This document shows positions 1-64,000 of a DNA stretch of 64,000 nt, piece by piece; within the stretch, counting starts at the first letter, position 1, and the number at the start of each line of letters is the position of its first letter. The stretch comes from Halobacteriales archaeon QH_7_66_36 (GTDB lineage Archaea; Halobacteriota; Halobacteria; Halobacteriales; Haloarculaceae). The position numbers were made by a program, and so were the translations under genes. The stretch lies in assembly GCA_003021175.1 (NCBI GenBank), contig PXQV01000012.1, positions 281,021 to 345,020 of the forward strand, given 5' to 3'. Below the pieces are notes generated by a model, which did not search any database, had not been told where the DNA came from, and worked only from the letters and a program-made list of their open reading frames with translations.

Positions 1-516
1 AACGGTCGCACGATACTGAACCAGTGGGACCAAGGCGGCTACGGCGGCCAGTGGGTCGCCGCGGAGGCCATCCTCTCGCCACAGCTGCTGTCAGACCTCT
101 CGGACATCGTCGAGGGGATGTTCATCACCTCCCCGCAGACCGCAAACAGCGAGACGTTCATCGACAATATGGGCGGCGAGGAGGCGGTCACCCAGTTCGC
201 GCCCCACGCCTACGACGCGACCTACCTGGAGGGGTTCGCCATCCAGCGGGCCGGCGAGGCCAGCGGGACCGCCATCGCGGAGAACATCCGGAGCGTCTCG
301 CAGGGTGACGGCACGACGGTCGGTGTCGGCGAGTTCCAGGCCGGCAAGGAGGCGCTGGCCAACGGCGAGTCGATCAACTACGAAGGGGCTTCCGGGTCGG
401 TCGACCTGAACGAGAACCTCGAACCGATCGTGCCGTACCGCATCTTGCAAGCCTCCGAGGGCGAAGCCGAGGTCATCGAGGAGGTGCCCCTGAGCTACTT
501 CGAGGGTAAGATGTAG
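1..516 (+). CDS. Branched-chain amino acid ABC transporter substrate-binding protein, C-terminal part (5' truncated by window)
   Basis: Frame open from base 1 to TAG at 514-516; periplasmic-binding-protein-like C-terminus (...GKEALANGESINYEGASGSVDLNENLEP...). Lies next to the livFGMH genes. Confidence 0.8.
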   Translation, partial: NGRTILNQWDQGGYGGQWVAAEAILSPQLLSDLSDIVEGMFITSPQTANSETFIDNMGGEEAVTQFAPHAYDATYLEGFAIQRAGEASGTAIAENIRSVSQGDGTTVGVGEFQAGKEALANGESINYEGASGSVDLNENLEPIVPYRILQASEGEAEVIEEVPLSYFEGKM

Positions 517-591
517 GCAGGGCGAACCTCACGGCGGCGTGCAGCGCCGGAACGCACCGGGATTTACTTCGGGCACACGAGTACCGTCGGT

Positions 592-1794
592 ATGGGCGTC
601 GAGATCGAACCGGAGTGGCAGCCGGCGACCAAGCTGAACGTCGTCGGCGGAGCGCTCGATTTTACGTCGGTGGAGCCGCTCCCGGACGGCGTCACCCGGG
701 ACCAGATCGAGGAGATCTGCTACACGATACGGGAACTGTACGGCGAGTACGTCGACGAGCTCGTCGCCGAGACCAGCCTCTCCCGGCGGGAGGCACAGAC
801 GTGGGTGCTCCGGACGCTCGCCCACGAGGGAACCGACCGCCTCTCCTACGAGGCCGTCGGGCTGTACATCTGGGCCATCGGCCGGGCGACCGAGGGTGAC
901 CCGCTCTCTCGGACGATCGTCACGGACTACTACGAGCGGGCCGAGCGGAAGATCGAGCGCGCAGAGGCGACCCTCAAGCGGGCCGGGCCGCCGCCGTACC
1001 CCGACGACGTGTACGACGACCCCGCCGTCCTCTGGGTCGACGCGCCCGTCGCCGACCGACTCCGAGGGCGTCGCCAACCCGAGGAGACGTACAGCGACGT
1101 GATCGAGCGGCTGCTAGACGGGACGACGGCGGGGCTGTCGCTGGCCGAACTGGTCGAGAGCTACCGGTCGGAACGGGGGGCCGACTACGTCGCCGTCGAG
1201 ACGGTGTACCCGGAGTGGGACCGCGACCTCCGGCTGGTCGTCGGCGTCGACGAACCTGAGACGACCCCGGCCGCCGTCAAGGAGGCGGCAGCCCTGCAGG
1301 TCGGCGACGAGCCGCGAGCGTTCACCGTCGACGAGACGACGGACCCGACGCACGCCGACGCGCATCTCGTCGGCTTCGCCGACACCGCCGACCTGTCGGT
1401 GCCCGTCGAGGACGGCGTCGAGAGGGTTCGACGGGCGCTCGCGGGCGTCGAGCGTACGCTGCCGGAACTGGTCGACGACCTCCGATCCGCTGGCGGGACG
1501 GCGCTGGCCGTCGCCGACGAACCCGCGGGTGCCGGCGCGCACCTCTACCCGGTGTTCCTCGAGTCGGCATCCCCGGACGCGCTGGCGCATCTCGAACGGC
1601 TGGCCCTCGACGACCGGACGCTGTCCGTCGGTCGGGTGTCGCCGGTCGACGCCGAGACCTACCGGGGATTGGACCACGGAACGACGCTGCTGTGGGCGGG
1701 CGAGGAGGGCGGACTCGGTCGCCGCCCTCTCCCCGATGACCCTGTCGAGCGGCGCGAACTGTTTCCGGCGCGGGTGCTCGCGACGAGCACCTGA
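592..1794 (+). CDS. Conserved haloarchaeal hypothetical protein with a ribbon-helix-helix/antitoxin-like segment
   Basis: 400 aa ORF with acidic halophilic composition; segment VADRLRGRRQPEETYSDVIERLL resembles haloarchaeal VapB-like motifs. Confidence 0.7.
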   Translation: MGVEIEPEWQPATKLNVVGGALDFTSVEPLPDGVTRDQIEEICYTIRELYGEYVDELVAETSLSRREAQTWVLRTLAHEGTDRLSYEAVGLYIWAIGRATEGDPLSRTIVTDYYERAERKIERAEATLKRAGPPPYPDDVYDDPAVLWVDAPVADRLRGRRQPEETYSDVIERLLDGTTAGLSLAELVESYRSERGADYVAVETVYPEWDRDLRLVVGVDEPETTPAAVKEAAALQVGDEPRAFTVDETTDPTHADAHLVGFADTADLSVPVEDGVERVRRALAGVERTLPELVDDLRSAGGTALAVADEPAGAGAHLYPVFLESASPDALAHLERLALDDRTLSVGRVSPVDAETYRGLDHGTTLLWAGEEGGLGRRPLPDDPVERRELFPARVLATST

Positions 1795-1823
1795 TTTCAG
1801 TGTGTTCGGTCTGTCTTCCCTCG

Positions 1824-2531
1824 TCAGCCACCCAGATACAGCTCGCGGACCTCCTCGCTCTCCAGCAGTTCCTGACCCGTGCCCTCGTACCGGTTCTCGC
1901 CCATGTCCAGCACGTACCCCCGGTCAGAGACCGAGAGAGCCTGCTGTGCGTTCTGCTCGACCATGAGGATGGCCGTCTCCGTCTCGTCGCGGATGCCGAC
2001 CAGCTGGTCGAACATGTCGTCGACGAGGTCCGGCGCGAGACCGGCCGACGGCTCGTCGACGAGGATCAGACTGGGGTCCAACATCAGCGCCGACGAGAGC
2101 GCCAGCATCTGCTGTTGCCCGCCGGACATCGCCCCGGCCTTCTGGTGCTGGCGCTCCCGGAGGACCGGGAACCGGTCGAACGCGGCCCGGAAATCCTCCT
2201 CGCGTACGTCGGCGTCGATGTAGGCCCCCATCTCCAGGTTCTCCCTGACCGTGAGGTTCGGGAAGACGTTCTCACGTTGCGGGACGTAACAGAGCCCCTG
2301 CCCTGTCACCTCGTCTGCCCGCAGGTCGGTTACCTCTCTCTCCTCGAAGGTGACCGTCCCCGACCAGCAGTCGATGAGTCCGTAGACGGCCTTCATCAGC
2401 GTCGACTTCCCTGCGCCGTTCGGGCCGACGATGGTGACGATCTCCTCTTCGCCCACGTCGATGTCGACGCCGTGGAGTATCTCGGCGTCGCCGTAGCCGG
2501 AGACCACGTCCCGAGCTTCCAGTAGCGGCAT
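1824..2531 (-). CDS. livF: Branched-chain amino acid ABC transporter ATP-binding protein LivF
   Basis: Walker A GPNGAGKST, signature MSGGQQQML, LivF-like YVPQRENVFPNLTVRENLEMGAY. Confidence 0.9.
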   Translation of the reverse strand: MPLLEARDVVSGYGDAEILHGVDIDVGEEEIVTIVGPNGAGKSTLMKAVYGLIDCWSGTVTFEEREVTDLRADEVTGQGLCYVPQRENVFPNLTVRENLEMGAYIDADVREEDFRAAFDRFPVLRERQHQKAGAMSGGQQQMLALSSALMLDPSLILVDEPSAGLAPDLVDDMFDQLVGIRDETETAILMVEQNAQQALSVSDRGYVLDMGENRYEGTGQELLESEEVRELYLGG

Positions 2532-2532
2532 C

Positions 2533-3501
2533 TCAGTCCACCCCCAGATAGGCGTCGACGACGCGCTGGTTCTGCCTGATCTCCTCGGGCGGTCCCTGAA
2601 CGAGCTTCTTCCCCTCGTTCATCACGATGATGGTGTCGGAGAGATTCATGATGACCTCCATGTCGTGTTCGACGATACAGAACGTGTACCCCTCGTCACG
2701 GAGCGTCTCGATACGGTCCATCAGCTTCTCGGTCAGCGCCGGGTTGACGCCGGCGACCGGCTCGTCCAGCAGGACGAGCTGCGGGTCGAGCATGAGGACT
2801 CGCCCCAACTCCAAGAGCTTCCGCTGGCCGCCGGAGAGGTTGCCGGCCCGCTCGTCGGCGACGTGGTCTATCTCCAGCAGTTCCAGCATCTCGGTGGCCC
2901 GGTCGTACAGGTCGGCCTCCTCCCGAGCGACCGCGCCGCGCCGGAGCCACGCGTTCACGAGGTTCTCGCCGGACTGGGCCTGCGGCGCGAGCATCAGGTT
3001 CTCGCGGGCGGTCATGTCTCCCAGTTCGCGGGTGATCTGGAAGGTTCTGGCCAGCCCCTCGCGGGCCAGCATGAACGGGCGGCTGTTCTTGTGGCCGTCG
3101 TAGGCCTGCTTGACTGTCTCCTGTCCGACGTACAGCCCCGCGCCGAGTCCCGTCCCGACCGCGCCAACCCCGAGACTCGCCGCGGTGCCGAGTCCGGCCA
3201 GCCCGAAGGCCGCGACGCCGCCGAGGCTGCCGAACGTGAGCCCCGAGGCCCCGCCCCAGACCAGCCGCTCGTCGCTGCTGGGAGCCATCAGCGCCTGAAG
3301 CTCCCGGCCGTCGTAGCGGACGGTCCCGCTGTCTGGCTCGTAGAAGCCGCTGATGAGGTTGAACGTCGTGGTCTTGCCCGCGCCGTTCGGGCCGATGAGG
3401 CCCGTTATCGACCCCGACTCGATGTCGAAGGTCGCGCCGTCGACGGCGACGATACCGCCGAAGCTCTTCCGGAGGTCCTCGACCTCGAGGACGGCACTCA
3501 T
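2533..3501 (-). CDS. livG: Branched-chain amino acid ABC transporter ATP-binding protein LivG with about 70 aa Gly/Ala-rich insertion
   Basis: GLIGPNGAGKTTTFNLISGFYEP, GLARTFQITRELGDMTARENLM, LSGGQRKLLELGRVLM; insertion between GRELQ and REGLARTFQ. Confidence 0.9.
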   Translation of the reverse strand: MSAVLEVEDLRKSFGGIVAVDGATFDIESGSITGLIGPNGAGKTTTFNLISGFYEPDSGTVRYDGRELQALMAPSSDERLVWGGASGLTFGSLGGVAAFGLAGLGTAASLGVGAVGTGLGAGLYVGQETVKQAYDGHKNSRPFMLAREGLARTFQITRELGDMTARENLMLAPQAQSGENLVNAWLRRGAVAREEADLYDRATEMLELLEIDHVADERAGNLSGGQRKLLELGRVLMLDPQLVLLDEPVAGVNPALTEKLMDRIETLRDEGYTFCIVEHDMEVIMNLSDTIIVMNEGKKLVQGPPEEIRQNQRVVDAYLGVD

Positions 3502-5261
3502 TCCTCGTCACCCCCGTCGGCGTAGGCCGGAGTACCCTTGCCGGGCTCGGCCGCTGTCGTCTCGTCCGTGTCGATGGGGGTGCCGTAGTCGGCCCTGCCG
3601 AGGACGCCGTCCGGCAGGTAGTAGAGGACGACGAGGAAGAGCACTCCCATCGCGACCAGCCGGAACGCCAGCACGTTCACCCGCAGTGCCGGCGGGAAGA
3701 AGGAGGCCAGCTGGGTCGTCGCCTGCTGGAACGCCCAGAAGACGGCGGCCCCGAGGATGGTCCCCTTGTTGTTGCTGGCCCCGCCGATGAAGACGATGAG
3801 CAGGGCGATGAACGTCACCCGCGGGGCGAACGTGACGAACGTGAGCCCCTGCGTGTACATGGCCCACAGCGCCCCGGCGAACCCGCCCAGCGCCGAGCCG
3901 AGCACCATGCTCTGGACCTTGTAGACGAACGGGTCCTTGCCCAGCGAGCGGACCACGTCCTCGTCGTTGCGGACGGCCCGGAGCACCCGGCCGAAGGGCG
4001 ACCGAGCGGTCAGCTCCAGCAGGTAGTACGCCCCGAGCATGAACAGGAGCACGCCGGCCAGCAGGAACCGCTGGTAGTCCACCCGGACGGTCAGGCTCCC
4101 GAGACCCGTGACGAGGTAGTCGACGCCCACGTCGCCGCCGAAGGACAGCGCCCAGACCAAGTTGGCGAACAGCGTCCGGAGCGCCCCGGCGAAATCGCCG
4201 CCAGCAAGCGGGCCCACGAGCGGCAGGACGAAGTACCACACCGAGACGAACCACAGCGAGCCGGCACCGATGATCCGGAGCTTGCCGGCGGCGAACCACT
4301 CGCGGGTCCGAACCGCCCGGTAGAAGCCGCCGACGAGCGCCGTCAGGAGCGCCAGCGTTCCGGCGATCTTCACCGCGACGCTCCCGGCGTAGGGGATGGG
4401 CAGCAGCGCGACGAGGAATCCGGTCCCCAGACCGATCCCGGCGAGCCACTCCCGCCTGCCGAGCCGGTCGACGCGGGCGCTCACCACGACGAGGACGACC
4501 GCCCAGACGAACAGGGAGACGACGACGCCGGCCAGCAGGATGGCGTCCGCAAGCAGCAGAACCCCGCCCAACAGTATGCCGGCGACGATCCCGCCGACAG
4601 CGGCGACTCGGCCCCGGCCCAGATTCCCGGCCGCCGCGCCGAACGACCCCGCGAGGTACAGGGACGACGCCGGGAGGCGAGTCGCCGGGTCGCGCTCTCC
4701 GCCGAGCACGGCCAGCGCGACGGCCCAGACGACCGCCGCCGTGACGGCGAACAGCGTCGGCGTGGCCGGGACGGTCCCCCCGACGACCGGGAGGGTGAGC
4801 TCCGAGTTTAACAGTAGGGGAAAGTTCCCCTTCAGCGGCGGGCTGTACCCCCGGAGCGCGTCGGGACCGTTGGCGAACCAACTCTCGGCCTGAACGAACC
4901 GCTGGAAGATGACCGAGACGCCGAGCACCGTGATCGCGAGGTAATCCTCTCGGAGCCGGATGGTCGGGAGCGCGACCAGCCCGCCGATGATCCCCGCGAC
5001 GACCGTCGCGATGATAATCCCGACCAGCCAGTTCCCGACCACCGGCACGTCCGCCAGTCCCGCGACGTAGGCCGTGAAGTCCCCCGGGTCGTCCGGCGGG
5101 AGCACGAAGAACACCGAGATGTACGCCCCCACGAGGAAGAAGCCGACGTGGCCGAAGTCCAGCAGCCCCGTGTGGCCGTACTTCAGCGTCAGGCCGTACG
5201 ACAGGATGGCGTATATCCCCACCACCACCACGAACGAGATGGCGACGTCGGCGACTGCCAT
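3498..5261 (-). CDS. livM: Branched-chain amino acid ABC transporter permease LivM (expanded, 587 aa)
   Basis: SYGLTLKYGHTGLLDFGHVGFFLVGAY and RSPFGRVLRAVRNDEDVVRSLGKD...FIALLIVFIGGASNNKGTILGA are LivM signatures; long extra hydrophobic region between them. Confidence 0.9.
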   Translation of the reverse strand: MAVADVAISFVVVVGIYAILSYGLTLKYGHTGLLDFGHVGFFLVGAYISVFFVLPPDDPGDFTAYVAGLADVPVVGNWLVGIIIATVVAGIIGGLVALPTIRLREDYLAITVLGVSVIFQRFVQAESWFANGPDALRGYSPPLKGNFPLLLNSELTLPVVGGTVPATPTLFAVTAAVVWAVALAVLGGERDPATRLPASSLYLAGSFGAAAGNLGRGRVAAVGGIVAGILLGGVLLLADAILLAGVVVSLFVWAVVLVVVSARVDRLGRREWLAGIGLGTGFLVALLPIPYAGSVAVKIAGTLALLTALVGGFYRAVRTREWFAAGKLRIIGAGSLWFVSVWYFVLPLVGPLAGGDFAGALRTLFANLVWALSFGGDVGVDYLVTGLGSLTVRVDYQRFLLAGVLLFMLGAYYLLELTARSPFGRVLRAVRNDEDVVRSLGKDPFVYKVQSMVLGSALGGFAGALWAMYTQGLTFVTFAPRVTFIALLIVFIGGASNNKGTILGAAVFWAFQQATTQLASFFPPALRVNVLAFRLVAMGVLFLVVLYYLPDGVLGRADYGTPIDTDETTAAEPGKGTPAYADGGDEE

Positions 5262-6691
5262 CAGCTACCACCCGTGATGCCTTCGGGCTTGATCAACAGG
5301 ACGAGCAGCAGCACGACGAACGCGACCGGCACTCGGTAGGTGGCGCTCAGCCCCGGAACAGCGAAGATGGCGACCTCCATCGCGAGACCGACGACGTAGC
5401 TCCCGAGGATCGCACCGTAGACGGAGATACCCCCGAGGATGACGCCGGCGAACATCGGGAGCAGCAGGAAGAAGCCGAGGTTGATGGTGATGTTGCTGAA
5501 CAGGAACCCCAGCAACACTCCGGCCACGGCCGCGAACATCCCCGCGATGATCCAGACGACCATCATGACGCGCCGGGTGTTGATCCCCCGGATCATCGCG
5601 AGGTCGCGGTTGTCGCTGGTCGCACGCATCGCCTTCCCGAGCGTCGTCGCCCGGAGCAGATAGTGGAGCAGACCCATCATCGCCAGCGCGATGCAGACGA
5701 TACCCACCCGGAGCGGGGAGGTTCGCAGTCGCGTACTGACGAGCGGGTCCGACGGCACGCTGGCCCCGCCCGAGAGGACCGCTCCCCCGACCAAGAGGAC
5801 GGCGGCACTACCGAGCGCCGCCGCCAGCCGCGGACCGACGACGGCCGCGGAGCCCTGCCGCCGCCGGTAGCCGGCCACCGCGACCGCGCTCGCGACGGCG
5901 AGCAGCGCGACCACCTCCAGCCAGCCGTATCCCAGCGCGAGCAGTTGTGTGGTCTCCCCGCCTCGCGTTTCGAGGACGGTCGCCGTGACGCCGTTGCCGG
6001 CGATCAAGAAGTCGATGAACTTCGCGAACGTGAAGTCGACGCTCCGGCCGGCGACCGGAACCGTTGTCTCCACCTCGTAAAACCGGATGTCGCCGCCGAA
6101 CACCGTCTGGATGCTGAACCGGATGATGAACGCCATCGCCAGCGAGACGACGAGCATCATCGCAAGTTCGACACCTTTCTCGCGGAACTTCCGGTAGACG
6201 AGCGACTCCGTCAGCGGTACGACGGCCCCAAGCAGAACCACGGCGAACAGCAACGCCGCGGGATACGACGGAAGGCCGGCGACCACGAGCGCGCCGACGA
6301 GGGCGGCGACCGCCGCGTGGACGCCGAGACCGACCGTCGGTGGCGCGTCGACGCCCCACCAGCTTCCCTTGAGGGCACGGACCCCTCCGAGGTGATAGAC
6401 GGAACCCAAAACGCCGGCCGTCGACAGCAGAAAGACGATTCCGGCCCCTGCGGTTCCGACCGCACGGGGACCGGTCGCGAACGCGTCGAACAGCGGAACC
6501 GACCCGGGCTTGTTGACCAGCAGCGCCGCGTACGCGCCCAGCGTGAGGAGATCACCGTGGGCGAAGTTCGGCACCTCGGCGATGTCGTAGACGAGCGCGA
6601 GACCGATCGCGCCAAGCGAGATGATGCTCCCGGTGACCAACCCAGTCAGCATCGCGTTCGGCAAACCGATCGTCGGAGCCATGTTCGCCAC
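5261..6691 (-). CDS. livH: Branched-chain amino acid ABC transporter permease LivH (expanded, 476 aa)
   Basis: TGLVTGSIISLGAIGLALVYDIAEVPNFAHGDLLTLGAY and TTLGKAMRATSDNRDLAMIRGINTRRVMM; two extra hydrophobic segments. Confidence 0.9.
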   Translation of the reverse strand: MANMAPTIGLPNAMLTGLVTGSIISLGAIGLALVYDIAEVPNFAHGDLLTLGAYAALLVNKPGSVPLFDAFATGPRAVGTAGAGIVFLLSTAGVLGSVYHLGGVRALKGSWWGVDAPPTVGLGVHAAVAALVGALVVAGLPSYPAALLFAVVLLGAVVPLTESLVYRKFREKGVELAMMLVVSLAMAFIIRFSIQTVFGGDIRFYEVETTVPVAGRSVDFTFAKFIDFLIAGNGVTATVLETRGGETTQLLALGYGWLEVVALLAVASAVAVAGYRRRQGSAAVVGPRLAAALGSAAVLLVGGAVLSGGASVPSDPLVSTRLRTSPLRVGIVCIALAMMGLLHYLLRATTLGKAMRATSDNRDLAMIRGINTRRVMMVVWIIAGMFAAVAGVLLGFLFSNITINLGFFLLLPMFAGVILGGISVYGAILGSYVVGLAMEVAIFAVPGLSATYRVPVAFVVLLLVLLIKPEGITGGS

Positions 6692-6790
6692 GTGTTACCC
6701 CCGCACGCATATTGTTTTCTTCACCTCACCAAGCTGACCGGAAAACGACGCGACCTGTAGATACTCGGGCAGAAACGCGACTGGAGGGGG

Positions 6791-7645
6791 CTACTCCAGC
6801 CGACCGCGCCGCCACGCCTCGGTGTCGGGCGTCTGATTGAACGTGTACACGTGGAGGCCACGGATGTCGTACGCCGGGTCGTTGACGTGCGATGCGAGGC
6901 CGTCGACCAGCTCGTCCGGCTCGTAGTTGCCCCGGGAGCCGACGAGCTGTTTGACGAAGCCGAGCACGCCGGTCGTCTTCTTCAGGAACTTCACCGAGTC
7001 GCCGACGCCCACTTTCTGTGAGATGCTCATCAACCGCTTGTAGTTCATGACGCCCGGGATGCCGACCTCGACGGGGAGGTCGACGCCATGATCGCGAACC
7101 TCCTCGATCCACTCGATGACTGCGTCCGGGTCGTAACAGATCTGCGTGACGATGTACGTCGCGTAGGGGGCCTTCTGTGCCATCGCTTCGGCCAGCGTGT
7201 CGTCGTCGAGGAACTCGTGGCCCTCCGGGTAGCCGGTGATGCCGACCTCCTCGAACTCGTACGGCATCTCGTCGAGCGCGACCAACAGATCGTGCGCGGA
7301 GTCGAACGCACCGGCCGGCTCCTCGCGGTCACCGCCGGGCACGAAGATATCGGTCACGCCGGCGTCGGTCAGTCGACGGGCGATCTCCCGCAGTTGGTCG
7401 CGGTCCTCGACGTATCGCGCCGCGACGTGCGGGACGACATCGTAGCCCGCGGCGGCCGCCTCCTCCGTGCGGTCGACCGTCGTCTCGATACCTAACTGCG
7501 GCGAGGTCGTGATCGCGATCGTCGCGTCGTCCGGCAGGTGTGTGATCTCCTCCTCGAAGCTCTCGAAGGGCATCAGCTCGAAGCGGACGCTCGTGAGCAG
7601 CTCCTCCACCCCCGTCTTGTCGACGGATCGTGTGCGTAGGGCCAT
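6791..7645 (-). CDS. metF: Methylenetetrahydrofolate reductase family protein
   Basis: Vitamin-B12-independent/MTHFR TIM-barrel features: VRFELMPF, ITTSPQLGIETTVDRTEEA, FVPGGDREEPAG, QICYDPDAVIEWI, GLHVYTFNQ. Confidence 0.85.
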   Translation of the reverse strand: MALRTRSVDKTGVEELLTSVRFELMPFESFEEEITHLPDDATIAITTSPQLGIETTVDRTEEAAAAGYDVVPHVAARYVEDRDQLREIARRLTDAGVTDIFVPGGDREEPAGAFDSAHDLLVALDEMPYEFEEVGITGYPEGHEFLDDDTLAEAMAQKAPYATYIVTQICYDPDAVIEWIEEVRDHGVDLPVEVGIPGVMNYKRLMSISQKVGVGDSVKFLKKTTGVLGFVKQLVGSRGNYEPDELVDGLASHVNDPAYDIRGLHVYTFNQTPDTEAWRRGRLE

Positions 7646-7717
7646 CGGTTGTCGTCTAATGTCGCTACGGGGTCTTTGATGTAAGGGTTGGCAGTCGAAC
7701 CCGTTTAAGTAGCGGCG

Positions 7718-8722
7718 TCAGGCCGTTCCGTGCCTGCGGATGTGCCGGACGACTTCGTCGCGCACGGGGCCGCGATGGTCGTCGGCTACCCGGCGCGTGA
7801 CCTGATCGAGCAGGCCGAGCCGACGCAGTAGCTCGCGCGTCTTCCCGTGGCCGAGACCGAGGTCGCGGTCGACCTCGTACACCGTCGCGGCCTCGACGAC
7901 CGCGTCGACGAGGTCGGCGACGCCGACGTCGTCGGGGAGACCGATGCCGTCCGCGACGAGCTGTTCGTCCGCCGGCACGCTGGTCGACGGGTCGGTCGCG
8001 GCGTCCTCGTCTGTCTCCGCTGTCTGTGGGCCGCCGCCTTCGACGCCCTCGGTGTCACGCTCTGCCGAGTCCGACTCGTAGTTGTCCGGCGTGTGGACGC
8101 CCGCGTCGACCATGTACCGGCGGACCGTCTCGGCGACGACGTCCATCTCGATCAGTCGGCTCATCTCCTCGAACGTCTCACAGGCGTCGTACAGCGCCTG
8201 CAGATACGCCGTGTCCTCGTACGGCGGCACCGACTCGTCTCTGACGGCATCGAGTTCCGATCGTGCGGTCGCCGCTGTGGCGGTTCCGTCGTCGGCCGCA
8301 GGGTCGGCAGCCACCGCGGGCGCGTCCCCAGCGGTCGTCTCCGTCACAGCGGGGTCCGGGGCAGTCTCGTCGGCGTCGCTTCGCTCCGGGTCGAGCGTGA
8401 ACTCGTGTGTACAGCGGAGCGCTCCCTCGTCGGTCACGGCGACGGTTTCCGTTCCGCCGGGCGTGATCGGCACCGTCGACGGAAGCAGCGTTTCGAGGGA
8501 AGGCGCTCGAAACTGTACACACAGTTCCCCGTCTTCGGTCACCGTCGCCGACTCGGGCGTGAAGACGTCGTGCGTGCCAGCCTCCAGCGCGTGGTCGACG
8601 ACGAGTCGAACGGTCACGTCTGTATCCCCCATGGCCGCCTCGACGGACTGCACGGACCCGCCGTGTGACTCACACGTATCCACGACGTCGGACAGGACGT
8701 CGAACGCGGGTCGGTGAACCAT
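7718..8722 (-). CDS. Predicted DNA-binding haloarchaeal protein with two helix-turn-helix-like segments
   Basis: ORF track gives 7718..8758; MVHRPAFDVL at 8722 is an alternative start. C-terminal half has HTH-like LYDACETFEEMSRLIEMDVVAETVRRYM and DRDLGLGHGKTRELLRRLG. Confidence 0.65.
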   Translation of the reverse strand: MVHRPAFDVLSDVVDTCESHGGSVQSVEAAMGDTDVTVRLVVDHALEAGTHDVFTPESATVTEDGELCVQFRAPSLETLLPSTVPITPGGTETVAVTDEGALRCTHEFTLDPERSDADETAPDPAVTETTAGDAPAVAADPAADDGTATAATARSELDAVRDESVPPYEDTAYLQALYDACETFEEMSRLIEMDVVAETVRRYMVDAGVHTPDNYESDSAERDTEGVEGGGPQTAETDEDAATDPSTSVPADEQLVADGIGLPDDVGVADLVDAVVEAATVYEVDRDLGLGHGKTRELLRRLGLLDQVTRRVADDHRGPVRDEVVRHIRRHGTA

Positions 8723-8827
8723 GTATCTACTCGACAATGACATGTTATGGACTATCACAGTATGTGCGGAATACGCAACCCTTTCAAGAGGCCCGAACGG
8801 GTTCGCCCGGCTTGAACGACGTAACGC

Positions 8828-9775
8828 TCAGCTTGGCGCACCGAGCGCGACCAGTCGCTCACCCGCCACGACCGTGCCGCGCGCGAGCGAGTAGACGACA
8901 CCTCCGTCCGCGACAGTCGGCGTCGCGAGCGACTCGAACCCGGCCGGGTTGTACACCGTCCCCAGCGGCTCGCCGGCCGACAACCGCTCGCCGACCGCGA
9001 CGCCGTCGGCCGGTTCGAACAGTCCCGACTCGGTCGCACGCACCGACGCGGGTTCGTCGTGGAGCGGCGTCTGCTCGACTGTCGGGACCGTGCCGGCCAA
9101 CAGGTCGAGCGCCTGAAGCACCCGCTCGACGCCGTCCGCCCCCGTCTCGGCGGCCGGACGCGAGACGGTCCGGCTGTTCGCCAACTCCGCGGTGATGGCC
9201 GGGATGCCCGCCCGCGCGGCCGTGATCCGAAACTTCCCGGCCGACGAGTCGGCGTCGTCGGGGGCGGCCAGCCGGTACGGCGTCCCGAACGCCTCGGCGA
9301 GTCTCCGGGCCGTCTCGTCGTCCGCACCGTGGCGGACGTGCGGGAGCATGTCCGGGGTGCCGGCGTGGAGGTCCACGACGGCGTCCGGGTCCGCGTCTTC
9401 GATGAGTCCCCACAACCGCGCGACGAACCGTTCGCCCAGACTGCCCGACTCCTCACCCGGCCACCTCCGATTCATGTTCGGGGCCCGAGCGTCGTAGGCG
9501 GCCGGCGTGAGATACGACCGGGCGTCGAAGGCCAGCGGGTTCGCCACCGGGACGACGACCACCTCGCCGGCGAGCCGCGCGTCACAGAGCCGCCCGTGGA
9601 GCCGGCGGAGCGCGGCTGGCCCGTTGAGTTCGATGCCGTGCTGGGCGGCCTGCACGTAAACCCTCGGGCCGCTCCCGCCGACGTATCGGTGAACGGTGAC
9701 CTCGATCTCTCGGCTGGACGGGAGTCGCCCGAGTTGACGAGTCGTCGTCCGGTGGGTGACGGGGGTCCGGTCCAT
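8828..9775 (-). CDS. Succinylglutamate desuccinylase/aspartoacylase family zinc carboxypeptidase-like protein
   Basis: VYVQAAQHGIELNGPAALRRL, VPVANPLAF, MNRRWPGEE, DLHAGTPDMLPHVR match the AstE/AspA family. Confidence 0.85.
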   Translation of the reverse strand: MDRTPVTHRTTTRQLGRLPSSREIEVTVHRYVGGSGPRVYVQAAQHGIELNGPAALRRLHGRLCDARLAGEVVVVPVANPLAFDARSYLTPAAYDARAPNMNRRWPGEESGSLGERFVARLWGLIEDADPDAVVDLHAGTPDMLPHVRHGADDETARRLAEAFGTPYRLAAPDDADSSAGKFRITAARAGIPAITAELANSRTVSRPAAETGADGVERVLQALDLLAGTVPTVEQTPLHDEPASVRATESGLFEPADGVAVGERLSAGEPLGTVYNPAGFESLATPTVADGGVVYSLARGTVVAGERLVALGAPS

Positions 9776-9846
9776 ACACGGTCAGGGAGTGCCGGACGCA
9801 AAAAGCCGCGGCGAACGACCAAGTCACCCGGCGTCGAAGCCGAGGC

Positions 9847-10233
9847 GTGGACCAGTACGACATCGTCGACCCCGAGTCGCGATCGACGGAGTCGTTCCAG
9901 ACCTGTGACGTCGTCGTGCGGAAGCTCACCGAATCGCTCGGCTGCACCGACCTCCGCGTGAATCAGGCCGTCCTCGAACCCGGAGACGTCACCACGCCAC
10001 ACCGTCACGACGGACAGGAGGAGGTGTTCGTCCCCCAGACGGCCGGCCAGATCGCCATCGGGGGCGAGGTCCACGACGTGCCCGCGGGCCACGTCGTCCG
10101 CGTCGCGCCGTCGGCCGTCCGGAATCTGCTGAACCGGACCGACGACACCCACCGCTGGCTCGCGTTCGGCGCGCCGCCGGTCGGCACGGCCGAGGACTTC
10201 GGAAGCTACGTCCTGCCGGGCGACGAACAGTAG
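9847..10233 (+). CDS. Cupin domain-containing protein
   Basis: GTG start; VLEPGDVTTPHRHDGQEEVFVPQTAGQIAIGGEVHDVPAGHVVRVAP cupin motifs. Confidence 0.85.
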   Translation: MDQYDIVDPESRSTESFQTCDVVVRKLTESLGCTDLRVNQAVLEPGDVTTPHRHDGQEEVFVPQTAGQIAIGGEVHDVPAGHVVRVAPSAVRNLLNRTDDTHRWLAFGAPPVGTAEDFGSYVLPGDEQ

Positions 10234-10429
10234 CCGGTGGCGCGTGACCACGTGACTGCGCGGCGCGAGCGCGCGACCGACTGGCGCTTCAACGCGACTG
10301 CGGACGCTTAACGTCGACATTGGTGTTAATTTCCGAACCGCAACGTGACGGTTCGCGTACACATCGAGGCGGGTGGGAGGACTGGCGATAGCTATATCCG
10401 GCCGTCACGACCACATTGTGACCGAACAC

Positions 10430-12899
10430 ATGGACCCCACTGAGAGCCTCCCGTCGCGGGCGGACACGGTCGTTGTCGGCGCGGGAATCGTCGGCTGTAA
10501 CGTCGCCTACCAACTGACGAAGCTCGGGCGCGAGGACGTGGTCGTCGTCGATCAGGGCCCGATGCCCACGACCGGCGGCTCCTCGACGCACGCGCCGGGC
10601 ATCATGTTCCAGACGGCGGAGCCGAAGACGCTCAGCCAGTTCGCGAACTACAGCCGGAAGCTCTACTCCGACTTGGAGGGTGCAGACGGCCAGCAGGCGT
10701 ACAACGAGACGGGCGGCATCGAAGTCGCCCGCAGCGAGGAGCGGATGGCGTTCCTCCAGCGCCGGGTCGAACACGCGAAGGCGTGGGGGATCGAGGACCC
10801 ACAGCTGCTCTCGCCCGAGGAAGTCACCGACCACCTCCCGCTCGTCGACGAGAGCCAGATACTGGGCGGCTACTACTCGCCGACGGACGGGCAGGTGTCG
10901 GGCGTCGTGGCGTGTGACGCGCTGGCCCGCGAGGCCATCGACCGTGGCGCGACGTTCGTCCCCCACACCCGCACCGAGGACGTCGAGACCGAGGGCGGCT
11001 CGGTGGAGCGCGTCGTCACCGAGAACGGCACCATCGACTGTGAGGAGGTCGTCGTGGCGACGAACATCTGGGCGCGCCAGCTCGGGGAGAAGCTCGGCGT
11101 CCACCTGCCCGTGACGCCGGTCGAACACCAGTACACGATGACGGAGTCGCTGGACGAACTCGGCGGCGCGGTCGATATCACCGACCACCCGCTGTTCGAG
11201 AACTACGAGAACGTCTCCGGCGAGAAGGCGAAACGGCTGCTGGTCGGCCCGGACCGACCCATCCTGCGCGACCAGGACAACGCGATGTACTTCCGGACCC
11301 ACGGGGACTCCTACGGCATCGGCTCGTACAACCACGAGCCCATCGTGCCGGACCCCCAGGAGCTGGGCGGCAACACGGCGGACGGACAGGGGTCGGTCCA
11401 CGAGTTCACCGAGCAGCACATGAACTCGGCGACCCACCCCGACCGCCCGCACAAGCCACCCCGGCAGGCCAGCGACGAACTGCTGCCGGCGACCGCGGGC
11501 AAGGAGTTGGAGTTCAGCTACAACGGGATGTTCGCGGAGTCGCCCAACGGGCGTGCCGAAGCTCGACGACGGGCCCATCGACCTCGCGCACTGCGACGTG
11601 AACCGGTTCGACGACCACGAGGGGAGCTGGGACTTCGCCCGCGACATCGGCGGGGAGGAGTACCGCATCGTCTACAACGTCATGCACCCGAAGTGGGTGT
11701 GGACCGAGGAACAGCGGGACATCCGGCGGACGCCGATGTACCACACCCACGAGGAGATGGGCGCGGAGCTGTGGGCCGAGGCCGGCTGGGAGGAGCCCCA
11801 GTGGTTCGAGTCGAACGCCGACCTCGTCGACCGCTACGCGGACCAGATACCCGACCGCGACGGCTGGGAGGGGCAGTACTGGTCGCCAGTCGAGGGTGCC
11901 GAGGCGCTCCACGTCCGCAACGCCGTCGGGATCCACGACATGACCTCCTTCAACAAGATGGAGGTGGTCGGCTCCGAAGCGGGCGCGTTCGTCCAGCGAC
12001 TGTGTACGAACGACATGGATCTGGACGTCGGCGAGGTGAAGTACACCCTGATGTGCAACGAGGGCGGCGGCGTCCGCGCCGACATCACCGTCACGCGCAC
12101 CGACGAGGACCGGTATCTCCTCCTGACGACCGGCCGCGAGGTCGGAAACAACCACGTCGCGTGGGTGCGCAAGCAGTCGCCCGAGGGCGTCGTCGTCACC
12201 GACGTGACCTCCAGTCTGGCCGCGATGGTGTGTACCGGTCCCGACGCGCGGAAGGTGCTCTCGAAGGTGACGGACGTCGACCTCTCGGACGAGGCGTTCC
12301 CGTTCTTCACCAGCCAGCAGTTCTTCGTGAAGAACGTCCCCGTCACGGCGCTGCGCGTCTCGTACGCCGGCGAGCTCGGGTGGGAGCTGTACACGCCCTC
12401 CGAGTACGGCGAACGGCTCTGGGAGCACGTCCTCGAAGCCGGCGCGGAGTACGACATCCGGCCGTACGGCAACGGCGCGCTCGACTCGCTGCGCATCGAG
12501 AAGGGGTTCCGGCTGTGGGGGAAGGACCTCCACACGGAGCACACGCCCGCCGAGGCCGGTCTCGGCTGGGCCGTCGACATGGACACCGACTTCATCGGCA
12601 AGGACGCGCTCCGGCAGTCACCCGCGGCGGCCGCTGATGGTGGAACCCCCGGCCACGAAGTCGCCTGTCTCACCCTCGACGACGAGAGCGAGACGGTGCT
12701 CGACAACCGGCCCGTGTTCGCACCGGGCGACGACGAGTCGCTCGGCTACGTCCACAGCGCGGAGTACGGCTACACGGCGGGTGCCTGCGTCGCCTACACC
12801 TACCTCCCGCCGGAGTACGCCGAGCCCGGCACCGACCTCGAAATCCTCTTCGAGGGCGACCGCTACGCGGCGACGGTACGCGAGGAGCCGCTCGTCTGA
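10430..12899 (+). pseudogene. FAD-dependent oxidoreductase/GcvT (dimethylglycine/sarcosine dehydrogenase-like), copy 1, split by internal deletion and frameshift near 11545-11556
   Basis: N-terminal part in frame 10430..~11556 (MDPTESLPSR...GGSSTHAPGIMFQT), C-terminal GcvT part in a different frame (ORF 11553..12899). Alignment by eye with copy 2 (13081..15633) shows about 38 aa missing at the junction. Confidence 0.8.
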
Positions 12900-13080
12900 G
12901 TTCGCTCGTCGTATCGCCCGCCTGTCAGGCTGTGGGCGCGGGTGGGCGGTCGCGGGCGTGACACCGCGGCGGGCGGCTTTCGGACAGAAACACACGTATA
13001 TCGGCTCTCGACGTGATTTTCGGTGATTCGGCACCCGCTTTACCGGTGTATTTATCCCGGCGACAGCCGCGAATTCGTCC

Positions 13081-15633
13081 ATGAGCGCGGGAGAACTCCC
13101 TACGGAGGCAGAGACGGTTATCATCGGTGCCGGGGCCGTCGGCTGTAGCGTCGCCTACCATCTGACCGAACTCGGTGCAGAGGACGTGGTCGTCGTGGAC
13201 CAAGGACCGCTCCCGGTCACGGGCGGGTCGTCCGTCCACGCGCCGGGCATCATGTTCCAGACGTCGCCCTCGAAGATACAGACGAAGGCCGCCTACTACA
13301 CCAGCCGGCTGCTGTCGGACGCGGGCGTCTACGACGAAGTCGGCGGCATCGAGGTCGCCCGCAGCGAGGAGCGGATGGACTTCCTCCGCCGGCGCGTGGA
13401 GTGGGCGACGGCCTACGGACTACCGGAGCCACAGCTGCTCTCGCCCGAGGAGGTCACCGACCACCTCCCGATGGTCGACGAGTCGGAGATACTCGGCGGC
13501 TACTACTCGCCGACGGACGGCCGCGTCGACGGCATCGGCGCGCTCCAGTGGTACATGGAGCAGTCGCCCGCCGCCTTCTACGGGGACACGGAGGTCGAGG
13601 ACCTCGACGTGGCGGGCGGCGAGGTGAACGCGATCGAGACCGACCGCGGGCGAATCGACTGCGAGCGGTGCGTCATCGCCACCAACAACTGGGGCTACCA
13701 GACCGGGCAACTGGCGGGTCTCGATCTACCCATCGCGCCGGTCGAACACCAGTACGTCGTCACGGAGCCGATGGACGACCTGTCCGAATTCGACACGTCG
13801 GTCGGCGACAACACGACCGGTCTCGACGTGCCCGGCGACCGCTCCATCGCCGAGTACATGAGCGAGGGACCGACGATACCCGTCGGCCGCGATCAGGACC
13901 ACTCGCTGTACTTCCGCAACCACGGCGACGCGCTCGGGATGGGGTCGTACAACCACGAGACGCTCTCGGTCGATCCCGAGGCGATGGGGACGAACAGCGA
14001 GGAGCGACAGGCCTCCGTCAGGGGGTTCTCCCGCGAACACTGGGAGCAGCCGACCCACCGCGGGCGCGACAAGTCCGCCAAGCAGGCGTTCGACGAACTC
14101 CTCCCGGCCACCGAGGACGTCGAGTACGAGGCGACGGAGAACGGCATCTTCGTGTTCACGCCCGACGGGATGCCCGCCGTCGGGCCGACGGCGGCCGTCG
14201 ACGGGCTGTGGACCGGCCTCGCCATCTGGTGGACCCACTCGGGCGGCTACGGCCGCATCCTCGCGGAGTGGATGGAGAACGGCGTCCCGCGGCTCCCCTC
14301 GGGCCCGGTGGACACGGGCGGCATCCACGTCCGCCGGTTCGAGCCCCACGCCGGCGAGAAGGACTACTTCGTCGACCGCGGGGGGAAACGCTACGAGCAG
14401 GTGTACAGCATCGTCGAGCCGCGCTGGCAGCCCGACGACCACCGCGGTCTCCGGACGAGTCCGTTCTACCACCGGCAACAGGAGTTGGGCGCGGAGTTCT
14501 ACCAGTCGGGCGGCTGGGAGTCGCCGCAGTGGTACGAGTCGAACGCCGACCTCGTCGACCGCTACGCGGACCAGATCCCCGATCAGGACGGCTGGCAGGC
14601 CATCAACCGCTCGCCCATCGAGGCGGCCGAGCATCTCCACACCCGCGAGCACGTCTCGATGTTCGACATGACCACCTTCTCCTCGATCACGGTTGAGGGG
14701 CCGGACGCCGAGGCGTATCTCCAGCGGGTCTGCTCGAACGACGTAGCCATGGACGAGGGGCAGGTGCGCTACTCGCTGCTGTTGAACGAGGGCGGCGGCA
14801 TCCTCGCGGACGTGACGGTCGTCCGGCTGGACGACGAGCGGTACATGGTGACGACCGGCGGCGGCAACTCGCCGGGCATCCACGGCGGCTGGCTAAAAGA
14901 CCACGCCCCCGACACCGTCTCCGTCCACGTCGAGGAGGGCGCGAAGTCGACCATCGGCCTGTGGGGGCCGAAGTCGCGGCTCCTGCTCCAGCGGTGTACG
15001 GACGCCGACGTGACGAACGAGGGGTTCCCGTACTTCAGCGCGAAGCAAATATACGTCGGCGAGGTGCCGGTCATCGCGCTCCGCGTCTCCTACGTGGGCG
15101 AACTCGGCTGGGAGCTGTGGGCCCCGACCGAGTACAGCCAGCGGCTCTGGGACACCCTCTGGGAAGCGGGGCAGGACCTCGACGTGCGGCCGATGGGCGG
15201 CGGCGCGCTGAGTTCGATGCGGCTCGAAAAGGGGTTCCGGCTGTGGGGGACGGACATCGACACGGACGCGAACCCCTTCGAGGCCGGCCTCCCCTTCGCC
15301 GTCGACATGGACACCGGCTTCATCGGCAAGGACGCGCTGGCCGCGGCCCGCGCCGACGGCATCGACAACCGGGCAACGCCACTCACGCTGGACGACTCGA
15401 CCGACATCATGCTGAGCGGGCGACCCGTCATCAAAAATGGCGAGGCCATCGGCTACGTGCAGGCCGGGGACTACGGCTACACGATCGGCGAGTCCATCGC
15501 GTACACCTACGTGCCGAGCGAGTACGCCGAGGCCGGCACCTCGGTCCAGATACGGTGTGAGGGCGAGACGTACGACGCGACGGTCCGGGACGAGCCGCTG
15601 TTCGACCCCGGCCGGGAGAAGATCATCCGATGA
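13081..15633 (+). CDS. FAD-dependent oxidoreductase with C-terminal GcvT aminomethyltransferase domain (dimethylglycine/sarcosine dehydrogenase-like), copy 2, intact
   Basis: VIIGAGAVGCSVAYHLTELGAEDVVVVDQG, GGSSVHAPGIMFQT, APVEHQYVVTEPM; GcvT RVSYVGELGWELWAPTEY, EKGFRLWGTDID. Confidence 0.9.
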   Translation: MSAGELPTEAETVIIGAGAVGCSVAYHLTELGAEDVVVVDQGPLPVTGGSSVHAPGIMFQTSPSKIQTKAAYYTSRLLSDAGVYDEVGGIEVARSEERMDFLRRRVEWATAYGLPEPQLLSPEEVTDHLPMVDESEILGGYYSPTDGRVDGIGALQWYMEQSPAAFYGDTEVEDLDVAGGEVNAIETDRGRIDCERCVIATNNWGYQTGQLAGLDLPIAPVEHQYVVTEPMDDLSEFDTSVGDNTTGLDVPGDRSIAEYMSEGPTIPVGRDQDHSLYFRNHGDALGMGSYNHETLSVDPEAMGTNSEERQASVRGFSREHWEQPTHRGRDKSAKQAFDELLPATEDVEYEATENGIFVFTPDGMPAVGPTAAVDGLWTGLAIWWTHSGGYGRILAEWMENGVPRLPSGPVDTGGIHVRRFEPHAGEKDYFVDRGGKRYEQVYSIVEPRWQPDDHRGLRTSPFYHRQQELGAEFYQSGGWESPQWYESNADLVDRYADQIPDQDGWQAINRSPIEAAEHLHTREHVSMFDMTTFSSITVEGPDAEAYLQRVCSNDVAMDEGQVRYSLLLNEGGGILADVTVVRLDDERYMVTTGGGNSPGIHGGWLKDHAPDTVSVHVEEGAKSTIGLWGPKSRLLLQRCTDADVTNEGFPYFSAKQIYVGEVPVIALRVSYVGELGWELWAPTEYSQRLWDTLWEAGQDLDVRPMGGGALSSMRLEKGFRLWGTDIDTDANPFEAGLPFAVDMDTGFIGKDALAAARADGIDNRATPLTLDDSTDIMLSGRPVIKNGEAIGYVQAGDYGYTIGESIAYTYVPSEYAEAGTSVQIRCEGETYDATVRDEPLFDPGREKIIR

Positions 15634-16877
15634 CCGCCTCCGAGTCCGACGGCGTCGACGTGTCGTACGCGGACATCGAGCGGGCCCGCGAACGGCTCGA
15701 CGACGACCGGGTCGTGAAGCGGACGCCCGTCGAGGAGAGCACGTCGCTGGGCGAGTTCATCGGCGGCGAGGTCTACCTGAAGCTGGAGCACCTCCAGTGG
15801 ACGGGGTCGTTCAAGACCCGGGGTGCGTACAACAAGATCAGCCAGGACGTGGCGGCGGGCGTCGACGATTTCGTCGCCGCGAGCGCCGGCAACCACGCAC
15901 AGGGCGTCGCGCTCGCGGCGACCGAGTGTGGCGCGGACTCCACCATCTGCATGCCGAAAGGCGCGCCACAGGCGAAGGTCGACGCCACCCGCGACTACGG
16001 CGCGACGGTCGAACTCGTCGGCAGCGACTTCCGGGAGACGATGGACCACGCCCAGTCGCTCGTCGAGGGAACCGACGCCGAGTTCGTCCACGCCTACGAC
16101 GACCCGGACATCATCGCCGGACAGGGGACGCTCGGCATCGAGATGTACCACGACTGTCCGGACGCCGACACGGTCGTCGTGCCCATCGGCGGCGGCGGCC
16201 TCATCAGCGGCGTCTCGACGGCGATCAAACACCTCTCGCCCGAGACGCGGATCATCGGCGTGCAGGCGACGGGCGCGGAGACGGTCCACGAGAGTCTGGA
16301 CAAGGGGATGCCCGTCGCGCTCGACGAGGTGGATACCATCGCGGACGGCATCGCCACGGGCGGTATCTCGGAGCGAACGCTGGAGATCATCGAGCGGAAC
16401 ATCGACGAGGTGGTCACCGTCTCGGACACCCAGATCGCCCGCGCCATCCTCCTGCTCTTGGAACGAGCGAAGCAGGTCGTCGAGGGGGCCGGGGCCGCCT
16501 CGGTCGCGGCCATCCTGAGCGACGACGTGGACGTCGAGGGCGAGACGGTGATGCCACTGCTGTGCGGTGGTAACCTCGACATGACGATGATGCGGACGCT
16601 GGTAGTCCACGCGCTCACCGACCGCAAGCAGTTGCTCCAGTTGCGCGTGCGCATCGACGACGAGCCGGGGACGATGGCGGAGCTGTCGGGCATCGTCGGC
16701 GCGCACGGCGCAAACATCTACACGGTCCGACACGACCGCTCCGTCGGGAATCTGGCCGTCGGCGAGGCGTATCTCGTCTTCAACGTCGAGACGGCCGGCG
16801 CGAAGCAGGCTGCCTCCATCGTCGACGACATCGAGCGGGCTGGCTACCCGGTCGAGGACATCAGCGACCCCGCGTAG
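15630..16877 (+). CDS. ilvA: Threonine ammonia-lyase (threonine dehydratase) with ACT domain
   Basis: LEHLQWTGSFKTRGAYNKI (PLP lysine), SAGNHAQGVALAA, PIGGGGLISG, C-terminal ACT-like LRVRIDDEPGTMAELSGIVGAHGANI. Confidence 0.9.
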   Translation: MTASESDGVDVSYADIERARERLDDDRVVKRTPVEESTSLGEFIGGEVYLKLEHLQWTGSFKTRGAYNKISQDVAAGVDDFVAASAGNHAQGVALAATECGADSTICMPKGAPQAKVDATRDYGATVELVGSDFRETMDHAQSLVEGTDAEFVHAYDDPDIIAGQGTLGIEMYHDCPDADTVVVPIGGGGLISGVSTAIKHLSPETRIIGVQATGAETVHESLDKGMPVALDEVDTIADGIATGGISERTLEIIERNIDEVVTVSDTQIARAILLLLERAKQVVEGAGAASVAAILSDDVDVEGETVMPLLCGGNLDMTMMRTLVVHALTDRKQLLQLRVRIDDEPGTMAELSGIVGAHGANIYTVRHDRSVGNLAVGEAYLVFNVETAGAKQAASIVDDIERAGYPVEDISDPA

Positions 16878-16929
16878 CGACTGGCGGTGTTCGGATAATC
16901 GGTTCGCCGCTCGACTGCGCAACTGCGGT

Positions 16930-17215
16930 GGGTGGGGCTGAGAGGGGCCGTTATCGGCGGCTTCGCCGCCGATTGCTCGGGAGAGCGTCACCCTCCCGGT
17001 GGTCGCTACGGGAAGCACGGCGAGGCGCGCAGCGAGGTCTGCTCGCGGCCGTGGGCCGTCTGTTCGCGGCACCGCCGCTCACACGGCCCGTGGACCGACG
17101 GTCTACGCTGCTCGCACGGCCCGCGGACCGCTGGTCCGCGCTGCGCGCGACCGTACCGACCGGGGGCTTTCTCCACCCTCTTGCTGGCTCCTCCAACTGA
17201 ATCGCCCTTACCTGA
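16930..17215. repeat. GC-rich non-coding element with two perfect hairpins and GAGCGAG-type sequence
   Basis: Hairpins TCGGCGGC-TTC-GCCGCCGA (16954..16972) and CGCGGACC-GCT-GGTCCGCG (17122..17140); CGAGGCGCGCAGCGAG near 17021. Confidence 0.6.
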
Positions 17216-17284
17216 ACACCACCGTAGCGACTGGGGCAAAGCTACTTGACCCCAGTCCGGGAAAGCCTGAAGCGGGCTTCACAG

Positions 17285-17728
17285 ATGTACGACAAGATAC
17301 TCATCCCGTACGACGGGAGCGACGAGGCACAGAAGGGGGCGCGACACGGCGTCGAACTGGCGGCCGCACTCGACTCGGCGATTCACGCGCTGTACGTGAT
17401 CGACCTTCCGGGCGTGCCGCGGGCGATGGCGCTGCGCGACGACGAGGACGAGATCCGCGAGCGCTACCACGAGTACGGCGAGGAGGCGCTCGAAGAGGTA
17501 GCCAGCATGGCGGCGGAACACGGCGTCGACTGCTCGGCGACCATCCGAACCGGGTCCGTGAGCGACGAGATCGTCGACTACGCCGACGAGGTGGGAATGG
17601 ACGCCGTCGTCATGGGGTCGGCCTACCGTGGCAAACTCGGGAACATCCTCGGTGGCACCGCCGACAGGGTGGTTCGGAGCGCGACGGTGCCGGTCATCAC
17701 CCAGCGGATGCGCGTCGACGAGATCTGA
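17285..17728 (+). CDS. Universal stress protein (UspA family)
   Basis: MYDKILIPYDGSDEAQKGARHGVELAA...VDYADEVGMDAVVMGSAYRGKLGNILGGTADRVVRSATVPVI. Confidence 0.9.
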   Translation: MYDKILIPYDGSDEAQKGARHGVELAAALDSAIHALYVIDLPGVPRAMALRDDEDEIRERYHEYGEEALEEVASMAAEHGVDCSATIRTGSVSDEIVDYADEVGMDAVVMGSAYRGKLGNILGGTADRVVRSATVPVITQRMRVDEI

Positions 17729-17790
17729 TACTGCCCCTGTGTCCACTCGGACTTGACCGCACGAACGCGTGCGGCCGGGCCACAGAGCCG

Positions 17791-17952
17791 TCAGTCGTCC
17801 AGCAGATACGTCTCTCGGAGGTAGATAGTGAGGCTGGCGCACAGAAAGCTGAACCCTGCCGCGCGGAAGGAACCGGCCGTCATCCCGAGCAGCGCGGCAC
17901 CGAAGAGGAGAACCGCGAGCAGGGCCGCCGCGGTCGCCGAGAGGTTTCGCAT
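17791..17952 (-). CDS. Small hydrophobic protein (53 aa), two predicted TM segments
   Basis: Own translation, below the ORF track cutoff: MRNLSATAAALLAVLLFGAALLGMTAGSFRAAGFSFLCASLTIYLRETYLLDD*. Confidence 0.6.
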   Translation of the reverse strand: MRNLSATAAALLAVLLFGAALLGMTAGSFRAAGFSFLCASLTIYLRETYLLDD

Positions 17953-18334
17953 ACTTCGCGTCACCGGGCTGTCGACCTAAAGAGTGTCCGCTCGGGCGGC
18001 AATCCGCGGCGTGTGCCGCTCCGGCAAACACAACTAATAATAGTTCTATCATTTTGTCGCGCGAACGGGCCATCGCTCTCGGAGAGGATACATCCTCACG
18101 CCGACCACGCGGACAAAACAGCCGTTCTGGCGGCGTCTCGTGCCGATGCATGGCGGATTCCCCGCAGCGTTCGGACAAGGTTTAAGAATGCATCCCCCTA
18201 TTTTGGGGGTGGAGTTGTGTATAGTTAGCACGGGTCAGCTACGGAGGCGACGACGCCCGTAGCGACACGAGCGAAGGCGCACGGACGCAGACACACCATG
18301 TACACGACCGAACACGGCCGAATGGGGGAATCGT

Positions 18335-20098
18335 ATGTCAGACGCTGACGATACCACGGGCGAGATGTCCGACGGGCTGCAGGTGGAGCTGTTCCACCCG
18401 GAATCCGACCGAGAGCCGGGCGACACGAACATCCAGAAGTTCGGCTTCGACATTCATCCGGTCGTCTTCCCGATTGCGCTGGTGATCATCGGGGCGTTCG
18501 TCGCAGTGACGATTCTCGGGCCACAGTTCGGGCTGGATGTCGCCGGCACGTACGACCGGCTGTTCAAATTTGTCGGTAGCACCTTCGGGTGGTTCTACCT
18601 CCTGGCGGTGAACATCTTCATCGTCGTGTTGCTGTACTTCGCCTTCAGCAAGTACGGCACCATCAAGATCGGCGGCGTCGAAGCCGAAAAAGAGTTCAGC
18701 GACTTCTCGTGGATGGCGATGCTGTTCAGCGCGGGCATGGGGATCGGTCTCATGTTCTACAGCGTCTCCGAGCCGTTGTACTACCTACAGACGCCGCCGA
18801 GTTTCTTCGGCGTTGAGGCCGGAACCGGCGCGGCCGGCGCGGCAGCGATGGCCCAGACGTTCTTCCACTGGGGCCTCCACCCATGGGCCGTCTACGGGCT
18901 GGTCGGACTCGGGCTGGCGTTCTTCTCGTTCAACCGCGGGCTCCCGCTCACCTTCCGGTCGATATTCTGGCCGCTGCTCGGCGACCGTATCTACGGGTGG
19001 CCGGGTCACTTGATCGACCTCGTGACGGTGTTCGCGACGCTGTTCGGCCTCTCAACGTCGCTAGGGCTAGGCGTCGCACAGGTGAACACCGGACTCTCAT
19101 ACGTGCTCGGGGGCGAGATGCTCGGCATCGCCAGCGTTCCGACTGGCACTATTCCGCAGGTCCTGCTCATCGCAGGAATCACTGGCATCGCGACGCTGTC
19201 CGTTGCGGCAGGGCTTGACGGTGGAGTCAAACGATTGAGTACTCTGAACCTCTACATAATGTTCAGCCTGCTCGGCTTCCTGCTCATCGTCGGCCCGACG
19301 GTCTACATCTTCGGCGCGTGGGTCGAGGGGCTCGGCATGTACCTGCAGAACGTCATCGGGCTGGGCTTCTTCACCGGGACGCTCGCTGCGGCGGCCAACA
19401 ACACGCCGACCGCGTGGACCGTGTTCTACTGGGGTTGGTGGATCGCGTGGTCGCCGTTCGTCGGCATGTTCATCGCGCGCATCTCGAAGGGGCGGTCCGT
19501 CCGGGAGTTCATCCTGGGCGTCCTGTTCCTGCCCGCGCTGTTCTCGACGCTGTGGCTGTCGACGTTCGGTGGCTCGGCGCTGTTCAACTCGCTGGCCGGC
19601 AACGGCGCGGCGATGGCGACCTACAACGAGGTCGGACAGACCGTCGCGATGTTCGCCGTGCTCCAGCAGTTCCCGCTCGGCGCGGTGTCGGGGCTACTGG
19701 CGACGCTTCTGGTCATCACGTTCTTCGTCACCTCGTCGGACTCGGGGTCGCTGGTCATCGACCACCTGACCTCCGGTGGGAAACACGACGTGCCGAAGAT
19801 CCAGCGCATCTTCTGGGCGGTCACGGAGGGTGCGGTCGCCTCGCTGCTGCTCTTCGGCGGCGGGTTGTCGGCACTCCAGACGGCGGCCATCACGACGGGG
19901 CTGCCGTTCGCGTTCATCCTCTGTCTGATGTGTTACACCGTGTATCTCGGACTCGACAGCGAGTACGAGATACTCAAGTCGGAGGCGTTCGCGGAGCGGG
20001 TTCAGGACATGACCGCCGAGGACGATATGGACGTGGTCACCGCGGGCGACGAGATGGTGACCGACATCAGAGAGGAAGACACGACGAGCAGCGACTGA
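18335..20098 (+). CDS. BCCT family (betaine/carnitine/choline) transporter
   Basis: MLFSAGMGIGLMFYSVSEPLYY, MAQTFFHWGLHPWAVYGLVGLGLAF, FYWGWWIAWSPFVGMFIARISKGRSVREFI. Confidence 0.92.
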   Translation: MSDADDTTGEMSDGLQVELFHPESDREPGDTNIQKFGFDIHPVVFPIALVIIGAFVAVTILGPQFGLDVAGTYDRLFKFVGSTFGWFYLLAVNIFIVVLLYFAFSKYGTIKIGGVEAEKEFSDFSWMAMLFSAGMGIGLMFYSVSEPLYYLQTPPSFFGVEAGTGAAGAAAMAQTFFHWGLHPWAVYGLVGLGLAFFSFNRGLPLTFRSIFWPLLGDRIYGWPGHLIDLVTVFATLFGLSTSLGLGVAQVNTGLSYVLGGEMLGIASVPTGTIPQVLLIAGITGIATLSVAAGLDGGVKRLSTLNLYIMFSLLGFLLIVGPTVYIFGAWVEGLGMYLQNVIGLGFFTGTLAAAANNTPTAWTVFYWGWWIAWSPFVGMFIARISKGRSVREFILGVLFLPALFSTLWLSTFGGSALFNSLAGNGAAMATYNEVGQTVAMFAVLQQFPLGAVSGLLATLLVITFFVTSSDSGSLVIDHLTSGGKHDVPKIQRIFWAVTEGAVASLLLFGGGLSALQTAAITTGLPFAFILCLMCYTVYLGLDSEYEILKSEAFAERVQDMTAEDDMDVVTAGDEMVTDIREEDTTSSD

Positions 20099-20176
20099 CC
20101 GTCCGCGGCTCCTTCTTTTGACGGCGCGCAGCGAATCACACGGATTGTGCTAACTGTTTAGGTAGGACGATCCGTC

Positions 20177-20392
20177 TCAGTAGTAGTCCCACTCGTCCTC
20201 GTCGCCGCCGCGCCGCACCTCGTCGTCGTCCGGCTCCTCGTCGGGCCACTCCACGCCGTCGCCCCGAAGGTTCCGGTACGCGAACGTGCCGAGCGCGATC
20301 AGCAGCATGAGAAACAGGAGCGATCCGACGGCCACGACTGCCTGCGCGAAGGAGCCGACGAGCCCATCCCCGATCACCTGTAGCGGCAGCAT
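20177..20392 (-). CDS. Small single-TM membrane protein (71 aa) with acidic tail
   Basis: MLPLQVIGDGLVGSFAQAVVAVGSLLFLMLLIALGTFAYRNLRGDGVEWPDEEPDDDEVRRGGDEDEWDYY; upstream part of the listed ORF is unlikely to be translated. Confidence 0.6.
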   Translation of the reverse strand: MLPLQVIGDGLVGSFAQAVVAVGSLLFLMLLIALGTFAYRNLRGDGVEWPDEEPDDDEVRRGGDEDEWDYY

Positions 20393-20423
20393 ACGCCGGC
20401 TACGACGGGCTGTGGAAAGAAGA

Positions 20424-21032
20424 TTACCGTCGTTCAGCCGCTTCCGACTCGACCGTGCGTTCCCCGTGGACCCAGTTGCGCGTCTCCTCGCCGACGCCCA
20501 CGGCCGCGACGACGACCCAGACGGACAGCGCGGAGAGCGTCGACAGCACAGTCCACGGGACGGCACTGAGCGACGCCCCGATGACCGCGCCCACCCACGG
20601 CCGACGGACGCTCTCTATCTCGGTGAGATACGTCCCGACGACGAGATAGCCGAAGCTACCGAGCGTCAGGACGGCACCGCCGACGAGGAGGCCGCCAGCG
20701 AGCCGAACTGCGTCGCCGCCGACCCCGAGTCGACCCGCCTGCGTGAAGAGATAGCCGCCGACGAACGCGACCAGCCCGAACGCGATGACGCCGTAGACCA
20801 CCGCGCTCGGGGAGCCGTTGGCAGTCCGGTCGATCGCTCGGTCGACGACCGCCGCCCGACGGGACAAGAGGAGCGCCTCCGTGGCCAACACGAGGAGGAA
20901 GGCGACCACTCCCCGGGCGACGCCGGAGAGTTCACCGATGGCCGGGAGAGCGCCGAACTGTGCCGGCTGGGCGACGAGCGGTGTGAACACGACACAACGC
21001 TGGACCGAACGGGGTGAAAAGCTGTCGCTCAA
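20424..21032 (-). CDS. Hypothetical multi-TM membrane protein
   Basis: 202 aa with several hydrophobic helices. Confidence 0.65.
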   Translation of the reverse strand: MSDSFSPRSVQRCVVFTPLVAQPAQFGALPAIGELSGVARGVVAFLLVLATEALLLSRRAAVVDRAIDRTANGSPSAVVYGVIAFGLVAFVGGYLFTQAGRLGVGGDAVRLAGGLLVGGAVLTLGSFGYLVVGTYLTEIESVRRPWVGAVIGASLSAVPWTVLSTLSALSVWVVVAAVGVGEETRNWVHGERTVESEAAERR

Positions 21033-21103
21033 GCCGTTCAGCGGCGGGCGAGCCGGGAGCGGGCGGGTAACTTATCCCGCGTGGTCGCGTACAAATACAT
21101 ATC

Positions 21104-21523
21104 ATGACAGATCCCTTGCAGACCCTGTTTCGCGGGCTGAAGGGCACCGGACGGCGGCTACTGAAGCCGCTACAGCGCGGCGACGGTCCCAACAAGTTCC
21201 GGCTGTCGGCCGTCGACACGGCGACGACGACCCACGACGGCGACGCCGGCTGGGCCAAGCGACCGCCCGCCACGCTGGAGTGTCCCCGATGTGGCAGCGA
21301 CATCCTCCAGCACAACGCCCGCGACAGCATCGACTGTCCCCGCTGTGTCGCGGAGTTCAGCTACGAGGAGTTTCCCGAGTTGGAGCTGAAGCGGCTCACC
21401 TGTCCGGTGTGTCGAAGCGAGATGGTCCACGGCCAGCGACACCCCGAGCAGCTCGACATCGTCGAGTGGGCGACGTGTAACGACTGTCGCTACCACTGGG
21501 AGTTCAAACACTCGTACTTGTAG
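21104..21523 (+). CDS. Zinc-ribbon protein
   Basis: CPRCGSDIL...CPRCVAEF...CPVCRSEM...CNDCRYHWEF; four CxxC knuckles. Confidence 0.75.
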   Translation: MTDPLQTLFRGLKGTGRRLLKPLQRGDGPNKFRLSAVDTATTTHDGDAGWAKRPPATLECPRCGSDILQHNARDSIDCPRCVAEFSYEEFPELELKRLTCPVCRSEMVHGQRHPEQLDIVEWATCNDCRYHWEFKHSYL

Positions 21524-21535
21524 CCCTTCTCCGCC

Positions 21536-23929
21536 TCAGCCGTCGTCGGCCGCCTCGACGGTCCCCAGCACCGCCGCGTTCTCCGCCACGTCGTGAACCC
21601 GAATCACGTCGACGCCCCGTTCGGCGGCCATCGCGGTCGCCGCCAGCGTCGGCGGCAGCCGGTCGTCCGGTGTCGCACCGATCCCGGCGAACATCGACTT
21701 CCGCGAGTGGCCGACCATCACCGGACAGCCGAGCGCCCGCAGTTCGGCGACTCGGTCGAGCAGTTCGAAGCTCTCCGGCCCCGTCTTCCCGAAGCCACAG
21801 CCCGGATCGATGATGATCTGTGAGGGGTCGATCCCGGCCCGCTCGGCCGCGAGCACGCGCTCCGTCAGCTCCCCGAGCACGTCGCCGACCACGTCGTCGT
21901 ACGCCGGGTCGGCGTCCGGGTCGACGGGCGCGGACTCGCTGTGCATCGCCACGACCGAGGCGTCGTGGTCGGCGACGACGAACCGCATCTCCGGGTCAGC
22001 GAGCCCCGAGACGTCGTTGACGATGTCCGCGCCGGCGTCGAGTGCGGCGTCGGCGACGGCCGCCTTGCGGGTGTCGACCGACACCGGCACGTCGAGGTCG
22101 TCGAGCGCGTCGACGACCGGTACGACGCGGTCAATCTCCTCGCTGGCGTCGACCGGTTCCGCGCCCGGACGGGTGGACTCGCCGCCCACGTCGATGATGT
22201 CCGCGCCGTTCGCCACCATCTCCTCCGCGCGGTCGAGGGCCGCGTCGAGGCGGTCGTACTCGCCGCCGTCGTAGAAGGAGTCCGGCGTCACGTTCAGGAT
22301 GCCCATCAGCGCCGTCGAGTCGCCGTCGAGCGGCGGGGCCGGCGTGGGCGGCGCGAGCGCCGTCTCGACATCGGTCGCCACGCTTCGCAACCCCCGTTCG
22401 TCGGTGTCCAGCGCGTCGGCGAGCGCCCGGAGGTCGGTGACGCTACCCGCCAACACCGTCTCGACGTGTTTCTCCGGCGTCCCGACAGGGGAGCGGCGAC
22501 ACGTGACGCCGACCGTCTCGGCGCGGGACGCCACCGCGGCGGCCTGCCCGCGCCGGAGCGAGGTCGCCAGCACGCGCTGGTCGACCGCCGCCGTCGCGTC
22601 GTCGTCGAATGTCGCCCCCGCGAACGTCGCGTCGGCGCTCGGTCGGCGGCCACGCTCCTTCGGCACGACGTTCCGGGTCCAGCGGTCGCGCGCCTCGGCG
22701 ACAGCGTACAGTGACCCGGTCACGAGCACGAGATCGTCGGGGGCGGCGGCGGTCAGCGCCCGCTCGGTCGCCTCGGGCACGCAGGCCACCTTCCGGACGC
22801 GGTCGGCGTGACCGTCGAAGGCCCCCGCGAGGGTGATGACCTCCTCGGCGCGGTCCACTTCCGGTCGAGTGACGAACGCGGTATCGACGGCCGGCAGTCG
22901 CTCGATTATCCCGTCGTGGTCCTTCTCCGCCATCGCGGCGAAGACGACGTGGAGGTCGTCGTACGCGACCCGGTCCAGCAGGTGTGCGAGCGTCTCCACG
23001 GCTCCAGGGTTGTGCGCGCCGTCGAGGACGACCCGTGGCTCGGTCGACACGGTCTCGAACCGACCGGGCAGCGTGGCCTTCCGGAGGCCCGTGGCGATCG
23101 TGGCCGGGTCGACGTCCGCGACCTGCCGGGCCAGCGTCGCCGCGACGCCCGCGTTCGTCGCCTGATGTCGCCCGAGCAGCTGCAGATTGGTCTCCAGCGC
23201 CCACCCCGGGCCGGTGATCGCTACCTCGCTTTCCACGGGCGAGGCCATCCCGGCCTCGACGGCGGTCACGTCCGCGTCCCCTGGACCGACGGTGACCGTG
23301 TCCGTCACCTCTCGGATGGCCGACAGCGCGGCTCCGTCGGTTCCGGTCACGAGCGGCGCGTCTGCGGGCGCGACCTGCACGAGGTCGCGCGCGATCTCCT
23401 CGACGGTGTCGCCGAGCAGGTCCGTGTGTTCGAGGCTGACGCTCGTAACGGCGCTCGCGACCGGATCGACGGCCGACGTGGCGTCGTAGCGACCGCCGAT
23501 GCCCACCTCGAGAACCGCCACGTCCACGTCCTCGGCCGCGAACTGCCGGAGCGCGACAGCGGTCAAGGCCTCGAAGTGTGTCGGTTCGTCCTCCTCGGCC
23601 CGGAGGCGGTCGAGACACGGCGACAGCTCTTCGACCGTCTCGACGACGGCCGCCTTCGACAGCCGGCGACCGTTGACGCGGACCTGCTCGCGGAAGTCGT
23701 TCAGTCCCGGCGATGTGAACGTCCCGACATCGAGACCGGCCTCCCGAAGGGTGGATTCAAGAAGGTGGGCGGTACTCCCCTTGCCGTTCGACCCGGCGAT
23801 CTGGATCGCTGCGACCGAGTCCTCGGGGTTGCCGAGGTGCGTGAGCATCCGCGCCGTCGTCTCGACCCCCAGTTTCGGCCGCCGTCGCTGGAGCGACAGG
23901 AGACGGTCCGCGGCCTCGTGGTATTGCAT
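21536..23929 (-). CDS. folCP: Bifunctional folylpolyglutamate synthase/dihydropteroate synthase (FolCP)
   Basis: N-terminal IAGSNGKGSTAHLLESTLREAGLDVGTFTSP (FolC); C-terminal LMGILNVTPDSFYDGGEY...DIIDVGGESTRPGAEPVDASEE (DHPS). Confidence 0.92.
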   Translation of the reverse strand: MQYHEAADRLLSLQRRRPKLGVETTARMLTHLGNPEDSVAAIQIAGSNGKGSTAHLLESTLREAGLDVGTFTSPGLNDFREQVRVNGRRLSKAAVVETVEELSPCLDRLRAEEDEPTHFEALTAVALRQFAAEDVDVAVLEVGIGGRYDATSAVDPVASAVTSVSLEHTDLLGDTVEEIARDLVQVAPADAPLVTGTDGAALSAIREVTDTVTVGPGDADVTAVEAGMASPVESEVAITGPGWALETNLQLLGRHQATNAGVAATLARQVADVDPATIATGLRKATLPGRFETVSTEPRVVLDGAHNPGAVETLAHLLDRVAYDDLHVVFAAMAEKDHDGIIERLPAVDTAFVTRPEVDRAEEVITLAGAFDGHADRVRKVACVPEATERALTAAAPDDLVLVTGSLYAVAEARDRWTRNVVPKERGRRPSADATFAGATFDDDATAAVDQRVLATSLRRGQAAAVASRAETVGVTCRRSPVGTPEKHVETVLAGSVTDLRALADALDTDERGLRSVATDVETALAPPTPAPPLDGDSTALMGILNVTPDSFYDGGEYDRLDAALDRAEEMVANGADIIDVGGESTRPGAEPVDASEEIDRVVPVVDALDDLDVPVSVDTRKAAVADAALDAGADIVNDVSGLADPEMRFVVADHDASVVAMHSESAPVDPDADPAYDDVVGDVLGELTERVLAAERAGIDPSQIIIDPGCGFGKTGPESFELLDRVAELRALGCPVMVGHSRKSMFAGIGATPDDRLPPTLAATAMAAERGVDVIRVHDVAENAAVLGTVEAADDG

Positions 23930-24136
23930 ACGCGAACGCACGGGGGTCACTGCAAGAATCTATCGCCGTCGCCGGACGGCGGCGAGACGGACGGCGTCCG
24001 TGTCGGTCGAAGCTCGTCGTATCCGTTCGCCGTCAGATCGAGCGGAGACCGCGGGCGTGCGGCGAGAAGAACACATCCCGTCGCCGTACTATCAGCTACA
24101 CGAACCTTATTACGTGGTCGTCGGGAATCGAGTCTA

Positions 24137-25864
24137 ATGGCTTCACAGGAAGAGCGAGACGAACCCATTCCGACGGACTACGAGATCGCACAGTCGACCG
24201 ACATGGAACCGATCTGGGAGTTGGTCGAGCCGTGGGGGCTCGGCCTCGACGATCTCCAGTACTTCGGCGAGTACACCGCGAAGGTGAAACACCACGCCAT
24301 CGAGCGCCTGCGCGAGCAGGCCGAGCAGAAGGCGAACAACCTCGTTCTCGTGACGGGGATGACGCCGACTCCGAAAGGCGAGGGGAAGACGGTGACGACG
24401 GTCGGGCTGGGCCAGACGCTCAACCATCTCGGCGAGGAGGCGACCATCGCCATCCGCGAGCCGTCGCTCGGCCCGGTGTTCGGCGTGAAGGGCGGCGCGG
24501 CCGGCGGCGGCCGCTCGCAGGTGCTCCCGATGGAGGACATCAACCTCCACTTCACCGGTGACCTCCACGCGCTCACCTCGGCGCACAACCTCATCGCGGC
24601 GATGGCCGACGCCCGCCTCTCGCAGGGGAACGACCTCGACATCGACGTGAACGACGTGGCGTGGCCCCGCGCGCTCGACATGAACGACCGCGCGCTCCGC
24701 GAGGCCGTCGTCGGGCTCGGCGGCAAGTCCGGCGGCACGCCCCGCGAGGACAACTTCATCCTCACCGCCGCCTCCGAGCTGATGGCCGTGCTGTGTCTCG
24801 CCGACGACCTCGCGGACCTGAAGGAGCGGGTCGCGCGCATGATCGTCGCCTACGACACGGACGGCAACCCGGTCACGGTCGACGACATCGAGGCGACCGG
24901 CCCGGCGACGATGCTGCTGCGCGACGCCATCAAGCCGAACGTCGTCCAGACCATCGAGGGGACGCCCGCGTTCGTCCACGGCGGTCCCTTCGCCAACATC
25001 GCCCACGGCACCAACTCGCTGATGGCCGACAAGGCCGCCTTCGGGATGGCGGATTACCTCGTCACGGAGGCTGGCTTCGGCTCCGATCTGGGCGCGGAGA
25101 AGTTCATGAACGTCGTCAGCCGGATGGGCGATATGACGCCGAACGCGGTCGTCCTCGTCTCGTCGGTCCGCGCGCTGAAGTACCACGGGCTGGAGATGTG
25201 GCCGGCCGACTTCGATGAGATCGACGCGGCGAGCGTCGATGCCGTCGAGGCCGGCTTCGAGAACCTCGACCGCCACGTCTCCAACCTCCAGCAGTTCGGC
25301 GTCCCGGTCGTCGTCGCGGTCAACCGGTTCCCGGACGACAGCGACGAGGAGGTACAGGCGGTGCTCGACCACTGTCAGCAGGAACTCGGCGTCCGCGCAG
25401 CCGAGAGCGAGGTGTTCGAGGAGGGCAGCGAGGGCGGCGAGGCGCTCGGCGAGCACGTCGTCGATGCCGTCGACGAGAGCGACGAGGACGAGTTCGAGTA
25501 TCTCTACGCGGACGACGCGCCCATCACGGAGAAGATCGAGACCGTCGCGACCGACATCTACGGGGCGGCGGGCGTGAAGTTCACCGGAAGCGCGCTCGAC
25601 GACATCGGGCGGATGGAAGAACTGGGCTTCGGCGACGTGCCCGTCGTCATGTCCAAGACGTTCCACTCCTTCAGCGACGACGCCACGAAGAAGGGCGCAC
25701 CCTCCGACTGGGAGCTGGAGATCAGCGAGGTGTATCCGTCTGCCGGCGCGGGCTTCCTCGTCGCGCTCACCGCCGACGCGCTGACGATGCCGGGCCTCCC
25801 GCAGCGGCCCGCGGCCGCCGACATGGACATCGACGCCGACGGCAACATCAGCGGGCTGTTCTGA
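24137..25864 (+). CDS. fhs: Formate--tetrahydrofolate ligase
   Basis: VTGMTPTPKGEGKTVTTVGLGQTLNHLGEEATIAIREPSLGPVFGVKGGAAGGGRSQVLPMEDINLHFTGDLHA. Confidence 0.95.
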   Translation: MASQEERDEPIPTDYEIAQSTDMEPIWELVEPWGLGLDDLQYFGEYTAKVKHHAIERLREQAEQKANNLVLVTGMTPTPKGEGKTVTTVGLGQTLNHLGEEATIAIREPSLGPVFGVKGGAAGGGRSQVLPMEDINLHFTGDLHALTSAHNLIAAMADARLSQGNDLDIDVNDVAWPRALDMNDRALREAVVGLGGKSGGTPREDNFILTAASELMAVLCLADDLADLKERVARMIVAYDTDGNPVTVDDIEATGPATMLLRDAIKPNVVQTIEGTPAFVHGGPFANIAHGTNSLMADKAAFGMADYLVTEAGFGSDLGAEKFMNVVSRMGDMTPNAVVLVSSVRALKYHGLEMWPADFDEIDAASVDAVEAGFENLDRHVSNLQQFGVPVVVAVNRFPDDSDEEVQAVLDHCQQELGVRAAESEVFEEGSEGGEALGEHVVDAVDESDEDEFEYLYADDAPITEKIETVATDIYGAAGVKFTGSALDDIGRMEELGFGDVPVVMSKTFHSFSDDATKKGAPSDWELEISEVYPSAGAGFLVALTADALTMPGLPQRPAAADMDIDADGNISGLF

Positions 25865-25951
25865 AAACGCGCCCTCTCTTCGGCTCGTTGCTGGCTTCGA
25901 CCGAGCGGACCGTGCGAACGCTTTTCTTCGCCCGCCACGCGACGACAGCCG

Positions 25952-26341
25952 ATGGTCCAGTGGCCGTGGCGTCGCGGGTCGGACGAGGCTGGCGATGATG
26001 CTCCCGATGACGACGAGCAGGTCGACACCCACGCCGACGCGCTCGTCACCTGCCGGTTTCAGGACGGCACCATCGCGGTCCACGAGGACCGCGTGGTCAT
26101 CGAGCGAACGAGACGCTCCCGGTTCGAGGACACCGACTTCCAGTTCGAGACCGTGGTCGATGTCGACTACGACGAGGGGATTACCGTCGGCTATCTGCAG
26201 CTACGGATAGAGGGCATCGACCCCGACTCCGGCGGACTGTTGAGCGACCCGGTCAACGAGCGGACCGTCCACTTCGGCCGGGGCAACCGCGACTGTGCTC
26301 GGGCGGCCCGGGACGCTATCCTCGAGCGGGCAGGGGGCTAA
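25952..26341 (+). CDS. Hypothetical protein, PH-like/beta-rich
   Basis: 129 aa ORF with coding-like composition, between fhs and fdhA. Confidence 0.5.
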   Translation: MVQWPWRRGSDEAGDDAPDDDEQVDTHADALVTCRFQDGTIAVHEDRVVIERTRRSRFEDTDFQFETVVDVDYDEGITVGYLQLRIEGIDPDSGGLLSDPVNERTVHFGRGNRDCARAARDAILERAGG

Positions 26342-29300
26342 TCGTCCCCCGGTGCGGGCCGACTCCCCGCGTCTGGCGTCGTCAGCACGTCCGGGTCCGG
26401 GTCCGCGTCCGCGCCGAGCGGTTCGGCGCTGACGCTCGACACCTTGTACTCGGGGATGCCGGCAGTCGGGTCGAACGTCTCGCCCGTCAGCTTGTTCACC
26501 GCGCCGGCGGCGAAGTGCATCGGGATGAACAGCGTCCCCTCGCCCACGCGGTCGGTCACCTCCGCCTTCACTACGATGTCGCCGCGCCGCGACTCGACGC
26601 GGACGTACTCGCCGTCCTCGACGCCGATTTCGGCGGCGGTCGCCGGGTTGATCTCGACGAAGCTCTCGCCGACGTGGCTCATCAGCCCCTCGACGCGCCG
26701 GGTTATCTGTCCGGTGTGCCAGTGGTAGAGGACGCGCCCGGAGGTGAGCGTGAGCGGGAACTCCTCGTCGGGGAGTTCGCCGGGGTGGCCGCCGTCGGCG
26801 GGAACGAACCGCGCCTTCCCGTCCTCGAAGCCGAACTCGCCGTCCTCGTAGTCGTAGAGGTACGGCGTGCCGGGGTCGTCGGCGTCGCGGCAGGGCCACT
26901 GGAGACCGTGTTCGTCGCCGGCTTCGAGACGGTCGTAGCTGACGCCGCCGTAGATCGGCGCGAGGTCGTTGATCTCCTCCATCACCTCGCGCGGGTGGTC
27001 GTAGTCCCAGTCGTAGCCGAGTCGCCGGGCGAGGGCTTGGGTGATCTCCCAGTCCTGCCGGGCCAGCCCCGGCGGCTCCGCGGTGGGACGCACGCGCTGG
27101 ACCCGCCGCTCCGTGTTGGTGAACGTGCCGTGCTTCTCCGGCGAGGTCGCGGCGGGGAGCACCACGTCGGCGTGCTCGGCGGTCTCGGTCATGAAGATGT
27201 CCTGCACGACGAGGAACTCCATGTCTGCGAGCGCCTCGGCGGCGTGCTGGATGTCTGGCTCCGACAGCGCGGGGTTCTCGCCGACGACGTACATCCCGCG
27301 GAGGTTGCCCTCGTGGGCCTCCGCGAGCATCTCCGGCACCTTCAGGCCGGGCTCCTCGGGCGGTCGCTCGCCCCACGCGTCGGCGAACTTCGCGCCCACC
27401 GCGTCATCCGCGGGATCCTGATACCCCGGCAGCGACCCGGGCAGGGTGCCCATGTCGCCGCCCCCGCCCTGCACGTTGTTCTGACCGCGGAACGGCGAGA
27501 GCCCCGCGCCGGGCTTGCCGACCTGCCCGAGGACGAGCGCGAGGTCGGCCATCGCGAGCAGGTTCTCCGTGCCGTGGCTCTGCTGGGTCATCCCCATCGC
27601 CCAGCCGAACACCACGGAGTCGGCCGCCGCGAGCGTCTCCGCGGCCGAGACCAGTTCCTCCGGCGGGACGCCTGCGAGTTCCTCGACCCGCTCGGGCGTG
27701 AACGCCTCGACCTTCTCGACGAGCGCGTCGAAGTTCTTCGTGTTGCGCTCGATGAACGCCTCGTCGTGGAGGTCGTGCTCGACGACGTACCGGATGAGAC
27801 CGTTGAGCCACGCCACGTCGTAGCCCGGGTTCGTCCGGGTGTACTGGTCGGCGTGTTCCGCGATGCCGACCTCTCGAGGGTCGAAGACGACGAGATCCGC
27901 GCCATCGCGGACGTTCCGCTTGATGCGCGTGGCGAGCACCGGGTGGCTCTCAGTCGTGTTCGACCCGGAGAGGAGGTACGCGTCCGCCTCGCCGATGTCC
28001 TCGTTGATGCGGTTGGTCATCGCGCCGAAGCCGAGCGTCTGCTGGAGCGCGGCGACCGTCGAGGAGTGACACAGCCGCGCGCAGTTGTCAATGTTCTTCG
28101 TCCCGAGGACCTGCCGGGCGAACTTCTGGACGAGATACGCCTCCTCGTTCGACCCCTTCGAGGAGGCGAGACAGCCGACCGCGTCGACGCCGTGTTCGGC
28201 CTGTATCTCGGTGAGTCGGTCGGCGACGTAGTCGAGTGCCGTCTCCCAGTCCGTCGGTTCGAGCTCACCCTCGTCGTTGCGGACCAGCGGCTCGGTCAGC
28301 CGCTCGTCGCTGTTGGCGAACTCGTGGCCGAACTTCCCCTTCACGCAGGTGGAGAAGTTGTTCGCGGGCGCGTTGGCCGGGTCGTCGACGGGAACGACGC
28401 CCATCGAGTCGCCGTCCTTCCCCCACATCTCGAAGCGACAGCCGACCGCACAGAAGCCGCAGGTCGTCTCCTTCTTGTCGATCTTCCCGAGCCGGTAGTC
28501 GCTCACGAGGTCCGCGATGTCGAACAGCCGGCCCTCGGGGAGCGTGTTCGCGGCGATGGCCTCGGCGGTGTGTTCTCCCGCGAGGAACGCCTCGCGGCCG
28601 TACGACTTCGCGAGGTCGCCCGCCCGGCGCTTCGTCTCGGCCATGAACTGGGCGACGCCACTCCGCTCGTCGCCCTCGATCGCGGCGCGCGGCCGGTTGG
28701 GCGCGGGCGTGTCGTCCAGCGTCTCGACATCTTCGTGTTCGATGACTTCGCCGATGGAGTTGCGCTGTGTGAAGCCGGGCAGCGGCAGGGTCGCCGCGCC
28801 GCCGATGCCCTTCTCGGTCAGTGCGCCGGTCGGACACACCGTCGCGCAGTGACCACACGAGACGCACTCCGAGTCGGCCATCGTCTCCGCGTCCGACTGG
28901 AAACCGATGCGGGTGTCCTCGCCGTGGCCCTCGATGCGGAGCACGCCCTCGACCTGTACGTCGTTACAGCCCTCGACACAGCGGTTACACAGGATGCACT
29001 TGTTGCGGTCGATCTGGATGAACGAGGAGCTATCGTCCAGCGGCTCGTACTCGTCGCGGTCGTCGAAGACGCCGTAGCGCGGGTGGTCGACGCCCTCGCT
29101 GATGGCGGCGTCCTGTAGCTCACACCGGCCGTTGCCGTTGCAGGTCGTACACCGGAGGTTGTGGTTCGAGAGCACCAAATCGAGATTGACGGAGCGGGCC
29201 TCCTCGGCGTCGGGGGCGTCCGTTCGCACCGTCAGCCCGTCCTCGGCGGGGTACGAGCACGAGGGGACGAGGCCGTGTTCGTCGGTCTCGACCATGCAGG

Positions 29301-29625
29301 TCCGACACTCGCTGCGCGGGCCGATACCGTCGCTGCAGTCGCCCTCGCGGTCGTAGTAACACAGCGCGGGCACGTCGGCGTCCTCGACCCCGTCCGCGCC
29401 GGGGTCGACCGAGACCACCTCGTCGTCCAGCGCCTCCAGCGCGTCGACGATGGTGGAGTCGGGACCGACCGTCACCTGCTCCCCGTCGACGGTCATCGTC
29501 GCCGCCTCGTCGCTCCCCACCTCGGGGTCGTTCGCGGTGCCGGTCTCGAACTCGGCGGTGACGGGCGTCTCCGGTTGCGGGTCCGCGAGGTCCGGCACGC
29601 CCGGCAGGGGGTCGTCGGCGCTCAC
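26338..29625 (-). CDS. fdhA: Formate dehydrogenase alpha subunit (molybdopterin oxidoreductase) with NuoG-like N-terminal Fe-S domains
   Basis: 2Fe-2S/His-Cys region, CILCNRCVEGCNDVQVEG, CVSCGHCATVCPTGAL, TTCGFCAVGCRFEMW, NCARLCHSSTVAAL (Cys, not Sec), C-terminal molydopterin dinucleotide-binding domain. Confidence 0.9.
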   Translation of the reverse strand: MSADDPLPGVPDLADPQPETPVTAEFETGTANDPEVGSDEAATMTVDGEQVTVGPDSTIVDALEALDDEVVSVDPGADGVEDADVPALCYYDREGDCSDGIGPRSECRTCMVETDEHGLVPSCSYPAEDGLTVRTDAPDAEEARSVNLDLVLSNHNLRCTTCNGNGRCELQDAAISEGVDHPRYGVFDDRDEYEPLDDSSSFIQIDRNKCILCNRCVEGCNDVQVEGVLRIEGHGEDTRIGFQSDAETMADSECVSCGHCATVCPTGALTEKGIGGAATLPLPGFTQRNSIGEVIEHEDVETLDDTPAPNRPRAAIEGDERSGVAQFMAETKRRAGDLAKSYGREAFLAGEHTAEAIAANTLPEGRLFDIADLVSDYRLGKIDKKETTCGFCAVGCRFEMWGKDGDSMGVVPVDDPANAPANNFSTCVKGKFGHEFANSDERLTEPLVRNDEGELEPTDWETALDYVADRLTEIQAEHGVDAVGCLASSKGSNEEAYLVQKFARQVLGTKNIDNCARLCHSSTVAALQQTLGFGAMTNRINEDIGEADAYLLSGSNTTESHPVLATRIKRNVRDGADLVVFDPREVGIAEHADQYTRTNPGYDVAWLNGLIRYVVEHDLHDEAFIERNTKNFDALVEKVEAFTPERVEELAGVPPEELVSAAETLAAADSVVFGWAMGMTQQSHGTENLLAMADLALVLGQVGKPGAGLSPFRGQNNVQGGGGDMGTLPGSLPGYQDPADDAVGAKFADAWGERPPEEPGLKVPEMLAEAHEGNLRGMYVVGENPALSEPDIQHAAEALADMEFLVVQDIFMTETAEHADVVLPAATSPEKHGTFTNTERRVQRVRPTAEPPGLARQDWEITQALARRLGYDWDYDHPREVMEEINDLAPIYGGVSYDRLEAGDEHGLQWPCRDADDPGTPYLYDYEDGEFGFEDGKARFVPADGGHPGELPDEEFPLTLTSGRVLYHWHTGQITRRVEGLMSHVGESFVEINPATAAEIGVEDGEYVRVESRRGDIVVKAEVTDRVGEGTLFIPMHFAAGAVNKLTGETFDPTAGIPEYKVSSVSAEPLGADADPDPDVLTTPDAGSRPAPGDD

Positions 29626-31133
29626 AGCGAATCACCACACGTGCCCGCGACACAGCGACCGTCGGCGTGGGCGCGGAACTCCGGTTCGAACGCCGCGAGC
29701 GCGGTTCGCACGGGACGAGGGGCGTGCGCGCCGGTCTGACAGTTGCTCGACCGCGCCATCACCCGCCCGAGTTCGTCGATTTCGTCGGTCGGGACGCGGC
29801 CGTCGTACACCTCGCGGAGCAGTTCCACCAGTTGCGTCGTCCCCTCGCGGCCGGGGACACACCGCCCGCTGTTCTCCTCGGCCGCGAAGCGGGCCCGCTC
29901 GCCGGCCGTCGCGACCACGCACCGCTCCTCGTTCAGCAGTTCGAGCACGCCGTCGGTGCCGAGACCAGCCGCACGCAGCGCGTCAGCGGTCGGCGCGAGG
30001 TCGAGGTCCCGGGTGAAGCCACCGAGCACGCCCCCGACGCAGGCGGTCTTGAACGCGCCGTCCGTCTCGACGGCCTCGCGGGCCGCGTCGAGGCGGGCGG
30101 TCGGCGGGAGTTCGACCGTCGCCGGGGCGGCCACGTCACCGGTGACGGTGACGAGCCGCGTGCCGGGGTCGGCTGCCTCGGAATCGAACTCGGCGGGAGA
30201 CAGTAGCGCCCGCCGGACCTGCGCGACCGTCCGCGGCGTGTGGACGGCCGTCGGTCGGCCGTACAGCCCGTGTTCGGCCGGCGTCGGCGGCTGGAGTCGC
30301 GGCTCGATTCGGTCCGCGCCTTCGAGTGCTTCGAGCGCGGCCGTCGGTGCGCCCGCGCGATGGCTATTCGGGCCCGCGACCACCTGCGGGCTGACGGGGA
30401 GTGCGTCGGCGGCCGCGTCGACGGCTGCGCGGACGCGTCGCTCAAGTGCGCGGTCGGCCTCGTTCAGGTAGACGACGAGGTCCGTCGCGCCGACGTGTTC
30501 CGCGACGGCGGCCGCGCCGTCGAGGACGGCGAGCGGTACACCGGCAAGCAGCGTCCGGTCGGCCCGCGGTTCGTCGTTCGCCTCGTTGGCGTTGACCACG
30601 ACGACCGGCTTGCCGTCCGTCTCGCGGACCGTCTCCCACGCGTCCACGACGGAATCGTTCGCGACGGCGTCGCCGCGGCCGCGACCGAGCAGTCCGTCGA
30701 CGGCGTCGGCGTCCCACTCGCTCGTCGCGGCCAGCGAGAGGTCGTCGGGCGCGACCGGGTCGACCCAGCCACAGGGGGCGAGCGCCGCCCGCCGTCCGAC
30801 CGCCAGTGGGTCGTCGTCAGGCACCGGAAGCGCCGCCGCGTCGGGGTCGTGCTCGACCACCGCGTCGGCCGGGTCCGTGGGCAGGTCGCCGTCCGCCAGC
30901 GTCTCGACTGCCGCGCGAGCGGTCGACGGCTCCGGGTCGGCGAGGAACGCCGTCCGGCCGTTCCGCGTCGCGAGCACCAGCGGCTCCCACGCCTCGATGC
31001 CGGTCGGGCCGGTGGCGACGACCGGAACGTCGGCCGCGTCTCGCACGGCCGTCAGCACTGTCTCCCCGTGACCGGGCGTCGCCGCTACCCGAACGAGCGG
31101 CGACCGACCGACAGCACCGTCGGCCGATCTCAT
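29622..31133 (-). CDS. NuoF/formate dehydrogenase beta-like protein, divergent at FMN and N3 cluster sites
   Basis: Residual NuoF pattern: GRGRGDA, VVVVNANEANDEPRADRTLL, GLYGRPTAVHTPRTVAQV, ENSGRCVPGREGTTQL, SSNCQTGAHAPRPV; coupled to fdhA. Confidence 0.7.
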   Translation of the reverse strand: MRSADGAVGRSPLVRVAATPGHGETVLTAVRDAADVPVVATGPTGIEAWEPLVLATRNGRTAFLADPEPSTARAAVETLADGDLPTDPADAVVEHDPDAAALPVPDDDPLAVGRRAALAPCGWVDPVAPDDLSLAATSEWDADAVDGLLGRGRGDAVANDSVVDAWETVRETDGKPVVVVNANEANDEPRADRTLLAGVPLAVLDGAAAVAEHVGATDLVVYLNEADRALERRVRAAVDAAADALPVSPQVVAGPNSHRAGAPTAALEALEGADRIEPRLQPPTPAEHGLYGRPTAVHTPRTVAQVRRALLSPAEFDSEAADPGTRLVTVTGDVAAPATVELPPTARLDAAREAVETDGAFKTACVGGVLGGFTRDLDLAPTADALRAAGLGTDGVLELLNEERCVVATAGERARFAAEENSGRCVPGREGTTQLVELLREVYDGRVPTDEIDELGRVMARSSNCQTGAHAPRPVRTALAAFEPEFRAHADGRCVAGTCGDSL

Positions 31134-31323
31134 CCGTTCGTACGACCTCGTTGCATTATCTCAATTGTGGCGCTCGGAGGGCAAAAACCCCCGACACCCC
31201 GCGTATTCCGGTGAGGTCGCCGCGCCGAGACGGCTCGACGTGATTCGGAGCCGTCACATTTGGCGCGACCGCGGGCCACGACAGACGGACAAGCGCTTAT
31301 CCTCCGGGGCCCGACGAGCGGCC

Positions 31324-31596
31324 ATGTCGAATCCGCGCTTCGAGGAGGTCAGGACGGAGGCATCGGCCGCCATCACCGAGGGCGAACTCCGGTCGGTGTA
31401 CGCCGGCCTCGTCCACGAGGACGGCCGCCACGAGTACTACTTCGGGAACGACACGGACGACGCGGAGGAACTCCGCGAGGCCGCGGCGGTCCAGCTCGGG
31501 ATGTTGGTGCGCGTGCTCGCGGACCGCTCCGACCGCGGTCTTGAGGAAGTCGCCGAGTTGGCCGTCGAACGAGCCGAGGAGATGGAACTCCGCTGA
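31324..31596 (+). CDS. Conserved hypothetical protein (90 aa)
   Basis: ATG at 31324; MSNPRFEEVRTEASAAITEGELRSVYAGLVHEDGRHEYYFG... Confidence 0.65.
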   Translation: MSNPRFEEVRTEASAAITEGELRSVYAGLVHEDGRHEYYFGNDTDDAEELREAAAVQLGMLVRVLADRSDRGLEEVAELAVERAEEMELR

Positions 31597-31977
31597 CTAC
31601 TCGACGGCCGCGATGGCCTCGATTTCGAGTGCGGCACCCTTCGGCACGTTCCCCACCTCGACCGCGCTCCGGGCCGGCGGCTCCGACTCGAAGTAGCTCC
31701 CGTAGGTCTCGTTCATCTCGTCGAAGTCCTCGATGTCGTCGAGGAAGATGGTCAGCTTCAGCGCGTCGCCGAGATCGAGGCCCTCGGATTCGAGGATGGC
31801 CGCCACGTTGTCGAGACACTGCTCCGTCTGGACGGCGACCGACTCGTCGTCGAGCAGTTCGCCGTCGGTCGTCAGCGGGAGCTGGCCCGCCGTGAACAGG
31901 AGGTCGCCGTTCGTCGTCGCCTGACTGTACGCGCCGACTGCCGCCGGTGCGTCGTCGGTGCTGATAGTACGTTTCAC
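31597..31977 (-). CDS. RidA family (Rid/YjgF) reactive intermediate deaminase
   Basis: GTG start; APAAVGAYSQATTNGDLLFTAGQLPL...LKLTIFLDDIEDFDEMNETYGSYF...ARSAVEVGNVPKGAALEIEAIA. Confidence 0.92.
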   Translation of the reverse strand: MKRTISTDDAPAAVGAYSQATTNGDLLFTAGQLPLTTDGELLDDESVAVQTEQCLDNVAAILESEGLDLGDALKLTIFLDDIEDFDEMNETYGSYFESEPPARSAVEVGNVPKGAALEIEAIAAVE

Positions 31978-32059
31978 GCTCGGCTGTTTTCCGGCGGGAG
32001 TGTTGAATCTCCCGACACGAGCGGGGAAACACGACCTGACAGGGAGCGCACAGGTCGTG

Positions 32060-32479
32060 TCACTGGTTGATGACGACGATGGCCGCCAGCGCGAGGCCGA
32101 TGCCGAGGAGCTTCGAGAGCGACGCGGGTTCACCCAGCGCGACGACGCTGATGACGGCCGCGGTGACGAAGTACATCCCGCCGATGGTGGAGACGACTGC
32201 CGTGGAGCCGACGCTGACACCGATGAACGTGAAGACGACGCCGGCGGCCGCGAAGACGCCCGCCGCCGCGGAGAAGGCGAGGCCGCGCGTCGTGACCGCC
32301 AGCGAGGCGTCCGAGACGAGCGCGTAGACGCCGGTGGCGACGGCGGCCGTCAGATACGACACGAACGCCGCGGTCTTCGGGTCGATGGCGTTCGAGGCGA
32401 CGTCGCCGAGGACGATCCAGAACCCCCACGCGAGCATCGTGCCGACGCCGAACAGCACCGCGCTGTTCACGCCGACCAC
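32060..32479 (-). CDS. EamA/DMT-family small membrane transporter
   Basis: 139 aa, four hydrophobic helices, WGFWIVLGD and ALGEPASLSKLLGIGLALAAIVVINQ typical of single-repeat EamA. Confidence 0.75.
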   Translation of the reverse strand: MVGVNSAVLFGVGTMLAWGFWIVLGDVASNAIDPKTAAFVSYLTAAVATGVYALVSDASLAVTTRGLAFSAAAGVFAAAGVVFTFIGVSVGSTAVVSTIGGMYFVTAAVISVVALGEPASLSKLLGIGLALAAIVVINQ

Positions 32480-32609
32480 CGCGTCGAGGGGCGATTCGTC
32501 CGCGTCCGAGGAGGTGTCGTATCGGTGTGCACGGTCGCGTTTCCCGTGCCCGTCGCTTCAGTGTTCCTCGACCGGGGAACTAAGAGACAGTGTGATAACA
32601 CACCGCGTA

Positions 32610-33869
32610 GTGGCCGACACATCCGACGAACTGGACCAGGAGCCCCTCGAAGCGGTGTTCTACCCGGAGGGCCGGATCCCGCTCGTCGAATGGGACTCCG
32701 TCTCGGGCGCGAAGCCGACCGTCGTTGTGACGGGCGTGGTGACGATGCTGGCGTTCGTGACGGGGCTGTCGAACCTGAGCCGCGCGACCGTGGTGTTGAA
32801 CGGGCCGCTGGCGACGCTGCTGCCCGCCGCCGGGGCGTTCGCACGGTTCGGCGGCGTCCTGTTCGCGTTCGCGCTCGGTCCCATCACCGTCGGACTACGC
32901 CGACGCAAGCGGCTGGCGTGGCAGGCGGCCGTCGTCGCCATGGCGGGGCTGACGCTGCTCCCGCTGACGACGTTCGCCGCCACCGACGTGCCGCTGTTCG
33001 CGGCCGGCTTCGTCACGCTGCCGCTGTTGGTTCGCAACCGGGGGAGCTTCGATCAAGCTATCGACCTCTCGCCGCTTCAGGTCGCGTCGCTGTCGGCTAT
33101 CCTCGGCGTTCTGCTCTACGGGACGATGGGCGCGTACGGGCTCCGCGACCAGTTTCTCGAACTCGACAGCTGGGTCGACGCCGTCTACTACGTCGTCGTC
33201 ACCATCGCGACGGTCGGCTACGGGGACATCACCCCCGCGACGCCGCTCGCGCGGTGGTTCTCGCTGTCGGTCATCCTGTTCGGAACCGGCGCGTTCACCG
33301 TCGCGGTCGGCGCGCTGATCGGTCCGGCGATCGAATCGCGGATGGCGGCGGCCTTCGGAAACATGACTGCCTCCGAACTCACACTGCTCGAGGACCACGT
33401 CGCGGTGCTCGGCTACGACGACCTGACGGAACCGCTCTTCGACCACCTCGACGACGACGCCGACCGCGTGGTCGTCACGCCCGACGCGGACACCGCCGCG
33501 CGCCTCGAATCCGAGGACGTGAACGTCCTGACGGGCGATCCGACCGACGAGGCCGTGTTACGCGACGCCCGGGTCGATGCCGCCAAGGGGGTCGCCGTCG
33601 GGAGCGGCGACGACGCGAGGGACGTCCTCGCCGTGCTCGCGGTCCGCAACGTCGCCTCGGAGGTCCGGGTCGTCGCGGCCGCGACCGAGGGCCGCAACGT
33701 CGAGAAGTTCAGAGACGTGGGCGCAGACGAGGTGATCAACCTGCGGGAGCTCGGCGGGCGACTGCTCGGCGCGTCGGTCGTCGACGGCACCTCCCCCGAG
33801 GAGTTCCTCGGAACGGACCGGACGGACGAGGAGACGGGGACGACAGACGGCGACCGTTCGGCGCGGTAA
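32610..33869 (+). CDS. Ion channel (K+ channel pore) with TrkA-N/RCK-like cytoplasmic domain
   Basis: GTG start; pore YYVVVTIATVGYGDITPATPLARWF; RCK-like ...NVLTGDPTDEAVLRDARVDAAKGVAVGSGDDARDVLAVLAVRN. Confidence 0.85.
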   Translation: MADTSDELDQEPLEAVFYPEGRIPLVEWDSVSGAKPTVVVTGVVTMLAFVTGLSNLSRATVVLNGPLATLLPAAGAFARFGGVLFAFALGPITVGLRRRKRLAWQAAVVAMAGLTLLPLTTFAATDVPLFAAGFVTLPLLVRNRGSFDQAIDLSPLQVASLSAILGVLLYGTMGAYGLRDQFLELDSWVDAVYYVVVTIATVGYGDITPATPLARWFSLSVILFGTGAFTVAVGALIGPAIESRMAAAFGNMTASELTLLEDHVAVLGYDDLTEPLFDHLDDDADRVVVTPDADTAARLESEDVNVLTGDPTDEAVLRDARVDAAKGVAVGSGDDARDVLAVLAVRNVASEVRVVAAATEGRNVEKFRDVGADEVINLRELGGRLLGASVVDGTSPEEFLGTDRTDEETGTTDGDRSAR

Positions 33870-33901
33870 TCATTTGAGTGTGCGGCTCGATATCGTGAGG
33901 C

Positions 33902-35755
33902 ATGGGAACCTCGGGGGCCGGGCAGAGCGTCTCGTCGGCGACTGATCTGCTCGTGCCGGTGTGCGCAGTCTCGGGCGGCATCGTGCTCGCGGGCTTCTTC
34001 TTCCCCGAGTTCGTCGGCCGCGCCGTCTCCGGTGGCGGCTGGCTGGCGCTCGCGCTCGTCTTCTTCGCGTCGGGGCTCGGCTATCTGGCGCTGTTGCCGT
34101 ACGCGGACGGCGAGCCGTCGACGGCCGCCGCGTATCTGCTCCGGGTGCGCCGGACCGGCGTGAGCGAACTCGTCCGGCCGCTCGTCGCCGGGCTGGACCC
34201 GGTCACCACCGCCGGCCCGGTCGCCGTGTTCGCCGCCTACTTCGCGGCCCGACTGGTCGCCCCGACGGCCACGGGAACCGTCGTCGACGCCGTCTCGCGG
34301 ACGCTGCTGCGCGACGGCAGTCCGTTCTTTCTCGGCGTGACGCTGCTCGCGGTCGCGTACTGTCTTTTCCTCCTGTTCGGATCGTGGGGCGACGTCAGGC
34401 TCGGCGGTCCCGACGCGGAGCCGAGCTACACGTATCCGACGTACTTCACGCTCGTGTTCACCGCCGGTATCGCCGCCGGCGTGGTGTTCTGGGGGCCCGC
34501 CGAGGCGCTGTTCCACTACCGCGACGCAACGCCGTACTTCGCCGCCGACCCCCGCTCGACGGCGGCCGCCGGGAGCGCGCTCACCTACACGCTGTTCCAC
34601 TGGGGCGTGTCGGCATGGAGCGCCTACGCTGCGCTGGGCGTGCCTATCGCGTACTTCGTCTTCCAGCGGGGCGCGCCGCTGCGGGTCGCCGCCATCCTGA
34701 CGCCGTTCCTCGGGGCCGACAACCTCGACGCGCCGCTCGGGCGGCTCGTCGACGCGCTCGCCGTGTTCGCCACCATCGGGGGTATCGCCACCTCCGTGGC
34801 GCTGGTGAGCGAGCAGTTCCTCGCGGGCATCGGCTTCCAGTGGGGCGTGGACGCCGGCAACGCAGGACCGGTGTTGTTCGTCGGGGGGCTGACGCTCATC
34901 TTCGTCGTCTCGGCGGCTACCGGCGTCCACCGGGGCATCCGTCGCATCGCCGGCCTCAACGTGGGGCTGTTCCTGCTGTTCGGCGTGTTGCTCGCGGCGG
35001 TCGGGCCGTGGGGGTTCATCTCCGCTGCCGGCGCGAGCGCGCTCGGGTCGTACGCCGTCGAGTTCCTCCCGCTGAGCCTCTACGCGGACGGTGAGTGGGT
35101 GGCGAACTGGACCGTCTGGAACTGGTCGTGGTGGTTCTCGTGGGCGCCGTTCGCCGGCCTGTTCATCGCGGCGCTGTCGCGCGGTCGGAAGATTCGGACC
35201 GTCGTGTTCACGGGGAGTGTCGCGACGGCGGCCGCGACGGCCGTCTGGTTCCTGCTGTTCGGCGGCGCGGCGCTGTGGGTCCAGCAGGTCGGTCGCGCGG
35301 ACGTGCTCGCAGCCGTCGCCGCACAGGGCGGCAGCGAAGCCGTCGCCGGCTTTCCGGTCATCGCGGCGCTGCCGCTGAGCCGACTGCTGATCTTCCTGTT
35401 TCTCGCGCTCATCATCGTGTTCATGGTCACCTCGGCGGACACCTCGACGCTGGTCGTCTCGGTGTTGGCGACGCGGCCCGGCGTCGCGCCGTCCACGGGA
35501 ACTATCGCCGTCTGGGGGCTGATCCAGGGGGCCGTCGCCACGGCGGTGTTGGTGGTCGGTGGCGGCGAGACGTTACAGGCGCTGGCGGTGCTCACCGGCG
35601 GCCCCTTCGCCCTGCTGTCGGTAGTCGCGCTCGCGGGGTTGACGCGGACCTGTTACCGCGACGAGCGGGGTCACACGTCGCTCGTGGAACGGGTCGGACG
35701 GCGACTCCCGACGGTGCCGTCCCACCGCGACATCGACCCGCCGGAGGAGGATTAG
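33902..35755 (+). CDS. BCCT family transporter (second)
   Basis: LVFTAGIAAGVVFWGPAEALFHYRDATPYF, YTLFHWGVSAWSAYAALGVPIAYF, WNWSWWFSWAPFAGLFIAALSRGRKIRTVVF. Confidence 0.9.
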   Translation: MGTSGAGQSVSSATDLLVPVCAVSGGIVLAGFFFPEFVGRAVSGGGWLALALVFFASGLGYLALLPYADGEPSTAAAYLLRVRRTGVSELVRPLVAGLDPVTTAGPVAVFAAYFAARLVAPTATGTVVDAVSRTLLRDGSPFFLGVTLLAVAYCLFLLFGSWGDVRLGGPDAEPSYTYPTYFTLVFTAGIAAGVVFWGPAEALFHYRDATPYFAADPRSTAAAGSALTYTLFHWGVSAWSAYAALGVPIAYFVFQRGAPLRVAAILTPFLGADNLDAPLGRLVDALAVFATIGGIATSVALVSEQFLAGIGFQWGVDAGNAGPVLFVGGLTLIFVVSAATGVHRGIRRIAGLNVGLFLLFGVLLAAVGPWGFISAAGASALGSYAVEFLPLSLYADGEWVANWTVWNWSWWFSWAPFAGLFIAALSRGRKIRTVVFTGSVATAAATAVWFLLFGGAALWVQQVGRADVLAAVAAQGGSEAVAGFPVIAALPLSRLLIFLFLALIIVFMVTSADTSTLVVSVLATRPGVAPSTGTIAVWGLIQGAVATAVLVVGGGETLQALAVLTGGPFALLSVVALAGLTRTCYRDERGHTSLVERVGRRLPTVPSHRDIDPPEED

Positions 35756-36209
35756 CCGCTCGCGATGGCGGTGAAGTTGCAGACGAGCTGTTTGCCGGCG
35801 TCGGTGAGGATGCTCTCGGGGTGGAACTGGACGCCGTAGTGGGGACGGTCGGCGTGGCGCACGCCCATCAGGATGCCCGCCTCGTCGTCGGTGTAGGCCG
35901 TCTCGACGAGGGCGTCCGGCAGGTCGTCGCGCTCGACCGCGAGCGAGTGGTAGCGGCCGACGGAGAAGGGGTCGGCCACGCCCTCGTAGAGTTCCTCGCC
36001 GTCGTGGCTGACCGTCGAGGACTTCCCGTGGACGACGCTTTCCGCGTGGCCGACCGGCGCGCCGTGGGCCGCACACAGCGCCTGATGGCCGAGACAGACC
36101 CCTCGACCGTTATCTCGTCGTTGCGGCGGACGGTCACGTCCTCGAACTCGCCGACGTACTGGACGAGGTTGTACGCGAAGGAGTCGTAGTTGTCGACGAT
36201 GAGTATCAT
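35756..36209 (-). pseudogene. trpG: Anthranilate synthase component II/glutamine amidotransferase (TrpG), internal deletion and frameshift near 36091-36104
   Basis: N-terminus [37 protein letters not shown] in one frame; [29 protein letters not shown]...[15 protein letters not shown]...GVQFHPESILTDAGKQL in another; the intervening SPGPG-containing segment is absent. Confidence 0.8.
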
Positions 36210-37705
36210 CAGTCCCCCTCCATCCGGCCGGCGAGCGCGAAGGAGGCCCGCTCGTCGAGCGCCTCGTCGACGGCGGTCACCAGCGCCCGCGCCTTGTCGA
36301 GCGTCTCCTGGTACTCGCGTGCCGGCTCGGAGTCGTGGACGATACCGCTGCCCACGCGCAGTCGGTACTCGCCCGCGTGGCGCACGAGCGTCCGGATGGT
36401 GATGTTGAGCGTGGCGCGGTCGTCGAAGCCGAGCGCGACCATCGACCCGGTGTACGGGCCGCGACGGGTGCGCTCCACCTCGTCGATGATCTCCATCGTC
36501 CGGGGCTTGGGCGCGCCGGTGATGGTGCCGCCGGGGAACACCGCGGCGATGGCGTCCGCGACGCTCGCGTCCTCGCGCAGCCGACCCTCCACGAGCGAGA
36601 CGAGATGCATCACCTCCGAGTAGCGGTCGACGCGGCGGTACTCCGACACGTCGACGCTGCCGAACTCGCTCACCTTCCCGAGGTCGTTGCGCTCGAGGTC
36701 GACCAGCATCGCGTGTTCGGCCCGCTCCTTCTCGTCGCCCGTCAGTTCCGCCTCCAGTTCGTCGTCCGCTTCGGGTGTCGCTCCCCGCGGGCGCGTGCCG
36801 GCGATGGGTTCGGTCAGCAGGCGGTCGCCCTCGACGTCGAGCAGGAGTTCCGGCGACGCGCTCACGAGGTCGACGCCCGGGAACTCGATCAGCCCCGAGT
36901 AGGGCGCGGGGTTGACGCGGCGGAGCGCGTCGTACGCCCGAACAGGGTGGACGGACGCCGGCGCGGTGAGCCGGTGGCTCACGTTCGTCTGGAAGGTGTC
37001 GCCGTCGCGGATGTACTGCTTGATGCGGCGGACGCGCTCCGCGAAGGCGGCCTCGCCACACTCGCTCTCGAAGGTGCTTCGGCTCCCAGTCGTCGCCGTC
37101 GACGCCACCTCGCGGTCGTCGGTCAACGCCGCTCGTGCGAGCGCGAGCGCCCGGTCGCGACCCTCGCGGTAGGCCGCCGCGGGGTCGTCGCCGACGACCG
37201 GACAGGCGGTGATCCGCAGCGTCGCGCTGTCGCCGCGGGGTTCCTCCCACGCCGCGACGCGGTCGAAGACGCCGAGCTGGAGCCGCGGGAGGCCATCGGG
37301 AACCGTCGTCGCCGGGAGCGACTCCAGTTCGCGGGCGGCGTCGTAGGAGAGCCAGCCGAACGCGCCACACGGGTACGGCACGTCACAGTCGCCGCGGGCG
37401 AGTCGCTCGCGGCCGAGCAGTTCGTCGACGGCGGCCATGCTCGGACTCTCGCCGTCGCGCGATGCCGCCGTCGGGCCGACCCGGAGCCGCTCGACCGGGT
37501 CGACGCCGAAGTAGCCCCAGCCGTCCTGTCCGCCCGTGGTCTCGTAGAAGAAGCCGTCGGCGTCCCCGTCGCGGGCGCGACGGTACGCCTCGAACGGGTC
37601 GGCCACCTCGACGCGAACCTCGACCGGAACCCGCGCCCCGGCCGACGCGCCCGCGACCGTCCGCGCGAACGCCCCCTCCGTCGTGATCGTCGTGATACCG
37701 TTCAT
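36209..37705 (-). CDS. trpE: Anthranilate synthase component I
   Basis: Chorismate-binding fold: [75 protein letters not shown]. Confidence 0.85.
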
Positions 37706-37999
37706 GTAGATCTGAGTCGGGAAGCGATTCCCGGGTCCCTCGTTGCGATTTCATTCACCTATCTGGACAAAAACTTTGCGCAGGTCGTGTCTACGACTCT
37801 AACAGTGTGGTTTTCGACAGGAAACGCAGTATCAGCGTGACGAACATTTGCCGCCACTTCAAAGGACGGAGTATTCCGCCTGAGTAGCTATACTGGGTGG
37901 CCGGAACCGGCCTGCACGCGCGGTCGGAACCGGCGTGAGGTCGGCGTGTTGGGTCTTCCACGCGCCGAGCGCGGTGACGGCCCGCCGCACCTGATCACG

Positions 38000-38893
38000 A
38001 TGACAACGGTAATCGACGGCAACGAGACGGCAGAGCGGATAGAAGCGGGCGTGTCGACCTGCGCGACGACGCTCAGGGAGGCGGGCGTCACGCCGGGACT
38101 CGCCACGGTCCTGATGAGCGACGACGGCGCGAGCGAGACGTACGTCTCGATGAAACAGCAGACCTGCGAGGAGCTCGGCATCCGTGGCTACCACCACGAG
38201 ATCGACCCGGAGGAGCCGGCGTCGGCGCTGTTCGACCGGATCGACGAGCTGAACGCCGACCCGTCGATCCACGGCATCCTCGTCCAGATGCCCGTTCCCG
38301 ACCACATCGACAAGGCCGACGTACTCCAGCGTATCGACCCCATGAAAGACGTGGACGGCTTCCACCCGGAGAACGTCGGGCGACTCGTCGCCGGCAACGC
38401 CCGGTTCAAGCCGTGTACGCCCCACGGCGTCCAGAAGCTCCTCGCGGCCTACGACGTGGAGACGGAGGGGGCAGAGGCCGTCGTCGTCGGCCGGTCGGAC
38501 ATCGTCGGGAAGCCGATGGCGAATCTCCTCGTCCAGTACGGAGAGGGCGGCAACGCGACGACCACCGTCTGTCATTCCCGGACCGAGGACCTCGCGGCCA
38601 AGACCCGGGCCGCGGACATCCTCGTTGCCGCTGCGGGCGTTCCGGAGATGATCGACGCGTCGATGGTCGGCGAGGGCGCGACGGTCATCGACGTGGGCAT
38701 CAACCGGGTCGACGCCGACACGGAGAAAGGCTACGAACTCGTCGGCGACGTGGACTTCGAGAGCGCCAAGCAGAACGCCGACGTCATCACGCCCGTCCCC
38801 GGCGGCGTCGGGCCGCTCACCATCGCAATGCTGATGTACAACACGGTGAAGGCGGCCAGCCTCCAGTCGGGCGTCCCGATCGAGTTACCCTGA
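38000..38893 (+). CDS. folD: Bifunctional methylenetetrahydrofolate dehydrogenase/methenyltetrahydrofolate cyclohydrolase
   Basis: SETYVSMKQQTCEELGI, ILVQMPVPDHID, KDVDGFHPENVGRL, PCTPHGVQKLL, VVVGRSDIVGKPMANLL, DVITPVPGGVGPLTIAML. Confidence 0.95.
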   Translation: MTTVIDGNETAERIEAGVSTCATTLREAGVTPGLATVLMSDDGASETYVSMKQQTCEELGIRGYHHEIDPEEPASALFDRIDELNADPSIHGILVQMPVPDHIDKADVLQRIDPMKDVDGFHPENVGRLVAGNARFKPCTPHGVQKLLAAYDVETEGAEAVVVGRSDIVGKPMANLLVQYGEGGNATTTVCHSRTEDLAAKTRAADILVAAAGVPEMIDASMVGEGATVIDVGINRVDADTEKGYELVGDVDFESAKQNADVITPVPGGVGPLTIAMLMYNTVKAASLQSGVPIELP

Positions 38894-38902
38894 ATGAAAG
38901 GG

Positions 38903-41614
38903 TCAGCCGGTGTTTTTCATCCCGGCGGCGATACCTTTCACCGTGAGTCGGAGCGTGCGGTCCTCGGCGTCGGTGCGGTCCTCGCGGCTCAGCAGTCGGA
39001 CCTGTAGCTTGTTGAGCGGGTCGACGTAGGGGTTGCGCCGGGCCAGATTCGCCGCGAACCAGTCGCGCTGTATCAGGTCGTCGTGGCCGGTGATAGCCGT
39101 GACGAGGTCGACGGCCCGCTCGTACTCCGCCTCGATGCGAGGGAAGAAGTGGTCGCGCAGCGCCGGGTCGGCCGCGTCGGCGTACTCGCTCGCCACGTCG
39201 AGTTCGGTCTTGGCGAGCGCCATCGCCGCGTTGTCGAGCATCGTCCGGAAGAAGGGCCAGTTCTCGTACATCGCCCGGAGCGTCCCGACGTCGCCACCCT
39301 CGTCGAGGTAGCCGCCGAGTCCCGACGCCAGCGAGTACCACCCCGGCAAGATACACCGCGCCTGCGTCCACGAGAACACCCACGGGATGGCGCGCAGATC
39401 CTCGACGGAGCGCTCGCCGGAGCGAGAGGCCGGCCGCGAGCCGAGATTGAGGTCCTCGATGACGGTGATCGGCGTCGCCTGCTCGAAGTACGAGACGAAC
39501 CCGTCCGTTTCGAGCAGGTCACGGTACGCCGAGCGGGCGTGGCTCGCGGCCGTCTCCATCGCCGCCTCCCACGCCTCGGGGACGCGCTCGCCGCCCGCCG
39601 ACACCGCCGCGTGGCGGGCGCGGATCTGTGCGTTCAGCATCTGTTCGAGGTTGCGCTCGGCGATGCGCGGATTGGTGTACTTCTCGGCGATGGCCTCGCC
39701 CTGTTCGGTGAACTTCACCTCGCCGGTGACCGTCTCCCGCGGGAGCGCGAGCAGGGCGTCGTTCATCGGGCCGCCGCCCCGCGAGACGGAGCCACCACGA
39801 CCGTGGAACAGGCGAAGCGAAATGTCGTGTGACTCGCAGATGTCGGTGAGCCGCTTCTGGTTCCGGTGGAGCGACCACCGGGCCGCGAGATAGCCGTTCT
39901 CCTTGTTGGAGTCGGAGTAGCCGAGCATCACCTCCTGGACGGGCCGGTCGCCGTCGGCCCGGGCGTCGATGGCCGCCGCGTACGCCTCGTTCTCGAAGAG
40001 CGTCCCCATGATGCGCCGAGCGCCCGAGAGCGCGGACTTCGTCTCCAACAGCGGCACCACGTCCAGCCCGCAGTGGCCCGGCAGGTCGGCGACGCCGGCT
40101 TGATCGGCGAGGAACAGCACCTCCAGGACGTGAGACGGCTCCTCGCACATCGAGATGCAGTAGGTGTCGATGGCGTCGACGCCGTACTCGCGCTGCCAGT
40201 CGGCCGTCTCGTCGAACAGCGTGAGCACGCGCGCGGCCGTCTCCGAGAGGTCGCTCGTGTCGCCCGTGTCGACGACCGGGTCGTCGGCGAGGATGGCCTC
40301 CGTCAGCAGGTCGACCCGCTCGGACTCGTCGCGGTCCCGGTAGTCGATTCCCTCGCGGTCGAGCGCCTCCGCCACGGCGAGCGTGTGGTTTTCCCGATGA
40401 TCGCGCAGGTCGAGGCTGGCGAGCGAGAAGCCGAAGGTTGCGACCTGCCGGCGGAGCGGGTCGACGTGCGCGTCGGCGATGTTCGCAGCGCGGTTCGCGC
40501 GCAGGTCCGCGGCCAGCGCGTCTAAGTCGGCTAGCAGCGCCTCGTAATCGGCGTAGCCGCCCGGCCGGACGCCGCCGACCCGGTCGATCCGCTCGCGCAT
40601 CAGCTTCAGCAGTTGCCGATAGGGCTCGTTCGGGTAGCGGTCGGCCGCCTCGTCGGCCGCTTCGTCGAGTTCCGCTCGGTGGTGCGCCAGCCGGTCGGTC
40701 ACCCGGTCGCCGACGGTGATGCGGTCGGTGTGCTGGCTCAGGACGCCGGAGAGCCGCTTCAGCGCCGTCCGATACTTTTCGAGGACGACCGCGCGCTGGC
40801 GGTCGAGCGTCTCCGCGGTGACCTCGGGGGTGACGTGTGGGTTGCCGTCGCGGTCGCTGCCGGCCCACGAGCGGAACTCGAACAGCTTCGGCACGTCGAT
40901 GTCGTCGTACGCCGCGCCGAGTCGCGTCTCCAGTTCGGCGTACACGTCGCCGACCACGTCGAACAGCGTGTTCTCCAGATACCACTGCACGTTCAGCGCC
41001 TCGTCGGTCACCTCCGGGCGGCGGTCGCGGAGCTGTGGCGTCTGCCAGAGGCTCGTCACCGTCGTCTCGATGTCGCGTGCGACGGCCGACTGCTCGGCGT
41101 CGGTGAGTCGCCGCTCGTCCAGCGTCTCGAGGTCGGCGGCGACCGACCGGAGCTTCGCCTTCACCGTCTTCCGGCGCGCCTCGGTCGGGTGGGCCGTGAA
41201 CGTCGGCTCGATGAGCACGTCGTCGAGGACGCTTTCGACCGTCTCGGCGTCGGCGTCCCGTGCGCGGAGCGCGTCGACCGCCGCGGCGACGGAGTCGTCG
41301 AGCGCTCCCGACTGGTGGCCCTGCCGGACGGCGCGCACTCGCTCGCGCTCCTCGGCGAGATTCACCAGCTCGAAGTAGGTCGTGAAGGCGCGCGCCACCA
41401 CCTCCTCGTGGTCCCTGTCGGCGGCTTCGAGCGCCCGTTCCAGCGGCTCCCACGACTCCGCGTCGCCGCGCCGGTAGGCGATTGCGGCGCGCCGGACCCG
41501 CTCGACCGTCTCGTACCCCTCGTCGGAGGACTGCTCCGCGATCACGTCGCCGAGCAGTTCGCCCAGCTCCCTGACGTCCTGTTCGACGTGTCGCCCGTGT
41601 AACTGGTCGTTCAT
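38903..41614 (-). CDS. ppc: Phosphoenolpyruvate carboxylase
   Basis: LVDLT-type signatures: EPTFTAHPTEARRKTVKAKL, MLGYSDSNKENGYLAARWSL, LRLFHGRGGSVSRGGGP, LNLGSRPASR, RAIPWVFSWTQAR; MNDQLHGRHVEQDV start at 41614. Confidence 0.95.
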   Translation of the reverse strand: MNDQLHGRHVEQDVRELGELLGDVIAEQSSDEGYETVERVRRAAIAYRRGDAESWEPLERALEAADRDHEEVVARAFTTYFELVNLAEERERVRAVRQGHQSGALDDSVAAAVDALRARDADAETVESVLDDVLIEPTFTAHPTEARRKTVKAKLRSVAADLETLDERRLTDAEQSAVARDIETTVTSLWQTPQLRDRRPEVTDEALNVQWYLENTLFDVVGDVYAELETRLGAAYDDIDVPKLFEFRSWAGSDRDGNPHVTPEVTAETLDRQRAVVLEKYRTALKRLSGVLSQHTDRITVGDRVTDRLAHHRAELDEAADEAADRYPNEPYRQLLKLMRERIDRVGGVRPGGYADYEALLADLDALAADLRANRAANIADAHVDPLRRQVATFGFSLASLDLRDHRENHTLAVAEALDREGIDYRDRDESERVDLLTEAILADDPVVDTGDTSDLSETAARVLTLFDETADWQREYGVDAIDTYCISMCEEPSHVLEVLFLADQAGVADLPGHCGLDVVPLLETKSALSGARRIMGTLFENEAYAAAIDARADGDRPVQEVMLGYSDSNKENGYLAARWSLHRNQKRLTDICESHDISLRLFHGRGGSVSRGGGPMNDALLALPRETVTGEVKFTEQGEAIAEKYTNPRIAERNLEQMLNAQIRARHAAVSAGGERVPEAWEAAMETAASHARSAYRDLLETDGFVSYFEQATPITVIEDLNLGSRPASRSGERSVEDLRAIPWVFSWTQARCILPGWYSLASGLGGYLDEGGDVGTLRAMYENWPFFRTMLDNAAMALAKTELDVASEYADAADPALRDHFFPRIEAEYERAVDLVTAITGHDDLIQRDWFAANLARRNPYVDPLNKLQVRLLSREDRTDAEDRTLRLTVKGIAAGMKNTG

Positions 41615-41908
41615 ACGGGCTGGAGCGGCTCTCCGGTGTAAAGCGTTCGCTCCGTGGCACGTATTAACGTCACATAGTTTCGTGTAGAATCGCGGGACGG
41701 CGCGAAAAACCGGCAGGCGGCGGCGCGACACCGCAGACGAACGGGAGGAGCGGCGGCACCCATCTGGGGCGAGTGAAGCGGGGTTCCCACGACCTGACAG
41801 CGGTCCGATGACTCTGGTCGACGGAATGTGGACGGCCCACGGCACGCCCGGCAGAGCCAGACCGAGGTCGGCCGGAGGTTCTTGTGGTCGCCGCTCGTAT
41901 CGGCTAAT

Positions 41909-42103
41909 ATGACGACAGCAGACGACGAGGATGCGCCGACGCCGCCGGCACCGCTCCGGGAGTTCACCGACGACCTGCTGGCCGACGACGAGGTGACGCG
42001 GACGTTCGCGGACACCATCGAGGTGCCGTCACGGTTCGACCGGGATTCACCGACCGCGACGTGGCGGTTTGACGGCACGCTCACTGTCCGCGTCGAGGAG
42101 TAG
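41909..42103 (+). CDS. Small conserved hypothetical protein (64 aa)
   Basis: MTTADDEDAPTPPAPLREFTDDLLADDEVTRTFADTIEVPSRFDRDSPTATWRFDGTLTVRVEE. Confidence 0.55.
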   Translation: MTTADDEDAPTPPAPLREFTDDLLADDEVTRTFADTIEVPSRFDRDSPTATWRFDGTLTVRVEE

Positions 42104-42108
42104 CCCGC

Positions 42109-42393
42109 TCAGAGAGAGAGGGGAGTCACACCCGTGCGGGGTGTGCGGCTCCGGTCGTCGTACTCCGTGCGGCCCACGAACCCCACGTCGAGGAACTCCA
42201 TCATCTCCTCGTAGAGGCCTGTCGCACACTGGAACTCCGCTTCCGGACAGCGCGCCAGCACCTCCGCGAGCGTCCGGTCCGCCCCGTTCGGCGCTTCCAA
42301 CTCCCGGTCGCCGACCGCGGCGATAGCCTGCGAGCGGGTCGTCGGGAACGTCAATTCCTCGGCGAACAGTTCGCGTGCTTCGACTGGTCGCAT
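42109..42393 (-). CDS. Conserved haloarchaeal hypothetical protein (94 aa)
   Basis: MRPVEARELFAEELTFPTTRSQAIAAVGDRELEAPNGADRTLAEVLARCPEAEFQCATGLYEEMMEFLDVGFVGR...; possibly DUF5789-like (recalled, not searched). Confidence 0.6.
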   Translation of the reverse strand: MRPVEARELFAEELTFPTTRSQAIAAVGDRELEAPNGADRTLAEVLARCPEAEFQCATGLYEEMMEFLDVGFVGRTEYDDRSRTPRTGVTPLSL

Positions 42394-43399
42394 GGATAAA
42401 CGTCTGCGCGCCACCGTCGTGAGGGCTGTCCCGCACGTGTTCGGGACCACAGCGCCCATACCGCTGGCAGGGCGACTCCGGACCGTGGCCGAGTACCGAA
42501 ACGCTGGCTACGAACGGCTGTTCGGCGAGCGCGGGTTGAGCGTCGGCGTCGGCTTTCCCCTGACCGACAGCCGGGAGTCGCGTCCGGACCCTGACCGCGA
42601 GATGGCGCTGGCGGCGAAAGCCGAAGCTCTTGGCTTCGACGCGGTGTGGGCGCGAGATGTGCCCCTCTACTGGCCCCGATTCGGCGATGCGGGCCAGACG
42701 TTCGACCCGTGGACGTGGCTGGGCTACGCCGCCGCACACACGGACGACATCGCGCTCGGCACGGCGAGCGTCGTGCTCCCGCTACGTCACCCCTTGCACG
42801 TCGCCAAGCAGGCGGCGTCGCTCGACCGACTCTCCGACGGGCGGCTGGTGATGGGTGTTGCGACGGGCGACCGCGACCCGGAGTTCGAGGCGTTCGACAT
42901 CGACCGCGAGGAGCGAGACGCGCGCTTCCGGGAGGCGGTCGCGACGCTCCGGACCGTCTGGCGCGAGGAGTTCCCCGAAGCCGACGGCTCGTGGGGCGAA
43001 CTCGACGGCGAACTCGATCTCGTGCCGACGCCGACAGCCGGGACGGTTCCCCTCTTGCCGACCGGCCGCGCCCGGCAGTCGCTGGAGTGGCTGGGCGAAC
43101 ACGGCGATGGCTGGCTGTTCTACCACCTCCCAGAGTCGACACTCGACGCGTATCTCGACGACTGGCGCGAGGTCGCGGGCGACAAGCCGTACGCGATGGT
43201 CGTCAGGACCGAACTCGCCGACGACCCCGAGGCCGACCCGGAGCCGGTCCATCAGGGCTACCGCGCCGGAACGGCGTGGTTCGTCGACTACTTGCGCCGA
43301 CTGGAAACGAGGGGCGTCGACCACGTGCTCGTCTCCGTCGACGGTGACGATCCAGAACGAGCGTTAGAGCGGATTTCGGACGTTTTTGACCGGGTGTGA
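42392..43399 (+). CDS. LLM-class (luciferase-like) flavin-dependent oxidoreductase
   Basis: MALAAKAEALGFDAVWARDVPLYWP, LGTASVVLPLRHPLHVAKQAASLDRLSDGRLVMGVATGD. Confidence 0.88.
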   Translation: MDKRLRATVVRAVPHVFGTTAPIPLAGRLRTVAEYRNAGYERLFGERGLSVGVGFPLTDSRESRPDPDREMALAAKAEALGFDAVWARDVPLYWPRFGDAGQTFDPWTWLGYAAAHTDDIALGTASVVLPLRHPLHVAKQAASLDRLSDGRLVMGVATGDRDPEFEAFDIDREERDARFREAVATLRTVWREEFPEADGSWGELDGELDLVPTPTAGTVPLLPTGRARQSLEWLGEHGDGWLFYHLPESTLDAYLDDWREVAGDKPYAMVVRTELADDPEADPEPVHQGYRAGTAWFVDYLRRLETRGVDHVLVSVDGDDPERALERISDVFDRV

Positions 43400-43415
43400 G
43401 CAGACGCACACAGGT

Positions 43416-44189
43416 TTATCGCCCCTCGCCGTCGGTCGCGACTGGACGCGCTGTCTCCACGTCCGCGTCGAACGCTCCGGGGTCGCCCGCGTCCGCGAGC
43501 ACGCGGCCCTTCGCGGCCTCGGCGTGGACGGCGTCGGTCACGCGCGGGTGGGTGCCGAGCGGGTCGGCGTACTCGATGCCGCCCCGCGAGAGTTCGAGTG
43601 CGTCCGGGATGCGCTGTTCCGTCGCCGGCGTCGAGGCGATGAAGAGAGGGACGGCGACGGACCGCGGCTCCGTCACCTCGTATCGGACGCACTCGACGGT
43701 CGGGTTCTGGAGGAGATAACAGGTGACGACCTGTCCGTAGTCGCCGCGCTCGCGGAGGCGCTCGGCGTGGTACTCGGCGGCGCGGCGCTGGTGAGGTGTC
43801 GAACTGCTGCCGAAGGCCGCGAGCACGAGCGAGGCGTCCGCACCGGCGGGAATCTGACTCGCCGCCCGCTCCGCGAGCACCTCGGTCACTGCCGGATTTC
43901 GGCCGACGGGATCACAGTAGTGGACCTCACCCGAGAGATGCGAGAGGGCGCGCGGCACCGCGTCGACGGTGTCGCGGGTGTGGGCGAGACACATCGGCAC
44001 CGCGTGGACGCGGTCGGCAGGATGGTCGGCGAACTGATCGCGTAGCTCCCGGACCGGCTCCGCGTCGTACGTCGCCACCTCGACCGTGTCGAACGCCGTC
44101 CGGTCGGCGAGTCGACGGCGGTGCGTCTCGAACACTTCGGGGGCGTCCCCGACGGCGCGACCGACGAGTAGCAGCGTATCTCGGGACAT
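43416..44189 (-). CDS. CbiX-like sirohydrochlorin chelatase family protein
   Basis: MSRDTLLLVGRAVGDAPEVFETHRRRLADRTAFDTVEVATYD...VHAVPMCLAHTRDTVDAVPRAL; adjacent to cobalamin genes. Confidence 0.7.
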   Translation of the reverse strand: MSRDTLLLVGRAVGDAPEVFETHRRRLADRTAFDTVEVATYDAEPVRELRDQFADHPADRVHAVPMCLAHTRDTVDAVPRALSHLSGEVHYCDPVGRNPAVTEVLAERAASQIPAGADASLVLAAFGSSSTPHQRRAAEYHAERLRERGDYGQVVTCYLLQNPTVECVRYEVTEPRSVAVPLFIASTPATEQRIPDALELSRGGIEYADPLGTHPRVTDAVHAEAAKGRVLADAGDPGAFDADVETARPVATDGEGR

Positions 44190-44287
44190 TGTGGTAGCCT
44201 CGACCTAACTCAATCTTACTTTTGTTAGGCCAAGTTCGCTTGTTATACGATACGAAGGGTCCGACTAATAGCTAACGGTGGGTGAAC

Positions 44288-45064
44288 CTACCCGGCGCGA
44301 ACGACGAGCACGGAGAGATCGGAGAAGGAAGTGTCCGCTGGGTCGGAGCCTCCCGCGTCCTCGGCCAGTTTTCCGAGTGTTGTCCGGGTGATCGACTCGT
44401 CGTCGTGGGTGAGTCGCTCGCAGACGAGCGCCATGTGTTCGGGGTCGCCGCCGGCGTCGAGCAGGTGCGCCGCGACGTCGCCGGGCATCCAGTCGTACGG
44501 GCGCGGAAGCACGAGCAGATGACGGTCGCCCGCGTCCGCGCGGAGTCGCCGCAGGTCTGCGTCGAGGTCGCCGCTCTTGTGGAGGGTGACGAACGTCGTG
44601 TCTTCCATCGGCGTCCGTGCCCGACTCGCCGCGATCTGGAGCGAGGAGATACCCGGCACGACCCGGACGGGCGCGCCGACCGCCCGCTCAACCTTCCCGA
44701 GGAACTGGTAGCCGGAGTGGTTCGGGTCGCCCATCAGCACGGCAGTCCCGCGGTCGCCGTCGGCGACGCGCTCGCCGAACCGCGCGAGCGTCTCGGCCTC
44801 GTCGCGGTAGCCACACGTCAGCAGGTCCGCGTCCGTCAGGTCGGCGACGAACTCGACGACGGTGCCGAAGCCGACCACCACGTCGGCCTCGCGGATGGCG
44901 CGCTCGCCCCGGGGGGGCAGGTACGCGGTGTTTCCGGGCCCGATACCGACTGCGTGAACTGGCTCTCCGCCCGGTTCGTCGAGCGGCGGTTCGGGTGCGG
45001 CCGCCGCGAACGTCGCCGGGTCCGGCCCCGAATCGAGGTCGTAGCCGTCGTCAGCGTCGCTCAC
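44288..45064 (-). CDS. cbiE: Cobalt-precorrin-7 (C5)-methyltransferase CbiE-like
   Basis: VHAVGIGPGNTAYLPPRGERAIREADVVVGFG, VLMGDPNHSGYQFLGKVERAVGAPVRVVPGISSLQIAASR. Confidence 0.85.
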   Translation of the reverse strand: MSDADDGYDLDSGPDPATFAAAAPEPPLDEPGGEPVHAVGIGPGNTAYLPPRGERAIREADVVVGFGTVVEFVADLTDADLLTCGYRDEAETLARFGERVADGDRGTAVLMGDPNHSGYQFLGKVERAVGAPVRVVPGISSLQIAASRARTPMEDTTFVTLHKSGDLDADLRRLRADAGDRHLLVLPRPYDWMPGDVAAHLLDAGGDPEHMALVCERLTHDDESITRTTLGKLAEDAGGSDPADTSFSDLSVLVVRAG

Positions 45065-45759
45065 AGGTCGACCTCGCCCTCGCGGGCGTCGCTCGCCACG
45101 TGGACGAGTTCGTTCGTCAGGCCGGCCGCCAGCCCGCTGCCGCCGCGCCGGCCGACGTTCGTCACCGCCGGAACGCCGTGCTCCGCAGCGACCGCGCGGA
45201 GTCGCTTTCGGCTGTCGGCGGCCTTCACGAAGCCGACGGGCGTGGCGACCACGACCGCCGGGCGCGTCCCCTGTTCGATGCAGTCGGCCAGCGCGAGCGC
45301 CGCGGTCGGCGCGTTGCCCACGACGGCGATAGCGCCGTCGTAGACGCCCTCCCGGTCGAGTTCGAGCACGGACGCGGCAGTCCGAGTCATTCCCGTCTCC
45401 GCCGCGAGCTCCGCGCCGTTGCCGATCGCCTTCCGCACCGGGCAGTCGTGCCCCCGGCCCGTGATCCCCGACTTCACCATCGTGATGTCGGTGACGATGG
45501 GCCGCTGGTCGAGGACCGCTCGCGCGCCGGCGCGAGCGGGGTCGCCGGCGACCCGGACGAGATGCTGGAACTCGGGGTCGCCGGTCGCGTGGACCGCCTT
45601 CGCCCGGAACCGGTCGGCGAGCGTCTCCTGCGGGACGAGGTCGTGAACCCGGTCCATGCTCGTCTCGGCTATCTCCATCGCGTCGGACGTGGTCGCGCCG
45701 AGGTCGGCGTATTCTTCGAACTCGGCCGTGCCGCCGTCCGCCCGCGCGTCGTCACTCAT
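45061..45759 (-). CDS. cbiC: Precorrin-8X/cobalt-precorrin-8 methylmutase
   Basis: VHATGDPEFQHLVRV, ITDITMVKSGITGRG-like ITMVKSGI, AIVVGNAPTAALALADCI, ATPVGFVKAADSRKRL. Confidence 0.9.
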   Translation of the reverse strand: MSDDARADGGTAEFEEYADLGATTSDAMEIAETSMDRVHDLVPQETLADRFRAKAVHATGDPEFQHLVRVAGDPARAGARAVLDQRPIVTDITMVKSGITGRGHDCPVRKAIGNGAELAAETGMTRTAASVLELDREGVYDGAIAVVGNAPTAALALADCIEQGTRPAVVVATPVGFVKAADSRKRLRAVAAEHGVPAVTNVGRRGGSGLAAGLTNELVHVASDAREGEVDL

Positions 45760-46156
45760 CGGCCACCTCCGCGCCCGCGTCAAACAGCCGGAGCGCCGTC
45801 GACAGCTCGGCCGCGTCCGCGTCCGTCGCTGCCGCCCGCAGGCTCGCGGTCGGTGCCGCGAGCATCGCTTCGACCAGCCGGTCGGCGAGCCGTTCGACCG
45901 CTCGGCGCTGGCCGTCGGTGAGTCCGCCGTTCGCCTCCAGCGCGGCGAGGGCCTGTCGTAGCTGGCGGCGCTTGACCTCGCTCGCCGTCTCGTGGATGGC
46001 GGCCGCGACCGCGTCGGCGCGCGCGTCGCGAGGCGAGTGATCGAGCGCTATCGTCTCTGGTGTGCCGGCCGTCGTCGCTTCGAGGTCCGCGACGGCCGTC
46101 TCGCGGGTCGCTTTGTCTGCTCGCTGGCGCTCCGTGCTCGGTTGCCTGTTAATCAT
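45752..46156 (-). CDS. Small helical protein resembling the C-terminal dimerization domain of glutamyl-tRNA reductase (HemA)
   Basis: VKRRQLRQALAALEANGGLTDGQRRAVERLADRLVEAMLAAPTASLRAAATDADAAELSTALRLF; no catalytic or NADPH domains. Confidence 0.65.
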   Translation of the reverse strand: MINRQPSTERQRADKATRETAVADLEATTAGTPETIALDHSPRDARADAVAAAIHETASEVKRRQLRQALAALEANGGLTDGQRRAVERLADRLVEAMLAAPTASLRAAATDADAAELSTALRLFDAGAEVADE

Positions 46157-49100
46157 CGTCGCTCGTCACCCCCGTGGGATCGGCCGCAGCCTGTGCCTCG
46201 ATGTCGCCGTCGACGGTGAGATTGATGTCCCGGAGCCGGTCGGCCGTCGCGTCGTCGGCGTCCCACAGGTCCCGGTCGATGGCTTCCAGCAGCGTGTCCG
46301 TGATGGATTCGAGCGCCCACGGGTTCACGTCGCGGAGCCACTCCTGCCGGTCGGCGTCGAAGGCGTACCGCTCCGCGACGGACTCCCAGAGCGTGTCGCT
46401 CACGACGCCCGTGGTCGCGTCCCAGCCGAGCACCACGTCGACCGTCGAGGAGAGGTCGCCGGCACCCTTGTAGCCGTGTTCCTCCATCGAGTCGAGCCAC
46501 GCGGGGTTGAGCACGCGGGCACGCATCGCCTTGCGCACCTTCTCCTCGTTGGTGTACACGTCGACGTTGTCCGGGTCCGAGGAGTCGCCGACGTAGGAGG
46601 CCGGCTCCTCGCCGGCGGTCTCGGCGACCGCAGTTATGAAGCCGCCGTGGAACGCGTACCAGTCCGAGGAGTCGAACTCGTCCTGCTCGGCGGTGTCCTC
46701 TATCTTCACCGTCGCCTCGACGTTGCCGAGGCGGCGCTCGAAGGCGTCGTGGGCCTCCGTCGTCTTGCCGCGCGAGCCGAGCGCGTAGCCGCCCCACTGG
46801 ACGTACACGTCCGCGAGGTCCCCCCGGTCGTCCCAGTTCCCCTCGTCGACCGCCTTGTTCGTCCCCGCGCCGTAGCCGCCCGGCCGGGTCGTGAACACAC
46901 GGTGTTTCGCCGCCTTCTCGGGCGAGTCGACGCCAGCCGCCTCCAGTTCGGCGGCCTCCTTCTCGACGTGTTTCTTGACGTAGTTCATCTCGTGGGGTTC
47001 GTCGAGGTCCACCACCGCGTCGACGGCGTCGTGGACGACGCTGGCCGCCTGCGGGAACGCGTCGCGGAACAGCCCGGAGACGCGCGTCGTCACGTCGATG
47101 CGTGGCCGGTCGAGCTCGTCGAGGGGAATCGGCTCCACGCTCTCGACGCGGCCGGCGTCGGTCCACTCCGGCTCGACGCCCATCAGCGCGAGCACCTGTG
47201 CGATGGTCTCGCCGCGCGTCCTGACCGTGGGGGTGCCCCACGCGACGACGCCGATCTCCTCGGGGTACCCCGGTCGGGAGCAGGTCGACGCCGCCGCGGG
47301 TGGGCGCGCCGCTGCCGCCCGGCGGGACGTACTCGCCGGCGAGCGCGTCAGCGGTTCGGGGAATCTCGACTTCCGCCTCGGCGACGCGGGGGGCGGCCTC
47401 CTCACAGATGAAGGTCAGTGCCTCACGCAGGTCGTCGTGTGCGCCGCCCTCGACGCGCGCGTCGCCGAGCGGCTCGATGTCGACGACCAGCAGATTGAGG
47501 TTCACCTCGTCGTCTGTGCCGGCCTCGCGCTCGTCGGCGGGCACGTCGAAGCCGGCCGACGCGAGCGTCTCCACGAGGTCGAGGCTCGTCTCGTACACCT
47601 CGTCGGCCGCCTCGGCGTAGGTCATGCCCAGCGCGTCGTCGTAGGTGCCCGGCTCGTCGAGCATCCGCTCGTAGTCGACGCCGAGCACGCCCGCGACGCT
47701 CTCGCGGAGGCTGGGCGCGCCAGGGTTCTCCAGCCGGGTCAGCGCGACCAGATACTCGACGAGCCGGTCGTCCGCCGGTGGCTCGCCCATCGTGTGAAGC
47801 CCCATCCGTATCTGGGTGGTCTTCACGTCGGTGAGGTACTCGTGGACGCGCTCGACGAGTTCGTCAACGTCGACATCGTCGCCCGCCACGTCACCTTCGG
47901 CGAGCGTGGTGCCGGCTTCCTCCGGGCCGCGCACGTTCACCGTCTCGTCGATCTCGCCCTCGATGCCCAGTTCGACCGCGAGGTCGAGGTCCGCGACCGT
48001 CTCGCGGAGTAGTTGTTCGAGGTGGTCGCCGTCGTCGGTTCGGGCGTCCTCCATGCCGGCCTCGCGGTAGCGGTCGGCCAGCTCTTCGAGGTCGGCGAGG
48101 TCGTCGTACGTGCCGGCGTTCGCCATGACGGGCGTGAGGTAGTCGACGACGGCCGCGTACGAGCGGCGCTTCGCCTGCGTCCCCTCGCCGGGGTTGTTGA
48201 TGATGTACGGGTAGACGTTCGGGATGTCGTCCACGAGTCCGTCGGGCGCGCTCTCGCCGTTCAGCCCGACGGTCTTGCCGGGGAGCCACTCTAAGCTCCC
48301 GTGGGTGCCGAGATGGACCACCGCGTCCGCGGCGAAGGCGTTCCGGAGCCACGCGTAGAAGGCCACGTAGTCGTGTGGCGGCTGGAGGTCCGAGTCGTGG
48401 TACACCTTCGAGGGGTCCATCCCGAAGCCGCGGGGCGGCTGGACCGTGACGAGCACGTTGCCGAACTCGACGCCAGGGATGGCGAACGGTCGATCCGGCA
48501 GATCACCCCACTCATCGCGAACCGCCTCCTGCAGGCGGTCGTCGGCCTCGTGGAACCACGACCGGTACTGGTCGGGCGCGACGGTGTCGACGCTCAACTC
48601 GCGCACGTCATCGGGCGCGACCCAGCGGTCGTCGAGCGTGAGCTGTGCCGTCAGCTCGTCGATGAGCGTCGCGCCGTCCGGGGGTGTCTTCCCGCCGAGG
48701 TCGTAGCCGCGAGCGCGGAGTTCGTCGAGCAGATTGACGGTGCTCTCGGGCGTGTCCAGCCCGAACGCGGTGCCGATACCGTCGTCGCTCGGCGGGTAGT
48801 TGTGGAGGACGACGGCAACCCGCTTCTCGTCGTTCGGGACGTGGCGGAGCCGCGCCCAGTTGACCGCGAGCCGCGCGGCGTGGTCGACGCGGTCATCGAT
48901 TGGGAAGTGCTGTTTCGGCGCGCTCCCGATGCCCGCCACGTCGTCGGTACGCTCCTTGCCGCTGATGGGGTGGGTGATGACGTTGCCGTCGAACTCCGGT
49001 AGCGCGACCGAGAGCGCGAGTTCGAAGCCCATCACGCCCGTCTCGCTCCCCTCGTAGCGCGACCGGGAGCGCATCGTCGTCACCGTCTGGATGACGGGCA

Positions 49101-49914
49101 CGCCGAGCCGGTCGAGGAACACGTCCTCGGCTCCGCTCCCCTCGTCGTCGGCGCTTCGGCCCCGCTCGTCCATCGACAGCGAGAACATGAACGACGAGCA
49201 GACGGCGTCGACGACCGGCGTCCCCTCTTCGATGAGCCACTCGTCGGTGACGCGCTCGGCGTCCCACTGCTCGTCCGTGTCGGTCGCGGGGTTACAGAAA
49301 ATCGGGAGCGCGTTCGCCCCGTTCGCCTCGATGGCGCGGACCTGCGCATCGACGTAGCGGGTGTTCTCGTGGGTCCAGTGGGACTCGTAGAACCAGACCG
49401 CGACCGTCGGCCGGTTGGGGTCGAACGTCGCCCGCAGGTCTGCGTAGCTCGCGCCCGGGTAGTCGGGGTGGTAGACGCCCTCCGTCGGGAGTTCGACGGG
49501 GTCGTCGTAGGCCCGCTCCGGGCCGAAGCTATCGACCAGATAGCGGACGCAGTTGGCGAGGTTCGCCGTGCCGCCCTTCTCCAGATACTCGTATGTGCGG
49601 TCCCGAACCGCCGCGTCGACGGTCGTGGCCTCGATGGCATAGGCGTCACCGGTCGACTTGACGACGAGCGGGACGCCCGCCTCGGTCAGCCGCTCGACCG
49701 CGTGTTCGTAGCCGGGCATGCTCCCCTCGCCGCCGTGGAGCCACAGGACGACCGCCGTCGCGTCGCCGAGTTCGTCGAGGAACGCGTCGACGTCCTCGAC
49801 GCCGTCGAGGTCGCTCTCCGACCGGGCGAGCACGTCGGCGTCCACCTGCTCGGCCGCGCGCCCCGCCGCCCCGAGTTCGTTCTCCGTCGCCGTGTACAGT
49901 CCGATGGTTGGCAT
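46149..49914 (-). pseudogene. cobN: Cobaltochelatase subunit CobN, split by internal deletion and frameshift near 47265-47276
   Basis: MPTIGLYTATENELG...[40 protein letters not shown]...ALAGEYVPPGGSGAPTRGGVDLLPTG, then frame change to YPEEIGVVAWGTPTVRTRGETIAQVLALMGVEP...FGGFIT-like GGYGAGTNKAVDEGNWDDRGDLADVYVQWGGYALG to the stop. Confidence 0.85.
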
Positions 49915-49937
49915 AACGTTGTTAAACCTCCATTTCG

Positions 49938-49947
49938 CTAATACAAG
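49938..49947 (+). promoter_or_regulatory. Candidate cobalamin-cluster motif CTAATACAAG in cobN/chlID divergent promoter
   Basis: Exact 10-mer recurs inverted at 62738..62747 in the cbiT upstream region. Confidence 0.45.
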
Positions 49948-49948
49948 T

Positions 49949-52285
49949 GTGATTGAACGGAGCACAAGTGAAAAGGATTCCGGCGGGTCCTTCGCCGACG
50001 TGGTCGGGCAGCGGGAGCTGAAGACGGCGCTGCTCGCCGTCGCGGCCGACGACGCCCTCGATGGCCTGCTGATCGAGGGGGAGAAGGGGACCGCGAAGTC
50101 GACGGCGGTGCGGGCGCTCGGCGACCTGCTCCCCACCCAGCGCGCGGTCGCGGACTGTCCGTACGGCTGTCACCCCGACGACCCCGCGCTCCAGTGTGAA
50201 GAGTGCCGGACGCGAGCCGACCCACCGGTCGAGGAGCGGAGCGTTCCGGTGGTGACGCTGCCGCTCGGCGCGACCCGGGACCGCGTCGTCGGCACGCTCT
50301 CGGTGGCGGACGCGATGGCCGGCGACGCCGAGTTCGACCCCGGCCTGCTCGCGCGCGCACATCGGGGCATCCTCTACGTGGACGAGGTGAACCTGCTCGA
50401 CGACCACCTCGTCGACACCCTCCTCGACGCGGCCGCGAGCGGCGTCAATCGGGTCGAGCGCGACGGCGTCTCCGTCACTCATCCCGCCGAGTTCACGCTC
50501 GTCGGGACGATGAATCCCGAGGAGGGCGACCTCCGACCCCAACTGCGCGACCGCTTCGCGCTCAGCACGACCGTCACCGGGCTGGAGGACATCGAGGACC
50601 GCGTGGCCGTGATCGACCGCGCGCTCGAACGAAGTGAGAGCGCGCACAGAGCGAGCGGGAGCAGCGTGGCGCGGAGCGCCACGGGCCGTGCGAGCGGCGA
50701 AGCCGCGAGCAACGCGGGCGACGAGCGGGAGCCCGCGAACAGAGCGAGCGGGAGTGACCAGCGGGAACGACACGCGAGCAGTGTGCGCGACCGCAGAGAG
50801 AGCGCAGACGAAGCGAGCGGTGAAACCGCGAGCAACGCGCTCGATGTGGTAGAACCCACGAGCCCTGCCGACCGGCTGGCGACGGCCCGCGACCTACTCG
50901 CCGAAGTCACGCTCCCCGACGAGTTCGCCGCCGAGATCGCGGAACTGTGTCGGGACGCCGGCGTCGACGGCCACCGGGGGGACATCGCGGCGGCCCGCGC
51001 GTCTCGCGCGCTGGCGGCGCTCGACGGCCGGACGCGCGTCCTCGAATCGGACGTGCGCCGCGCGGCCGAGTTCGCGCTCGCCCACCGGCTCCGCTCCACC
51101 CCGTTCGAGGACGCGCCCGACCCCGAGGACGTGGTCGACGACCACTTCGAGGACAGGGAGGGGGCCGAGAGCGAGCAGGAGTCCGGAGGGGGCGACGACG
51201 CGACAGACGAGGGCGGCGACGACCCGGCGGACGAATCGGCGGAGTCGGCGGGCGACGAGGACGGCGAGGCCGACGCGCGCCCCGAGGACACCGGTGACGG
51301 CGAGGAGGGCGACACCGGGAGCGGCGAGCGACCCGAGCCAGCCGGCGACGGCGACGGGGGTCCCGACGATGCCGGCATCGAGCCATTACCGGAGCCGTCG
51401 GGCGCGGACGACGGCGAGCAGGGCGAGGACGACGACCGGTCGGAGCAGGACGGCACGGATGAAGGAGACGGCGACGAGGAGGAGGCCACGCCGCTCGTCC
51501 CCGGCGCGCAGCGGGCGTCGGTCGGTGAGTCGGCCGCGCCCGACCTCGCGGCCCCCGAGGTGACTGGAGCCGAAACCACGGGTGACGGACGGGCGAGTGC
51601 GGCTCCGGACACCGACGGCACCGGGCCGCGGGTGCGAACGGAGCGGGCGGGGACGGACGACAGCATCGACGCCACGGCGTCGGTGCGAGCGGCCGCGACC
51701 CGAGGGTCCGACACGGTGGCCTCGCAGGATCTCCGGCAGTCCGTGCGAGCGGACGAAGCGGAGACGCTCGTGTTGTTCGTCGTGGACGCGAGCGCGTCGA
51801 TGCGGCCGGCGATGCGCGCGGCGAAGGGGACCGTGCTCGAACTGCTGCGCGACGCCTACGAGACGCGGGACGCGGTGGGGTTCGTCGCCTTCGCCGGCGA
51901 GGACAGCGAGGTGTTGCTGCCGCCGACGGACAGCGTGACGCTGGCGGCCCGTCACCTGAAGGAACTCCCCACCGGCGACCGGACGCCGCTGTCGGCGGGG
52001 CTGCGAACCGCGCGGACGGTACTCGACCGTGCGGACCCGGCCGCGAGCGTGGTCGTGCTCGTCACCGACGGCCGAGGGAACGTCGGCGACAGCCCGGTCG
52101 CGGAGACGCGCGCGGCCGCCGAACGGCTCGCGGAGCGTGACCCGTCCGTGGTCGTCGTCGATGCCGGCGAGGACGGCGACCGCGGCGCGCTCGTTGATCT
52201 CGTCGTCGAGACCACCGACGGTCGCCGTGTCCCACTCGACGCGCTCTCGGCCGCGCGGGTCGACGCCGCGGCGAGTCGAAACTGA
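49949..52285 (+). CDS. Magnesium/cobalt chelatase-like protein: AAA+ ATPase (ChlI) fused to VWA domain (ChlD) with repeat-derived insertion
   Basis: GTG start; GEKGTAKSTAVRALGDLLP, GILYVDEVNLLDDHLVDTLLD, GTMNPEEGDLRPQLRDRF; VWA LFVVDASASMRPAMRAAKGTVLELLRDAY; acidic linker. Confidence 0.9.
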   Translation: MIERSTSEKDSGGSFADVVGQRELKTALLAVAADDALDGLLIEGEKGTAKSTAVRALGDLLPTQRAVADCPYGCHPDDPALQCEECRTRADPPVEERSVPVVTLPLGATRDRVVGTLSVADAMAGDAEFDPGLLARAHRGILYVDEVNLLDDHLVDTLLDAAASGVNRVERDGVSVTHPAEFTLVGTMNPEEGDLRPQLRDRFALSTTVTGLEDIEDRVAVIDRALERSESAHRASGSSVARSATGRASGEAASNAGDEREPANRASGSDQRERHASSVRDRRESADEASGETASNALDVVEPTSPADRLATARDLLAEVTLPDEFAAEIAELCRDAGVDGHRGDIAAARASRALAALDGRTRVLESDVRRAAEFALAHRLRSTPFEDAPDPEDVVDDHFEDREGAESEQESGGGDDATDEGGDDPADESAESAGDEDGEADARPEDTGDGEEGDTGSGERPEPAGDGDGGPDDAGIEPLPEPSGADDGEQGEDDDRSEQDGTDEGDGDEEEATPLVPGAQRASVGESAAPDLAAPEVTGAETTGDGRASAAPDTDGTGPRVRTERAGTDDSIDATASVRAAATRGSDTVASQDLRQSVRADEAETLVLFVVDASASMRPAMRAAKGTVLELLRDAYETRDAVGFVAFAGEDSEVLLPPTDSVTLAARHLKELPTGDRTPLSAGLRTARTVLDRADPAASVVVLVTDGRGNVGDSPVAETRAAAERLAERDPSVVVVDAGEDGDRGALVDLVVETTDGRRVPLDALSAARVDAAASRN
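50625..50850 (+). repeat. GAGCGAG-type repeat expansion inside the chlI/D coding region
   Basis: 27-nt near-repeat GCGAGCGGYGAARCCGCGAGCAACGCG at 50690..50716 and 50813..50839; CAGAGCGAGCGGGAG at 50647..50661 and 50740..50754. Confidence 0.75.
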
Positions 52286-52316
52286 GATTTCTCTCACCCG
52301 GAACTTTTACAATCTT

Positions 52317-52328
52317 ACTTGTTCTTGG
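52317..52328 (+). promoter_or_regulatory. Candidate variant of cobalamin-cluster motif (ACTTGTTCTTGG) upstream of cbtB
   Basis: Resembles CTTGTATTAG; 17 nt upstream of the cbtB start. Confidence 0.3.
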
Positions 52329-52344
52329 TCAAATCGAGTTTCAC

Positions 52345-52533
52345 ATGGCGACATCGACCGACACGGTGACCGGACGGATCGACGGCGCGCGAACGGAGCT
52401 GACGGTGACACAACTGCTCGCGGGACTGCTGCTCGTCGGCGTGCTCGGCGGCGCGCTGCTGTTCGCACAGGAGCCAGCGCTCCACGACGCGATGCACAAC
52501 TTCCGGCACGCGGCCGGCATCACCTGCCACTGA
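52345..52533 (+). CDS. cbtB: CbtB-type cobalt transporter small subunit
   Basis: 62 aa single-TM with His/Cys C-terminus DAMHNFRHAAGITCH; followed by CbtA. Confidence 0.85.
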   Translation: MATSTDTVTGRIDGARTELTVTQLLAGLLLVGVLGGALLFAQEPALHDAMHNFRHAAGITCH

Positions 52534-52535
52534 GC

Positions 52536-53240
52536 ATGTTCGCACGGTACGCGGCTCGGGGGCTGAAGGCGGGTGTCGTCGCGGGCGCGGCGTTCGGGCT
52601 GTTCGTCGCGTTCGTCGGCGACCCGCTGGTGCGGCTCTCCGAGGCGGTCGTCGCGGGCCACGAACACGCCGGCGAGGCGGGCGGTGCCGTACTCGCGTCG
52701 GCGACGAGCGTCGCTGCCGGCGGACTGTGGGGGCTGCTCGCCGGGCTCTGCTTCGGGGTTGCGTACTACGTCGCCGAACCGGCGCTACCCGGCGGCGCGG
52801 ACGCCCGGAGTTACCTGCTCGCAGCCGCCGGCTTCGTGACCGTCGCCGGCGCGCCGTGGCTCGTGCTGCCGCCCCAGCCCGCGGGCGTCGAGCCGGCGCT
52901 CGGCACCGAGGTCCGGCTGTTCTGGTACGCGACGATGATGGTCGCCGGCGCGCTCGTCTGCGGGCTCTCGCTGGCCGCGTACTCGCGACTCCAGTATCAG
53001 GGGCGGACGGCCGGACTCGGCGCTGCCGTGGTCCCGTTCGTGCTCCCGCTCGGGCTGGCAGCCGTCGCCCCCGCCGCGGCGACCGCTCCCGACCCGACGC
53101 TCGCGGCGGCCTACCGCGGTGTCGTCGCCTCGGGGCAGGTTCTCCTGTGGGGGACGCTCGCGGCGGCACACTCGTGGCTCGCCCGGCGGTCGTCCGTGGC
53201 GACCCGCGAGACGCTCGACGCTCCGGCGAGCGCCGACTGA
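52536..53240 (+). CDS. cbtA: CbtA-family cobalt transporter
   Basis: Multi-TM; GLKAGVVAGAAFGLFVAFVGDPLVRLSE, RLFWYATMMVAGALVCGLSLAAYSRLQ. Confidence 0.85.
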   Translation: MFARYAARGLKAGVVAGAAFGLFVAFVGDPLVRLSEAVVAGHEHAGEAGGAVLASATSVAAGGLWGLLAGLCFGVAYYVAEPALPGGADARSYLLAAAGFVTVAGAPWLVLPPQPAGVEPALGTEVRLFWYATMMVAGALVCGLSLAAYSRLQYQGRTAGLGAAVVPFVLPLGLAAVAPAAATAPDPTLAAAYRGVVASGQVLLWGTLAAAHSWLARRSSVATRETLDAPASAD

Positions 53241-53584
53241 TGGAGGACCGGACCGCCCACGTCGAGGCGAGCGGCTTCACCGACCACGTGCTCGTCTGCA
53301 CAACCGACCGCGACGGCAAGCACGCCTGCTGTGGCGAGGCGAAGGCCGACGACGTGCTCGACGCGGTCAAGGAGTGGCTCCGCGACCGCGGCGTCTTCTG
53401 GTCGTCCGTCCACGTCGCCGAGACGAGCTGTCTCGGTCTGTGTAGCGAGTCGGGGACCGCCGTCGCCATCCAGCCGCGCGGCCGCTGGTACGCCGGCGTC
53501 ACCCCGAGCGAGGTTTCCGACCTGCTCGAAGCGGAGTTCGGTTCCGACGCCGACCGGCTTGGAGTCGGGCCCACAGTCAAATAG
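53240..53584 (+). CDS. Thioredoxin-like (2Fe-2S) ferredoxin
   Basis: HVLVCTTDRDGKHACCGEAKADDVLDAVKEWLRDRGV...ETSCLGLCSESGTAVAIQPRGRWYAGVTPSEV. Confidence 0.85.
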   Translation: MEDRTAHVEASGFTDHVLVCTTDRDGKHACCGEAKADDVLDAVKEWLRDRGVFWSSVHVAETSCLGLCSESGTAVAIQPRGRWYAGVTPSEVSDLLEAEFGSDADRLGVGPTVK

Positions 53585-53679
53585 TCGCGCCGCATCTCGT
53601 CACGAGTTTGTGTACGTCTCCTGACGGCTGTCGCGCTCGTCTAAAACGTCGAGAGAGTCGCGTACTCCGAGTCGCGCCG

Positions 53680-54918
53680 TCAGTCGCCGCGCTGGACGTG
53701 GAGTCGATAGGCACCGAGCGTCCCGTCGCCGTCGTGATAGGCGACCGGCTCCTCGACTGCGACGGCCGTATCCCCGTCGAGCGCGGCGGCCGTGACGACG
53801 CCCTCGGCGTCGAGGGTCGTCCCTTCGCCCGAGTCGATCTCGAACGTCCGGAGGCCGTGGGCCGCCGGGTCACGCTCCCGGAAGTGCTGTGCGCCGGGGA
53901 CGGCGACCCGATCGCCGTCGGTGCCGACGCCCCCGGCGAAGCCGCCGACTGGAGCCGTCCAGCGTCGCTCGCCGTCGAGGGTGTAGCCGAAGGCCGTGTG
54001 CTCGTCGGGGTGGAGCCCGTCCGTCTCTCGTGAGCCGACGGCGTAGGTGTTTCCGGTGACGAAGACGACGCCTTCTGGGCTACTACAGACATGGTTCGGA
54101 TACGCGTAGAGCCGTTCCCCGTCCCGGTCCACGGGGGTCGCGAGGTCGACGCGCCACCGCTCCCGGCCGCCCGGCCCGAGCCGATAGCCGCGGTAGTCGC
54201 CGTGGCTCGCGAGGACCAGACCGTCCTCGCACAGCGAGACGTCGCCGACGCGGCGGCCGCCGTCGGTACCGGGGTCCCACGTCCACCACGGGTCGCCAGT
54301 GGCCGCGTCGAGAACGACCAACCCGTGCTGGTGATCGCCCGGACACCGGTTGTACGCCACGGCGACGCGGTTGGCGTCGGCGGCGACCGAGATGGGGGAG
54401 GCGTCCGCGCCGTAGCGCCACGCGGTCGTCCCGTCCGGCCCGAACGCGTAGACGCGGCTCTGGAAGCGGCGCTCCCCGTCGACGCGCTCGTAGCGGCGCG
54501 CCGCGGCGTAGAGTCGGCCGTTCGCGGCCGTCAGCGACGCGACGAACGGGAGTTGGAACCGCGCGAGCTTGGTCGGTCCGCCGACGTCGTCGGCGGTTCG
54601 GTAGCGCCACCGGACCGCGCCGGTCACGGCGTCGTGGAGCCGTATCTCGCCGTCGGGGCCGCGCTCGCCGACCGCGACGCCGTCAGCGAAGGGAACGGCG
54701 GCGACCACCGCGCTGTCGCCCGCCTCCGACTGCCACCGCTCGGCCAGCGTCTCGCGGTCGAACGCCCGGACAGTGCCGTCGGCGGTTCCGACGACGACCG
54801 CGGAGGCGGTCACGGCGACGGCCGAGCGGCGACCGGCGTGTCGCGACCGGGCCGGCTCCACCTCGCCCAGCGACGTGCTGGCGGGCGACGGCCGGCTCTC
54901 GGGGGACGCGTCAGCCAT
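53680..54918 (-). CDS. PQQ-like beta-propeller repeat protein
   Basis: Repeated ...GTVRAFDRETLAERWQSEAGD..., VTGAVRWRYRTADD, DGTTAWRYGADASPISVAAD, AATGDPWWTWDPGTDG. Confidence 0.8.
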   Translation of the reverse strand: MADASPESRPSPASTSLGEVEPARSRHAGRRSAVAVTASAVVVGTADGTVRAFDRETLAERWQSEAGDSAVVAAVPFADGVAVGERGPDGEIRLHDAVTGAVRWRYRTADDVGGPTKLARFQLPFVASLTAANGRLYAAARRYERVDGERRFQSRVYAFGPDGTTAWRYGADASPISVAADANRVAVAYNRCPGDHQHGLVVLDAATGDPWWTWDPGTDGGRRVGDVSLCEDGLVLASHGDYRGYRLGPGGRERWRVDLATPVDRDGERLYAYPNHVCSSPEGVVFVTGNTYAVGSRETDGLHPDEHTAFGYTLDGERRWTAPVGGFAGGVGTDGDRVAVPGAQHFRERDPAAHGLRTFEIDSGEGTTLDAEGVVTAAALDGDTAVAVEEPVAYHDGDGTLGAYRLHVQRGD

Positions 54919-55285
54919 CCTCGACGGGGAACGCCTCGTGGAGCACCTCGTGGGCCTCCCCCAGTCCGCCGAGCACGTCCTCGCCTTGGTCGGTGAGGCG
55001 GCTCACGGCGCGTTCGGCATCGCGGACGGCGACGAGCCGGCCTCGGAGGTAATCGTACGACGGGTCCGCCGAGTCGGTCTCGGCGATTTCAGCCTCGAGG
55101 TCGACGAGCGCCGCGTCGAGATGGCGGGCCAGTTCCGCGAGCGTGTCGGCATCCGCGAGCGCGCCGATGGGGCCGTCGAGGTGGCCCGCCAGTTCCTGCT
55201 CCGCGTGGTCGCGGGCGCTGCGGTCCTCGGTGCCGAGGACGTTCATCAGTCCGAGTCGTAGGGCTTCGAGTTCGTGACAGGTCAT
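54911..55285 (-). CDS. DUF3209 family protein
   Basis: MTCHELEALRLGLMNVLGTEDRSARDHAEQEL...; family recognised from cobalamin-cluster context. Confidence 0.75.
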   Translation of the reverse strand: MTCHELEALRLGLMNVLGTEDRSARDHAEQELAGHLDGPIGALADADTLAELARHLDAALVDLEAEIAETDSADPSYDYLRGRLVAVRDAERAVSRLTDQGEDVLGGLGEAHEVLHEAFPVEDG

Positions 55286-56502
55286 AGCGTCTGGTCGACG
55301 AGGTCCGAGACGATGCGCTCGCGGTCGAGATGCGAGGAGACGATGCGGTCGGCGTCGTCGGTGTCCACGTCCCCGTACCAGACGCCGTCGGGGTAGACGG
55401 CCACCATCGGACCCTCCCCGCAGCGCCCGAGACAGGAGGTGCGGGAGATACGCGCGTCACAGGCGTCCGAGTCGCGGGCCGCCTGTCGGAGCCGTTCGAG
55501 GACTTCGGGCGCGCCGTCGGCCGCGCACGTCTGGTTCGTGCAGACGGCGACGTGGTGGGCCGGCGCGTCGTGGACGTGCGGGTCGTCGTCCACGTTCTCG
55601 CGGTCGGCGTGTGCCTCCTGATGTGTGAGCGCGCGCAGCGTCGCCCGGGCACCGCCCACGTCCTCCTCGTAGCCGTCGAGTTCAACCTTGTACTTGCAGG
55701 TGTCACAGGACATGTTCACGGAGTCGGTGCGCGCCTCCTGCCAGCGGTCGCCGAGCACGTCCAGCAGGCGGCTGTCGGTGCCCAGCGGGTCGCCGGCACC
55801 GGCGTCGACGTACGGATACTCCGCGTCGAACTCGGCCGCGCCGTCGCGGATGCGCCCGGTGAGCACGCCGTCGCCGAGCATGTACGGCAGGACGACCACC
55901 GCGTCGGGGCGCGACTTGGCGACGGTGTGGAGCGTCTCGTCGAGCGTCGGCTCCGTCACGCCGATGAACGTCGCCGCCGCCCGCGAGAACGAGCGACCCT
56001 CGTACAGCAGGCGGGCGAGCTTGTGCGCGTCGGCGTTCGCGTCCGGGTCCGAGGAGCCGCGGGCGCAGACGACGACCGCCACGTCGTCCGTCTCGCGGTC
56101 GACACCCAGCTCCGCCTCGACGGCGGCAGCCCGGTCGTCGAGCAGGTCGACCAGCGCCGGGTGGACGCCGAGGTGGCCGCCCGCGTCGATACCGACGTCG
56201 TGGGTCGCGCGGGCCTGCTCGACGGCCAGCGGCACGTCGTTCTTGACGTGGCTCGCGGCGAACAGCGACAGCTGGACGACGGTCAGCCGCGAGACGGCCG
56301 GCGCGAGCCCGGCGATGGCGTCGGGAATCGACGGCTCCGCGAGTTCGAGGAAGCCGGCGTCGACCGGCACGCCCAGTCGCTCTTCGAGGGCGACCGCGAG
56401 CGTCCGCACCTGCTCGTTGGACTTCTCGCGCCGGGAGCCGTGCCCGACGAGCAGGACCGCCTCGTCGTCGAGGGCGACGGCCGCAGACTCGGTGGCGGTC
56501 AT
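55282..56502 (-). CDS. cbiX: Sirohydrochlorin cobaltochelatase CbiX fused to C-terminal (2Fe-2S) ferredoxin domain
   Basis: VLLVGHGSRREKSNEQVRTLAVALEERLG, SLFAASHVKNDVPLAVEQAR, MSCDTCKYKVEL (MxCxxC), CTNQTCAADGAPEVLERLRQ...TSCLGRCGEGPMVAVYPDGVWYGDV. Confidence 0.9.
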   Translation of the reverse strand: MTATESAAVALDDEAVLLVGHGSRREKSNEQVRTLAVALEERLGVPVDAGFLELAEPSIPDAIAGLAPAVSRLTVVQLSLFAASHVKNDVPLAVEQARATHDVGIDAGGHLGVHPALVDLLDDRAAAVEAELGVDRETDDVAVVVCARGSSDPDANADAHKLARLLYEGRSFSRAAATFIGVTEPTLDETLHTVAKSRPDAVVVLPYMLGDGVLTGRIRDGAAEFDAEYPYVDAGAGDPLGTDSRLLDVLGDRWQEARTDSVNMSCDTCKYKVELDGYEEDVGGARATLRALTHQEAHADRENVDDDPHVHDAPAHHVAVCTNQTCAADGAPEVLERLRQAARDSDACDARISRTSCLGRCGEGPMVAVYPDGVWYGDVDTDDADRIVSSHLDRERIVSDLVDQTL

Positions 56503-57203
56503 AACTCCCCAACCGCGTGGCCGGTCGCGCGCTCGACGCTCCGGTGGAGCTTCCGCCGGCGGTCGTCGGCGTACAGCCCCGAGGCGTCGCTGCCGTCGTA
56601 CACCCACTCGGCGAACGCGGCGGTGTCGGCGTCGTCCGCGAGCCCGAACCAGTAGCCGCCCGAGGACGTCTCCGAGAGGTCGTCCGTCGGCGCGTGCGGC
56701 TCGGCGGCGGTCAGTTGGGAGCGAACCGTTTCGAGCAGCCGGTCGTCGTCGTGGACGAAGGAGACGCCCACCGAGTTCGACGACTCGCGGAAGCAGACCG
56801 TCCCGCAGGCTTCGAGGACGCCGCGCAGTAACTGTGCGCGGTGGTCGGCGAACGCGTCGAGCCGGTAGCCGCCGGGCTGGCCGTCGACCGGGAGTCCGAA
56901 CGCCGCGCCCGCGCGCCGTGCCACGTCACCGAACACCTGCAGCTCGTACTCGTCCTCGTAGCGGACGACCGAGGCGTCGTGGGCCGACTCGCGGGCCGTC
57001 GTCTCGTGGCTGCGGCTGTCCGCGCCAGCGACGGCCGCGAGCGCGTCGGCGGCCGTCTCGTCGCCGGTGCGCACCGTCACGCAGTCCGCCGAGAGGTCGC
57101 CGTCGCCGACGACCCGTCCCCAGAAGTATGCCGTCTCGGGAGTGGCGGCCAGCAGGTCCGCCGCCGGCGCGGGGGTCGGCGCGGGAGCCTCGGACTCACT
57201 CAT
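56499..57203 (-). CDS. Cobalamin-operon protein with LAGLIDADG-like fold signature
   Basis: AYFWGRVVGDGDLSADCVTVRT, QLLRGVLEACGTVCFRESSNSVGVSFVHDDDRLLETVRSQL, WVYDGSDASGLYADDRRRKL. Confidence 0.65.
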   Translation of the reverse strand: MSESEAPAPTPAPAADLLAATPETAYFWGRVVGDGDLSADCVTVRTGDETAADALAAVAGADSRSHETTARESAHDASVVRYEDEYELQVFGDVARRAGAAFGLPVDGQPGGYRLDAFADHRAQLLRGVLEACGTVCFRESSNSVGVSFVHDDDRLLETVRSQLTAAEPHAPTDDLSETSSGGYWFGLADDADTAAFAEWVYDGSDASGLYADDRRRKLHRSVERATGHAVGEL

Positions 57204-57432
57204 CGCCCACTACCTCCACCTTGATGGCGTCCAGTGGACAGGCGGCCGCGGCACCCTCGGCGGCGGCCAGTCGGTCGTCGTCGAAGCGGGCGACGGTCGT
57301 TTCCTCGGTCGCGGTGTCGGCGATGGCGGCGAGACCGTCCTCGCTCTCGACGAACCGGTCGTCGCGAACGAGACACGCGAAGACGCCGTCGCAGGCGTCC
57401 CGGTCGAGCCGGATAGCGTACTCAGTAGTCAT
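57196..57432 (-). CDS. Ferredoxin
   Basis: 78 aa; YAIRLDRDACDGVFACLVRDDRFVE...AAAACPLDAIKVEVV. Confidence 0.85.
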   Translation of the reverse strand: MTTEYAIRLDRDACDGVFACLVRDDRFVESEDGLAAIADTATEETTVARFDDDRLAAAEGAAAACPLDAIKVEVVGDE

Positions 57433-58417
57433 ACTTGGTCTCGTAGCCCCGCGGGGTGACCATCCGGCCGTCCCACACGTAGGTCTCCTCGTTACCGACG
57501 AGGACCGTGGTCGTCATGTCGATCAGGTCGGTCTCGCCGAGTGCTTCGAGCTCGCCGAGTTCGACGATTTCTGTTTGCTCGTCCTCGCGGCCCGCGCCGT
57601 GGACGATACCGACCGGCGTGTCCGGCGCGCGGTGCTCCAGCAGTATCTCACAGCACTTCTCGAAGTTCTCGCGGCGCTTGCGGCTCCACGGGTTGTAGAT
57701 GCTGATGGTGAACCCCTCCTTGGCGACGGCGTGGAGCCGCGACTCGATGGTCGGCATGTCCGTCAGGTGGTCGGACAGCGAGACGCTGACGGTGTCGTTG
57801 ACCAGCGGCGCGCCGACGCGCGCGGCACACGACTGGGCCGCGGGCACGCCGGGAACCACCTCGAAGTCCAGCGCGCTCGCCGTCGCGCCCTTCGACTCGA
57901 TGATTTCGAGCGCGAGGCCGGCTAGCGCGTACACGTTCGGGTCGCCGCTGCCGATGATGGCTACGTCGTTGCCCGCGAGCGCGCGATCGATGGCCTCCTC
58001 CGTCCGGGACACCTCGCCGCACATCGGCGTGTCGTAGATGTCCTCGGCGTCGTCGGTGATCTCGTCCGGCAACAGTTCGACGTACGTCGTGTAGCCGACG
58101 ATGTGGTCGACCGCCGATAGCGCCGCCGTCGCCCGCGAGGTCATCCCCTCCGGTTGGCCGGGACCGAGTCCGACCGCGACCAGCTGGCCGGGGTCGGCGT
58201 CGAAGTCGTCGACGGTCGCGCCGACTTCCTCCTCCTCGTCGGTCGAGGACGCGCCACAGCTTGAGGAACTCGACTCCGACCCGCTGGAGGGCGCGCCACA
58301 CGCGCTCCCCGTCGAGGTGTCGGTGCTCGCCTCCGCGGTGGCCGTCCCGCCGTCCGTCTTCGCGCCACAGTTGCTCTCTGTCGATGCCTCGGTCGTGGTG
58401 GTGTCGTCCGTACTCAT
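57422..58417 (-). CDS. cbiH: Precorrin-3B/cobalt-precorrin-3 C17-methyltransferase CbiH (copy 2, Cys-containing N-terminal extension)
   Basis: LVAVGLGPGQPEGMTSRATAALSAVDHIVGYTTYV, IIGSGDPNVYALAG, FEVVPGVPAAQSCAARVGAPL, ISIYNPWSRKRRENF. Confidence 0.88.
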   Translation of the reverse strand: MSTDDTTTTEASTESNCGAKTDGGTATAEASTDTSTGSACGAPSSGSESSSSSCGASSTDEEEEVGATVDDFDADPGQLVAVGLGPGQPEGMTSRATAALSAVDHIVGYTTYVELLPDEITDDAEDIYDTPMCGEVSRTEEAIDRALAGNDVAIIGSGDPNVYALAGLALEIIESKGATASALDFEVVPGVPAAQSCAARVGAPLVNDTVSVSLSDHLTDMPTIESRLHAVAKEGFTISIYNPWSRKRRENFEKCCEILLEHRAPDTPVGIVHGAGREDEQTEIVELGELEALGETDLIDMTTTVLVGNEETYVWDGRMVTPRGYETKYDY

Positions 58418-58419
58418 TC

Positions 58420-59268
58420 TCAGAAATCCTCCACGTCACGCCCGCCGCGCGGGGTGACGAGATACTCCTCGTGGTCGTTCTCCCACACCTCTGTCTCGGC
58501 CGTGCCGACGACGATGGAGGTGCCCATGCCGCCGACCTTCTCGTCGTGTTCGGTCGCGGCCCCGAGCGTCGTCACGGTGTGCGTCTCGTCCTCGAGATTG
58601 CGGCCCGCGTCCCCCCGGCCGGCGTCGTTGAAGATGCCCACCGGCACGTCGTCGGCCCGCTCCTCGCGGAGCACGTCGATGGCCCGCTCGTAGTCGCGCC
58701 AGCAGTTGTAGAGGACGACGACGAAGCCGCTGATGGCGGCCGCGCGCAGCTTCTCCTCGATCTCCTCCCAGCCGCGCCACTTGTCCGACAGCGACACGGT
58801 ACAGAAGTCGTTCGACAGCGGCGCGCCGAGGTTCGCCGCCCCGCCCAGCGCCGCCGTCACCCCCGGAACTATCTCGATGGGGATGTCGTAGGCTTCCTCC
58901 TCTTCCGCCATCAGGAACAGCAGGTCGCTCTTGCCGTACACGTTGGGGTCGCCCCCGGAGACGTGCGCCACGTCCTCGCCGTCGCGCACCCGCTCGAAGG
59001 CCTCCTTGGCGAGTTCGACCTGCCGGCCCATCGACGACCGGACGATCTCCTGTGTCGTCCCGTTGGGTCGTGCAGCTATTCCCCCGTCCGTCACGGCGTC
59101 CTCGGGCGGGAGCGTCCCGTCCCGGCGCAGGAACTCCTGATACAGGTTCGACGCGATGACGCAGTCCGCCGAGGTGATGACATCCTTCGCGCGCTGAGTC
59201 ATCGCGTGGGGGAGGCCCGGCCCGATGCCGACGACGTAGAGCGTTCCCATGGAAGCACTTCCCGCCAT
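58420..59268 (-). CDS. cbiH: Precorrin-3B/cobalt-precorrin-3 C17-methyltransferase CbiH (copy 1)
   Basis: MGTLYVVGIGPGLPHAMTQRAKDVITSADCVIASN, HVSGGDPNVYGKSDLL, IEIVPGVTAALGGAANLGAPLSNDFCTVSLSD; alternative start 59250. Confidence 0.85.
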   Translation of the reverse strand: MAGSASMGTLYVVGIGPGLPHAMTQRAKDVITSADCVIASNLYQEFLRRDGTLPPEDAVTDGGIAARPNGTTQEIVRSSMGRQVELAKEAFERVRDGEDVAHVSGGDPNVYGKSDLLFLMAEEEEAYDIPIEIVPGVTAALGGAANLGAPLSNDFCTVSLSDKWRGWEEIEEKLRAAAISGFVVVLYNCWRDYERAIDVLREERADDVPVGIFNDAGRGDAGRNLEDETHTVTTLGAATEHDEKVGGMGTSIVVGTAETEVWENDHEEYLVTPRGGRDVEDF

Positions 59269-59269
59269 G

Positions 59270-60253
59270 CTATCGCCCCACCGCCACGGTGACGGCGTCG
59301 TCGAACCGCTCCTTCTCGCGGAGGAGGTCGTGGTCGCGGCCGCCGGCGATAGCCGACGCCTCGGCGATGCCGGGCCAGCCGATGAGTTCCTTCGAGCGCG
59401 ACGGCGTGGGGCCCTCGAACTCTTCGAGCGTCTCCTTCTCGAAGAGGGCGACGCCGGCGTCGATCTGCCGGGCCGCCTCGTAGAGCCCCTCCTCGCCCTC
59501 CTTGCGGGTGCCGGTGGCGACGAACTCCACGTCCGCGAGGTCGTAGTCGAGGTCCGCGAGCGCGCGCTCCCACGCGTCAAGCACCTGCTCCGTGTCGACG
59601 CCGGAGACGGTGCCCGTGCCGAGCACGACCCCGTCGTCGCTGTTCCGCTTGAGCACGGTCACGTCGTCACCGACCAGCACGGCGCGGGGGCCGTCGAGCC
59701 GCGCGACGGGACCGAGTTCGTCGTCGAGGACGGCGAGGTTCGTCGCCACCGTCGAGTCGCCGTTGACGACGTGGGTGTCGAGCGCCTTCGCCTTGCTCTC
59801 GACGCCCTGTTTGCCCGCGGCCTCGCTTGCGGTCGTCATCGCGGGCACCGCGCCCATCCCGGCGAGGTCGTTCGCCACCTGATTTGCGCCGTGGTGGCCG
59901 CCGGTGATGGGGATGGCCCACGTCAGCTCCTCGTCGACGACGACGATGGCGGGGTCGTCCCACTTGTCGTCGAGCAGCGGCGCGGTCTTGCGCATCGCGA
60001 TGCCCGAGGCCATCAGCCCGACGAAGCAGTCGTACTCGCCCCAGTGCTCGGTGAACACGTCGCCGTGGTACTCGATGATGTCGACCGTCTCGTAGCCGTC
60101 GCCGATGCCCGCCTCGATGTCGCGGGCGGTGTCCAGCTTCCGGCCGAAACTGATGATCGCTATCTCCTCGGCCACCTCGCCGTCCGAATCCGGCGTCGAG
60201 CAGTGGCCGCCCGAGTCGTCTCCCGTGTCGTCCGCGTTCGTGTCAGTGCTCAT
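59270..60253 (-). CDS. cbiG: Cobalt-precorrin-5A hydrolase
   Basis: FVGLMASGIAMRKTAPLLDDKWDDPAIVVVDEELTWAIPITGGHHGANQVANDLAGMGAVPAMTTASEAAGKQGVE. Confidence 0.92.
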   Translation of the reverse strand: MSTDTNADDTGDDSGGHCSTPDSDGEVAEEIAIISFGRKLDTARDIEAGIGDGYETVDIIEYHGDVFTEHWGEYDCFVGLMASGIAMRKTAPLLDDKWDDPAIVVVDEELTWAIPITGGHHGANQVANDLAGMGAVPAMTTASEAAGKQGVESKAKALDTHVVNGDSTVATNLAVLDDELGPVARLDGPRAVLVGDDVTVLKRNSDDGVVLGTGTVSGVDTEQVLDAWERALADLDYDLADVEFVATGTRKEGEEGLYEAARQIDAGVALFEKETLEEFEGPTPSRSKELIGWPGIAEASAIAGGRDHDLLREKERFDDAVTVAVGR

Positions 60254-60425
60254 GTTCCTGTGTTTCGGTAGTGGTCGCGAGTGCGCTCCGCGAGCAGCCG
60301 GTCGTTTGGGTGGAATGGAAGGGGCCGAGTGAGCGTCGGCGAGCGAGGCGCGCGCAGCGAGCCGCGCGACCGGAGCGCGCGGGGGCTTCCGGCCTGTTCT
60401 CCGCAACCCCGAGGCAGTCGAATCA

Positions 60426-61298
60426 TCAGTCGTCGGCCTCCGTCTCGCTCCCGGACGCGGAATCGCCAGAGCCTCGATTCGCCCAGCCGTCGTACAGATA
60501 CGACCGCTCGTAGCCGACCTTCCGGGCGGCGTCGCCGATGAGGACGAGCGCCGAGGCGCGGTAGCCGGCGGCCTCGACCTTCGACCCGACCGTGCCGATG
60601 GTCCCCTCGATGATGTCCTCGTCCGGCCACGAGGCGTGGTAGACGACCGCGACGGGCGTGTCGGGGTCGTGGCCCGCCTCGACGAGCCGGTCCATCGTCT
60701 CCGCGACGGCGTGCGTGCCGAGATAGATGCACGTCGTCACGTCGCCCATGTCGAGGAACTCGCCGATGTGGTCCTCCTCGGGGGCGAGCGTCTTCCCCTG
60801 CGGGCGGGTGAAGGCGACGTGGTTGGCGACACCGTTGAGCGTCAACTGCGTGCGGAGCGTGGCGCTGGCGGCGAAGGCCGCCGTGACGCCGGGGACGATG
60901 TACGTCGGCACACCCTCGTGTTCGAGCGCGTCCATCTGTTCGAGCGCTGCCCCGTAGACCGCCGGGTCGCCGCTGTGGAGCCGGACGACCGTCCGGCCGT
61001 CCTCGTAGGCGTCCCGCATCAGGGGGACCAGCTCTTCGAGGTCCTTGCCGATGCTCGTCACCTGCTCGGCGTCGGCGGCGAACTCGTCGAGGAGGTCGCT
61101 GTTGACCAGCGAGCCGGCGTGAACCACGAGGTCGGCGTCCTCGACCAGTTCGCGGCCCGTGACCGTCAGGAGACCGGGGTCGCCCGGTCCCGCGCCGATG
61201 AACGGGATGCCCTCGCCGTCGCCGGCGGTGTAGTCGCCGACGCGCTCGTCGCGCTCCTGTGCCGTCTCCGCGTCGATGGCCGCCTGTGGGTCCGTCAT
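60426..61298 (-). CDS. cbiF: Precorrin-4/cobalt-precorrin-4 C11-methyltransferase
   Basis: IPFIGAGPGDPGLLTVTGRELVEDADLVVHAGSLVN, VRLHSGDPAVYGAALEQMDAL, TRPQGKTLAPEEDHIGEF. Confidence 0.93.
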   Translation of the reverse strand: MTDPQAAIDAETAQERDERVGDYTAGDGEGIPFIGAGPGDPGLLTVTGRELVEDADLVVHAGSLVNSDLLDEFAADAEQVTSIGKDLEELVPLMRDAYEDGRTVVRLHSGDPAVYGAALEQMDALEHEGVPTYIVPGVTAAFAASATLRTQLTLNGVANHVAFTRPQGKTLAPEEDHIGEFLDMGDVTTCIYLGTHAVAETMDRLVEAGHDPDTPVAVVYHASWPDEDIIEGTIGTVGSKVEAAGYRASALVLIGDAARKVGYERSYLYDGWANRGSGDSASGSETEADD

Positions 61299-62095
61299 GC
61301 GCTCCCCTCCGGCGGTTCGTCGCCACAGGACTCGGCGGTCGCGCGCTCTTCCGTCGTCACGCTTCCGGCAGCGCGCTCACCGCCGTCCGTGACGGCGCTG
61401 TCATCCGCCCCGGTGAACGCCGCCGTCGCCGGCGCGTCCGTGTCGAGGTCCCGACGCTCGGCGTACGCGAGCGTGTAGTAGTCGCGCTCCGCGATCTCGG
61501 TGGGGTCGTCGGTGACGATCGTCTCGCCGGCGTCCATGTAGAGCCGACGGCCGTACGTCACATCGTAGCCGGCGTCGGTCAGCCCCTCGTGGGTCGCGGG
61601 CGCGTCGGTCACCTTGAACAGCACCATCCGGTCGGGACCGGTCGGGGCCGCGCCGCGTGCGGCCTCTCGGAGCGTCAGGCTCGCCCCGGCGGTCACCTCG
61701 ACGCCGAGCGCGGTCGTGAACGCCGTCACCGCGCTGACGCCGGGCACCATCTGTACGGCGACATCGGGATGGAAGGCGTCGAGCGTCCGGCGCAGGTGAC
61801 CGAACGTGGAGTAGACGTTCGGGTCGCCGAGCGTCACGAACGCGGCGGTGCCGTCCCGCGCTCGGGGAGCTATCTCGCTCGCGGCGGCCTTCCACGCCCG
61901 CCGGAGTTCCGCCTCGTCGCGGGTCATCGGGAAGTCGACCTCGCCGATGCGCGACTCGGGAACGTGTTCCGTCGCGACCGACCGGGAGAGCCGGCCGGGG
62001 GTGTACACCACGTCCGCGTCGGCGAGTATCTCGCGGCCACGAACCGTGATGAGCCCGTCGTCGCCGGGGCCAAGACCGACGCCGTACAGCGTCAT
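61295..62095 (-). CDS. cbiL: Precorrin-2/cobalt-factor II C20-methyltransferase
   Basis: MTLYGVGLGPGDDGLITVRGREILADADVVYTPG, FVTLGDPNVYSTFGHLRRTL, VPGVSAVTAFTTALG. Confidence 0.92.
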   Translation of the reverse strand: MTLYGVGLGPGDDGLITVRGREILADADVVYTPGRLSRSVATEHVPESRIGEVDFPMTRDEAELRRAWKAAASEIAPRARDGTAAFVTLGDPNVYSTFGHLRRTLDAFHPDVAVQMVPGVSAVTAFTTALGVEVTAGASLTLREAARGAAPTGPDRMVLFKVTDAPATHEGLTDAGYDVTYGRRLYMDAGETIVTDDPTEIAERDYYTLAYAERRDLDTDAPATAAFTGADDSAVTDGGERAAGSVTTEERATAESCGDEPPEGSA

Positions 62096-62700
62096 CGCCC
62101 ACCCCCGTCGTGCGTGCTGCTCGCGGTTCCACCGCTCGCTTGGTCCGCGGCGCTTCGCGCCGCGCTCCCGACCAGCATGTACACCGGATTCTCGGAGTCG
62201 AAGCTCGTCGCGCCGGCGAGCTCGTAGCCGTGGCTCACCTGGAACTGGACGACCTCGTCGAGCAGGCCGCGGTCGCGAAACGCGGTGGCCGCCGCGCCGG
62301 CGACCTCCAGCCGGGAGACGTTCATCACGACCCGGTCGATGCCGTGCTCGACGACGTGGTCGAGGACGGCCTCGTAGTTGCGCGACCCGCCGAGGAAGAC
62401 GGCGTCCGCGTCGGTCGGCAGCCCCTCGGGTGCCTCTGCCTCGCGGAGGTCGATGTCGTCGGTCTCGATGTCGTTCGCTGCGAGATTCCGTTCCGTGGCG
62501 GCGAGCCGTTCGGGCTTCCGTTCCAGCGCCGTCACGCGGCCAGCGCGACGGGCCGCCTCGACCGTGACCGCGCCGGTGCAGGACCCGACCTCGACGAAGT
62601 GGTCGTCCGGGCCGAGCCCGAGCTTCCCGATCAGCACCGACCGGACCTCCGGCTTCGTCGGGCCCGCCTTGGCGTCGTGTGGGAGCGCTACGCGTGCCAT
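62092..62700 (-). CDS. cbiT: Cobalt-precorrin-6B (C15)-methyltransferase CbiT
   Basis: GPTKPEVRSVLIGKLGLGPDDHFVEVGSCTGAVTVEAAR, DAVFLGGSRNYEAVLD. Confidence 0.92.
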   Translation of the reverse strand: MARVALPHDAKAGPTKPEVRSVLIGKLGLGPDDHFVEVGSCTGAVTVEAARRAGRVTALERKPERLAATERNLAANDIETDDIDLREAEAPEGLPTDADAVFLGGSRNYEAVLDHVVEHGIDRVVMNVSRLEVAGAAATAFRDRGLLDEVVQFQVSHGYELAGATSFDSENPVYMLVGSAARSAADQASGGTASSTHDGGGR

Positions 62701-62737
62701 ACGAATTGCAACTCCCGTAGAACGTAAAACAATTGCG

Positions 62738-62747
62738 CTTGTATTAG
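62738..62747 (-). promoter_or_regulatory. Candidate cobalamin-cluster motif CTAATACAAG upstream of cbiT
   Basis: Reverse complement of CTTGTATTAG; same 10-mer as 49938..49947. Confidence 0.45.
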
Positions 62748-62847
62748 GACAAATAACTTTACTCGCTGTCTACGCAGGCGTCGTTTCGTGCCGGTTCCGC
62801 GTGAGATAAAGCAAAACTACTTGAATTGTGCGTCGACAAGGTGACGC

Positions 62848-63651
62848 ATGGCCGAGGAGCCACAGGCGGAGGTCGGGGTCCTCCGGAGCAAGCGCAACGC
62901 GACCCGGTATCAGATCTTGGTCGAGGTCGCCGACAGACAGCCGGCGGTGAGCCAACAGGAGATCGCCGACGCCATCGGCGTCACCGCACAGGCCGTCAGC
63001 GAGTATCTCCGCGAGTTGGTCGACCAGAAGTACGTAGAGAAGCACGGGCGCGGCCGCTACGAGGTGACGAAGGAGGGCGTCGACTGGCTCATCACGCAGA
63101 CGGACGCGCTCCGCGGGCTCGTCGACCACGTCGCCGAGGACATCGTCGGGCAGGTGGAGGTCGAAACCGCGCTCGCGACGACCGACATCGCCGAGGGAGA
63201 CGCGGTCACGCTCACCATGCGCGGGGGGGTGCTCCGGGCGCGGGCCGGCGAGACGGGCGAGGCGACCGCCGTCGCCATCACCGACGCCGCCGCCGGCGAG
63301 GACGTGGGCGTCACCAACTTCGAAGGCGTCCTCGATTACGACCTCGGGACGGTGACGGTTCTCGTCGTCCCTCGCGTCCGTGAGGGCGGCGGCCGCGCGG
63401 TCGACCCCGACCGACTGCGCGAGCTGGCCGCCGACCACGACCTGCTGGCGACGGCCGGCACCGAGGCGTTCGCCGCCGCCCACGGCGTCGACCTGACCCC
63501 GGACATCCGCTTCGGCACCCGCGAGGCCGTGCGAGAGGCCGCTACCAAAGGACTGGACGTGCTGTTGCTCGCCGTCGCCTCCGAGCTATCGGCCCACACC
63601 GACGAACTCCGCGCGAGCAACGTCGGCTACGAAGTCATCGACGCCGGCTGA
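62848..63651 (+). CDS. Winged-helix transcriptional regulator, divergent from cbiT
   Basis: QILVEVADRQPAVSQQEIADAIGVTAQAVSEYLRELVDQKYVEKHGRGRYEVTKEGVDWL. Confidence 0.85.
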   Translation: MAEEPQAEVGVLRSKRNATRYQILVEVADRQPAVSQQEIADAIGVTAQAVSEYLRELVDQKYVEKHGRGRYEVTKEGVDWLITQTDALRGLVDHVAEDIVGQVEVETALATTDIAEGDAVTLTMRGGVLRARAGETGEATAVAITDAAAGEDVGVTNFEGVLDYDLGTVTVLVVPRVREGGGRAVDPDRLRELAADHDLLATAGTEAFAAAHGVDLTPDIRFGTREAVREAATKGLDVLLLAVASELSAHTDELRASNVGYEVIDAG

Positions 63652-63795
63652 CGGTCCCGGTCGATGGCCGGGAAGCTCCAGAAACGCTGCTCGTCGGTCG
63701 TTCTCTCGCTCCCCTGTGTCGCTGCCGTTGCGAGCGACAGGAACGACTCGTGCTGCGTCGCCCGTCACCCACAGCAGACGGGCATCGACACCTGT

Positions 63796-64000
63796 TACTG
63801 CTCCGGCTGTCCCCCGAGAAAGGCGTACATCTCCGTCATCACCTTCCGCTCTGCCCGGTTGAGATGCTCCCACGCCGTCGTCCGCGCGATGCCGATCTCC
63901 TCGCCGATGTCGGTGATCGACGCCTCCCGGTTCGGCTCGTAGTAGCCCATCTCGATGGCCGTCGTGAGCACCTCCGTCTGGCGCGCCGTGAGCTGGCGGG
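63796..64000 (-). CDS. Bacterio-opsin activator-type HTH protein, C-terminal part (truncated by window)
   Basis: Own translation: RQLTARQTEVLTTAIEMGYYEPNREASITDIGEEIGIARTTAWEHLNRAERKVMTEMYAFLGGQPEQ*. Confidence 0.85.

What the first reader, a model, noticed from the sequence alone, without database searches (positions are those of the whole stretch)
56499..57203. Apparently domesticated, probably nuclease-dead LAGLIDADG-like protein in the cobalamin operon
Seen: AYFWGRVVGDGDLSAD (motif 1 keeps the acid) and QLLRGVLEACGTVCFRESSNSVGVSFVHDDDRLLETV (motif 2 has Cys in place of the catalytic Asp), plus a C-terminal LYADDRRRKL. Layout matches two-motif homing endonucleases/intein nucleases but the gene is in frame and translationally coupled between cbiX and a ferredoxin. 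Inference: a selfish nuclease recruited as a cobalamin-operon structural or DNA/RNA-binding protein.
Basis: partly seen in the sequence, partly recalled or inferred. Interest (0 to 1): 0.72.

Follow-up and report, generated by a model that had tools for sequence, protein, structure and literature searches.

The report
Retired homing-enzyme fold in B12 operon
A protein with the fold of selfish DNA-cutting enzymes, but without their cutting residues, is built into the vitamin B12 operon of about half of the salt-loving archaea sampled, where it may help the enzyme that inserts cobalt; it gives a fold to a gene whose function has been listed as an open question.

Summary
Window 56499-57203 (-) encodes a 234-aa protein overlapping ferredoxin (8 nt) and cbiX (4 nt). 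By synteny it is Haloferax HVO_B0055, one of four published 'function unassigned' cobalamin-cluster genes. The LAGLIDADG reading is right: AlphaFold models of this protein and of its most divergent relative (pLDDT 91 and 90) have the duplicated LAGLIDADG core, and the top-ranked solved structures are all LAGLIDADG proteins. Nuclease death is stronger than claimed: none of 60 homologs keeps both catalytic acids. Motif 2 is Cys in 57/60 (never acidic); motif 1 is non-acidic in 19/60. The gene tracks de novo B12 synthesis: CbiG is present in 40/40 tested genomes with it and 8/190 without. Function is unproven. My best guess is a cobalt-handling partner of the CbiX cobaltochelatase: it normally adjoins cbiX; all six gene-less genomes whose cluster CbiX is visible carry a histidine-tailed CbiX; one has that CbiX in the gene's own slot; and a divergent member lies between two cation-efflux genes. 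But one genome has both the gene and the tail, and the tree reduces most of the pattern to a single contrast, so confidence in this function is only moderate.

The parts
56499..57203 (-). LAGLIDADG-fold cobalamin-operon protein (234 aa), syntenic equivalent of HVO_B0055
   Evidence: ORF; family in 210 of 400 Halobacteria genomes; fold
57084..57140 (-). Motif 1 region, residues 22-40 (PETAYFWGRVVGDGDLSAD); Asp34 at the catalytic position, not conserved in the family
56781..56837 (-). Motif 2 region, residues 123-141 (AQLLRGVLEACGTVCFRES); Cys133 in place of the catalytic Asp, Cys137 and Glu131 invariant
56805..56807 (-). Cys133 codon (tgc), the position of the catalytic acid in active LAGLIDADG enzymes
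56643..56666 (-). Family signature SSGGYWFG (residues 180-187), Ser181 and Phe186 invariant
56547..56561 (-). C-terminal RRRKL (residues 215-219), Arg215 and Lys218 invariant
57196..57432 (-). Single-cluster ferredoxin-like protein (Pfam Fer4_15), overlaps the gene by 8 nt
55282..56502 (-). CbiX cobaltochelatase with C-terminal thioredoxin-like [2Fe-2S] domain, overlaps the gene by 4 nt
54911..55285 (-). DUF3209 protein (124 aa)
   Evidence: Pfam PF11483 E 2.7e-51
53680..54918 (-). PQQ-like beta-propeller protein
   Evidence: Pfam PQQ_2
57422..58417 (-). CbiH2/CobJ-type corrin methyltransferase
   Evidence: TP_methylase; synteny
58420..59250 (-). CbiH1, divergent CbiH-like methyltransferase (start codon approximate); published candidate for the missing C1 methylation
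   Evidence: TP_methylase; PMC8305020
59270..60358 (-). CbiG (start codon approximate)
   Evidence: CbiG_C match in this genome; synteny

Best explanation
The gene encodes a single-chain, two-repeat LAGLIDADG-fold protein that has lost its nuclease residues and become a fixed part of the cobalt-early B12 operon of haloarchaea. Shown: the fold (by prediction), loss of the catalytic acids, co-inheritance with the pathway, conserved synteny and gene overlap with cbiX. Inferred: it works with the CbiX cobaltochelatase, which is made from the next, overlapping gene, by binding or presenting Co(II) (or holding CbiX with the neighbouring ferredoxin) so that cobalt reaches sirohydrochlorin. Candidate ligands are the conserved Cys133 (in the dead active site), Cys137, His75 and His151. 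In this reading it does the job that a histidine-rich tail on CbiX does in relatives lacking the gene.
For: Fold: this protein; divergent member; Pfam LAGLIDADG_3 in 26/60. Nuclease-dead: 0 of 60 keep both acids. Pathway link: CbiG in 40/40 with the gene and 8/190 without (Fisher p about 4e-37, not corrected for kinship). Link to CbiX: adjacent in the clusters compared, G021 excepted, with 8-nt/4-nt overlaps; 67 of 68 gene-bearing genomes with a visible CbiX have one without a His tail, while all 6 gene-less genomes with a visible cluster CbiX have a His-tailed one. In G054 a His-tailed CbiX sits in the gene's slot, between ferredoxin and the 2Fe-2S CbiX. The His-rich region of Bacillus CbiX has been proposed to store and deliver metal (PMC7689651). 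In G021 the divergent homolog lies in a same-strand run cation-efflux / homolog / rhodanese / cation-efflux. Cys137 and His75 are invariant; Cys133 and His151 are each 57/60.
Against: G380 has both the gene and a His-tailed CbiX, with no DUF3209 found in the cluster, so the two are not strictly exclusive. In the CbiX tree all His-tailed enzymes lie on one side of one branch (98/92), so most of the anticorrelation is one evolutionary contrast, and several long branches make it uncertain. G325 and G368 have neither the gene nor a CbiX in the stretch examined. A metal-delivery role for this fold is unprecedented to my knowledge, and I had no model coordinates, so whether the Cys/His residues lie together was not tested. 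Conserved Arg/Lys residues (71, 81, 139, 215, 218) would also fit nucleic acid or an anionic tetrapyrrole.
Confidence: 0.42

Rival explanations
1. A nuclease-dead LAGLIDADG DNA- or RNA-binding regulator of the cobalamin operon, in the way that WhiA is a LAGLIDADG-bearing transcription factor.
For: WhiA is the precedent for an exapted LAGLIDADG fold and is among the best structural matches (3hyj, 3hyi, 8dy9). Several Arg/Lys residues are invariant or nearly so.
Against: No room for a helix-turn-helix domain: the protein ends with the second LAGLIDADG repeat. It overlaps enzyme genes in mid-operon. In G054 its place is taken by a chelatase variant, not a regulator. The divergent copy in G021 sits with metal transporters. 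Net charge is strongly negative (pI 4.4), though its operon neighbours are equally acidic, so this says little.
Confidence: 0.22
2. A new enzyme filling one of the two published pathway gaps (C1 methylation, normally CbiD, or cobalt-precorrin-6A reduction, normally CbiJ), built on a LAGLIDADG scaffold.
For: Published as an obvious candidate because it is one of four unassigned cluster genes (PMC8305020). The gaps are real here: CbiD in 0/48 and CbiJ above cut-off in 0/48 genomes.
Against: G001 and G007 have the pathway genes and lack CbiD, CbiJ and this gene too, so something else must fill the gaps there. The model matches no nucleotide- or SAM-binding fold. CbiH1 is a published alternative candidate for the methylation.
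Confidence: 0.14
3. A non-catalytic scaffold that holds CbiX, ferredoxin and methyltransferases together, with no ligand of its own.
For: Conserved gene order and overlaps between ferredoxin and CbiX.
Against: Invariant polar and thiol residues (Cys137, His75, Ser148, Ser181, Glu131) suggest a ligand site rather than only an interface. In G021 the gene is unlinked from the cluster.
Confidence: 0.15
4. An active or recently active homing endonuclease, or an intein remnant, that happens to lie in the operon.
For: The fold and motif layout resemble active enzymes.
Against: No homolog keeps both acids. One copy at one syntenic site across many genera, with overlapping start and stop codons. No relatives found in phages or viral contigs.
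Confidence: 0.02

Closest known systems
WhiA (DUF199), LAGLIDADG sporulation regulator of Gram-positive bacteria
   Same: A LAGLIDADG fold serving a host role; among the top structural matches (3hyj_D E 9.1e-5; for the divergent member 3hyi E 6.3e-6).
   Different: WhiA has a separate DNA-binding helix-turn-helix domain and is a transcription factor; this protein has only the two LAGLIDADG repeats and lies in a metabolic operon of archaea.
I-Tsp061I, I-DmoI, PI-SceI, I-SceI (active LAGLIDADG homing endonucleases)
   Same: Same single-chain double-repeat fold (2dch E 2.3e-5; 5a0w E 1.5e-4).
   Different: They keep catalytic acids in both motifs and move as selfish elements (general knowledge); here motif 2 is Cys in 57/60 and the gene is fixed in one operon.
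bI3 LAGLIDADG maturase
   Same: A LAGLIDADG protein used for something other than DNA cutting (2ab5, E 3.9e-5).
   Different: It is an RNA-splicing helper encoded by its own intron; no intron is associated here.
HVO_B0055, Haloferax volcanii
   Same: Same position between cbiX1 (B0054) and B0056/cbiH2 (B0057) in the cobalamin cluster (PMC8305020); very probably the ortholog.
   Different: Listed there as 'function unassigned; no GSP' in the main text, with no fold given; its sequence could not be fetched here, so orthology rests on synteny.
CbiX-L of Bacillus megaterium (chelatase with 4Fe-4S centre and His-rich region)
   Same: Proposed metal storage/delivery by the His-rich region (PMC7689651) is the job I propose for this protein in haloarchaea whose CbiX lacks the tail.
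   Different: No sequence or fold relation; analogy only.

Membership tests
LAGLIDADG superfamily (fold) | Alpha-beta-beta-alpha-beta-beta-alpha core, here twice in one chain | tested here: met
   AlphaFold secondary structure and Foldseek matches
LAGLIDADG superfamily (sequence) | Significant match to a LAGLIDADG profile | tested here: inconclusive
   This protein: no Pfam hit at E<=10. Family: LAGLIDADG_3 in 26/60, best E 3e-5; three members viewed singly scored 14.3-15.4 bits, under the 22.5 cut-off
LAGLIDADG homing endonuclease (active) | Acidic catalytic residue at the end of both LAGLIDADG helices | tested here: not met
   Cys133 in motif 2; 0 of 60 homologs have both acids
LAGLIDADG homing endonuclease (active) | Encoded in a mobile intron, intein or free-standing selfish element | tested here: not met
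   Operon gene with overlapping neighbours at one syntenic site across haloarchaea; no phage or viral relatives found
LAGLIDADG homing endonuclease (active) | Specific DNA binding and cleavage | not testable with these tools
   Needs an assay
WhiA | LAGLIDADG domain plus helix-turn-helix domain | tested here: not met
   Protein ends after the second repeat; no second domain
CbiJ (cobalt-precorrin-6A reductase) | Match to PF02571 | tested here: not met
   No Pfam hit; CbiJ above cut-off in 0/48 genomes
CbiD (C1 methyltransferase) | Match to PF01888 | tested here: not met
   No Pfam hit; CbiD in 0/48 genomes
Cobalt-handling partner of CbiX (functional class) | Binds Co(II) and interacts with CbiX | not testable with these tools
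   Only gene context and conserved Cys/His residues support it

The most novel reading that the evidence does not exclude
A LAGLIDADG nuclease was turned into a metallochaperone: its dead active site (Cys133, with Cys137 and conserved His residues) became a cobalt site serving CbiX, functionally equivalent to the His-rich chelatase tail. This would be a cobalt-delivery protein for the cobalt-early B12 route unrelated to the GTPase CobW.
Probability: 0.25. Interest if true: 0.85.

Novelty: new variant of a known kind. Interest (0 to 1): 0.64.

Why it matters
Few host-serving LAGLIDADG proteins are known; those I know of (WhiA, maturases, the yeast HO endonuclease) all act on nucleic acid. This one is built into a metabolic operon and is present in about half of the haloarchaea sampled. 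It gives a fold to one of four published 'unassigned' cobalamin-cluster genes, makes it a weaker candidate for the two pathway gaps, and offers a simple genetic test (deletion rescued by cobalt or by a His-tailed CbiX).

Tried and rejected
Direct searches with this one protein found nothing of use (Pfam, NCBIfam, PDB), and PDB profile searches gave only chance hits; only the family-wide Pfam scan and the models showed the fold. The two halves are not detectably repeats by profile comparison (hhalign E 0.36), so the duplication rests on structure. I considered that absence of the gene marks anaerobes: G001, G007 and G134 lack haem-copper oxidase, but G054, G276, G326, G325 and G368 have it, so oxygen explains only part. 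I considered gap-filling of CbiD/CbiJ and lowered it because G001 and G007 lack all three. The Fisher p-value for gene versus His tail (4e-8) overstates the case, because the CbiX tree puts the His-tailed enzymes on one side of one branch. A first extraction script read minus-strand loci on the wrong strand and was redone.

Full report
OBSERVATION. The ORF at 56499-57203 (-) is real and exactly as described: 234 aa, ATG start, with the two quoted motifs and the C-terminal LYADDRRRKL. Its start overlaps the end of a ferredoxin-like gene by 8 nt and its stop overlaps the start of cbiX by 4 nt. The same overlaps are annotated in Haladaptatus halobius, where the gene is called 'cobalamin biosynthesis protein'. 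The surrounding genes on the same strand are cbiT, cbiL, cbiF, cbiG, two CbiH-type methyltransferases, the ferredoxin, this gene, cbiX with a C-terminal [2Fe-2S] domain, DUF3209 and a PQQ-like beta-propeller.

FAMILY. A search of 400 Halobacteria genomes found 211 matches; one weak match (G022) was not confirmed by the profile, leaving 210. In a phylum-wide sample of 397 genomes all 43 matches were in the same order. No relative was found in phages or viral contigs. By synteny it is HVO_B0055 of Haloferax volcanii, listed as 'function unassigned' together with HVO_B0052, B0053 and B0056 in a 2021 review of open annotation issues (PMC8305020). No paper in the held library combines LAGLIDADG with cobalamin and haloarchaea, or with cobalamin biosynthesis and archaea; subscription journals are mostly not held.

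FOLD. The single sequence hits no Pfam or NCBIfam model, but Pfam LAGLIDADG_3 matches 26 of 60 homologs, best E 3e-5. AlphaFold2 with the 60-sequence alignment gave mean pLDDT 91.1 and pTM 0.90, with the helix-strand order of two LAGLIDADG repeats. The 24 best PDB matches are all LAGLIDADG proteins: I-Tsp061I, PI-SceI, bI3 maturase, TliVMA intein, WhiA, I-DmoI, I-SceI, I-OnuI variants and I-GzeII. In a library of viral protein models, many of the best matches are named homing endonucleases, inteins or intein-bearing proteins. A second model, of the most divergent member (G021, 198 aa, 35% identical), gave pLDDT 90.0 and 46 PDB matches at E<=0.001, with all 50 listed matches LAGLIDADG proteins. 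TM-scores are moderate (0.4-0.6), so the relationship is distant.

NUCLEASE DEATH. In 60 homologs motif 2 carries Cys (57), Ala (2) or Thr (1) where active enzymes have Asp; motif 1 carries Asp in 41 and Ser, Asn, Gly or Ala in 19. None has both acids. Other residues are rigidly kept: His75, Glu131, Cys137, Ser148, Ser181, Phe186, Arg215 and Lys218 are invariant, and His151 and Cys133 are each present in 57 of 60. That pattern suggests a new, shared function rather than decay. Loss of cleavage itself is inferred, not assayed.

LINK TO B12. CbiG, a marker of the de novo route, is present in all 40 tested genomes with the gene and in 8 of 190 without it. CbiD is absent from all 48 genomes tested and CbiJ is never above cut-off, confirming the two published pathway gaps. 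G001 and G007, which have the pathway genes, lack this gene as well as CbiD and CbiJ, so this gene is not the general answer to the gaps.

WHAT REPLACES IT. Of the 8 gene-less, CbiG-positive genomes, six have a visible cluster CbiX, and in all six one ends in a His-rich tail: G001, G007, G134, G276, G326 and G054. The first five also lack the ferredoxin, DUF3209 and the PQQ protein in the cluster. G054 is the telling case: it keeps ferredoxin, 2Fe-2S CbiX, DUF3209 and PQQ, but has a second, His-tailed CbiX exactly where this gene normally lies. Among 68 gene-bearing genomes with a visible CbiX only G380 has a His-tailed one. G325 and G368 have no CbiX in the stretch examined. In the CbiX tree the His-tailed enzymes lie on one side of a supported branch (98/92), with long-branch warnings, so the contrast is mostly one evolutionary event plus two mixed genomes, one for replacement (G054) and one against strict exclusivity (G380). 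In G021 the divergent copy is away from the B12 cluster, in a same-strand run cation-efflux transporter, this gene, rhodanese, cation-efflux transporter.

MECHANISM. The His-rich region of Bacillus CbiX was proposed to store and deliver metal (PMC7689651). I infer that this protein serves the same end in haloarchaea whose CbiX has no such tail: it is made from the gene overlapping cbiX, and holds or presents Co(II), or positions CbiX and the ferredoxin. Cys133, Cys137, His75 and His151 are candidate ligands. Their spatial closeness could not be checked because model coordinates are not given. Fold, loss of the acids and pathway membership are well supported (I would put each near 0.9 or above); the cobalt role is inference (0.42 for the whole statement).

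VERDICT. New variant of a known kind: exapted LAGLIDADG proteins exist (WhiA), but not, to my knowledge, in a cofactor-synthesis operon and without an added DNA-binding domain.

Noticed in passing
L124:10444-13453 (G021 contig 57): Same-strand run of two cation-efflux transporters flanking the divergent homolog and a rhodanese, away from the B12 cluster.
   Followed up: partly
L099, L100, L117, L126, L127, L118, L123: Haloarchaeal cluster CbiX comes in two forms: with a C-terminal [2Fe-2S] domain, or with a long His-rich tail.
   Followed up: partly
G001, G007, G134 (clusters L099, L100, L117): These three CbiG-positive genomes have no detectable haem-copper oxidase and are presumably anaerobes.
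   Followed up: partly
window 52345-53584 (+): Small ORFs in the place of the CbtB, CbtA and 2Fe-2S genes annotated beside the cluster in Haladaptatus (L129); probably a cobalt transporter pair.
   Followed up: no
L044 (G289): Homolog with an insertion in the hairpin after motif 2 (around SEASRGSTEQGSVVV), showing that this loop tolerates insertions.
   Followed up: no
G325, G368 (L128, L125): Cobalamin clusters with no CbiX in the fetched 19 kb; the source of their cobaltochelatase is unknown. G325 has a thioredoxin/glutaredoxin-like gene downstream of cbiH2.
   Followed up: no
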